NCBI GenBank assembly: GCA_020201275.1
Contig: JAIVHB010000138.1
Coordinates: 1-37,252 of the forward strand
Reading direction: 5' to 3'
Source: Rhodothermaceae bacterium
GTDB taxonomy: Bacteria > Bacteroidota > Rhodothermia > Balneolales > Cyclonatronaceae
Length of the DNA: 37,252 nucleotides
A program made the translations under genes and the position numbers. The notes below the pieces were generated by a model. That model searched no databases. It was not told the origin of the DNA and was given only the letters and a program-made list of their open reading frames with translations. This document shows positions 1 through 37,252 of the stretch, piece by piece (within the stretch, counting starts at the first letter, position 1; each line of letters starts with the position of its first letter).

Positions 1-1162
1 TGGGAAAACGGCCAGATTGCTGCCGACAGCCCCAGCGTGATCAGTGGCATCAAAAATGTAAGCACATGCAGGTGGGCCTCCGTTCCGGATGGGCCGGATT
101 TCCCGGTATCATCAGGGCCTGCCGGGGAGGAAATCCGGAACTGTTCCCGAAAGACCGGCATAACCCCGAGAAGGATCCAGCTCAGCAGGATGCCGGACTG
201 AAGAATCCTTGTACCCGCAATAGTTGGGTTCAGGCTGGGTTTACCGGCCATCTCTGCCCCTAGCAAATAGACGAGCGATCCGGCAACAACCGTCACCCAC
301 AGCACAGAACGCCATCCTTTAACATAATATATGGCGCTGGTTCCGGCAATGATGAGTGAGGTGTAAACCACAAGCCAGATCAGGCTTCCCGTTTCGGTGA
401 AGAAGACAAAAGGGGTCATCAACCCGCCGATGGCCCCGATTACAGACAGCACCGCGTCCTTCTGCTTAAGCGAAAGAAAGAAGGCCAGCAGCGTAACAGC
501 CACCATAAATGAGAACGTGACGGTGTAGGAAGTCAGTTCAAAGATCTGAAAAGAGGCAAAACCGGTTATGTAAAATGTGGCAATGGCCCCGCCGAGCAGC
601 GCCAGGCTGAAGGTGCGCCGGTCGTGATACGTTCGGGTGCCACCGTACAAAAGCATGATCCCCAGCAGCAGCCCGAACAGCAGCCTTACCTGCGGTATAA
701 GCCAGCCCTGGTCGATCGAATACTTGAACAGAAACGCCACACCAAACAAAAGCAGCCCGATACCGACTTTATTGATCAGGTTTTCAGTCGTCAGCCATTC
801 GCTAATATCGATCACTTTTTTAGGGCCGGGAACAAATCCGGCTTCTTTCGCCGGGGGTTTCCAGGGTTCCGCCGGGCGGCCATACAGCGGTTGCCCCTCA
901 GCCGGCGTCCGGGATTTTACAGGAGAACCGGTTCCTGTGTGCAAGTCAGGTCCTTGCGTTGCGGAACCAACAGGGCGGACAGAAATGCGGGCATCCGCCA
1001 TCCTGTCTGTGGCCGGGGCCGGTCCCTGTTTTTTGATCTGCTCCAGTTCCTCCATCAGAAGCCGCATGCCGGACTCAAGCCGGGCAATGCGTTCATTCAG
1101 ATCATGCGAACCTGCCTGTTCGTCCGGATCGGTCGGTGTTTTCCCTGGCATATCATTCATCC
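1..1162 (-). CDS. DUF2339 family multi-spanning membrane protein (partial, 3' end outside window)
   Basis: The frame is open from an ATG at 1162 to the window edge, giving about 387 N-terminal residues. The first 45 residues are hydrophilic with a short coiled-coil-like stretch (LNERIARLESGMRLLMEELE). A Pro/Gly-rich linker follows to about residue 115, then the typical DUF2339 entry NLINKVGIGLLLFGVAFLFK and successive hydrophobic helices. Proteins of this family are large inner-membrane proteins (about 800-1000 residues) of unknown function, so more than half is probably missing. An alternative ATG lies three codons downstream at 1153, and neither has a strong ribosome binding site. The family call rests on the linker-plus-first-helix pattern and is fairly secure. 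Nothing in the sequence indicates a specific function. Confidence 0.8.
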
Positions 1163-1279
1163 CGTTAAGATTTTATTCTGGCATGAATGTAGAAGAAGAA
1201 ACAATCTTTTGAAAGAGCTGCGGTGCCTGTCCTGGCAGAAATATAAAACACCCGGGGGGATTCCTTCTCTAAAAATCCC

Positions 1280-4153
1280 CTACCCAGCCATATCGATTGT
1301 CCGGGTATTTTCCAGGTCGAACGCGCGGTCGAGGTCGGTGGCCGTATTGGTGAACAGTACAAGGTAAGCCCGGTGCAGAAACAGTGGCACGGTGAGCGAT
1401 CCGCGATCGACCGTGGCCAGCGGTATGGTGTAGCGGAACCGGAGGTTCCCCGCATTCCGGAATCCAATAAGGATGTTGCCGTCGAATTCGCGGCTGAGCC
1501 CGCTCAGGCTGTAGATGGGCCGGCTGCTCTGATAAACCCCCTCCACGGCCACCCGCAGCGAGTGGTTCACAGCCAGCGACGGACTGAGAAAACCGATCAC
1601 TCCGCCCCGCACCCCGCGCCTGAGCATATCTGCAGTTGTATAAAATTCATGATCTGTGGATGCAAAAACCACAAACCCGGTATTCGGCTGATGGTCGCGG
1701 ATGTTCTGCTGAAGCCGGTGGTACCAGGCCGCAAAAAAACCGAAACGCGCATTCTCAGACCGGTCTGAGATCACATCGCCCCGGCTGTCGATGACCTGAA
1801 GTGTTCCCATCCTCACGAACGGATCTGCCTGTAACCAGCTCGACCGGGCATACGTGTCGATGGTAAATGTGAGGGGGATGCCGGCACGAACGGCCGTCTC
1901 ATCGAGGATGTACTGTTCAACAACGCCATTGTTCAGAAATCCGGCCGTAGTGGGTTCACGGAAAGCGGAAAGGGCAATACCAGGAAAAAACGACCGGTTC
2001 CGGTAGGTCACATCGTACCACAACTGGCTGTTGGATGTAGTCAGTTCGAGCGTATAGTCACTGCGCCGGAGTACATCGCCACCGGCCAGCATCACACCGG
2101 GCCGGTATCCGACCGGACCCTGTTCGTATGTCAGCAGTGGTACAACCATCCGCGGCTTCAGGAAAGAGAAATAGTCGCGGTAGGGTCTTACCTCCCAATC
2201 GTGGGCCTTCTCGTCGAGGTGGCGGCCCAGGCGGCCGGCCTCCATCCGGTTCACCGAGGGCGACCTCCATATCACATCCGACAAATCAGCGTCCATAAAT
2301 TCGGATCTGTCCATCACGGCGCCCCTGTGGTAGCCCTCCTCGAGGGTTACGAACGCCACACGGTTTCCATCCGGCGAATATGACCCCTCGAAAGCGTTGT
2401 AGCGACTGTTGGTTACCTGCACCATGCGGTCGCGGGCCGGCTCGTATTCGTACAGGTTCATCACTCCGCCGTAATCGCTGCTAATGAGTAGACGGCTGCC
2501 ATCGGAGCTCCACTGCGGATCGAACACCACCGCGTCGCGGAATGCGATATCTGGGGTACGTTCGGTAATTTCGTATTCGCGGCCTTCATCGACCAGCCAC
2601 AGAGCCTGAACGCCGTTGCGGTTGGCGATTACGGCGTATTGGTTTTTTTGGGGGTCGGTGGTTGGGGGTTGATTTGTGGTTGATGGGGGGGTGTTATTTT
2701 TGACAGGATGAACAGGATGGACAGGATGGATTGGTTGTGCTGAGTTAATTGAATTTGCTGGGTTTGCCGGGTTTGATTTTGTTTGGGGTCTGGTGGCGAT
2801 TGCAACGAGGTTATCGGGGCGGACTTGCAGTACGGTTTCTTCGCGGCCGTCGGGATGGATGCGGACCCAGCGCGAGGATTCGTGATCATTTTTCAGGGCG
2901 TTAATCACACCGCCGGGACCGTAATCAGGGGCAAAAAGCCGGGCCTTTTCCGTTATTTGCCTCAAACTTCCTGTGGTGATGTCTACCTCGTGCAGGTCGG
3001 AGATAAACGTATTGTGATGCCACGGATGGGAATGCATGCGCGAGTAGACCAGATGGGTGCGATCAGTGCTGAGTGCATATCTGTAATCGCCAATAGTCCG
3101 TGATTCGAGCAGCATAGACATCCTCCCGGTCTGCAGGTTGTACCGGCGAAAGCCCGGGCGGTCGTTGTAGAACGATCCGTAGAACAGGATCTCATCATCG
3201 CTGATCCAGAGCGGGCGCCGTATCTCATCCCCCTTACGACCCGTTTGCAGAATGCGGTACGATGTGACCCCGGCCCGTTCAATCGATTGGAGCCGGAACG
3301 CTTCCTCATCCAGCTTATCGTCCATAAAATCGCGGTAGAGCGTTGATGGGCTGTCGCCGGTTACCGACCAGAGCGCCACACCATAGCCCAGAAACGGAAA
3401 CCGGGATACAAACCGGATGGTGTTTTTTGTGGTCTCAAAACCGTGCTCATACAGCAGCCAGGAGGTGAATTCATACCCTCCTGAGTAGATGCGGTTAAAC
3501 GGGCGGGTGGCCACCGGCGACTGATGCATCTGCGACAGCCTCCACGGGTTTTCCTGTAAACGGCTGCTGAAATTGCGCGTGAAATACGGGTAATTGCCCC
3601 GGCCGCCCTCGCGGTAGATCATATTGGTCTCATGAAAAACCGCGATGCCCTCGAACAGCCCAAAAGGGGCTGTCATGTGCACCATCCGCGACATATCGGG
3701 CGAAAACGGCCGGATCAGTCCACCCACGCCGATGGTCGGAGCCACCGACATATGCAGGGCGTGCACCAGCTCATGGGGAACCACATTCTCGAGCCAGCCG
3801 CCTGTGCGCGGGTTCATCGCCTTACCCCGAATGGACGGCACTTCCATTTCAATACGGAAGTGCAGCGGGGTAACGAACCCGTTCGCATTGTCGTTATAGC
3901 CGTTTAGCACCACCGGCAATTTGCGGACATTGCCACCTACCAACGACTGCACGATCTCGTACTGGCTTTCCAGGAGTTGGGCGGTGGTCCGGGCGGCCGA
4001 GTCTTCGCCCTCATGGTAAATCACCCGGAAATGTGGTGACCGAAGCTCATACCAGTCCAGTTTCGGCCGGAACACGCTTTCATAGATCTGCGCCCGTAAT
4101 GGGGTGGCAGCCATCAACAGGATGAACAGAATAAGGAGTTTCCGGTAAGGCAA
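1280..4153 (-). CDS. Secreted HExxH peptidase-like / TolB-type beta-propeller / outer-membrane barrel protein
   Basis: Signal peptide (residues 1-21, ending PLRAQ), then a gluzincin-like domain with HELVH at 127-131 and a likely third zinc ligand in FEGIAVF near 169. WD40-like/TolB propeller blades follow (for example DPQWSSDGSRLLISSD), then an aromatic-rich C-terminal region resembling outer-membrane beta-strands. The architecture matches the protein at 25778-28819. No ATG is available; translation appears to begin at TTG (4153), because an in-frame stop lies just upstream. Residues about 453-505 are a Pro/Asn/Thr-rich insert encoded by a low-complexity repeat (see 2641-2795). The protein ends ...ENTRTIDMAG without the usual terminal aromatic strand, so the barrel may be truncated. 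Peptidase activity is inferred from the motif only. Confidence 0.75.
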   Translation of the reverse strand: MPYRKLLILFILLMAATPLRAQIYESVFRPKLDWYELRSPHFRVIYHEGEDSAARTTAQLLESQYEIVQSLVGGNVRKLPVVLNGYNDNANGFVTPLHFRIEMEVPSIRGKAMNPRTGGWLENVVPHELVHALHMSVAPTIGVGGLIRPFSPDMSRMVHMTAPFGLFEGIAVFHETNMIYREGGRGNYPYFTRNFSSRLQENPWRLSQMHQSPVATRPFNRIYSGGYEFTSWLLYEHGFETTKNTIRFVSRFPFLGYGVALWSVTGDSPSTLYRDFMDDKLDEEAFRLQSIERAGVTSYRILQTGRKGDEIRRPLWISDDEILFYGSFYNDRPGFRRYNLQTGRMSMLLESRTIGDYRYALSTDRTHLVYSRMHSHPWHHNTFISDLHEVDITTGSLRQITEKARLFAPDYGPGGVINALKNDHESSRWVRIHPDGREETVLQVRPDNLVAIATRPQTKSNPANPANSINSAQPIHPVHPVHPVKNNTPPSTTNQPPTTDPQKNQYAVIANRNGVQALWLVDEGREYEITERTPDIAFRDAVVFDPQWSSDGSRLLISSDYGGVMNLYEYEPARDRMVQVTNSRYNAFEGSYSPDGNRVAFVTLEEGYHRGAVMDRSEFMDADLSDVIWRSPSVNRMEAGRLGRHLDEKAHDWEVRPYRDYFSFLKPRMVVPLLTYEQGPVGYRPGVMLAGGDVLRRSDYTLELTTSNSQLWYDVTYRNRSFFPGIALSAFREPTTAGFLNNGVVEQYILDETAVRAGIPLTFTIDTYARSSWLQADPFVRMGTLQVIDSRGDVISDRSENARFGFFAAWYHRLQQNIRDHQPNTGFVVFASTDHEFYTTADMLRRGVRGGVIGFLSPSLAVNHSLRVAVEGVYQSSRPIYSLSGLSREFDGNILIGFRNAGNLRFRYTIPLATVDRGSLTVPLFLHRAYLVLFTNTATDLDRAFDLENTRTIDMAG
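2641..2795 (-). repeat. Low-complexity intergenic-type repeat carried in-frame inside a coding region
   Basis: The minus strand carries three copies of the 9-bp unit CATCCTGTY (2703-2729 on the plus strand as ACAGGATGR), flanked by other 9-bp-periodic stretches (TTTGCTGGG, TTTGCCGGG) and homopolymer-rich C/A tracts. It is translated as Asn-Pro-Ala, His-Pro-Val and Thr/Pro-rich residues in the middle of a beta-propeller. Tandem CATCCTGT-type sequences are more typical of spacers between genes. Its length keeps the frame open. Confidence 0.7.
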
Positions 4154-4238
4154 ATCAGCCAGTTTGCAGGATGATGGTTTCGTTCACTTTATTAACTGCA
4201 AATATACCGATGTTTTACGATCCTGAACGAACGCGTTT

Positions 4239-4274
4239 GGACAGATTATTATAATCTCTATATTATAATAGTCC
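4239..4274. promoter_or_regulatory. AT-rich imperfect inverted repeat between divergent genes
   Basis: The left arm is GGAC-(AGAT)-TATTATAAT (4239-4255) and the right arm is ATTATAATA-GTCC (4262-4274), separated by six bases. The arms pair perfectly except for a four-base bulge. It sits between the minus-strand peptidase gene and the plus-strand PorV-like remnant, 33 bases before the latter's ATG. It could be an operator or a fossil promoter element. A related string (TTATTATAATAG) recurs near 4992, upstream of the GLUG protein gene. Confidence 0.4.
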
Positions 4275-4306
4275 AAAGTAAATTTTATTCCAACGCTACG
4301 TTTCAT

Positions 4307-4721
4307 ATGAAAAAATTGCTTGTCGTTGTTATTCTTTTCGTTGGATCTGTTCCATGCCTTTCTCAGGTTAGCATCACCGGTGTGCCACTTTTGCAGATTG
4401 AACCGACTGCACAGGCCGTGATGATCGGTGGTGCTTCCAGTGCAACGTCTACTCTTCATCCGGCTTCGTTCTTCTACAACCCGGCCCTCCTTGGTCATAT
4501 TGGGTATAATAATTCGACACCATTAAGCGGATTTTACAAAAATAAGACTGGCTGCCGTCCATCAGCGCAGATTTAACGTACCAGTATTGGGCAGCAAACG
4601 GGTATCGGAAATAAAAAGGCTGACAGTAAGCTACAGTGCAGCAAAATTAAATCCCCGATCGGTTGATCACCCACTTGAATCAACCCAATACAGGGATATC
4701 TGCATTCAATGGAAGTTCTGA
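4307..4721 (+). pseudogene. Decayed PorV/UPF0164-like outer-membrane protein gene
   Basis: An ATG at 4307 opens a signal peptide (MKKLLVVVILFVGSVPCLSQ) followed by LQIEPTAQAVMIGGASSATS and HPASFFYNPALLGH. This is the N-terminal signature of PorV/PorQ/UPF0164-type barrels (a LxIEPSARAxGMGGA-like start, then a YNPAGL-like motif). The frame stops at 4574-4576, but matching protein continues in other frames: DWLPSISADLTYQYWAANGY (about 4540-4605), then RLTVSYSAAKLN (from about 4615), ending at TGA 4719-4721. Family members are about 300-380 residues, so most of the barrel is gone. At least two frame changes make this a relic rather than a short gene. Confidence 0.7.
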
Positions 4722-5219
4722 ACCAGGACGGCCAGTTATTGCCCATAGTTGCATAAGATTATTAAGAAGCATACTTCTTTATCAACTTATGTCAGAAAAA
4801 ATTTCCTGATACTTGTTTTCTAACATCCTGACTTCATCATCCGTTAACGCATCAATTTATATGCGCCGGAAGTGATGGGGATTTCAAGCACAGCGAGCAA
4901 CTACTTATATGCTTGATTATATCCATAATCAGAATTTTCGGTTTATCAAAAAATTCTAACGGTAAACAATGATAAATCCATAAATAAATCTTGTTATTAT
5001 AATAGCAAACTTAAATTATTGATGATTATAACCCAATAAACAGTAAAAGTACCTGCATATAGTCTGGTACAGCCTTTCAGCTCGACTGTATGAAGCCGAA
5101 ATGCAAAACCGCATCTTTTATCAACAGGTTGTTTTCCTACACCTCATGCCTGTTTTGCATTCCTGATTGACAATACGCAGGTATATCACCTGTCCTTTTT
5201 TTTAAAACAGAGGTTATCT
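4722..5219. other. AT-rich gene-free stretch with a possible minus-strand gene remnant
   Basis: No intact gene is visible. On the minus strand, 4782-4853 encodes DALTDDEVRMLENKYQEIF and ends in a stop. A different frame upstream (about 4855-4990) encodes LPLEFFDKPKILIMDI, which faintly recalls the FDKPKIL...DI segment near the C-terminus of Eco57I-type adenine-specific methyltransferases. If real, this is a frameshifted fossil of a restriction-modification gene. The match is short and from memory, so the family is uncertain. The right end holds the leader of the GLUG gene. Confidence 0.3.
5178..5204 (+). terminator. Terminator-like hairpin in the leader of the GLUG gene
   Basis: CAGGT (5178-5182) and ACCTG (5188-5192) can pair around ATATC, and TCC plus a run of eight T follow (5197-5204). 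The structure lies only about 16-42 bases before the ATG at 5220. It resembles a short intrinsic terminator or attenuator. The five-pair stem is weak, so it may be fortuitous. Confidence 0.3.
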
Positions 5220-8200
5220 ATGAAAAAGCAATTGTTGACAATTGGTTGGATTTTAATAGCCGGATTGACGTTCATATTACCCGTATCTGCTCAATATGCT
5301 GGTGGGTCGGGTTCAGTTAATAATCCATACCTGGTTTCGAGTGCTGATCAATTAGATGCTGTCAGGGAAAATTTAGAGGCTCATTTTAAATTAATCGCCC
5401 ATATTAATTTAGGTGAGGCACCCTGGAACGAGGAGGAAGGATGGAATCCAATAGGTTCGGGTTCAAATCCCTTCAAGGGTTCATTTGATGGGAATGGCTT
5501 TTCTATTCTAAACCTCACTATAGACCGGCAGGATGAGAATAATCAAGGGTTATTTGGATATACCAATGGAGCTGTATTAAAAAATCTCGAGCTGCTAAAT
5601 GTTAATATATCCGGTGCTGTTTACACCGGCGCTGTGGTTGCACAGAGCAGGGCGTCTTTTTACGATGGTATTGAGGTAATGGGCAGTATTACAGGTAAAA
5701 ATAACACCGGAGGCGCTTTTGGCAACAACTATCAGGATCATATTCACAAGGTAATAACCAATGTTAATGTATCGGGAACCACATCCATTGGTGGTTTGTC
5801 GGGCGGGCAGTTTGGTAGTCAGATCCGTCATAGTGGATCCGATGGTTCAGTAACAGGATCTAACCACGTTGGTGGATTTATTGGAAGTAATAACGGAAGT
5901 AATACCAGCCTGGCTGATTCCTACAGCCATGCTTCAGTAACCGGTACAACTGATGTTGGCGGGTTTGCAGGTTATCATCAAACCGGCATAATTGTGAGAT
6001 GCCTCAGCACAGGCAGTGTCTCAAATACCTCCGGTGGTTTTGTTGGCACAGTTACAAGTGGTTATATCAATTACTCTTTTTGGGATACACAGCGTTCTGG
6101 TGCCGCTACAAGCGAAGGTGGTCCGGGAGTTGCAGGTTTCGATACACAGCAAATGAAAACAAAAGATTCTTACCGGGCATTTAATTTCATTCACATATGG
6201 AGCATTATTGAGGGTGGTTCTTACCCCTTTTTAAGGAATCTTAGTATGCATCCCCCGCAAGAACCTGCTGATCTAAGCGAATTAAGCGGGAATGGTTCCA
6301 TATCAACTCCATACATAATTACCAATGCCTATGAGCTGCAGGCAATGAACCAAAACCCTGAGGCCAGCTACATTCTTGCGAATGATATTGATTTGTCGGC
6401 CACTGTTTCCTGGAATTATGGTCTTGGCTTTAGCCCGGTTGGCACGAGTTCGAATAAATTTACGGGTAGCTTTGATGGCAAGGGACATACTATTCAAAAC
6501 CTGAATGTTAATCGTCCTGATCAAATTATGGTTGGGTTGTTTGGTGATTCACAAAATGCCGTTATCCAGAATGTAACCCTGGCAAATCTGAACATTATGG
6601 GTTCAACAAGAACCGGAGGTATAATTGCCAGTACCTATGAGAATATGATGCAAAATCTGCACGCGAACGGCCTTGTTGTTAGTACCTCAACATCGGCGGG
6701 CGGCATTCTTGGCAGCACAAACAGGGGTTTATTCTTCAATGGTTCTTTTGTTGGTCATGTATTTGCAACCTCTACTGCCGGCGGACTGATCGGCGCACAT
6801 TTTGGTACCGATATCCGGATGGCTTTTTCCAGAGGTACTGTAAATTCAGCAGGACGAACCAATTTTGATGGGATTCAATTCGGCGGCTTGTCAGGTCAAT
6901 TTAATTCGGCCACAATGACTGATGTATACAGCCATTCTGAGGTTACGGGCCGGGAGCAGGTTGGAGGTCTTATCGGCTATTTTCAAACCGGAAAATTGGA
7001 ACGTGCCTTTAGTACCGGCAGGGTTACAGGACAGACAGACACCGGCGGTTTAATCGGGCTTCTGTCACATGGTACCATAACATACAGCTTTTGGGATACT
7101 GATGTATCCAATCAATCAGAAAGTGCCGGCGGCTCTACCGTTGTTGGTCTTACTACTTTACAATTAAAAGACATTCAAACATACAGGATGTTTAATTTCT
7201 CACATCTCTGGATGATCAAAGATGGCATGGAATACCCTGAATTCCAGGATATCAGTCACTTTAACCTTCCTCATCAAATATCATTACAGGATTTGCAAGG
7301 TAACGGCACAGAATCAAGTCCCTATATCATTTATAATCTTAACCAAATGCAGGCACTTCATCTCAATACTGAAGCGCATTTTCGCCTTGGGAACGATATA
7401 GATATGAGCTCAACCTTAATATGGAATTATGGAAAAGGATGGACACCCGCAGGCACATCTGCTGCCAAATTTAGCGGCAGATTTGATGGGCAGGGATATG
7501 TGTTGTCAAACCTGAGCATAAACGAGGGGAATTTGATCGCTGTTGGGCTGTTTGGTTATGCTCAAAACGCTGAACTGGTTAACATAACGATTGAAAACGG
7601 GTTTGTTACCGGAGGTACACGAACCGGTATGATAGCCGGGGACACATATGAATGCACTAATGAAAACCACAAGGTATCCGGCATAGTACATGGTGAAAGC
7701 ATCGTTGGCGGAATTTTCGGATCACTTAACCGGGGAACGCTTTCTGATGCCCGGGTAGTAGCCGATATCTATGGCAAAACATCAGCAGGAGGTTTGTCGG
7801 GTGCTCACTTTGGAACAACTATCCATCGAGCATTCTCCAGGGGAAATGTCACGTATAATGGTCTGCCCGCTGGTACACCAGGATTACAGTTTGGTGGATT
7901 GCTGGCACATTTAAATTCAGCGACCATTTATGATAGTTTTAGTCACGCAAATGTTACTGGTGGTTCTGATGTTGGTGGTTTGGTTGGTTACAAACAAACC
8001 GGTGACATTCGAAATTCATACAGCAAAGGTCACGTACAGGGTATAGATCAAGCAACCACAGGTGGTTTAATCGGGAGAACATCCTATGGCAATATCTATG
8101 ATTCTTTCTGGGACATGGAATCTTCGGGTCAAAGTACCAGCGCCACTGGAACAGGCAGAACAACGGAAGAAATGACCTGGCCGTACAATCAAAATACATA

Positions 8201-8795
8201 CGGCTCCTGGAACTTCACCGATATTTGGGCAGCCGACAATCAAAACAACAATGATGGTTATCCCTACCTCAAGGCTAACGTTCCCGTTTGGTATGATGTA
8301 AACATTTCATCAGGCGATGGTGGAATTGCAACAGGAGATGGCAGCTATTTACACGGCTCGATAGTAACATTAAAAGCGACACCGGATGAAGGCTGGGTTT
8401 TTGAACACTGGAGCGAAGAAGGGGATATCGTTTCAGTCAGCTCATCGTATACCTTTACAGCTACCAAAAACCGAACCCTTACAGCTTCATTCGGAATATA
8501 CACTCATACAGATTCAGATAACCAGTTACCGAAAGAGACTGCTTTATATCAAAATTATCCGAATCCGTTTAATCCAGCAACGATAATTCGTTACAGTTTA
8601 CCTGAAGCCGCTAATGTTAAAATTTCTGTTTACAATATAACTGGTCAACGAGTGGCAGATCTGGTAAATGATTTTCAAAGTGCTGGAAATCATTCCGTTC
8701 AATTTAATGCAACCCATCATTCGAGTGGTTTATATGTGTATATGCTGCAAACTGATAACATTGTTATAACCCGGAAAATGATTCTGATTAAATAG
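5220..8795 (+). CDS. Large secreted GLUG-repeat protein with InlB-type repeat and T9SS sorting tail
   Basis: Residues 1-25 form a signal peptide (ends LPVSAQ). Three homologous modules of about 320-340 residues follow (about 26-345, 351-685 and 688-1015). Each starts with a G-N/S-G-x(4)-P-Y-x-I/V segment, contains FxGSFDGxG, many GLUG-type repeats (VGGLIGY, TGGLIGLLS) and a conserved SFWDT/SFWDM box, and ends in a WxI/WxA...YPxL segment. Residues about 1025-1100 are a divergent InlB B-repeat-like domain (KATPDEGWVFEHWSEEG), and about 1108-1191 a T9SS type A tail with YQNYPNPFNPATIIRYSLP. The start is supported by AGAGG eight bases before the ATG. GLUG proteins are thought to be adhesive or surface-exposed; no catalytic residues are seen. 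The gene is clearly AT-richer than most neighbours, consistent with an acquired or fast-evolving surface gene. Confidence 0.88.
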   Translation: MKKQLLTIGWILIAGLTFILPVSAQYAGGSGSVNNPYLVSSADQLDAVRENLEAHFKLIAHINLGEAPWNEEEGWNPIGSGSNPFKGSFDGNGFSILNLTIDRQDENNQGLFGYTNGAVLKNLELLNVNISGAVYTGAVVAQSRASFYDGIEVMGSITGKNNTGGAFGNNYQDHIHKVITNVNVSGTTSIGGLSGGQFGSQIRHSGSDGSVTGSNHVGGFIGSNNGSNTSLADSYSHASVTGTTDVGGFAGYHQTGIIVRCLSTGSVSNTSGGFVGTVTSGYINYSFWDTQRSGAATSEGGPGVAGFDTQQMKTKDSYRAFNFIHIWSIIEGGSYPFLRNLSMHPPQEPADLSELSGNGSISTPYIITNAYELQAMNQNPEASYILANDIDLSATVSWNYGLGFSPVGTSSNKFTGSFDGKGHTIQNLNVNRPDQIMVGLFGDSQNAVIQNVTLANLNIMGSTRTGGIIASTYENMMQNLHANGLVVSTSTSAGGILGSTNRGLFFNGSFVGHVFATSTAGGLIGAHFGTDIRMAFSRGTVNSAGRTNFDGIQFGGLSGQFNSATMTDVYSHSEVTGREQVGGLIGYFQTGKLERAFSTGRVTGQTDTGGLIGLLSHGTITYSFWDTDVSNQSESAGGSTVVGLTTLQLKDIQTYRMFNFSHLWMIKDGMEYPEFQDISHFNLPHQISLQDLQGNGTESSPYIIYNLNQMQALHLNTEAHFRLGNDIDMSSTLIWNYGKGWTPAGTSAAKFSGRFDGQGYVLSNLSINEGNLIAVGLFGYAQNAELVNITIENGFVTGGTRTGMIAGDTYECTNENHKVSGIVHGESIVGGIFGSLNRGTLSDARVVADIYGKTSAGGLSGAHFGTTIHRAFSRGNVTYNGLPAGTPGLQFGGLLAHLNSATIYDSFSHANVTGGSDVGGLVGYKQTGDIRNSYSKGHVQGIDQATTGGLIGRTSYGNIYDSFWDMESSGQSTSATGTGRTTEEMTWPYNQNTYGSWNFTDIWAADNQNNNDGYPYLKANVPVWYDVNISSGDGGIATGDGSYLHGSIVTLKATPDEGWVFEHWSEEGDIVSVSSSYTFTATKNRTLTASFGIYTHTDSDNQLPKETALYQNYPNPFNPATIIRYSLPEAANVKISVYNITGQRVADLVNDFQSAGNHSVQFNATHHSSGLYVYMLQTDNIVITRKMILIK

Positions 8796-8891
8796 TATCA
8801 ATTGGAAACGCCTTCTTTTTGTAAGGCTACGAAGATAATTTGCTCTATAGAAATATTTAAATAACGCAGAAGATGCATTTTTAGAGCATTC

Positions 8892-9137
8892 ATGAATCCT
8901 GAAAAGCAAAAAAAAACGACGTATTTGAACCGCGATGATAAATGGCTGTTGTATAGTCTTATTTTTTCAATCGTTTTGGCTGTTGCCCTGTTATTGACCG
9001 GCGTATTTTTCTCTTCCGTATTAGCTAATTGGATTCTCCGGATTACAATAGCAATATGCTGTATCGGCTTGGTATATATATTTATTATTAACAAATACGT
9101 AAACATTGAATCTATAAGCGACAGAAAAACAAATTAG
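8892..9137 (+). CDS. Small two-helix membrane protein, unknown function
   Basis: This 81-residue product starts MNPEKQKKTTYLNRDDKWLL, with a charged N-terminus. Two hydrophobic helices follow at about 20-43 and 46-66, then a short polar tail. It lies 96 bases after the GLUG gene, with similar AT-rich composition. The two helices and plausible codon use favour a real gene, but I recognise no family. A minus-strand reading frame covers part of the same DNA and looks less protein-like. Confidence 0.5.
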   Translation: MNPEKQKKTTYLNRDDKWLLYSLIFSIVLAVALLLTGVFFSSVLANWILRITIAICCIGLVYIFIINKYVNIESISDRKTN

Positions 9138-9177
9138 GGGTGAACCTCCCAAATTGAATTCCGAGCACTGATTCCGA

Positions 9178-10398
9178 TCAATCCTTATACGGATCGAACT
9201 CATCCATTCCCGCCATAACCACGCCGAGTGGTTTTAGAACATGCAGGATGTCGACCGTATCGGCGTGGTAGCCAAGCACCTCGTTCAGCCGGCGGTAGGC
9301 CTGTGGGGCCTCATCAAGGCCGCCCCCGCGCAGTTTAACCCTTTTTCCCTTTAACCAGTCATGCATCATTTTTTCGCTGATGGCCCCGGCGCTGATCCTT
9401 TTTCGTTTCGGGCCCCATCCTTTGAACTTACCAGCCGCTTTGGTCCGCGACATCACCCTGCCGGCACCATGCACGGTTGAATAAAGTGCAAGCCGGCTTC
9501 TTTCCGAATCTACACCCGAAAGTATTACAGAATTGTCGCCCATGCTGCCTCCCACAAACCCGCGCTGACCGGGGAAGGCAGGCGTAGCCCCTTTCCGCAC
9601 CACGATATACTCTTCACCGCCGTGCTTTTCTTTCCAGGCGAAATTGTGGTTGTTATGCACGGTATCAATAATTTCCGCACCAATTCCGGCGGTCACGGTA
9701 CGGCAGACCCATTCGCGTCCTGCCCAGGCATATTTTCCCGCCAGCTTCATGGCGTTATAGTACGCGTCGCCCAGGGGGGTTGAGATATCAAGGAGGGCCT
9801 CATGTTCAACGGTCCGAACATCCCAGGGGCGGTTCAGCGACAGGTTGATGAATCCGCTGGCCGTTTTGTGCCCCAGGCCCCGGCTGCCGAAGTGGACGCC
9901 GATCCAGACATATCCGCTTTCATCTTCAAAGATATCCACATAGTGGTTGCCCGATCCGACGGTACCAAGCTGGTCGCGGCCCAGTTTTTTCAGGTCGGCG
10001 ATAAGCTTTTTGTCACCGTACGCCTCCCATTCGGGATCGTCGAACAGGGGATGGTCGCGCGGAGCGTCGGGATTGGTCTGACCAATACCGAATGAGATCC
10101 TTTGTTCGATAAAATCGAGAGTGTGGTCGAGGTCCAGATCATCCTTCTTCAGGTCGAGCTTAGCAGCCATGTTGCCGCAGCCAATATCGAACCCCACACC
10201 GACCGGCGATACCCTGTTCCTGTATGCCGCCACCCCGCCGATTGGCATCACATAGCCAAGATGCCCGTCGGCCATCAGCGCTCCTTTTTCGGCCCGGCTC
10301 ATCACATCATGGAACTGGACGAGGGTGTTCTCTTCATGCATTCCGAAAACGGGATTGTCATTTACTGGCGTACTGATATGTGATTTTTTCGATGCCAT
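9178..10398 (-). CDS. rtcB: RtcB-type RNA 3'-phosphate/5'-OH ligase
   Basis: About 406 residues from the ATG at 10398. RtcB joins RNA 2',3'-cyclic-phosphate or 3'-phosphate ends to 5'-OH ends using Mn2+ and GTP, in RNA repair or tRNA splicing. The sequence has the expected metal and nucleotide motifs: VGFDIGCGN (Cys74), GSGNHYVDI (His152), HFGSRGLGH (His169) and VHNNHN (His248). HGAGRVMSR carries the predicted guanylylated His310. It also has the short-subfamily N-terminal VFGMHEENTL. The frame extends 22 codons upstream to 10464, but that segment does not resemble RtcB, so the inner start is preferred. No rtcA, archease or rtcR neighbour is seen. Confidence 0.93.
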   Translation of the reverse strand: MASKKSHISTPVNDNPVFGMHEENTLVQFHDVMSRAEKGALMADGHLGYVMPIGGVAAYRNRVSPVGVGFDIGCGNMAAKLDLKKDDLDLDHTLDFIEQRISFGIGQTNPDAPRDHPLFDDPEWEAYGDKKLIADLKKLGRDQLGTVGSGNHYVDIFEDESGYVWIGVHFGSRGLGHKTASGFINLSLNRPWDVRTVEHEALLDISTPLGDAYYNAMKLAGKYAWAGREWVCRTVTAGIGAEIIDTVHNNHNFAWKEKHGGEEYIVVRKGATPAFPGQRGFVGGSMGDNSVILSGVDSERSRLALYSTVHGAGRVMSRTKAAGKFKGWGPKRKRISAGAISEKMMHDWLKGKRVKLRGGGLDEAPQAYRRLNEVLGYHADTVDILHVLKPLGVVMAGMDEFDPYKD

Positions 10399-10519
10399 AA
10401 CACAAAATACCGATGTTAATGCGGGTTGCAAACCACAATACGGTCGTAATGAAACATCAAGCATGTTGTTTTTAATGCTGGTATTTTAATAGCATAATTT
10501 GAATATCATTTGTATACCT

Positions 10520-11496
10520 ATGAAAATCCGGTCGGTCATCTCCAGTTATACAGGCCTCTGCCATTCCGCTTCGCTAATCCTCATCCTGTTCATAAACACT
10601 CCGGTACTTAATGCTCAGATACCACTGACCGACAATGACAAGCTGTTTCTGACCGGCGATATCCGTACCGGGTATTTTGGAATTATCGGTGAGAACAGAG
10701 ACGGTTCCAGTGCCGATTTTCATGAGATCCGCAACAGAAGCCGGATCGGCATACGCTACACACCACACCAGCGTGTCACACTTCAGGTTCGTTACGCTCT
10801 TCGTGTCAATAGCCGGGATTTTGAACTGAAGTGCTCTTTGCTTTCGTACCTGCAACCGGGTGGAATGCTGACCTCGTTGTACAGTGGCATCACAAAAATG
10901 CTCCGAGCAATACGTACCGGAGTCCGCTTGATATGGATAATACCGATACACCATACACATTCTTCACCCATATCCGCCGATCATATAATGATAACGTTGT
11001 AAGGTATGCCGCGATGGATGTGATTTATTCCCCAGATGCCCTGATTAAAACAATGGACGGGGAAAGAGGTGATTACATGGCTGCAACAGTTAAAACACAA
11101 CTGGGATGGGATCTGCCATCGGGCCGCACCCTTCTCTGGGGAGGTGAGATCGCCTACAGTTTTAACCGTCCCGACGAAACGGTTGTGCGAATGGGAACGA
11201 ATGACGATAAAAAAGCAGGTGGACTGGGTTTTCAATCCAATCTGAGCATTCAGAATCTGTTTGAGGGGCATAATCTCGGATTCATCGTGGCCATTCTGGA
11301 GCCATCGCTGCTCACATCCTCCGATTACTGGAATAACATCCTGTTATTTGAAATCCGCCATACCGTCCGGTTTACCGGGCGCCTGTCGGCTGAAACCAGG
11401 TTGCGCTATAGGGGAGATCATCAGAAACTTTCCGGTGTTGATCAAAAGCGCTGGCAGATCTTTCCCTATGCAAGGCTTACATATCGCTTCAGGTAG
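10520..11496 (+). pseudogene. Porin-like outer-membrane protein gene broken by an internal deletion and frameshift
   Basis: From the ATG at 10520, a signal peptide (ending PVLNAQ) leads into LFLTGDIRTGYFGI and RNRSRIGIRYTP, the N-terminal strands of an alginate-export/porin-like barrel. This frame remains protein-like to about 10830. From there the matching continuation is in another frame (GWNADLVVQWHHKNAPSN through YARLTYRFR, stop at 11494-11496) and ends with the usual aromatic barrel terminus. Between the halves, the strands leading to the TWTDG-like segment that I expect in this family (roughly 60-80 residues) are absent. This looks like a frame-breaking deletion rather than a one-base slip. 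As read, neither half would give a complete barrel. Confidence 0.65.
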
Positions 11497-11578
11497 CACC
11501 ATCCCCAATCCTGTTTTATTAAATAAAGTATATCAGGATACTCATTTCATCCGGCCACGCATTTCAAATTACCTGCGT

Positions 11579-12232
11579 ATGAATCAGCAAACTGTTATTG
11601 ATAAAACCACTGAATTCGTAAAAGAAACCCTGGCCGGGGCCGAGGGCGGTCACGACTGGTGGCATATCTTCCGGGTCCGGAACCTGGCAAGGCACATCGC
11701 TGAAACCGAACCGGCAGATCTGTTCATTGTGGAACTGGGTGCCCTGTTACACGATATCGCCGACTCCAAATTTCACAACGGAGATGAGGAGGCCGGCCCG
11801 CGAATGGCACGTCAGATTCTCACTTCGCTGGATGTTGACTTGGCAACCATCACTCATATTGAACAGATAATTGTCAATATCTCCTTCAAGGGGGGCATAA
11901 ACGAGCCGCGGTTCCGGTCGCCCGAACTGGATGTAATTCAGGATGCTGACAGGCTGGATGCGATGGGGGGCATCGGCATTGCCCGCGCCTTTAATTATGG
12001 GGGATTTAAAAACAGGGAAATCTACAACCCCGGGATCCGTCCGGATATGCAGATGACAAGGGAGCAGTATAAAAGCAGTACTGCCCCAACGATCAACCAT
12101 TTCTACGAAAAACTGCTCTTGCTAAAGGAGAGAATGAATACTCCTACTGGTAAAGCAATGGCCGAACACCGGCACGCCTTCATGGAGCACTTTCTCGATG
12201 AATTCTACCTGGAATGGGATGGTAGTCGGTAG
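11579..12232 (+). CDS. HD-domain phosphohydrolase (YedJ/YpgQ-like)
   Basis: 217 residues from the ATG at 11579. It shows the metal-binding order of HD hydrolases: GHDWWHIFRV (His), LLHDIADSKF (His-Asp) and DADRLDAMGGIG (distal Asp). YedJ/YpgQ-type proteins are small cytoplasmic HD phosphohydrolases, some of which dephosphorylate nucleotides in vitro; the physiological substrate is not evident here. The frame is open upstream to 11261, but that part overlaps the porin remnant and is not conserved-looking, so the inner ATG is chosen. The C-terminus ends 0-10 bases before the remnant of an unrelated VOC gene. Confidence 0.85.
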   Translation: MNQQTVIDKTTEFVKETLAGAEGGHDWWHIFRVRNLARHIAETEPADLFIVELGALLHDIADSKFHNGDEEAGPRMARQILTSLDVDLATITHIEQIIVNISFKGGINEPRFRSPELDVIQDADRLDAMGGIGIARAFNYGGFKNREIYNPGIRPDMQMTREQYKSSTAPTINHFYEKLLLLKERMNTPTGKAMAEHRHAFMEHFLDEFYLEWDGSR

Positions 12233-12441
12233 CAGCAGGAACTACCGCTATCTTCTATTCTCCGCACGGGGATTTGGCAATAATCCTGAAGCGGCTTCTG
12301 GATGCCGGGTATCCGCTTTCTGGCGCATCGTGCCACGGCGTGTCTGAAGCATTGTACCTGGATGATCCCGACGGAAACGGTGTTGAACTGTACCGGGACC
12401 GGCCAAAAGAAGAGTGGCCCACACGACCCGATGGTTCATTG
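12233..12441 (+). pseudogene. C-terminal remnant of a VOC/glyoxalase (catechol dioxygenase-like) protein
   Basis: An open frame without a proper start encodes FYSPHGDLAIILKRLLDAG, then ASCHGVSEALYLDDPDGNG, then VELYRDRPKEEWP. These are the hallmark C-terminal half-module and metal-binding Glu region of CatE-type VOC proteins. In intact relatives a first module precedes this and a short tail follows DGSL; both are missing. The frame then runs into low-complexity sequence. The fragment abuts the stop codon of the HD gene, suggesting that a deletion joined the two. Confidence 0.7.
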
Positions 12442-12566
12442 TATTTTTTTTTGGTTTATTTTCACTCGTTATTTCCTGTATATAATCCATTATTTTCCGA
12501 CAGACCTCTTTTTATATCAATCCATACTTAATCCATTCCCTACGACACTAGTCACCAGCCCTCACA

Positions 12567-14327
12567 ATGAATAACACACCCCAGACAGCATCCCTACGAA
12601 CCATAGGCCTGACCGGTGCAACCGGCATTGGGGTTGGTGCGATGGTTGGCGGGGGCATCCTGGCCCTGGCCGGTGTGGCGTTCGCGGTGAGCGGCCCCTC
12701 AGCCATCCTGGCATTTGCCCTCAACGGTTTGATCGCGCTTGTTACCGCGTTGAGTTTTGCCGAAATGGCTGCGGCAAACCCGCAAAGCGGAGGCACCTAT
12801 ACCTACGCAAAGAAAGCACTGACCGTACAGGTGGCATTCGGAGTGGGATGGGTGGTCTGGTTTGCATCGCTGGTTGCAGCCGTACTGTACGCCCTGGGTT
12901 TCGGCGCCTTTGCATCATTTGCCCTGCAACAAATTCCCGCTGGTGAGGTTGCCGATCTGCTGCAGCACCGTGCTGTTCCCGTACTGCTGGCACTGGGGTC
13001 GCTCGTATTTTACGGATACAAACTGACCCGGACCACCGGAAGCGGCGGTCGGTTTGCCAACATCGCGAAGCTTGCTGTATTCGCCGTACTCATTGCCGGC
13101 GGACTGGCCGTGATGGTGCAAACACCGTTTTCCCGCATTACCGAAAGTGTTACCCCCTTTTTCGGCGGTGGATTCAGCGGGCTGATTGCTGCCATGGGCT
13201 TCACCTTCATTGCGCTTCAGGGATTTGACCTGATTGCTTCTGCGGCCGGGGAGATCAAATCCCCTGAAAAGACCATCCCGAAGGCCATGGTGGGTACTCT
13301 CGTGATTGGCCTCATCATCTATATCCCCCTTCTTTTTGTGATGATGACGGTGGGAATGCAGCCCGGCGAGGGAATCATGGATGCCAGCGCCGCAAACCCC
13401 GAAACGATAATAGCCATTGCGGCGCAGAACTATCTGGGCGCTTTCGGTTTCTGGCTCGTTATGGTGGCAGGTATCTTTTCCATGCTATCTGCCCTTCAGG
13501 CCAACCTGTTTGCGGGATCACGTATCGTCCTCAGTATGGCGAAAGACCGGACACTAACCCATCATCTGTCCGAAATTGACATCCGGCACGGTACCCCTGT
13601 CCGCGCTATCCTCGTCACATGTGGCATTGTAGCTGTGCTGATCCTCATTCTTCCGGATGTTGCCGCGGCAGGCGCCGCATCCAGTCTCATCTTCCTCATC
13701 ACATTTGCACTGGCTCACGCTGTGATGATGCTTATGCGAAAGCGGACTTTCGGTAAATCGGAAACCTTCCGGGTGCCGTGGTTTCCGGTACTGCCGGTAA
13801 TCGGGATGGTGGCCTGTATTGCCCTGGCCCTGTTTCAGGCCGTGACCGTACCCTCGGCCGGTATCATTTCATTGATCTGGCTTCTGATAGGTTCGGTTCT
13901 TTTTGCTTCTTTTTTTATAAAGCGGGCACGGGCCATTGATGCATCCGAACAGGCGCTTGATCCGGACCTGGTTCGCCTCAGAGGGCTGAATCCGCTGGTT
14001 CTGCTGCCCATTTCCAACCCCGCAAACGCCGAGTCGATGGTCTTTGTAGCCAATGCCCTGGCTCCGCCTGTGGTCGGACGGGTTTTGCTGTTATCCATTG
14101 TTATCCCCAGCGAGGACCAGGACAACATTCACCGGCAGCTGGGCAATAACCGGGATGCCTTTCAATTCGCGCTTAAAGCCTCCTTCGACTCGGGTTTGCG
14201 TCCCGACGCCCTCACCACCATCGCCAGCGAACCCTGGGCGGAAATCGAACGCGTGGTAAAGGTGCACCGCTGCAGGAGCATGCTTATTGGATTAAGCAGT
14301 TTCAGCGACAGGCACGCAACGTTCTGA
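12567..14327 (+). CDS. APC-superfamily amino-acid permease with N-terminal part of a universal-stress tail (frameshifted)
   Basis: The ATG at 12567 begins the APC signature GLTGATGIGVGAMVGGGILA. About 12 hydrophobic segments follow to residue ~450, including GFTFIALQGFDLIASAAGEI. A hydrophilic region (about 465-575) resembles a UspA-like domain. APC permeases carry amino acids by proton symport or exchange; C-terminal Usp domains are common in this subgroup and probably sense nucleotides or regulate. The frame ends at 14327 after ...LIGLSSFSDRHATF, where intact relatives continue through a second Usp-like module. That module is present downstream in another frame (14303-14692). The transporter core is complete, so a truncated but functional carrier is conceivable. 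Confidence 0.8.
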   Translation: MNNTPQTASLRTIGLTGATGIGVGAMVGGGILALAGVAFAVSGPSAILAFALNGLIALVTALSFAEMAAANPQSGGTYTYAKKALTVQVAFGVGWVVWFASLVAAVLYALGFGAFASFALQQIPAGEVADLLQHRAVPVLLALGSLVFYGYKLTRTTGSGGRFANIAKLAVFAVLIAGGLAVMVQTPFSRITESVTPFFGGGFSGLIAAMGFTFIALQGFDLIASAAGEIKSPEKTIPKAMVGTLVIGLIIYIPLLFVMMTVGMQPGEGIMDASAANPETIIAIAAQNYLGAFGFWLVMVAGIFSMLSALQANLFAGSRIVLSMAKDRTLTHHLSEIDIRHGTPVRAILVTCGIVAVLILILPDVAAAGAASSLIFLITFALAHAVMMLMRKRTFGKSETFRVPWFPVLPVIGMVACIALALFQAVTVPSAGIISLIWLLIGSVLFASFFIKRARAIDASEQALDPDLVRLRGLNPLVLLPISNPANAESMVFVANALAPPVVGRVLLLSIVIPSEDQDNIHRQLGNNRDAFQFALKASFDSGLRPDALTTIASEPWAEIERVVKVHRCRSMLIGLSSFSDRHATF

Positions 14328-14692
14328 TTCCTATTGCCGGTTTCGGTGCGCACGATACGCTTCGTGCCCGCGTGGCCGCAAGCCTTTGGAGGGCTAGCCA
14401 ACCCGATATTACCTTCCTCCAGATCCTTCCGACCAATACTTCGAATGAGAAAGTCCGGAAAAGCCAGAAAGATCTTTCGCGATTTTCCGGCCGCATCATT
14501 CCCGGGAAGACCGAAGCACGTATTGTGCTGAGTGACGATGTAAAGGGCGAACTGGTGCGGCAGACTGCCGAGCACGATCTTGTGATCATGGGCCTCGGTA
14601 AACCCGGACCGAATGAAAAAGCGTTCGGCAGCATTCCCCTGAGCATGGCCGAAGAGACGAACTCTGCCCTGATATTTATCAGCAATAAGTAA
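14303..14692 (+). pseudogene. Out-of-frame C-terminal universal-stress domain of the preceding permease
   Basis: This frame reads QRQARNVLIPIAGFGAHDTL, then ITFLQILP, DLVIMGLGKPG and ETNSALIFISNK, ending at TAA 14690-14692. The pattern VLIPIAG...DLVIMG matches a UspA-like alpha/beta module. It overlaps the end of the permease frame in a different phase. Compared with relatives, roughly 30-40 residues between the two Usp halves appear to be missing at the junction, so a small deletion probably caused the frame change. No independent start or ribosome site is evident. Confidence 0.65.
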
Positions 14693-14732
14693 GGCTGCTC
14701 AATTGGTTTGATATGAAAAAATATTTTGAACA

Positions 14733-14770
14733 TTCCATAGATCATCGTATTTTTACGATGATCTATGGAA
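14733..14770. promoter_or_regulatory. Perfect 17-bp inverted repeat overlapping the arsR start codon (operator 1)
   Basis: The left arm TTCCATAGATCATCGTA (14733-14749) and right arm TACGATGATCTATGGAA (14754-14770) are exact reverse complements around TTTT. The ATG of arsR (14765-14767) is inside the right arm. The centre, ATCGTA-N4-TACGAT, recurs upstream of the thioredoxin gene. ArsR-family repressors bind such dyads, so autoregulation is the obvious reading. As RNA the same sequence would fold into a 17-pair hairpin enclosing the AUG. Confidence 0.8.
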
Positions 14771-15061
14771 ACAGTGAAATCCGCCATATTAACTAATGAA
14801 GACCGGCTCGCCCGGTATGCGAAAGCGCTCGGCCATCCCGTGCGCGTCTCTATCCTGAAATACCTCAGTTCGATTAATGCCTGCTGTGCCGGCAGCATCT
14901 TCGATCAGGTGCCAATGGCCCAGTCCACCGTATCCCAGCATCTTAAGGAGCTGAAGAAGGCCGGGCTGATTCAGGGCATGATCGATCCGCCAAGGGTCCA
15001 TTACTGTATTAACCGAAAAAACTGGGATGAGGCAAGGAAGCTGTTTTCAGAGTTTTTCTGA
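14765..15061 (+). CDS. ArsR/SmtB-family metal- or redox-responsive repressor
   Basis: 98 residues forming one winged-helix domain: LGHPVRVSILKYL, then recognition helix AQSTVSQHLKELKKAGLI and wing PRVHYCIN. Two adjacent cysteines (Cys40-Cys41, NACCAGSI) lie where arsenic- or metal-sensing members of this family place thiol ligands. The gene is followed by a thioredoxin-like protein and a YraQ/ArsP-type permease on the same strand, a recurrent ArsR cassette. There is no Shine-Dalgarno sequence; the start codon lies within the palindrome at 14733-14770, hinting at a leaderless transcript or translational masking. The inducer cannot be read from the sequence; arsenite, an organoarsenical or another thiophile is plausible. 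Confidence 0.88.
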   Translation: METVKSAILTNEDRLARYAKALGHPVRVSILKYLSSINACCAGSIFDQVPMAQSTVSQHLKELKKAGLIQGMIDPPRVHYCINRKNWDEARKLFSEFF

Positions 15062-15079
15062 CTTTTTTTAACCAAAATA

Positions 15080-15102
15080 ATCGTAAATCTACGATATACG
15101 AT
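15080..15102. promoter_or_regulatory. Second ArsR-type operator upstream of the thioredoxin gene (operator 2)
   Basis: ATCGTA (15080-15085), spacer AATC and TACGAT (15090-15095) reproduce the 6-4-6 core of operator 1. A third half-site TACGAT follows one base later (15097-15102). It lies 39 bases before the ATG of the thioredoxin-like gene. Its presence suggests a second regulated promoter inside the cassette, controlled by the same repressor. Confidence 0.7.
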
Positions 15103-15141
15103 ATATCATATACAACCAAACATTACCAAACCGAAAACACC

Positions 15142-15375
15142 ATGAAAAATATCAAAATACTGGGCCCTGGCTGCGTCAGATGCCGCGACACAGAGATGAA
15201 TGTGAAAAAAGCCCTCGAAGACCTCGGCATTGAAGCCAATGTGTCAAAAATCACGGACTATCCCCAGATCATGGAATACGACATCATGTCGACCCCGGCC
15301 CTGGTCGTTGACGAAGTGGTGAAAGTGTCGGGCCGTATCCCGACTGTAAATGAAATCAAAACATTTCTGAGCTGA
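15142..15375 (+). CDS. Small thioredoxin-like redox-active disulfide protein
   Basis: 77 residues with ILGPGCVRCRD (CxxC at Cys11/Cys14) and the cis-Pro motif MSTPALVVDE, the minimal thioredoxin fold of the 'redox-active disulfide protein 2' family. It has no signal peptide, so it acts in the cytoplasm. It ends seven bases before the permease gene and is preceded by operator 2, so the two are probably co-transcribed and ArsR-controlled. In comparable cassettes the protein accompanies a DUF318/ArsP-type permease and may pass electrons or a thiol-bound ligand to it; that role is inferred. Confidence 0.88.
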   Translation: MKNIKILGPGCVRCRDTEMNVKKALEDLGIEANVSKITDYPQIMEYDIMSTPALVVDEVVKVSGRIPTVNEIKTFLS

Positions 15376-15382
15376 TACACCC

Positions 15383-16357
15383 ATGTTTGAGTGGACACAA
15401 CTTTTTGCCGACTGGCTTATTTACGGATTAATCGGACTCGAAGAGGGCACCAGTCTTGGGAATGCCCTCAACTTTTTCGTCTATGATGTAATCAAAATCA
15501 TGATCCTTCTTTTCCTTATCAGCATGCTGATGGGGATCGTCAACGCCTGGTTTCCGGTCGAAAGGGTGCGGGATTTCATCTCATCCAGAAAACTCTACGG
15601 CATGCAATACCTGTTTGCCGCCATATTCGGGGCGGTAACACCGTTCTGTTCATGTTCATCGGTACCGCTGTTCATCGGATTTGTGAAGGGAGGAATACCT
15701 CTGGGGGTCACCTTTGCCTTTCTGATCACATCCCCTCTTGTAAACGAGGTGGCTGTGGCCATATTTCTCGGCATGTTCGGCCTGAAACTGACCCTGATCT
15801 ATGTAACCACAGGCATCCTGCTCGGCACCCTTGGTGGATATGTTCTCGAAAAACTCAAGCTCGATCATTTGCTCACCGACTGGGTGCAGACCCTTCAGCA
15901 CAACAGCTCGGATCCCGATGGTTTTGATGCCGGTGAGCGCACAATCTGGCAGCGCATGCCTGAAATCAGCCGGGAGGCCACAAGCATCCTGAAAGCGGTG
16001 GGGATCTATGTAGTTATAGGCATCGGCATCGGTGCAGCCATGCACGGCTATGTGCCCGAGGGGTTTTTTGAACCCTATATCGGTCCCGAAAACGTGCTGG
16101 CCGTACCCATGGCCGTAATTCTGGCTGTGCCCCTGTACGCGAACGCAGCCGGGATCGTGCCTGTAATCCAGGTATTTGTGGCCAAAGGCGTACCGATAGG
16201 TACCGCCATCGCTTTCATGATGGCGACCATCGGCCTTTCAATACCCGAAGCCGCTCTGCTCAAAAAGGTGATGAGCACGAAACTGATCCTTATCTTTTTC
16301 GGCGTCGTCACGGTTTTCATCATTATAAGCGGCCTGTTCTTCAATCTTGTATTGTGA
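15383..16357 (+). CDS. YraQ/ArsP-like permease (DUF318 family)
   Basis: 324 residues with about eight hydrophobic helices. The family's defining motif TPFCSCSSVPLFIGF (Cys89, Cys91) and a second half-motif ANAAGIVPVIQ are present. DUF318 permeases include ArsP, which exports trivalent organoarsenicals, but most members have unknown substrates. The intracellular CxC pair is the likely thiophile-binding site. Its position in an ArsR/thioredoxin cassette supports efflux of a thiol-reactive metalloid or metal. The ATG at 15383 follows the upstream stop by only seven bases, consistent with an operon. Confidence 0.85.
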   Translation: MFEWTQLFADWLIYGLIGLEEGTSLGNALNFFVYDVIKIMILLFLISMLMGIVNAWFPVERVRDFISSRKLYGMQYLFAAIFGAVTPFCSCSSVPLFIGFVKGGIPLGVTFAFLITSPLVNEVAVAIFLGMFGLKLTLIYVTTGILLGTLGGYVLEKLKLDHLLTDWVQTLQHNSSDPDGFDAGERTIWQRMPEISREATSILKAVGIYVVIGIGIGAAMHGYVPEGFFEPYIGPENVLAVPMAVILAVPLYANAAGIVPVIQVFVAKGVPIGTAIAFMMATIGLSIPEAALLKKVMSTKLILIFFGVVTVFIIISGLFFNLVL

Positions 16358-16515
16358 CCTCTCTGAATACAAACTTTTAAAAGCTTTTTCATCTCTATAT
16401 CGGGTAAATATACTATTATCCAAGCCATACATCGGAATGCATCCTCAGCAGTTTTGCGCTTCCGCCTGTTCAGGACCACCATAACAGTTCCAACCATCAT
16501 TTTACCCGGCTTTAC

Positions 16516-19137
16516 ATGACCCAGCGCATCATATTACCCCTGTTTCTTTTTATACTTCTGACCTTATCCATCGTCAATGCCCAGAATAGGCTCGATTATT
16601 ATCTGCCTCAGGATGTGACCTATAATGCGGATATTCCCACGCCTCAGTCGGTGTTCGGGTTCGAAGTGGGCGATTGGCATGTACGGCACGACCTGCTGCG
16701 TGAATATATGGAGGCCGTTGCCGCCGCATCCGAACGTGTAACCATCACCGAATTCGGCAAAACCTATGAAGGACGGAAACTGGTGATGCTTACCATAACA
16801 TCGCCGCGGAATCAGGCAAATATTGAGCAAATTCGCGAGCGTCACCTTCAGCTAACCGATCCGGCGCGGTCAGGGGAGCTGAATGTTGACGAGATGCCGG
16901 CCATTGTTTGGATGGGCTATAGTGTTCATGGCAATGAGCCGAGCGGATCGAATGCCGTACCTCTTGCCGCCTACTACTATGCAGCCGCACAGGGTCCTGA
17001 AATCGATGATTTACTGGATAATACGGTGATTCTTCTCGATCCCTCCATCAACCCCGACGGGCTCGACCGGTTTGCATCGTGGGTGAATACGAATAAAAGT
17101 ATTCATCAGAATACTGATCCGAACACCCGGGAACACCGCGAAAACTGGCCAGGTTCGCGAACCAATCACTACTGGTTCGACCTGAACCGCGACTGGATGC
17201 CCATTCAGCACCCGTCGAGCCGCGGACGTGTTGCCATGTACAACCACTGGATGCCCCATGTTCTCACCGATCACCATGAGATGGGAACCAACTCCACCTT
17301 TTTCTTCCAGCCCGGCATCCCCTCACGGAACAACCCACTCACCCCTGACCGGAATTTCGAGCTCACAGGCAAGCTGGCCGAATACCACGCCGAATTCCTG
17401 AACGACATCGGCTCGCTTTACTACACCAAAGAGAGCTTTGATGATTTCTATCCCGGCAAAGGCTCAACCTATCCCGACCTTCGCGGCACCATCGGCGTCC
17501 TGTTTGAGCAGGCCAGCTCGCGAGGCCACCTGCAGGACAGTGACAACGGTGAGGTGAGTTTTCCCTTCACCATCCGGAACCAGTTTCTCACTTCTCTTTC
17601 AACAGTTAAAGGCACGTACGACCAGCGCGTTGAATTCAACACCTTCATGCGCGATTTTTACCGGACAGCGATTGAAGAGGCACGCCGCTCGGCCAATAAA
17701 GGGTATGTTTTCGGCGATGCACATGATCCCGCCCGGGTATACCATCTGCTCGACATCCTGCGGCGCCACCAGATTGAAGTGTACAAACTGGACCGGGAAG
17801 TAACCGTCGATGGTCATCGGTTTTCGCCGGGCGAAGGCTGGGTAGTACCCGCCGAACAACCCCAGTACCGCTTGCTTACCAGTTTGTTCGAAAAGAGAAC
17901 TACCTTCACCGACAGCCTGTTCTATGACATCTCCACCTGGACGCTCCCGCTTGCATTCAACATCCCCTATACCGAATTGCGTGGTCGCGCGTGGAACAGC
18001 AATCTGATGGGCGAACGGCTCGACATGCCCGAATTCCCGACCGGAATTTTTTATAATGTAACCGATCCCTACGCCTACGTTTTTGAGTGGGACGGCTATT
18101 ACGCCCCACGAGCCCTGAACCGCCTGCTCGATAAAAATGTGCGCGTAAAAGTGGCCGCAAGGCCGTTTGCTGCCACAACGGTAAACGGACGGCGTGATTT
18201 CACATACGGTACTATCATGGTGTCGACCGGCATACAGGACGGGATCGGCCGTGCAGAACTGAACCGCATCATGCAGACTATTGCGGATGAGGATGCGATC
18301 GACGTTTATGCCCTTGAAACTGGGCTTTCGCTTGACGGGATTGATCTGGGAAGCGGCAATTTCAACAGCCTTCGCAAGCCCGATATGATGGTTGTTGTGG
18401 GCAGCGGGGTCTCATCTGGGGAAGCCGGCGAGATCTGGCACCAGTACGATCAGCGCTACAACATTCCCGTGAGTATGGTCGATATCGATATGTTCAACAG
18501 TGCCGATCTCGCCCGGTACAACACCATTGTGATGGTAAACGGTAACTACAACCGGATCAGTTCAGGTACCATCGAGCGTCTGCGGCGTTGGGTTTCGTCC
18601 GGAGGCACGCTTATCGCCCAGAAGAGTGCGATCACATGGGCCGTCAATAACAACTTCGCCAAAGCTTCATTCAAATCCTCAGACAACGGTTCCGGTGACG
18701 ATGACGACGATGGTAACATGGAAGATACTGTCGCCTCCAAACCCTACACAGACGCGGCCCTGAACCGCGGAGCCCGGGTGATCGGCGGATCCATCTTCGA
18801 AGCCCGCCTCGATCTCACTCATCCGCTTGCATACGGTTACCGCAATCAACTGATGAGCGTTTTCCGCAACAGCACACTGATGATGGAAGCACCCACAAGC
18901 CCGTACGCGGCCCCGCTGCGCTACACCTCTGATCCGCTGCTCAGCGGGTACATTTCGGCACAAAATCTCGACCTGCTGCGCGACACCTCCGGGATCATTG
19001 TTTCCGGGGTTGGCTCCGGACGCACCATCCTTATGACCGACAACCCGCATTTCCGTGCATTCTGGTTCGGCACCAACAAACTGTTCGCGAATGCAGTCTT
19101 TTTCGGGCATACCATCAGCGGGTTTACCACTGAATGA
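16516..19137 (+). CDS. Secreted M14-family zinc carboxypeptidase with C-terminal GATase-like domain
   Basis: 873 residues. A signal peptide (1-22, ending SIVNAQ) precedes an M14 domain with VHGNEPSG (zinc ligands His138 and Glu141), substrate-binding DLNRDW near 220-230, DHHEMGTNSTFFFQPG (third zinc ligand near 252-255) and VLFEQASSRG (catalytic Glu near 332). The C-terminal third (about 600-870) looks like a class I glutamine amidotransferase-like fold (MMVVVGSG, YNTIVMVNGNYNR), a known extension in this subgroup. It contains an acidic loop GSGDDDDDGNMED near 730-742. It probably degrades peptides in the periplasm or outside the cell. No T9SS tail is present. The gene is complete and faces the minus-strand CotH gene convergently. 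Confidence 0.9.
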   Translation: MTQRIILPLFLFILLTLSIVNAQNRLDYYLPQDVTYNADIPTPQSVFGFEVGDWHVRHDLLREYMEAVAAASERVTITEFGKTYEGRKLVMLTITSPRNQANIEQIRERHLQLTDPARSGELNVDEMPAIVWMGYSVHGNEPSGSNAVPLAAYYYAAAQGPEIDDLLDNTVILLDPSINPDGLDRFASWVNTNKSIHQNTDPNTREHRENWPGSRTNHYWFDLNRDWMPIQHPSSRGRVAMYNHWMPHVLTDHHEMGTNSTFFFQPGIPSRNNPLTPDRNFELTGKLAEYHAEFLNDIGSLYYTKESFDDFYPGKGSTYPDLRGTIGVLFEQASSRGHLQDSDNGEVSFPFTIRNQFLTSLSTVKGTYDQRVEFNTFMRDFYRTAIEEARRSANKGYVFGDAHDPARVYHLLDILRRHQIEVYKLDREVTVDGHRFSPGEGWVVPAEQPQYRLLTSLFEKRTTFTDSLFYDISTWTLPLAFNIPYTELRGRAWNSNLMGERLDMPEFPTGIFYNVTDPYAYVFEWDGYYAPRALNRLLDKNVRVKVAARPFAATTVNGRRDFTYGTIMVSTGIQDGIGRAELNRIMQTIADEDAIDVYALETGLSLDGIDLGSGNFNSLRKPDMMVVVGSGVSSGEAGEIWHQYDQRYNIPVSMVDIDMFNSADLARYNTIVMVNGNYNRISSGTIERLRRWVSSGGTLIAQKSAITWAVNNNFAKASFKSSDNGSGDDDDDGNMEDTVASKPYTDAALNRGARVIGGSIFEARLDLTHPLAYGYRNQLMSVFRNSTLMMEAPTSPYAAPLRYTSDPLLSGYISAQNLDLLRDTSGIIVSGVGSGRTILMTDNPHFRAFWFGTNKLFANAVFFGHTISGFTTE

Positions 19138-19284
19138 TGATGTATTAGCTGAATTTCGTATAGGGTTAAGAAGCGCTACCTTGATCATTACAAATAGGCT
19201 GCAAAGGGGCCCCATGAATCTGGGAGATGGATTTCACAGATCTTTCCGGTTCGCCTGTTTAGGTTCTGTCTGATGGAGGCATTA

Positions 19285-19704
19285 CTATTTCACCAGTGCC
19301 ATGTTTCTGGTCTGCCGGTACTCTTCTCCGTTCTTAAGCACTGCCCGGATCTGGTAAAAGTAGATGCCACTCGACAGGCGTGAGGCATCGAACCGGATGT
19401 CGTACCGGCCCTCCCCGAACTGACCGTTGGCCAGCAGGGCGACTTCCCGTCCTATGCCATCGTAAACAGCCAGCCTAATATTGGCAGGTTCCGGCAGCGT
19501 AAAGCTGATGACCGTTGCCGGGTTAAACGGATTCGGATAGTTCTGTTCAAGCCTGAACGCACGCGGTGAACCGGCCTGTTCATCATCATAGGATGTGCCC
19601 GGTGTGGCTGTTATTACAATATCGCCGAGCCGGAGTTCATCGCGGGCCCCGCTCACCGTACTCAGGCGCTCACCCGTGAAATAGTGTTTCCAGCGCAACT
19701 GCAC
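19285..19704 (-). pseudogene. Out-of-frame T9SS C-terminal tail of the CotH-kinase/LTD protein
   Basis: This frame reads VQLRWKHYFTGERL, then a linker, EQNYPNPFNPATVISFTLPE, and a complete type A sorting domain ending TRNMALVK (stop at 19285-19287). It overlaps the 3' end of the upstream CotH gene in another phase. In relatives the segment VEY..., about 20-30 residues, YVQLRWKYYFTG is continuous, so the tail almost certainly belonged to that gene. The break lies near 19700-19740. As read, the CotH protein would lose its T9SS secretion signal. Confidence 0.75.
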
Positions 19705-22616
19705 ATAAGGGTAACAGTACTCCGCATATACTCCACGGGTTCGCCATCTGCACCGGTTACATCAGCAAAATCACCTTCGGTGCCAATGCGGTACTGCAGC
19801 CTGATCGCATATGCCCGGCTTGCCGGGACCACCGTCGACGCGCTCCAGCTAACGCGCACCCGTTCGGCACCACGGGTATCGAGAGCGAGTACAGCTACAC
19901 CCAGATCGCGGCCGCGGCCGGTGTTGAGGAAACTGATCCCGGCTTCACCCAGGCCGTTAATGCGGGTACGCCGGGTATTGTTGTACGGAAATCCAAGTGT
20001 GGGCTTATCGTCTGCGTTGTAGTCGCTTTCCGGAATGTTGTATGGCTCCGTCATCACATCGGCCAGCACGGGATCGTTCACAGCACTCTGCTGAAAGACC
20101 ATATTCGGCGGGAATGAACCCTCGGGTTCTTCAGGGCTCCAGAAACCGAATGTGTAGTCAGCCTCCGACAAGTTAAATGGAAGCGGATGCATCGGGTCAA
20201 CAGGCACGGTATCGTCCACTTCGAATACGGGCACCAGATTCGTATCCCCGCTCAGGGTAATGGTGATGCTGGCCTCCCGGGAATCGATGTCTCCGTGCCA
20301 CTCAACAAACCGGTAACCGTATTTGGGGATGGCCGTCAGCGTGACGGGTATTCCCCGGAAATATTGACCCTGCCAGTTCGCAAAATCTTCACCTATACCC
20401 GGGGTCTGCTGATCGATCAGGATAGTGTTAACCTGAACCCGGCCGGCCTGTTCATCGGTCAGATTGATGGTCAGGTCCGCATCACCTGCCAACAGAAATT
20501 GCTGCCGTAAATACTGCCGTAAAAACTCCTCACGCTGTGATCCGTACTCACGCATCCGGTTCACCTCCGACAGCCAATCCGTTTTTGTAAGCGGACGGCC
20601 CCAGCGGCTGATGTGCTCATCCATCTCCGGATCGAGCATTCCGGCAAAACGGTCGATTTCAAAAAGCACATGATCCGCGGAAAATGCGGTATTGAGCATA
20701 TCAGCAAACCGGTTGATAAAACTGTTCCGGAAACCCTGATTGGTCATAAGCCGCCTGAAGATGTTGGTCGACCATGCAGGATTTGGCCAGTCGGGACCAT
20801 CATCCTGAAGGGCAAACGCCAGTGTATTATGGGCCGGACCGGTCTCGTTGCCGGGTACGTAGAAAAAGTCGAGCCAGAATCCAAAATCCGTATCAAAAAT
20901 CATCCAACGCCATCGCCCGTCGTGACCATAAGGGGCTTCCGGATTATAGGGTACATTCTTGCGCCAGAAGAGCTGATGGTTTCCGGGCCAGTCGGTGTTA
21001 CCGAAGTAGATGTTGGCCATAAAATGATCACGGAAGCTCTCCGTATCCATAAAAGTCCGGACGTTTTCAAAGTTGATCTGCTGAACCATGGGATTGTTCG
21101 GATTGGAGATGAAATTCCACATCTCTTCGAAATGACCGAGTCCCGCCGGATCCCCGCGGGTGTATTCCTGGTCATTTTCGGCCATGGTCATTTCGTGCTC
21201 TTCCACGCCATAGTGTGTGGAAAGATAATGGTCGTCGAACCGGTCCCTGATCCAGTGGATGCCCCAGTATTCGCCGTTCAGAAAAACAACGGCCGGGCGG
21301 GCATACTGGATGTCGAGCCGTGTACTCCCTTTCAGCAGCGACTGCATGAAGGCATCCCGGAAAACCGACTCGCTCCAGTCGTTTCCGGAGTTACGAAGCA
21401 GAAAGCGCTTGTACCGCTCTACCGGTTTGTCGGGGAAGAGGGGATAATTGAACCAGGAATCTCCGTACTCATCCCGTGCATAGAGGCGCAGGCTTTTCCT
21501 GGCCCGGCTGCGGGTTGTATTACCGTGAATCCTTACTCCTGCACCCTGCGAAAACGCCAGCGTACCATCGGTTTCCCAGAATTCGATATGCACCGGCCGC
21601 TCCCATTCCGGCCCGCTCTGGAACATATTATCATAATTTCCGGGTACATAGATCCCCCTTTCATCATCAAAAAAGTCGTCGGGATCGGCTGTAATCGAGA
21701 ACACGGGAAAATCATACCGACCCTCACCCTCCGGCCAGACAAAATAGGAATGGGTAGCAACTGCCCCGGGTCGGGCACCACCCCGCAACGCCCTTGCGCG
21801 TATTACACTCCCTTTTGTTACCAATCCCGCGGGCTCCCGCCAGGCTTCCCGGTAAGTAACATCGACCGGGCTGTCGGGCTCCATAAAATTGGTCGGGATC
21901 ATCGAAATTCCGTTAGGCTCCGCCGACCGGTCGGTAATGGTTATCGGCACCGTGTACTCGGTTGCGTTCTCGTCGGGCTCCGACCCGTCGGTGGTATAGA
22001 CAATGCGAACATTTTCGTCGGGGGAACCAAGGGTAAGGGTGATGTCGGCAGTATAGAATCCGCCCATATGAGAAAATATTACCGGTTCAAGCAAGGCTTC
22101 GTATCCGGATCCCGTATTCGGTTCACCCGGGGTCGGGACCTCGAAAAAGAGCCAGTTGCCGGTGCCGTCGGGCTGCCTGCCCAGTGAAACATCGGCAGGA
22201 ATAGATACCGGGGCAAACATGTCAATACGGTTCCCATCCGGTGCAGTAATCAGCACCTTCTCACCGGCAGCACTTATCGCAAAATTGGTGTGCAGGGGAT
22301 CACCCGGCACGCGTCTGTCTTTGTTTGATGCCCATATCAACAGAAACTCACCGGCGCCAACAGATACATCCGGGAATACCCATTTGTAGGGCATCAGTTC
22401 ATCATCCGACAATCCGTATCCTTCAAGATTCACGGGATCGGTTCCGGTATTCAATAGTTCTACCCAGTCGGAATATTCACCGTCATTATCGGCGATGGTA
22501 ACCGTGTTTGATGCCATAACTTCATTCAGCACTACCTGGCGAGCCGTAACCGGTTTAACGGACGCAATGGTCAGAAGAATGATGATCAGGGTAGACCACA
22601 GACCTGTTTTTTTCAT
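19662..22616 (-). CDS. Secreted lamin-tail / CotH-kinase protein (frameshifted before its T9SS tail)
   Basis: From the ATG at 22616, a signal peptide (MKKTGLWSTLIIILLTIASV...ARQ) is followed by a lamin-tail domain (VVLNEVMASNTVTIADNDGE, SDWVELLNTG). Next come a chitobiase/hexosaminidase C-terminal-like module (YTTDGSEPDENA) and a CotH-kinase-like domain from about residue 290 to 700 (GVRIHGNTTRSRARKSLRLY, RWMIFDTDFG). An InlB-like repeat (YGYRFVEWHGD) and an incomplete beta-rich domain follow. CotH folds can phosphorylate proteins, but activity is not shown here. The frame ends in nonsense residues after GEPVEYMRS, and the sorting domain is in another frame (19285-19704). The frame extends 35 codons further upstream, but the signal peptide fixes the start. 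Confidence 0.82.
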   Translation of the reverse strand: MKKTGLWSTLIIILLTIASVKPVTARQVVLNEVMASNTVTIADNDGEYSDWVELLNTGTDPVNLEGYGLSDDELMPYKWVFPDVSVGAGEFLLIWASNKDRRVPGDPLHTNFAISAAGEKVLITAPDGNRIDMFAPVSIPADVSLGRQPDGTGNWLFFEVPTPGEPNTGSGYEALLEPVIFSHMGGFYTADITLTLGSPDENVRIVYTTDGSEPDENATEYTVPITITDRSAEPNGISMIPTNFMEPDSPVDVTYREAWREPAGLVTKGSVIRARALRGGARPGAVATHSYFVWPEGEGRYDFPVFSITADPDDFFDDERGIYVPGNYDNMFQSGPEWERPVHIEFWETDGTLAFSQGAGVRIHGNTTRSRARKSLRLYARDEYGDSWFNYPLFPDKPVERYKRFLLRNSGNDWSESVFRDAFMQSLLKGSTRLDIQYARPAVVFLNGEYWGIHWIRDRFDDHYLSTHYGVEEHEMTMAENDQEYTRGDPAGLGHFEEMWNFISNPNNPMVQQINFENVRTFMDTESFRDHFMANIYFGNTDWPGNHQLFWRKNVPYNPEAPYGHDGRWRWMIFDTDFGFWLDFFYVPGNETGPAHNTLAFALQDDGPDWPNPAWSTNIFRRLMTNQGFRNSFINRFADMLNTAFSADHVLFEIDRFAGMLDPEMDEHISRWGRPLTKTDWLSEVNRMREYGSQREEFLRQYLRQQFLLAGDADLTINLTDEQAGRVQVNTILIDQQTPGIGEDFANWQGQYFRGIPVTLTAIPKYGYRFVEWHGDIDSREASITITLSGDTNLVPVFEVDDTVPVDPMHPLPFNLSEADYTFGFWSPEEPEGSFPPNMVFQQSAVNDPVLADVMTEPYNIPESDYNADDKPTLGFPYNNTRRTRINGLGEAGISFLNTGRGRDLGVAVLALDTRGAERVRVSWSASTVVPASRAYAIRLQYRIGTEGDFADVTGADGEPVEYMRSTVTLMCSCAGNTISRVSA

Positions 22617-22990
22617 GGTAACTGTTTGGATGCCGATGGATTTGATTGGAATAGCTGCTATGTTGTGATGGAGATTGTGATAGAAGGTTATGGTGAATAT
22701 ACACAAAGCAGACGGGCTCATTTCGAAGCTGCCTGTTCTTTTTAACGATGCTTTTCAGCTTTTTTGGTGCCTTTGTGCAATGTTCGGTACTGCACACAAT
22801 CTTCGGCTTCATTCCTCGCTTTGCCCGGAATTGCGCTACCAGTAACATACTTCCAAATCACTTCGCCGTTTAAATGTTCTATTGTTCACTTGATCCCTAA
22901 TTCGAAGCATGCTAACGGCACCATCGGTGTCACCTATTTAATTGTGTAGCCCCGAAGTTAGTGGCTCAGAATGACGAACCCCAGCCATTG
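22617..22990. other. Gene-free spacer holding a duplicated intergenic element
   Basis: It lies between the CotH start and the gamma-glutamyltransferase stop, both on the minus strand. The central part (22695-22838) is homologous to 28855-29003. The rest shows no gene, apart from a copy of GCTCAGAATGACGA at about 22963-22976 that also recurs after the other element copy (about 29010-29023). The CotH promoter must lie here but no confident -33/-7 pair was found. Confidence 0.6.
22695..22838 (-). repeat. Dispersed intergenic repeat, copy A
   Basis: About 145 bases align with copy B at 28855-29003. Shared blocks include AAAGCAGACGGGCTC, TTGGTGCCTTTGTGCA and CTTCGGCTTCA, with scattered substitutions. 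Both copies have the same orientation and lie just upstream of a gene beginning ATGAAAAAAACAG. In copy A the hairpin seen in copy B has decayed. Confidence 0.75.
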
Positions 22991-24550
22991 TTAATCCAGG
23001 GTAACCGACACGCCACCCCGCCTGGGATCACCGGCCCCGAAAAAGCTTTCGTCCGACCGCCCTGCAACATGAACTCCGCCAAAGAAAAGGTTTTTTCCGT
23101 TCCAAATTTTGTGATCGGGATACTCCCCGATCAGTTCATCCAGTTCGTCTGGTGAGAATCCATCCTCAACAGAAAGCTTTCCGTTTTCATAGTGGATGCG
23201 GGGATGGTTGACGGCCTCAGCGGCTGTCATACCGCGATCGGTCAGGTTCATGATTACCTGCAGAATAGCTGTTCTGAGACGGTTTGAGCCGCCAGATCCA
23301 AGTGCCGCACTTCGGTTTCCGGGCATCAGCAGGATAGACGGGGCCATCATGGAGGTCATCCTTCTGTTACAGGCCCATTTACCGAAACCGCCGGGGTTCA
23401 GGTCCTCCTCCCCGAGCATATTATTGAGCATAATGCCGGTTCCCGGCACAACCAGGCCGGAACCTTCGCCGTTGCTGGCCGAAAGGGCTGCCATATTCCC
23501 TGCCCGGTCGATGATGCTGATCTGAGTGGTACCCCGGCTGAACCGCGGATTGTTTCTGATCTGTTCCCGGTAGGTATCCAGCAATCCGGAGTTGAGCAGA
23601 TCGGCCGATGCGTGTCCGTTTTCAGCCCCTGATGCGTCATCGATCCGGGCACGGTCCGTCATCTCCTGGATGCCGGCCAGCAGGTGAAGCCATTCTCCAT
23701 TTTTTGCTTTATTCGATATAATCTCTGCTGGAATCTCCTCCAGCAGTTTCAGCGCGAATGCGATGAGGATGCCACCCGAACTGGGTGCGGGGTTGGTTAT
23801 AATCCGGTTCCCGCGGTAGGTTACATCCAGCGGCTTACGCCGGATGACCTCATAACATGCCAGGTCTCCGGCAGACAGGTGACTGCCGTGTTCCATACAA
23901 ACCCGGCTGATCTTTTTTGCAAGGTCGCCCCTGTAAAACAGGTCATCCCCTTCATGGGCGAGGGCCTCTATGGTAACGGCCAGTTCCGGCTGACAAAACA
24001 ATTCGCCCTCTTTTATCAGGCCATCCCCGCCCGGGCTTCCGAAAATAGCCACCGCTCCGGGTGTGGCCGAATAGATCGGTTTAATAATTTGCAGGATATA
24101 GGCCTGAAAATGGTTCATCCTCACGCCATTCCTGCCCATTTCGATGGCCGGTCGCGCCAGCTCATGCATAGGCATGGTGCACAGGTCACGGTGAATGGCG
24201 AACAGGCCTTTTACAGTACCCGGTGTTGCCGCTGAACCTGCACCGATATGAAATTCCTGTTCCGTTTCGCCAAAGTTGCCCATGATGGGATAGAATTCGA
24301 CATCCCCTTTCCTCTTCTGTACCGGTGTCTGTACAAAAAAGTCGTACAGAATATCCCTGCCGCCGGATGTGCGGGCCAGCAAAAAACCGCCGCCAGCGAG
24401 CGATGCGAGTACCGGTTCTGTAATACACGCGGCCAGGTGGGCGGCTACGGCTGCATCGAACGCGTTACCGCCATCCTCCAGAATTGTGCGGGCGGCCTGA
24501 ACCGTCTGCTCATGTCCGGCCGCAATCACGCCGCCGCTATACTTACCCAT
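22991..24550 (-). CDS. Gamma-glutamyltransferase-family Ntn hydrolase, apparently cytoplasmic
   Basis: 519 residues beginning MGKYSGGVIAAGHEQTVQAA without a signal peptide. Typical GGT segments are GGNAFDAAVAAHLA, the PSSGG motif near 256-260, the autocatalytic site RGTTQISIID (nucleophile Thr341, the new N-terminus of the small subunit) and GSGGSNRL in place of the usual GSPGG. Family members hydrolyse or transfer gamma-glutamyl groups (glutathione, polyglutamate) or act on related amides such as cephalosporins. The GTTQ instead of GTTH and the lack of a signal peptide suggest a cytoplasmic subgroup with uncertain substrate. It lies 70 bases downstream of prsW on the same strand and may share its transcript. 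Confidence 0.88.
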   Translation of the reverse strand: MGKYSGGVIAAGHEQTVQAARTILEDGGNAFDAAVAAHLAACITEPVLASLAGGGFLLARTSGGRDILYDFFVQTPVQKRKGDVEFYPIMGNFGETEQEFHIGAGSAATPGTVKGLFAIHRDLCTMPMHELARPAIEMGRNGVRMNHFQAYILQIIKPIYSATPGAVAIFGSPGGDGLIKEGELFCQPELAVTIEALAHEGDDLFYRGDLAKKISRVCMEHGSHLSAGDLACYEVIRRKPLDVTYRGNRIITNPAPSSGGILIAFALKLLEEIPAEIISNKAKNGEWLHLLAGIQEMTDRARIDDASGAENGHASADLLNSGLLDTYREQIRNNPRFSRGTTQISIIDRAGNMAALSASNGEGSGLVVPGTGIMLNNMLGEEDLNPGGFGKWACNRRMTSMMAPSILLMPGNRSAALGSGGSNRLRTAILQVIMNLTDRGMTAAEAVNHPRIHYENGKLSVEDGFSPDELDELIGEYPDHKIWNGKNLFFGGVHVAGRSDESFFGAGDPRRGGVSVTLD

Positions 24551-24620
24551 TTTTCACTGTTCTCATTTACCGGATGTAGTGCTTATTACAACTTCAGCCA
24601 AAATACACAATCTCCGGATA

Positions 24621-25637
24621 TCAACGGGTCTCAAGCAGACGGAGCTGCCAGATATCGCGGTCATCAAGTTTGAGCAGCGGTTGCAGTGCCAGTATTCCGG
24701 TTATGCCGATGCTTTTTTCGAGAAAGTTCAGCTCGATAAGCTGGGCCTGAAGTTCGGAGTCAAGTTCAGGCATAATGCCGCACTCCTTCATCATCAGAAT
24801 GCCCTTGGCCTTAAGCGACAATTCGAGGTAAATGCGCAGATAACCCAGCAGATCGGCCATAACGGGCCCCTCAAACATGTTCATAAGTGACTCCAGATAG
24901 TTTCCAAGCCTGCTGTCGGACAGATCGCCGGCCATTATGAGCTGCAGCAACTCCACATCGTGATCGAGACCCTGACCCAGCCATTCCCTGGTGTGTTGTT
25001 CACTGCGTTTAAAGATAAAATAGATGAGCGGCGGGAGTGTGAGCAGTATGAGCAGCATGGCCGTGAGAGGCGGAAGGATGAACTGGTTATACAGTCCGTG
25101 AATCAGAATGGCAGCAAGCAATCCCGGAAGTGCCTTAACCCATGAGGGCCACTCCCGGGTGTCGTGCATATCTTTGGTGATGATGGCGGCAATGGCGGTA
25201 GTACCTCCGTGCATTACTGCTGTGCCCATGCCGCGGATCAGCCAGGTGAGCAGCCCGGGATCCTGCAGTGAGTTCAGGTAGAAAATGTTTTCAACGATTG
25301 CAAAACCGGTCCCGACGGCAAAGCCGAAAATGGCGGCATCCACCATAAAACCGACTTTCCGGGCACGGATCAGATAAAACACGAAGGCGAACTTGATGAT
25401 CTCTTCTGTGACCGGGGCACCAAACCTTGAGAACGTCGACAGGCCCGTGCCGGTATACTTCATCAGCTGACTGTTCACTAAAAGTGCTGCCGCCGTGGAA
25501 AGGCATCCAGCAGCTATGGCGATCACCAGATTTTTAAAATTGACGAGCTTGAAGCTGTCGAGCCAGACCAGGGCAACCAAAAAAATGACGATCGGTACCA
25601 GGGCAAGGCCGGCTTCAGCCAACGGCATCAGGTTCAA
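24621..25637 (-). CDS. prsW: PrsW-type intramembrane metalloprotease with C-terminal cytoplasmic extension
   Basis: 338 residues with about seven or eight hydrophobic helices in the first 210. All PrsW catalytic motifs are present: PVTEEIIKF (Glu78-Glu79), GFAIVEN (Glu116), His143 in AVMHGG, and AILIHGLYN (His180). In Bacillus subtilis PrsW makes the first cut in the anti-sigma factor RsiW, releasing ECF sigma factor SigW. Residues about 211-338 are a soluble helical extension without a recognised domain. The gene shares strand and neighbourhood with an ECF sigma/transmembrane anti-sigma pair about 4 kb upstream, making that anti-sigma factor a candidate substrate; this is inference. Confidence 0.88.
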   Translation of the reverse strand: MNLMPLAEAGLALVPIVIFLVALVWLDSFKLVNFKNLVIAIAAGCLSTAAALLVNSQLMKYTGTGLSTFSRFGAPVTEEIIKFAFVFYLIRARKVGFMVDAAIFGFAVGTGFAIVENIFYLNSLQDPGLLTWLIRGMGTAVMHGGTTAIAAIITKDMHDTREWPSWVKALPGLLAAILIHGLYNQFILPPLTAMLLILLTLPPLIYFIFKRSEQHTREWLGQGLDHDVELLQLIMAGDLSDSRLGNYLESLMNMFEGPVMADLLGYLRIYLELSLKAKGILMMKECGIMPELDSELQAQLIELNFLEKSIGITGILALQPLLKLDDRDIWQLRLLETR

Positions 25638-25777
25638 GAGTTCACAAATGGTGGGTTATGGTTCATCATACAGATTGCGAAGGATAAAATAATGTATTTC
25701 AATCCAGAAACACTTCTTATTGCCGAGACTGGAAACAGAGAACTGGTTTCACTGCGCATCAATCAAATCTGAATGAT

Positions 25778-28700
25778 CTATCGGAATATCTTCAAAGAAA
25801 CCATGAACTCATCGCTCGAGAAGCTTTTCACGTCGTAATCCCAGGCCATGGCATAGCCGAATGAAAGGGTGGCATCCATGATGGAAAACAGGGAAATCCG
25901 CATGTCGACCTGGGCTCCGGCATTGTAAAAACGATTCTGCTGCCGTTCTCTAACGTTTTCGGTTCCGCCATCCCCTGTTACGGTGGAATTTATCCACACC
26001 GGCTTGTCGAGATTGGTAATAATGCCTGTTGAAAACAGGCTCAGCTGCATCCAATTCGCGTAAAGGCTGGTTACGCCGGCACGACGGAACCGGACCGGCG
26101 GGGTTACCCATTCAACCAGCAGGCGGGTAAAATTGGTGCCGCCGATCGCGTTGAGATCAACGCCCGGGAAGGTATGATAGCTTCTGTAGCGCCGGTTCGC
26201 GCGGTAATCGATCCAGTTGTTGCCAAAACCCCCGAAATAGAAATTGCCGAGCGGTTCGCGGACGGGGCTGAACGAGTAGCCTGCCGATGATCTCAGCCAG
26301 ACCGACGAATGTTTGATGGGCAGGGCGATGCCGTAGTCCAGGTTTTGGTAAACACGGGGAAAAACGATTCGCTGATCGCCCACATTTTCCGCAATCGTAT
26401 TGGTAAAGGTACCGAGCTGCCATCGGAATCCTTTTTCGTGATCAACGGCCCCAAGTGAATGAAGTGTGCGCTGGTAGCTCAGCATGGTTGAGAGCGAGAA
26501 AAACTGTCCGAAGGATGTGGTGATATTCTGAAATTCCGGCAGTCGCTCCAGCCCACCGTAATAGGAGAGCGACACATCCATATCCATTATTCTGGGAGGG
26601 CTGTAGATCAGGCTTTTTTTGTATCCCATACCCACTGAATAGCCCTTCCTGCTTGTCTTGGTCGGGCCGAACAGATCATAGAAATCGCTGGCATTATAAG
26701 AAGCAAAGAAGCGTGCCGACGACATTTCATACAACCACGACGCATGGAACTGCTCGTCTGTGTCGAGGCCGGGATGAGGCGACCAGCCCGCCGTTATATT
26801 CATTTTCTGCAGCCTGAGCGGATCACTGAAATCGAGCCTCACACCGCCGGCCACATAGTCTTTATAACCGTGCACAATGGGATAGGCCGCTATAAGAGAA
26901 AGCCTTTTACCTGCGTGGTATTCACTTCTCGATATGATGAGTGAGTCGGGGTTCAGTGTACCCGGTGCTGGAGGCCTGAGCATCCATTCGGTAACAACTG
27001 GATGCCGTTCCACAACTTCCTGGCCCAGAAAACGGATGGCACTCACACGTTCAGCGGGTTTGTTTTCAATGCGCACCGGAAAGAACCCGTCACCGGTGTA
27101 TTCAAAGGCCAACAGAGAGTCGGCACTGTAGGGAACCGGCCTGAACAAACCGGTTTCCGCGTTGGTAAGCCATCTCACCTCTTTCTGTTCAATATCATAC
27201 CGAACAATGTTGGATACACCCGTATAGTAGGTTGACCCGAACAGATACCTGCCATCGGGCGAAAAGACAAAGGCTGCTGGTGAACTTACTTCAAAATCAT
27301 AGATCTCTTCATAACTGAATCGCCCGGCCATAAGGGAATCGACGTTCATCATTACCAGTTTCTGGTTTCCGCTCACATCCGCAATGGCGGCACTCAGCTT
27401 TTTGCCATCCGGCGATATATCGATATCGAATATATCTTCACCGTAGGGCATGGAGCGAATCCGGTTCCATTCGGTGTAGGGGTAGGGGATTCTTACCAGG
27501 GAGACAATACCATGGTAATGTCGCACGCCCCAGATAGAGCGGTCGGCCGGATTGAAAACAAGGTCACCTGTTCTCACTTCACGGATGAGCGTGGTGGTTT
27601 TGCCCGTATTCAGGTTATGCGCCATCAGGTGGCGCCAGCTGTTGTTGTTGTCGGTGTAGAAGATGGTTCTGTTTTCAGGATCGAAAGCAAGCGAACTCAC
27701 AAAGTGGAGGGCCGGACTTTCAATATCCACCACCCTGCGCATGGATCCGGTTGCGGGGTTCACTTCGGCTATATGTGCAATTTCGCCGGGTTTGGCCACA
27801 GCGGTATAGATAAGGCCCGTTTGATTGTCGTATACCGGGCGGGATACGCCACCCAGCGGGCGTTTTGCAAGCGGGGTTGTTTCTGTAACCGGATTCCGTC
27901 TGATCCTGGCCAGATTGGCCTCCTGCCACTCCCGCTCAAAATCGATCCATTTCGACCACTCAGTGTGCAGGGATGTTCCAAAAACTTTTTTGAAATCGGC
28001 GGAAAAATAGCGCTTTGAGCCGTTTGATCGGGAAGCCCAGTCAATGATGTGTTGCGGGCTGTACGTGACAGCCAGGTACGACATGAAACGCGTACCATAC
28101 ATGTAGGAGTTGCTGCCCACTTCAAAGTCGGTAGTTGTTCCTTCCGATTCCAACCCTACGGCGTCGTATATCCGTCGGTTATCGCGGACCATCGTGCGGA
28201 AACGCATTTCATCGTAGGGGCCCATTACGCGGCCGATGCCGCCCGACATCCAGGTGGTCATGAATTCGGCTATGCCTTCATGGTACCAGCGTGGGGAAAA
28301 CCGCCGTGGAGTGGTCATATAGGCGTAGAACAGGCTGATCGGATCTTCCTTTTCGGGGTTGACCTTGCCGCTGAACGCTTTTCGGAAAAACCGGTCGGTT
28401 GATGTCGACATATCCAGGGCCACGATATGTACCAGCTCATGGTTCATCAGCACGTTTATCCGTTCATTGGCCGGATTGGTCTCAAAAGCGTAGTGGAAGG
28501 GTGCTATTCCCATCAATATGGCGTTTCCCGGCACGGCAGAAGCCCCGGCATTACCGTAATCACCGAAATCCTGCATGATCAGCGTTACGTGCTCGTCGGT
28601 TATATACCCGAATGTGCGTTTGTGAAAATCGAGGGAATTGGTAAATGAACGGATGGTATGGTTGATCAGATACTCATGCCCAAAATGATAATACAGCAGT

Positions 28701-28819
28701 TCAACATCCCCGGTTTTTACTGATTGGAACTGCGCATTGGCGGGCCGGTGTACCAGTATGATTAACAGCGGCAATAATAACAATGCAGGGAGGATTGACC
28801 ACAGGTCTGTTTTTTTCAT
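25778..28819 (-). CDS. Secreted HExxH peptidase-like / beta-propeller / outer-membrane barrel protein (complete paralogue)
   Basis: 1013 residues from the ATG at 28819. A signal peptide (ends RPANAQ) precedes a peptidase-MA-like domain with NHELVHIVA (His127, Glu128, His131) and WYHEGIAEF (Glu181/Glu185). TolB/PD40 propeller blades follow (VFSPDGRYLFGSTYY, DISPDGKKLSAAI), then a long C-terminal beta-barrel ending DEFMVSLKIFR with a penultimate aromatic, as expected for outer-membrane insertion. The layout parallels the protein at 1280-4153, which has a propeller insert and a shorter end. The frame is open 30 codons upstream, but the signal peptide marks the true start. The leader and first codons closely resemble those of the CotH gene. 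Peptidase activity and substrate are unproven. Confidence 0.82.
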   Translation of the reverse strand: MKKTDLWSILPALLLLPLLIILVHRPANAQFQSVKTGDVELLYYHFGHEYLINHTIRSFTNSLDFHKRTFGYITDEHVTLIMQDFGDYGNAGASAVPGNAILMGIAPFHYAFETNPANERINVLMNHELVHIVALDMSTSTDRFFRKAFSGKVNPEKEDPISLFYAYMTTPRRFSPRWYHEGIAEFMTTWMSGGIGRVMGPYDEMRFRTMVRDNRRIYDAVGLESEGTTTDFEVGSNSYMYGTRFMSYLAVTYSPQHIIDWASRSNGSKRYFSADFKKVFGTSLHTEWSKWIDFEREWQEANLARIRRNPVTETTPLAKRPLGGVSRPVYDNQTGLIYTAVAKPGEIAHIAEVNPATGSMRRVVDIESPALHFVSSLAFDPENRTIFYTDNNNSWRHLMAHNLNTGKTTTLIREVRTGDLVFNPADRSIWGVRHYHGIVSLVRIPYPYTEWNRIRSMPYGEDIFDIDISPDGKKLSAAIADVSGNQKLVMMNVDSLMAGRFSYEEIYDFEVSSPAAFVFSPDGRYLFGSTYYTGVSNIVRYDIEQKEVRWLTNAETGLFRPVPYSADSLLAFEYTGDGFFPVRIENKPAERVSAIRFLGQEVVERHPVVTEWMLRPPAPGTLNPDSLIISRSEYHAGKRLSLIAAYPIVHGYKDYVAGGVRLDFSDPLRLQKMNITAGWSPHPGLDTDEQFHASWLYEMSSARFFASYNASDFYDLFGPTKTSRKGYSVGMGYKKSLIYSPPRIMDMDVSLSYYGGLERLPEFQNITTSFGQFFSLSTMLSYQRTLHSLGAVDHEKGFRWQLGTFTNTIAENVGDQRIVFPRVYQNLDYGIALPIKHSSVWLRSSAGYSFSPVREPLGNFYFGGFGNNWIDYRANRRYRSYHTFPGVDLNAIGGTNFTRLLVEWVTPPVRFRRAGVTSLYANWMQLSLFSTGIITNLDKPVWINSTVTGDGGTENVRERQQNRFYNAGAQVDMRISLFSIMDATLSFGYAMAWDYDVKSFSSDEFMVSLKIFR

Positions 28820-28854
28820 GGTAACCGGTTGAGAGTGGTGGTGGTGACGGTGTT

Positions 28855-29003
28855 CCGAAAATACATAAAGCAGACGGGCTCTTTTCGAACCCGTCTGCTC
28901 ATTTTTCAATGCTGTCTTCCAGCTTTTCTTGGTGCCTTTGTGCAGTGTGCGGCACTACACACGTTCTTCGGCTTCACTCTTCGCTTTGCGCCGGCTTACG
29001 CTC
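28855..29003 (-). repeat. Dispersed intergenic repeat, copy B
   Basis: It aligns with copy A (22695-22838) in the same orientation and position relative to the downstream minus-strand gene. It contains the intact hairpin at 28869-28899 and is followed by a GCTCAGAATGACGA segment near 29010. It fills most of the spacer between the anti-sigma gene stop (29035) and the propeller gene start (28819). Confidence 0.75.
28869..28907 (-). terminator. Ten-pair hairpin downstream of the anti-sigma gene
   Basis: AGCAGACGGG (28869-28878) pairs perfectly with CCCGTCTGCT (28890-28899) around an 11-base loop. On the minus strand the stem is followed by TTATGTATTTTC, and on the plus strand by CATTTTTC. It probably ends the transcript of the minus-strand anti-sigma gene, 136 bases after its stop. 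The U-tract is imperfect. Confidence 0.55.
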
Positions 29004-29034
29004 AGGCCATGCTCAGAATGACGAGAGTGACCTC

Positions 29035-30366
29035 TCAGATTCTGCCCCAGCTTGCATTGGACTTCAGCACATCAAACCTGCCTTCGCGCATCAGTACTTC
29101 AAACGTGGAGGAGTTCATCAGTTTTACGAAGTTGGCATTGCGCATCAGGCTTTCGAACGATGGGTTGTTCATTAACTCTAACCTGCTGTTACTGCGGAAA
29201 AGCACTTCAAACCGGTTGTTGCGCATTGCTTCGCGAAAAGTATGGTTGCGCATCACTTCAAAGTAGCGGCTTTCGCGCATCACCTCGAAATAGCGGTTCT
29301 CGCGCATCACCTCAGCGTAGCGGTTCTCGCGCATTACCTCGAAGTAGCGATTCTCGCGCATCACTTCAAAGTAGCGGCTCTCGCGCATCAGCTCTACAAA
29401 GGCCGGGTTATTCATCACTTCCATGAAATCTGCATGGTTGGCAAGCTCGGCAAAGGTACTGTTATTGGCAAGCGCCTCGAAATCCTGGTTGCGAAGCAAC
29501 TCAACATAGCTCTCGTTTTGGGCAAGCTCGGCAAATGCGGCATTGCGGTTCAGCTCAACAAAAGCCGGATTATTCATCAATTCGACGTACGCGCTGTGGT
29601 TGGCAAGTTCCGCAAAAGCCTCGTTGCGGTTCAGCTCTATGAAGCGCATATCCCTGGCCAGTTCCATGAACGCGGCATGGTTGGCAAGTTCAGCTTTTTC
29701 GGCATGGCGATTGAGCTCAAACACCGCCGAATTCATCACTTCGTAATGTTCGCTGCGCATCAATTCGAATACAGCCGGTTCACGCATCACCTCTACAAAA
29801 GCCGGATTGTTGGCCAATTCCTGGAGTTGACCGGTTTCAAGCAGGTTGATGAATTCATCGCTTTGAAGCAGCTCCTGTACCTCGGCATTATCCAGGCTTA
29901 TATCGCCGGGCTGAATCTGTGTCTGCCGGTAACGCTCGGCACGTTCAACCCCGTCTACACCTACTGTTCCTGCTACATCACTGGCAGAAGGCTGAGGGTA
30001 ATCAATGGTAACATATACTATAACGGCAGCTATTATAACCAATCCGGTTATGGATGCTGCTATTTTCATTGTTTGGTTCTTTTTTTCTGACATATAGGAC
30101 TCCGTGTGGTTTATCTTTGTTTTTATGCTATGAATTGAAGCTTTTCCGGACCGGGCTGCAATGGCATCCCGGATACCTTTCTGAAGATCTGCGGGTGGTT
30201 GTTCCTTCTTCAGTGACGGGATAGATTCAGCCAGGGATAGCATATCCTTGTACAGGGCCGATGCTTCGGGGTTTGATCTGAGCTCTTTTTCCAGCTCCCG
30301 ACGCTGATCGGCCGACAGTACTCCGTCGATCGCGCCCTGAATTAGTTCTGTTATTCGCTTATCCAT
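29035..30366 (-). CDS. Transmembrane anti-sigma-like protein with a long nonapeptide-repeat outer domain (novel)
   Basis: 443 residues from the ATG at 30366; GGTGA nine bases upstream supports it over a GTG three codons earlier. Residues 1-96 resemble an anti-sigma cytoplasmic domain (MDKRITELIQGAIDGVLSA, then RRELEKELRSNPEASALYKDM) but lack the zinc-finger HxxxCxxC. One membrane helix lies at about 102-122, then a short linker. Residues about 160-436 are about 31 head-to-tail units of nine (rarely eight) residues. The consensus is N-x-x-F/Y-x-E-L/V-M/A/N-R/N, for example NPAFVELNR, NEAFAELAN, ENRYFEVMR. It lies directly downstream of an ECF sigma gene on the same strand, the normal place for its cognate anti-sigma factor. 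I know no family with this outer domain. Individual units faintly resemble STI1/ubiquilin NPxF...L motifs, possibly by convergence. Confidence 0.75.
   Translation of the reverse strand: MDKRITELIQGAIDGVLSADQRRELEKELRSNPEASALYKDMLSLAESIPSLKKEQPPADLQKGIRDAIAARSGKASIHSIKTKINHTESYMSEKKNQTMKIAASITGLVIIAAVIVYVTIDYPQPSASDVAGTVGVDGVERAERYRQTQIQPGDISLDNAEVQELLQSDEFINLLETGQLQELANNPAFVEVMREPAVFELMRSEHYEVMNSAVFELNRHAEKAELANHAAFMELARDMRFIELNRNEAFAELANHSAYVELMNNPAFVELNRNAAFAELAQNESYVELLRNQDFEALANNSTFAELANHADFMEVMNNPAFVELMRESRYFEVMRENRYFEVMRENRYAEVMRENRYFEVMRESRYFEVMRNHTFREAMRNNRFEVLFRSNSRLELMNNPSFESLMRNANFVKLMNSSTFEVLMREGRFDVLKSNASWGRI
29059..29889 (-). repeat. Nonapeptide-coding repeat array (about 31 x 27 bp, diverged)
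   Basis: This is the DNA encoding the nine-residue repeats of the anti-sigma-like protein. The 27-bp periodicity persists across about 830 bases, with two 24-bp units near the membrane-proximal end (SEHYEVMN, SAVFELNR). Divergence is high at both ends and lowest in the block 29248-29382. Phase is kept throughout. Confidence 0.85.
29248..29382 (-). repeat. Five nearly identical 27-bp tandem units within the nonapeptide array
   Basis: Five consecutive units encode ESRYFEVMR, ENRYFEVMR, ENRYAEVMR, ENRYFEVMR and ESRYFEVMR, differing by only a few bases each. All share the GCGCAT core on the plus strand. The homogeneity suggests recent duplication by slippage or unequal exchange, and a length-variable site. 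Confidence 0.9.
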
Positions 30367-30416
30367 TGTTATCACCAGTTTGAAATCAACCTTATTGCTG
30401 TTTGAAACTTCCGTTC

Positions 30417-30439
30417 AAAAAAGCAGAACGTTTTTCTGC
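30417..30439 (-). terminator. Intrinsic terminator between the sigma and anti-sigma genes
   Basis: On the minus strand, GCAGAA-AAACG-TTCTGC forms a six-pair hairpin immediately followed by six T (30422 down to 30417). It lies about 150 bases after the sigma-factor stop and 50 bases before the anti-sigma start. It could attenuate read-through and so set the sigma to anti-sigma ratio, or simply separate two transcripts. Confidence 0.6.
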
Positions 30440-30585
30440 ACTCTGTTTTAATTACACACAACCTTGCGATAAGTTGGTGAGAATGTTAATAAAAGACGCA
30501 GACCTTATCACATATCGAAGCTTATATAACTGAAATTTATTGCTTTATGAATTAGGTATTTCTATGGCCGCACTGCCCGTTCCCC

Positions 30586-31128
30586 TCAGACTACTCCGCC
30601 CATACGCCGGGTGAGGGCATCCCTGAGTTTGATCCGTGCGGAGTAGAGCCTCGATTTAACCGTTTTTTCATCAATATTGAGTACATCGGCCATTTCTTTG
30701 TAGGAAAGATCTTCGAAATGGCGCATCACAATTACGGCTTTATACTCGGGGGTGAGCCGGTCGATTGCCCTCGAGAGATCCGAGTTCTGCTCCGATACCA
30801 TCAGCTCACTGTCGGCTGGATCTGACTGTTCATTGACCAGTTTCAGTTCGTAGTGTACCCGTCTTGACCGCACCATATTCAGGGCTTCGTTTACCATAAT
30901 TCTGTACAACCAGCTGAAAAAACGGTACTTCGTATCGTAAGTATGCAGATTCTCCCATGCTTTAATGAATGCAGCCTGGGTCACATCCCTGGCGTCGTCT
31001 CCATCGCCTACTATCTGGAAAACCGTATTGTACATAGCAAATTGATGATGGTTAACCAATTCATCAAAAGCGTCGGTTTCCCCATTCAGACACTTGTTTA
31101 CCAGTGCCCGACAATAATGATCATCCAT
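30586..31128 (-). CDS. ECF-type RNA polymerase sigma factor (RpoE/SigW-like)
   Basis: 180 residues with sigma region 2 at about 20-88 (DELVNHHQFAMYNTVFQIVG, DVTQAAFIKAWENL, FFSWLYRIMVNEALN). Sigma region 4 spans about 118-172 (LTPEYKAVIVMRHFEDLSYK, then EMADVLNIDEKTVKSRLYSA). Regions 1 and 3 are absent, as in ECF factors. It directs RNA polymerase to a small envelope or stress regulon. The next gene on the strand, 219 bases on, is the nonapeptide-repeat anti-sigma candidate, with a terminator between them. The 98 bases upstream contain AACTTTTTAAGGGACT followed by CACGAT, which might be an ECF-type self-promoter; this is a weak call. Confidence 0.92.
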   Translation of the reverse strand: MDDHYCRALVNKCLNGETDAFDELVNHHQFAMYNTVFQIVGDGDDARDVTQAAFIKAWENLHTYDTKYRFFSWLYRIMVNEALNMVRSRRVHYELKLVNEQSDPADSELMVSEQNSDLSRAIDRLTPEYKAVIVMRHFEDLSYKEMADVLNIDEKTVKSRLYSARIKLRDALTRRMGGVV

Positions 31129-31226
31129 ACAAAGCCGGTTATTATCGTGGCCAGTTTAGTCCCTTAAAAAGTTTAATATGGAGATTATTTTAATAAATAC
31201 AAGCATTAAAAACCAAATGACAAAAT

Positions 31227-31511
31227 TTATTCGATATTGAATATTTTGTCGAGGGATGTGAACCGGAAAACATCCCGTATATGTTTATTAACATTGGTTA
31301 TACGCATTACTTTCCCTTTATCCTGCAATTGCTTGTGCGTTTTGATGAGAATTCCCAGGCCCATACTGGAGATGTAGGCCAGCTCCTCAAAGTCAAGCGT
31401 GGTATCGTCGCTTACGTTTTCAAGCTCTCTCATAGCCATTTCTGCCTGTGCGGCATCGAAGCGGCCCGACAGGCGGATTATTCCATCCGGTTGGTGATCA
31501 ATAGTCAACAT
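31227..31511 (-). CDS. STAS-domain anti-sigma-factor antagonist (RsbV/SpoIIAA-like)
   Basis: 94 residues forming one STAS domain: IIRLSGRFDAAQAE, TTLDFEELAYISSMGLGILI and RITNVNKHIRDVFRFTSLDK. Such proteins bind their partner kinase when unphosphorylated and are switched off by serine phosphorylation. Candidate acceptors are Ser48/Ser49 in ISSMGLG. The residue just before the Gly, where SpoIIAA carries its acceptor serine, is Met50 here, so the exact site is uncertain. The start lies three bases after the stop of the RsbW-like gene (31515), so the two are translationally linked. Confidence 0.88.
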   Translation of the reverse strand: MLTIDHQPDGIIRLSGRFDAAQAEMAMRELENVSDDTTLDFEELAYISSMGLGILIKTHKQLQDKGKVMRITNVNKHIRDVFRFTSLDKIFNIE

Positions 31512-31514
31512 AGT

Positions 31515-31925
31515 TCAACTGCTTAATTTCCTGATTAGGGTAACTGTGGTGATGTTACCGTTTACTTCGTGTTTTACTTCATCCATAAACTGGTGAACCA
31601 GGTGTATGCCCAGCCCCCCGATTCGGCCCTCTTTGTGATAGGCATCCAGATCTACCGGCTTCACAGCGCTCACGTCGAATGGTTTTTGCTGTTGGTCAAG
31701 AAGGCGAACAAATAGTGACCCGTCATCATATTCCACTTCAATAGCTATATCGCCGGAGGCATCGGCATTGTATTTCACCATATTGGTAAATACTTCTTCA
31801 ACCGACAAATCAATACTGAACCGGTGCTCATCACCAATACCATATTCATTGAAGACGGTCCCTATAAACCCGAAAATATTTTCAAGCTCACCAAAATCCC
31901 GCCTGAATGAATGCATTCGCTTCAT
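31515..31925 (-). CDS. RsbW/SpoIIAB-like anti-sigma serine kinase (GHKL ATPase)
   Basis: 136 residues with a HATPase_c_2 fold. The N box is SVEEVFTNMVKYN (Glu44, Asn48), the G1-type motif LLDQQQKPFD (Asp77) and the G2 box RIGGLGIHLVHQF. RsbW-type kinases phosphorylate their STAS partner and sequester a sigma factor or another effector in a partner switch. The STAS gene follows almost without a gap, so the pair is a cognate module. No RsbU-type PP2C phosphatase or sigma-B type factor is visible in the window. The target may be encoded elsewhere, or may be linked to the adjacent ECF system. Confidence 0.88.
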   Translation of the reverse strand: MKRMHSFRRDFGELENIFGFIGTVFNEYGIGDEHRFSIDLSVEEVFTNMVKYNADASGDIAIEVEYDDGSLFVRLLDQQQKPFDVSAVKPVDLDAYHKEGRIGGLGIHLVHQFMDEVKHEVNGNITTVTLIRKLSS

Positions 31926-32149
31926 ATAATTGGTTCGTCCCTGATTACCTGATAAATTTTAGACCCAATGTATTGTTTATTATGATTGCACCCAAACAGG
32001 AAATGTACCGGTAAATGGTTTATATAAATTGGCGGGCCGGGGTATTTTGCGAACTGTACAGACCGGGTTCGCCATGCCAGAGGGATTCATGAACGGCCAG
32101 GTTGATATCATTTCAAACCGGGAAAGTTACCTGCAGGCTGGCAAACGGT

Positions 32150-34951
32150 TTAACCGAGCACCTCACGGAGGTATCGGCCCGTGTGGCTTTCGCTGATGGC
32201 CGCTATCATTTCCGGGGTTCCGGTTCCAACAATCGTGCCCCCGCCGTAGCCGCCCTCCGGACCAACATCAATCACCCAGTCGGCACTTTTGATCACATCC
32301 AGGTTGTGCTCGATGATGACGACCGAGTGGCCCTTTTCGATGAGACGGTTGAAGCTGTTCAGCAGGCGGGCGGTATCTTCAAAGTGAAGGCCGGTAGTTG
32401 GCTCATCGAAAAAGTAGAGCGTGTGTTCACTGTCGGGGCGCGACAGGAATTTGGCCAGCTTCACCCGCTGGGCTTCGCCACCGCTCAGGGTAGTGGCGCT
32501 CTGACCCAGTTTGAGGTAGCCAAGGCCCACATCCTCCATCACCTGCAGCTTTGAGGTGATCGGTTTCTCATCTACAAAAAATTCGAGCGCCTCGCTGATC
32601 GACATCTCCAGCACATCATGGATGTTCCTGCCACGGTATTTTACGGTGAGCACATCCTTGCGGTAGCGCATGCCGCCGCAGCTTTCGCAGGGCAGCTCCA
32701 CGTCGGCCAGGAACTGCATTTCGATGCGCTGAACGCCCTCGCCCTGGCAGGTTTCGCACCGCCCGCCCGGCACATTGAAGGAGAAGTGGCCCGGTGTGAA
32801 GCCCAGGATTTTCGACTGTCGCGAATTGCCGAATACGTCGCGGATACCGTCGAACGCTTTGGTATAGGTAGCCGGATTGGAACGGGACGAGCGCCCGATG
32901 GGGCTCTGGTCCACCATTTCCACTGCGGCAATGTGCTTTAGCCCTGCCAGTTTTTTATGACGGCCGACCTTGCCGGTGTAGGTGGCCAGTTCCTTCTGTA
33001 TGCCCCCGTACAGGGTATGATGCACCAGGGTCGACTTGCCCGAACCACTCACTCCGGTTACACAGACCATCATGCCGAGGGGGAAATCCACATCCACGCT
33101 TTTCAGGTTGTGCTCCGAGGCACCCCGCAGTTCAATCACATGGCCCGTGCCCTTGCGCCGTTTTGGAGGCACGGCAATCGATTTGCTGCCGCTCAGGTAC
33201 TGGCCGGTAAGGGTTTTCGATTTCAGCAGCTCGCTGTAGGGACCGCTGAAACAGACCTCGCCGCCGAAGGTACCCGCAAAGGGCCCGATGTCGATAATAT
33301 TGTCGGCGGCGGCGATCATCTCGGGATCGTGTTCCACAACCAGCACGGTATTGCCGATATCGCGCAGGGTTTTCAGGATACCGATCAGGCGATCGTTATC
33401 GCGGGGATGCAGCCCTATGGTCGGTTCATCGAGCACATAGAGACTGCCGATGAGGGAGCTGCCGAGCGCGTTCGCCAGGTTGATGCGCTGCGCCTCGCCG
33501 CCACTAAGGGTATTGGTAAGACGATCGAGTGTGAGGTAGTCAAGGCCCACCTCATCCAGATAGCGCAGGCGTTTCCGGATCTCGAACAGGATCTGGTTTG
33601 CAACCTCCTGCTCAAAACGGGTGAGTTCAAGTTCTTCAAAAAACGAGCGGGCATGGCCGATGGTCATCTCCGACACCTGACCGATGTTGTTGCCGCCCAC
33701 TTTTACATAGAGGGCATCCTTGCGGATACGGGAGCCGTCGCACTCAGGGCAGCGGGAGTAGCCGCGGTAGCGCGCATAGAATACCCGCATATGCACCTTG
33801 TAGAACTCCGATTTGATGCCGTCAAAAAAGCTGTGGATGCCCTGGTACTCGTCCTTCCCGTTCCAGAGGATCTTCCGCACATCGGAGGGCAATTCGCGGT
33901 AGGGCAGATCGATGGGCAGGCTGTACCTGGCCGACACTTTGATCAGGTCGCGCAGGTTGGTATTGAATTTGGGCGAGCCGAATGGTGCGATAGCTCCGCC
34001 ACGGATGCTCAGGTCGGGATCGGGGATCACGCGGTCTTCGTCGATGCCGGCCACGCGCCCGAAGCCCTCGCAGTGCTTGCAGGCGCCGTAGGGATTGTTG
34101 AATGAGAACATCTGAGGTGTCGGCTCCGTAAATTCGATACCATCGAGTTCGAACCGTTCGCTGAACATGGTTTCGCTGCCGTCCTTAACCCTCACCATGC
34201 ATCGGCCAAAGCCCTCCCTGAAGGCCACCTCCAGCGAATCGGCGATGCGGGTGCGTGTATCGTCATCCTTTTTGAGGACCAGCCGGTCGACCAGTACCCG
34301 GCAGGTTTTAGTGTCAATTTTCAGCTTTTTCAGGTCCTGATCGGTGAGCTCGATCATCTCCTCCTCTTTTGTGAGGAGGCGGGTGAAACCACGTTCCACA
34401 AGAACCTTCAGCTCATCCACCGTCTTCTTTCCGTGCTCAGGCAACGGGAAAAGCACATAAAAACGGGTCCCCTCATCATAGTGTTCGTGCAATTGCCTTA
34501 TCACTGTTGATGTGGTGTCCTTCTTCACCTCTTTCCCCGATACCGGCGAGATTGTTTTACCTATACGGGCAAAGAGCAGCCGCATATAGTCGAAAATCTC
34601 TGTGGTGGTGCCGACCGTAGAGCGCGGATTGGTGGTGGTGTTCTTCTGCTGGATCGCCATGGCCGGCGAAATGCCCTGCATGAAATCTACATCGGGCTTA
34701 TCCATGCGCTCCAGAAACTGCCGGGCATAGCTCGAGAGGCTCTCCACATAGCGGCGCTGGCCCTCGGCGTAGATGGTATCGAAAGCGAGGCTAGACTTGC
34801 CCGATCCCGACACGCCGGTAACCACGGTAAGCCGGTTCCGCGGTATGGTTACATCGATATTTTTCAGGTTGTGCACCCTCGCGCCCCGTATGATGATGGG
34901 ACGATCGTGGGCGGCGGTTTTTTCGGGTGCGAGCGTATTCGTTTCGGTCAT
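32150..34951 (-). CDS. uvrA: UvrABC nucleotide-excision repair ATPase subunit A
   Basis: 933 residues, normal for UvrA. The first Walker A is GVSGSGKSSLAFDT (46-59), followed by the diagnostic YVESLSSYARQFLERM. A central zinc module has CKHCEGFGR...CPECDGSRI, then the signature LSGGEAQRINLANALG. The second Walker A is GVSGSGKSTLVHHT (about 632-645). The C-terminal zinc module is CETCQGEG...CESCGG (about 726-753), and the second signature is LSGGEAQRVKLAKFLS. UvrA dimers load UvrB onto damaged DNA in the cytoplasm. The gene is intact, stands alone and is divergent from katG. The start ATG at 34951 is supported by the conserved IIIRGARVHNLKNIDV beginning near residue 19. Confidence 0.97.
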   Translation of the reverse strand: MTETNTLAPEKTAAHDRPIIIRGARVHNLKNIDVTIPRNRLTVVTGVSGSGKSSLAFDTIYAEGQRRYVESLSSYARQFLERMDKPDVDFMQGISPAMAIQQKNTTTNPRSTVGTTTEIFDYMRLLFARIGKTISPVSGKEVKKDTTSTVIRQLHEHYDEGTRFYVLFPLPEHGKKTVDELKVLVERGFTRLLTKEEEMIELTDQDLKKLKIDTKTCRVLVDRLVLKKDDDTRTRIADSLEVAFREGFGRCMVRVKDGSETMFSERFELDGIEFTEPTPQMFSFNNPYGACKHCEGFGRVAGIDEDRVIPDPDLSIRGGAIAPFGSPKFNTNLRDLIKVSARYSLPIDLPYRELPSDVRKILWNGKDEYQGIHSFFDGIKSEFYKVHMRVFYARYRGYSRCPECDGSRIRKDALYVKVGGNNIGQVSEMTIGHARSFFEELELTRFEQEVANQILFEIRKRLRYLDEVGLDYLTLDRLTNTLSGGEAQRINLANALGSSLIGSLYVLDEPTIGLHPRDNDRLIGILKTLRDIGNTVLVVEHDPEMIAAADNIIDIGPFAGTFGGEVCFSGPYSELLKSKTLTGQYLSGSKSIAVPPKRRKGTGHVIELRGASEHNLKSVDVDFPLGMMVCVTGVSGSGKSTLVHHTLYGGIQKELATYTGKVGRHKKLAGLKHIAAVEMVDQSPIGRSSRSNPATYTKAFDGIRDVFGNSRQSKILGFTPGHFSFNVPGGRCETCQGEGVQRIEMQFLADVELPCESCGGMRYRKDVLTVKYRGRNIHDVLEMSISEALEFFVDEKPITSKLQVMEDVGLGYLKLGQSATTLSGGEAQRVKLAKFLSRPDSEHTLYFFDEPTTGLHFEDTARLLNSFNRLIEKGHSVVIIEHNLDVIKSADWVIDVGPEGGYGGGTIVGTGTPEMIAAISESHTGRYLREVLG

Positions 34952-35189
34952 TCAGGTACAACAAATCTGCGAGTGGAACAATTCAGTAAAATACGGTACC
35001 TGCCGGTTATAAGCGAAAGAAATCCACCGGGGTGGCAGTATCACGCCGCAGTCAGGGGCGACTAGTCCATCCTGAAACATACCATTCAACATGCTAATTC
35101 ATGTAAATACCGGTCTCAGAATTATGCTGATGTCCCATTTACTGAATATATTCTGCCAAATTTAAATTTGTATAAGTAAATCGATTTAA

Positions 35190-35205
35190 TAGCCTCTTGA
35201 GGCTA
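35190..35205. promoter_or_regulatory. Inverted repeat upstream of katG
   Basis: TAGCCTC (35190-35196) and GAGGCTA (35199-35205) are exact reverse complements around TT. With a three-base bulge the pairing extends outward (GATTT...AAATC). It lies 54 bases before the start codon, so it could be a regulator site or a leader hairpin. Confidence 0.5.
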
Positions 35206-35210
35206 AATCA

Positions 35211-35232
35211 ATATTATTATACACAATAATAT
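35211..35232. promoter_or_regulatory. AT-rich dyad upstream of katG, possible Fur/PerR-type operator
   Basis: ATATTATT (35211-35218) and AATAATAT (35225-35232) are exact reverse complements separated by ATACAC. The position, 27 bases before the ATG, and the AT-rich composition are compatible with a PerR-like peroxide-responsive box, but no family consensus is matched exactly. Confidence 0.4.
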
Positions 35233-35252
35233 AAATAAACCTTCACAGGTAA

Positions 35253-37252
<2,000 letters not shown>

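Follow-up and report, generated by a model that had tools for sequence, protein, structure and literature searches.

The centre of a perfect inverted repeat at the start of an arsR gene in a Rhodothermaceae bacterium is very probably the operator of an autoregulatory, Bacteroidota-type ArsR repressor, lying over the predicted arsR promoter and flanked by outer arms that would form no part of the operator. The repeat occupies positions 14733-14770 of the window, by which is meant the whole 37,252-nucleotide stretch of DNA analyzed. It reads TTCCATAGATCATCGTA-TTTT-TACGATGATCTATGGAA, an exact 17-4-17 dyad with arms (14733-14749 and 14754-14770) that are 100% complementary and with the arsR ATG at 14765 inside the right arm, as a preliminary description of this DNA had it. 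When perfect dyads were computed across the window, this repeat was the longest, the runner-up having an arm of 10 bp once sub-registers of the repeat itself were excluded, and perfect arms in 40 dinucleotide-shuffled versions of the window reached at most 14 bp. Perfect arms of at least 17 bp with loops of 0-12 nucleotides are expected ∼3e-5 times per window and, at the local A+T-rich composition, ∼0.02 times in 3.4 Mb. The dyad is far beyond chance.

The arsR gene (14765-15061, forward strand, 98 codons) encodes a protein that scored 48.3 bits (cut-off 22; E 9e-13) against Pfam PF01022 and 62.5 bits (cut-off 55) against NCBIfam NF033788 in a profile search and that belongs to the ArsR/SmtB repressors by its winged-helix HTH_5/metalloregulator profile. 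Given the in-frame TGA at 14759-14761, there is no start upstream of 14765, and in the same-genus relative L002 the sole ATG is spaced from the dyad exactly as it is here. A protein search (E 0.001) of the organism's own genome revealed no second copy or paralogue of ArsR. The gene is followed on the same strand by those for an ArsE-family thioredoxin-like protein of 77 residues (15142-15375; TIGR00412 above cut-off, PF13192) and an ArsP_1-family permease of 324 residues (15383-16357; PF03773, E 2.5e-65), the latter falling below cut-off for the SaoE and SO_0444 equivalogs. The gene upstream of arsR, also on the forward strand, ends at 14692. Within the region 12567-14692, an amino-acid permease reading frame stops at 14327 and a universal-stress-like continuation follows in another frame at 14372-14692. 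The break at 14327 is either a frameshift or an assembly error, and the 106-residue piece had no Pfam match.

Conservation of the dyad was computed over 177 arsR loci, comprising 97 from the same order (among the matches listed) and the best 80 of 573 from named-genome relatives, mostly Bacteroidota. Eight further loci (L011-L018) were excluded as weak paralogues, with L012 at a contig end; an arsR match was present in six of these eight, and the core described below in none of the six. The pattern TCG-N8-CGA, contained in the window as ATCGTA-TTTT-TACGAT (14744-14759, no strand assigned), was found just upstream of arsR in 138 of the 177 loci. The same pattern occurred in 6 of 172 control upstream stretches and in 0 of 177 in-gene stretches, while a reversed motif and another dyad gave 5 and 0 matches, respectively, in 177. 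With one mismatch permitted, the core was detected in 155 of 177 loci versus 31 of 172 control stretches. Several of the 39 loci without the exact core carry a one-base variant, and some have nothing similar. Four loci (L020, L028, L032 and L039) carry three half-sites in a row upstream of arsR, for example TTCGTAGTTTTGCGAATTACGAA in L039, such that two dyads overlap.

A perfect intergenic inverted repeat can also be an intrinsic terminator or the end of a mobile element. The probability of either here is negligible, with no T run after the right arm, no terminator found in a scan of both strands, no Rfam match in the window and a core that accompanies the arsR start in 138 of 177 loci.

Pairing between the arms was assessed against a null in which each left flank was matched to the right flanks of other loci. 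Arm position 8 was paired without exception in the 79 own-order and 59 named-genome rows with the core, for which the null means were 95 and 64%, respectively; the pair is A:T in 91 rows and T:A in 47, and is a true two-sided change. Pairing at position 9 was also above the null in the named-genome group (from the best 80 of 573). Further out, no consistent excess over the cross-pairing null was observed across the relatives, position 12 alone standing out in the own-order group, and beyond approximately position 12 there was none. The comparison indicates that the core is the conserved operator and that long outer arms are sporadic. Conservation of both arms with compensatory changes, proposed earlier as a check, was thus observed for the core (position 8 paired in 138 of 138 rows) and not for the outer arms. 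The remark that the dyad is long for an ArsR operator holds for the palindrome but not for the conserved operator, the core being 16 bp, or 20 bp within the genus.

The identity of arm position 8 is matched by residue 53 in the ArsR recognition helix, which is Gln where the arm has A and Lys, Arg or Leu where it has T, with no exception in 138 rows; since the tree requires only two changes of either trait, this match is not independent proof. In the same tree, built on 78 columns, the two loci of this genus (L001 and L002) lie nearest by path to Bacteroidales rows, without support, and horizontal transfer is not claimed.

A search of the organism's own genome with the exact pattern ATCGTANNNNTACGAT returned four sites, all at ars genes, and the backwards pattern returned none. 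The sites lie at the arsR start, in the gap between arsR and arsE, immediately before arsD-arsA (L237), and ahead of a usp gene that has arsB after it (L232). The second of these, ATCGTAAATCTACGAT at 15080-15095 (no strand assigned), matches the pattern exactly and is found at the same distance in L002. A second site after arsR was present in 71 of 177 loci, namely 53 of the named-genome set (best 80 of 573) and 18 of the 97 own-order loci among the matches listed. A further half-site (TACGATATACGATAT) follows the second operator within 15080-15110 and is kept in L002. The backwards pattern was absent from all five same-family genomes searched; in the more distant genomes G013 and G051 it matched 3 and 2 times per strand, and single sites there mean less for that reason. 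At L237, the arsD product (1547-2179) is fused to a C-terminal CMD/AhpD-like domain, and in the N terminus of ArsA (2204-3016) the Walker A stretch GKGGVGKTSLACATAIALADSGKKVLLI is present as two tandem copies, reflecting a duplication or an assembly error.

Protection of the same core has been shown for a homologue. In the study on Arsenicibacter rosenii SM-1 (PMC11868830), the DNase I footprint of its ArsR (ArArsR) is given as TTTTATCGTAATATTGCGATCACAATC, and this protein represses and is released by As(III) and methylarsenite (MAs(III)). ArArsR is thus likewise the repressor of a Bacteroidota ars operon, and its footprint holds ATCGTAATATTGCGAT, with the same TCG-N8-CGA core; protection, repression and release were all demonstrated for this homologue. 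The authors placed the site on a −35 element, whereas by the Bacteroidota consensus the core would, in our reading, lie on the −7 box. By our count from the published coordinates, the ArArsR leader would be ∼26 nucleotides, compared with ∼5 predicted in the window. This was the one footprint of the core found, and the literature searched contained no report of the window's locus, which is no proof of absence. Together, the presence of the core in 138 of 177 loci, the restriction of its genomic sites to ars genes and the published footprint on the same core support the earlier assignment of the dyad as a repressor operator.

The sensor site of the window ArsR resembles that of ArArsR in part. 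With numbering transferred via L079 (Spirosoma oryzae), C41 and C82 of ArArsR correspond to C40 and C81, whereas ArArsR C80, reported as needed for As(III) and not for methylarsenite, is replaced by H79 (PMC11868830). As only two of the three ligands are present (C40, H79, C81), the protein is not filed as an ArArsR-type As(III) sensor, although it may work like one. Among the 177 loci, only L001 and L002 have a cysteine at ArsR position 41. The combination of H79 and C41 would be compatible with a moved ligand or with a methylarsenite-selective sensor, in a protein encoded next to an ArsP_1-family permease.

The position of the core relative to the promoter was deduced from the main Bacteroidota promoter, reported as TTTG and TAnnTTTG, the second element spanning −12 to −5 (PMC9723704, PMC6847099). 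On the forward strand the window has TTTTG-N19-TATTTTTA, in which TTTTG (14724-14728; TTG at 14726-14728) is the predicted −33 element and TATTTTTA (14748-14755), inside the dyad, is the predicted −7 box, with one mismatch to consensus (final base A for G). The TTG-N19-TAnnTTT geometry is that of described −33/−7 promoters, the window differing in its last base (PMC6847099, PMC9723704, PMC7366714). The register is also that of other Bacteroidota loci. Among the 59 named-genome loci with the core (from the best 80 of 573), 35 match TAnnTTTG exactly over the 8 bases that separate TCG from CGA, and 31 have a TTG in the −33 register. In ∼234 kb from the organism's own genome, counting the window, and 400 kb from a genome of the same family, TAnnTTTG was weakly enriched upstream of genes (20 versus 12.2 expected, z 2.6) and TATAAT was not enriched. 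A σ70 promoter scan found none. A TTG-N17-TAtaaT arrangement in own-order loci was considered as σ70-like and set aside, because when aligned to the −7 consensus it fits better as TTG-N20-TAnnTTT at −16.

Transcription is predicted to start at 14760, 5 nucleotides after the box, giving a leader of 5 nucleotides (GATCT) before the ATG; the leader predicted for L002 is likewise 5 nucleotides. In 52 of 79 own-order relatives (among the matches listed, with lenient box scoring), the −7 box lies ∼12 nucleotides further upstream and the operator spans the start, so that the register of the window is a minority in its own order. The operator thus appears in two main registers ∼12 nucleotides apart, covering either the −7 box or the predicted start point. 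Among loci whose box falls within the dyad, the same lenient scoring predicts leaders of 0-8 nucleotides for 11 of 19 in the own order and 9 of 40 from named genomes. In seven own-order loci (L099, L100, L101, L104, L111, L113 and L119), the ATG coincides with the predicted start; these loci have weak boxes, and in some of them another candidate box lies upstream. By comparison, ∼3.7% of 5′ untranslated regions in Bacteroides thetaiotaomicron are shorter than 10 nucleotides and 5.5% of mRNAs with mapped starts in Flavobacterium psychrophilum are leaderless (PMC6847099, PMC9723704, PMC7366714).

The preliminary description also noted that no ribosome-binding site precedes arsR, and indeed no Shine-Dalgarno sequence is present. 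Such motifs preceded 30 of 477 starts in the own and same-family genomes versus 23 in a reversed control; since starts in these genomes generally lack one, its absence here is no hint of leaderlessness. The suggestion of a leaderless start is nevertheless plausible in a modified form, as the promoter-based leader is ∼5 nucleotides in both genomes of the genus, and the arsR start can plausibly be described as near-leaderless.

The same description had proposed that the palindrome acts twice, as a DNA operator and as an mRNA hairpin that hides the start codon, such that translation of arsR would require a transcript beginning at or close to the ATG. An RNA containing both arms does fold very strongly (−27.2 kcal/mol, z −7.7), with the start codon in the stem, and read-through RNA could exist given that arsR shares its strand with the gene before it and no terminator-like site was found between them. 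By contrast, RNA from 14760 onward folds no better than shuffled sequences (z +0.34). Because the left arm lies upstream of the predicted start, the hairpin would be impossible on mRNA from arsR's own promoter, and as this transcript would lack the left arm, the structure could exist only on read-through RNA. From the predicted starts, the left half of the dyad is left off the transcript in either promoter register, the start in the other relatives falling inside or after the dyad. In addition, pairing of the outer arms in relatives is not above the null, and L002 has a dyad of 8 bp. Of the features expected of a hairpin that hides a start codon, neither both arms on the predicted transcript nor compensatory pairing of the outer arms was found. 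With the predicted promoter inside the palindrome, the left arm before the predicted start and the outer arms not conserved, a dual element is quite improbable. Of the two observations named beforehand as counting against it, lack of conservation of the outer arms was found and a conserved start codon downstream was not. The palindrome most likely functions at the DNA level rather than as an RNA hairpin.

The outer left arm, TTCCATA (14733-14739, no strand assigned), is specific to this lineage and is the reverse complement of TATGGAA at the start codon. It is absent from L002, which reads TCATCGTA-TTTT-TACGATGA before diverging and which keeps the core, the spacing and the ATG around its 8-bp dyad. 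The alignment of the two has a 5-base gap in L002, and the five additional bases in the left arm of the window, CCATA, correspond to the start-codon TATGG in reverse complement. Template switching at an imperfect palindrome yields such reverse-complement copies, and in quasipalindrome mutations an imperfect repeat is likewise perfected by a short copy of this kind, here by the 5 bases in which the window differs from L002 (PMC7202029, PMC8794818). The outer left arm repeats the start-codon side in reverse, which suggests template switching, and the outer 7 bp of each arm most likely arose in the lineage of the window by a quasipalindrome template switch. In contrast to the known cases, this origin is inferred from one genome pair without an outgroup for direction, and a deletion in L002 is the alternative.

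Two other loci have arms of comparable length upstream of arsR. In L026 and L082, the arms outside the N8 centre are perfect over 18 and 16 bp, respectively, and the L026 arm touches the ATG. Measured from the centre, the arms reach 19 positions in the window, 22 in L026 and 20 in L082, and 0.02-0.04 loci per group would be expected to reach at least 19 under the null. This recurrence in distant loci would fit selection of the whole 38-bp palindrome as a high-affinity or two-dimer operator, in which the outer arms add contacts in this lineage. That reading is most improbable, as no shared motif was seen in the outer arms of these loci, the flanks of the other three genomic sites do not extend the dyad past position 9, and pairing shows no average excess beyond position 12. 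A further, improbable proposal from the same sequences is that ArsR operators of this group might serve as mutational seeds extended by template switching, as in the window, L026 and L082, and that the arsR ATG in the window would be locked in read-through RNA. If the seed reading were true, the start-codon region would be copied into the promoter now and then, turning short dyads into long perfect palindromes; if the lock were true, the repressor would be made only from arsR's own near-leaderless promoter.

The preferred reading is thus of a conserved dyad over the arsR promoter, as expected for autoregulation, with the core present in 138 of 177 loci and overlapping the predicted −7 box in the window. 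Here, an ArsR dimer would bind ATCGTA-N4-TACGAT, and bound ArsR would shut out RNA polymerase because the core overlies the predicted −7 box. Binding of a trivalent arsenical would free ArsR and allow transcription of arsR from approximately 14760 with a 5-nucleotide leader, the outer 7 bp of each arm lying outside the conserved operator. The same ArsR probably also controls arsE and the permease gene through the second operator, as well as arsDA and usp-arsB.

The operator of the window adds to the known ArsR operators, as an ordinary docking site within a palindrome that is unusually long in one genome. A single ArsR core motif is found in many Bacteroidota, positioned on the promoter in two main registers, and the arsenic genes that it marks in the organism's own genome are directly testable. 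The locus also cautions against taking every perfect palindrome over a start codon for an RNA device: a large part of the length may be confined to one lineage and missing from the transcript.

Follow-up and report, generated by a model that had tools for sequence, protein, structure and literature searches.

Two described systems stand close to the locus reported here. In Bacillus subtilis, the Sigma-W/RsiW/PrsW system combines an ECF sigma factor, a single-pass anti-sigma factor (RsiW, which is not known to carry a long repeat domain) and a PrsW-type protease; in the Tol-Pal system, TolA is an inner-membrane-anchored protein with a long helical domain. PrsW is the site-1 protease for RsiW (PMC10202637, PMC3482391). 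The window, i.e., the whole stretch of 37,252 nucleotides analyzed in this work, likewise encodes an ECF sigma factor, a single-pass anti-sigma factor and a PrsW-type protease, and the modelled anti-sigma domain (ASD) of the window protein is RsiW-like.

Gene layout and the anti-sigma domain

The original prediction described an ECF anti-sigma factor with a long array of nonapeptide repeats; its coordinates for the open reading frame were correct, whereas the location of the gene on the minus strand had been overlooked. The anti-sigma region and the one hydrophobic helix (residues ~100-121) were confirmed in the 443-aa frame, and the ECF sigma gene was found upstream on the same strand. Because a lysine lies on the N side of the membrane helix, the orientation of the protein is probably N-in/C-out. 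The features of the locus are collected in Table 1, in which MAprot is a name coined in this analysis for the 1043-aa product of the adjacent gene.

Table 1. Coordinates of the fused gene, its domains and the neighboring genes in the window
Feature	Position	Strand	Basis
PrsW-type intramembrane protease	24621..25637	(-)	PF13367 E=4.8e-22, 78.9 bits vs cut-off 23.5; synteny
MAprot, exported, ~1000 aa: HExxH and WYHEG, putative TolB-like propeller, putative Omp85-like C-terminal barrel	25778..28819	(-)	Motifs, three-phyla alignment, weak matches, synteny
Fused anti-sigma/repeat protein, 443 aa	29038-30366, stop 29035-29037, ATG 30366	(-)	
Nine-residue repeat domain (residues 160-443, ~31 units), predicted seven-residue helix each	29038..29889	(-)	
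Conserved juxtamembrane segment (residues 122-159), GTVG...VERAERYRQTQ...DISL	29890..30003	(-)	Three-phyla alignment, partner profile
Single membrane helix (residues ~100-121)	30004..30069	(-)	Read from sequence; helix 99-120 in model
Anti-sigma domain (residues 1-75), cytoplasmic, without zinc motif, Asp14-Gly15 invariant	30142..30366	(-)	Profile, alignment, Foldseek
ECF sigma factor (180 aa)	30586..31128	(-)	Sigma70_r2 7.8e-16, Sigma70_r4_2 7.2e-17
STAS anti-anti-sigma protein (94 aa)	31227..31511	(-)	STAS 1.8e-14; TIGR00377 above cut-off
RsbW-like kinase/anti-sigma (136 aa)	31515..31925	(-)	HATPase_c_2 2.4e-17; synteny

Pfam and NCBIfam returned sub-threshold matches only for the anti-sigma region, among them NF052375 (E=3.9e-6, below cut-off). 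The zinc motif HxxxCxxC is absent, there being no cysteine at all in residues 1-100, and zf-HC2 stayed below cut-off as well (E=0.099). However, ASDs without zinc exist, and in RseA, residue D11 is a key helix-1 contact with sigma (PMC7406223); the absence of the zinc motif, therefore, does not bar membership in the class I ECF anti-sigma factors. A profile of separate anti-sigma factors, built without Balneolales, matched residues 1-152 of the window protein with E=4e-22 at Z=4000. A Foldseek search with the modelled N-terminus retrieved RsiW (5wuq, probability 0.98) and RslA (3hug, ~0.9), the probabilities ranging from 0.85 to 0.98 with E>2, and RsiW was also the top anti-sigma match when the A3 profile was compared with the PDB (E=0.052). 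Residues I9, D14 and G15 are invariant, Asp14 of the IDG triplet being present in all nine sequences aligned; by eye, it would correspond to RseA D11. Overall, residues 1-75 form an ECF anti-sigma domain, for which sigma binding and inhibition are predicted, and the profile match, the RsiW/RslA-like model and the invariant Asp14 together bear out the early assignment of an anti-sigma-type protein beside its own ECF sigma factor.

The intergenic region between the sigma and anti-sigma genes contains a terminator-like hairpin on the minus strand (30423-30439; GCAGAA-AAACG-TTCTGC, then six T), and the corresponding gap in Balneolales spans ~100-440 nt, which is unusual for a sigma/anti-sigma pair. 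A conserved attenuator at this place was considered and rejected, since the window hairpin is absent from a sister genome (L065).

Fusion of two proteins in a conserved operon

A whole-protein search over 60 relatives yielded close homologues with 27-48 units in other Balneolales genomes, and a profile limited to residues 1-196 retrieved ~28 strong members in 129 genomes of the order. The named records of the family come from Balneolales MAGs, whose isolate names point mostly to sediments and mats of soda lakes. Within the order, a repeat-only profile found the unit confined to the fused anti-sigma family, plus one fragment (in G103), probably of the same gene, divided between contigs. Beyond the order, the profile matched three genomes (G152, G247, G282), in which the repeats belong to a single-pass protein of its own that shares the juxtamembrane motif; at two loci (L098, L100), this protein comes after an unfused anti-sigma factor with a different domain at its end. 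A profile of the separate partners, built from non-Balneolales sequences only, matched residues 104-178 of the window protein (E=6.7e-23 at Z=4000), which comprise the anchor and motif of such a partner. Since two profiles of non-Balneolales origin match different halves of the protein, the window gene unites an anti-sigma factor with a membrane-anchored repeat partner, the two being separate elsewhere. A fused form was also found at L102, from another family of the phylum. That the gene joins two widespread proteins, within an operon shared across phyla, had been missed in the original prediction and emerged from the profiles and synteny. A natural fusion of this kind shows which proteins work together, and as it is located in a conserved operon, the adjacent MAprot is the probable partner of the repeat.

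The gene order is RsbW-STAS-ECF sigma-anti-sigma/partner-MAprot-PrsW, and an ECF sigma homologue lies just upstream of the anti-sigma gene in those family members with enough contig. The MAprot homologues in the sampled lineages are 43-64% identical to the window MAprot, and the HExxH motif was found in 12 of the 12 inspected, with a downstream EG in the alignment and no Pfam peptidase match; MAprot is a candidate gluzincin-type metallopeptidase. One homologue matched Omp85_2 below cut-off (E=0.002), and the similarity to TolB propellers is weak; from the weak Omp85-like match, we infer that MAprot may be placed at the outer membrane. In 41 main-branch loci, from Bacteroidota, Gammaproteobacteria and Krumholzibacteriota, the gene directly upstream of MAprot encodes an anchor-bearing partner, and the ECF sigma, STAS, RsbW and PrsW-type genes are found at most of these MAprot loci. 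The anchor model (A7), built from 16 partner sequences, also recovered partners in new loci (L123, L127-L134, L136-L138). Two gammaproteobacterial loci of genome G561 (L125 4541-4852, L126 4319-4645) encode, instead of the anchor-bearing partner, a short lipoprotein of ~100 aa without repeats but with an AGTIMAAKRA-like motif, and no sigma/anti-sigma pair was detected at L126. Among main-branch loci with enough upstream DNA, none lacked both the anchor-bearing partner and the motif lipoprotein.

Among the genomes searched, MAprot was present in 21 of 80 from Krumholzibacteriota and in 4 of 185 from Gammaproteobacteria. In the class tally, 24 genomes had both repeat and MAprot, 2 the repeat only, 9 MAprot only and ~205 neither (Fisher p=1.8e-23, which is not a formal probability, as the genomes are related by descent and no correction was made for kinship); for one of the repeat-only genomes (G054), MAprot is present in the corresponding record (L056). 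In a genome that is 99% complete (G044; locus L048), the sigma gene is intact, the anti-sigma gene is reduced to a 92-aa open frame with no repeats, and no MAprot match was obtained. Plasmid mobility of the module was rejected, as MAprot had no match in plasmids.

Comparison of the partners revealed a conserved anchor motif, whereas 12-mers or irregular sequence can take the place of the nine-residue repeats. Nine-residue repeats occur in the partners of L067, L098, L099, L100, L101, L123 and L138, and 12-residue repeats in those of most Krumholzibacteriota and L106; the partners of L103-L105, L107, L118 and L119 are irregular and helical-looking. This swap of 9-mers and 12-mers under a fixed anchor offers a clean test of length and stiffness versus sequence as the signal that crosses the envelope. 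The syntenic partner of L117 (3090-3710) consists, in its C-terminal half, of REVGKEVG tetrapeptide repeats (REVG-type 4-mer). At L099 (G282), the partner and MAprot are present with no adjacent ECF sigma gene, followed by a 255-aa PrsW-like frame, recognized by eye and below the BLAST cut-off.

In a divergent branch of MAprot (L110, L111, L113-L115, L120), the partner is a secreted protein of near-perfect 15/16-residue repeats (RSGSQLDELGSKYGWV; L110 5220-10017), which retains, as read by eye, a VExAxRYRVxQ-like motif. No ECF sigma, anti-sigma or PrsW gene was detected in these neighborhoods; a Ser/Thr-kinase-like protein is encoded upstream in L109, L110, L113, L114 and L120, then, in most, a sigma54-activator-like protein. 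A secreted partner with no sigma/anti-sigma gene, together with the HExxH conserved in all MAprots inspected, is what would be expected if the repeat protein were a cargo or substrate of MAprot that is exported, cut or displayed in the form of repeat pieces, the fusion allowing the cell to gauge export or processing. We consider this quite improbable, however, since the main-branch partner keeps its membrane anchor and is thus not freely exported, and the Balneolales partner is fused to a cytoplasmic domain.

The nine-residue repeat

The repeats extend from residue 160 to the C-terminus, over 284 residues or ~31.5 units of 9. Residue identity at lag 9 was 0.40 versus 0.084 in shuffled sequences (z = 18.4), and lags 18 and 27 gave z = 16-17; the 9-residue period is thus far beyond chance, and the array of 31 nonapeptides beyond the membrane proved to be real, the consensus unit being better given as x-[N/S]-P-x-F-x-x-L-x. 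Tandem Repeats Finder detected only ~5 recent copies at the DNA level (5.4, at 29248-29394), and when two units share a residue, they also share its codon in just 36-52% of cases in most members. It follows that the bulk of the array is of old date at the DNA level and that selection, and not fresh slippage, maintains the period. The phase of 9 is strict across up to 41 units, and regular members differ in length by multiples of 9. Moreover, dN/dS was 0.04-0.25 on the repeats and 0.04 on MAprot, and the repeats are under purifying selection. Chance or slippage as the origin of the repeats was ruled out by these phase, codon and dN/dS data.

Structure prediction of the repeat run returned separate seven-residue helices, one per unit and divided by two-residue breaks, in two AlphaFold2 models, namely of the window protein (mean pLDDT 62) and of a regular relative, L060 (pLDDT 78.6, pTM 0.66, with a confidence of 70-90 over most of the repeat); the models are based on 15 and 9 sequences, and modelled repeats can look orderly by habit. 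In 442 units, position 2 is S, T, N or D in 84%, and proline occupies position 3 in 44% and any other position in no more than 3%, the frequencies of F5 and L8 in the same set being partly fixed by the criteria of unit selection. Independently of the models, the position-2 and proline pattern is a helix N-cap signature, and pattern and models together indicate that each unit would be one seven-residue helix. The continuous helix with faces alternating at each unit, as contemplated in the original prediction, is therefore not upheld, since it would be broken in every unit by an N-cap residue, often followed by proline, and both models give separate helices. No match was found among the PDB and viral structures searched with the modelled repeat, the best probability being 0.06-0.07. 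For comparison, the alpha-solenoid families covered in one review have roughly 30-42 residues per unit, versus 9 here (PMC11514114).

Known repeat families were then compared. The RTX consensus GGxGxDxUx is not satisfied, glycine amounting to no more than 3% at any unit position and Pfam giving no match; TPR has a 34-residue unit as opposed to the period of 9, and only NF047558 was hit, below cut-off in the window protein and with no single significant stretch. The early statement that the repeat is neither RTX nor TPR therefore stands. Pfam matches of repeat regions to Plasmodium_HRP, VipE, Med31 and Ribos_L4_asso_C look like low-complexity artefacts. The commonest Pfam match was STI1-HOP_DP (PF17830), obtained with 13 of 15 members, with a top score of 58 bits (L060; cut-off 29.1). 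When the possible alignment to this described family was checked, the cut-off was passed in some relatives only and through fragments of 20-24 of the 55 positions, summed over repeats, with no single significant stretch in the high scorers, and the window protein remained below cut-off; STI1-HOP_DP was consequently rejected, as a full-length single-stretch match above the gathering score was not reached. The likeness lies in an NPxFxxLM-like motif that the window repeat has in common with the DP domain. These matches and this motif raise the prospect of a chain of client-binding helices, with a groove lined by the F and L of each unit that would take up hydrophobic segments of outer-membrane proteins in the unfolded state; this binding would in turn expose the site-1 cut, following the logic of RseB/DegS. 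Such a role is unlikely in our judgment: apart from the fragmentary nature of the matches, sister lineages put quite different 12-mers at that place, and the F and L may be spent on packing between units.

A further parallel is the MgtE N domain (PF03448), which is cytoplasmic. The syntenic 12-mer partner of a Krumholzibacteriota locus, L069 (6790-8100), matched MgtE_N above cut-off (1.9e-15, 57.7 bits), and short one-helix units therefore have a precedent; however, the units of L069 have 12 residues and those of the window protein 9, and the latter has no MgtE_N match. Existing MgtE_N annotations may conceal members of this partner family.

The ease with which lineages swap both period and sequence (9, 12, 4, irregular), and a match of the A3 profile to the B domain of coagulation factor V, at its nonapeptide repeats (E=0.019), would also suit a low-complexity spacer or protease-sensitive tether of no fixed fold, for which length and anchor motif alone would matter. 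The low dN/dS of the repeats, their strict phase and steps of 9, the helix-capping signature and the confidence of the L060 model all argue against it, and we regard it as a rather poor candidate. All in all, the early portrayal of the outer domain as extended, located beyond the membrane and undescribed in any family library held up, while the role of sensor then given to it is kept here as a conditional reading.

Proposed mechanism and comparison with known systems

In the reading that we prefer, for which the chances appear evenly balanced, a periplasmic helical ladder would tie the anti-sigma factor to MAprot at the outer membrane, and cleavage by PrsW would free the sigma factor when the tie changes. 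The units, as short N-capped helices, would be stacked into a periplasmic rod that reaches MAprot, the peptidase/propeller part of which would hold, read or trim it. The trigger would be a changed link, whether through damage to the outer membrane, a shift in spacing or a cut in the ladder itself; PrsW would then cut the anti-sigma factor near the GT(I/V)G...RYR segment, on the model of PrsW/RsiW, and degradation of the remnant would release sigma, with RsbW/STAS as an added cytoplasmic branch. An envelope-spanning rod is not universal, in view of the lipoprotein without repeats at two gammaproteobacterial loci and the secreted 15/16-mer branch, and a separately encoded partner need not be a PrsW substrate. 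The wider proposition, offered tentatively and as somewhat doubtful, is a trans-envelope module in which a freely evolving rod of one-helix units on a fixed anchor would be read by an HExxH/propeller/barrel protein dedicated to it at the outer membrane and would control an ECF sigma factor through PrsW. If true, such a rod would convey the spacing of the envelope or the attachment of the outer membrane, and not a chemical ligand.

No description of the module, which extends over three or more bacterial phyla, was found in the open-access literature searched. Compared with the Sigma-W/RsiW/PrsW system, the window module has PrsW encoded in the operon, whereas RsiW carries zinc in its ASD and has no MAprot partner. 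Tol-Pal offers an analogy, as TolA, with its inner-membrane anchor, lies opposite a TolB-like propeller on the outer-membrane side; the partner showed no homology to TolA in sequence, however, and MAprot differs in its HExxH and barrel regions and its link to a sigma factor, the similarity to TolB being weak. The components of the regulatory core are of known kinds, and the pairing of a repeat partner with MAprot appears to be undescribed in the literature searched. The regulation of ECF sigma factors would gain an apparently undescribed type of sensor or tether, as well as a very short one-helix repeat of 9 residues.
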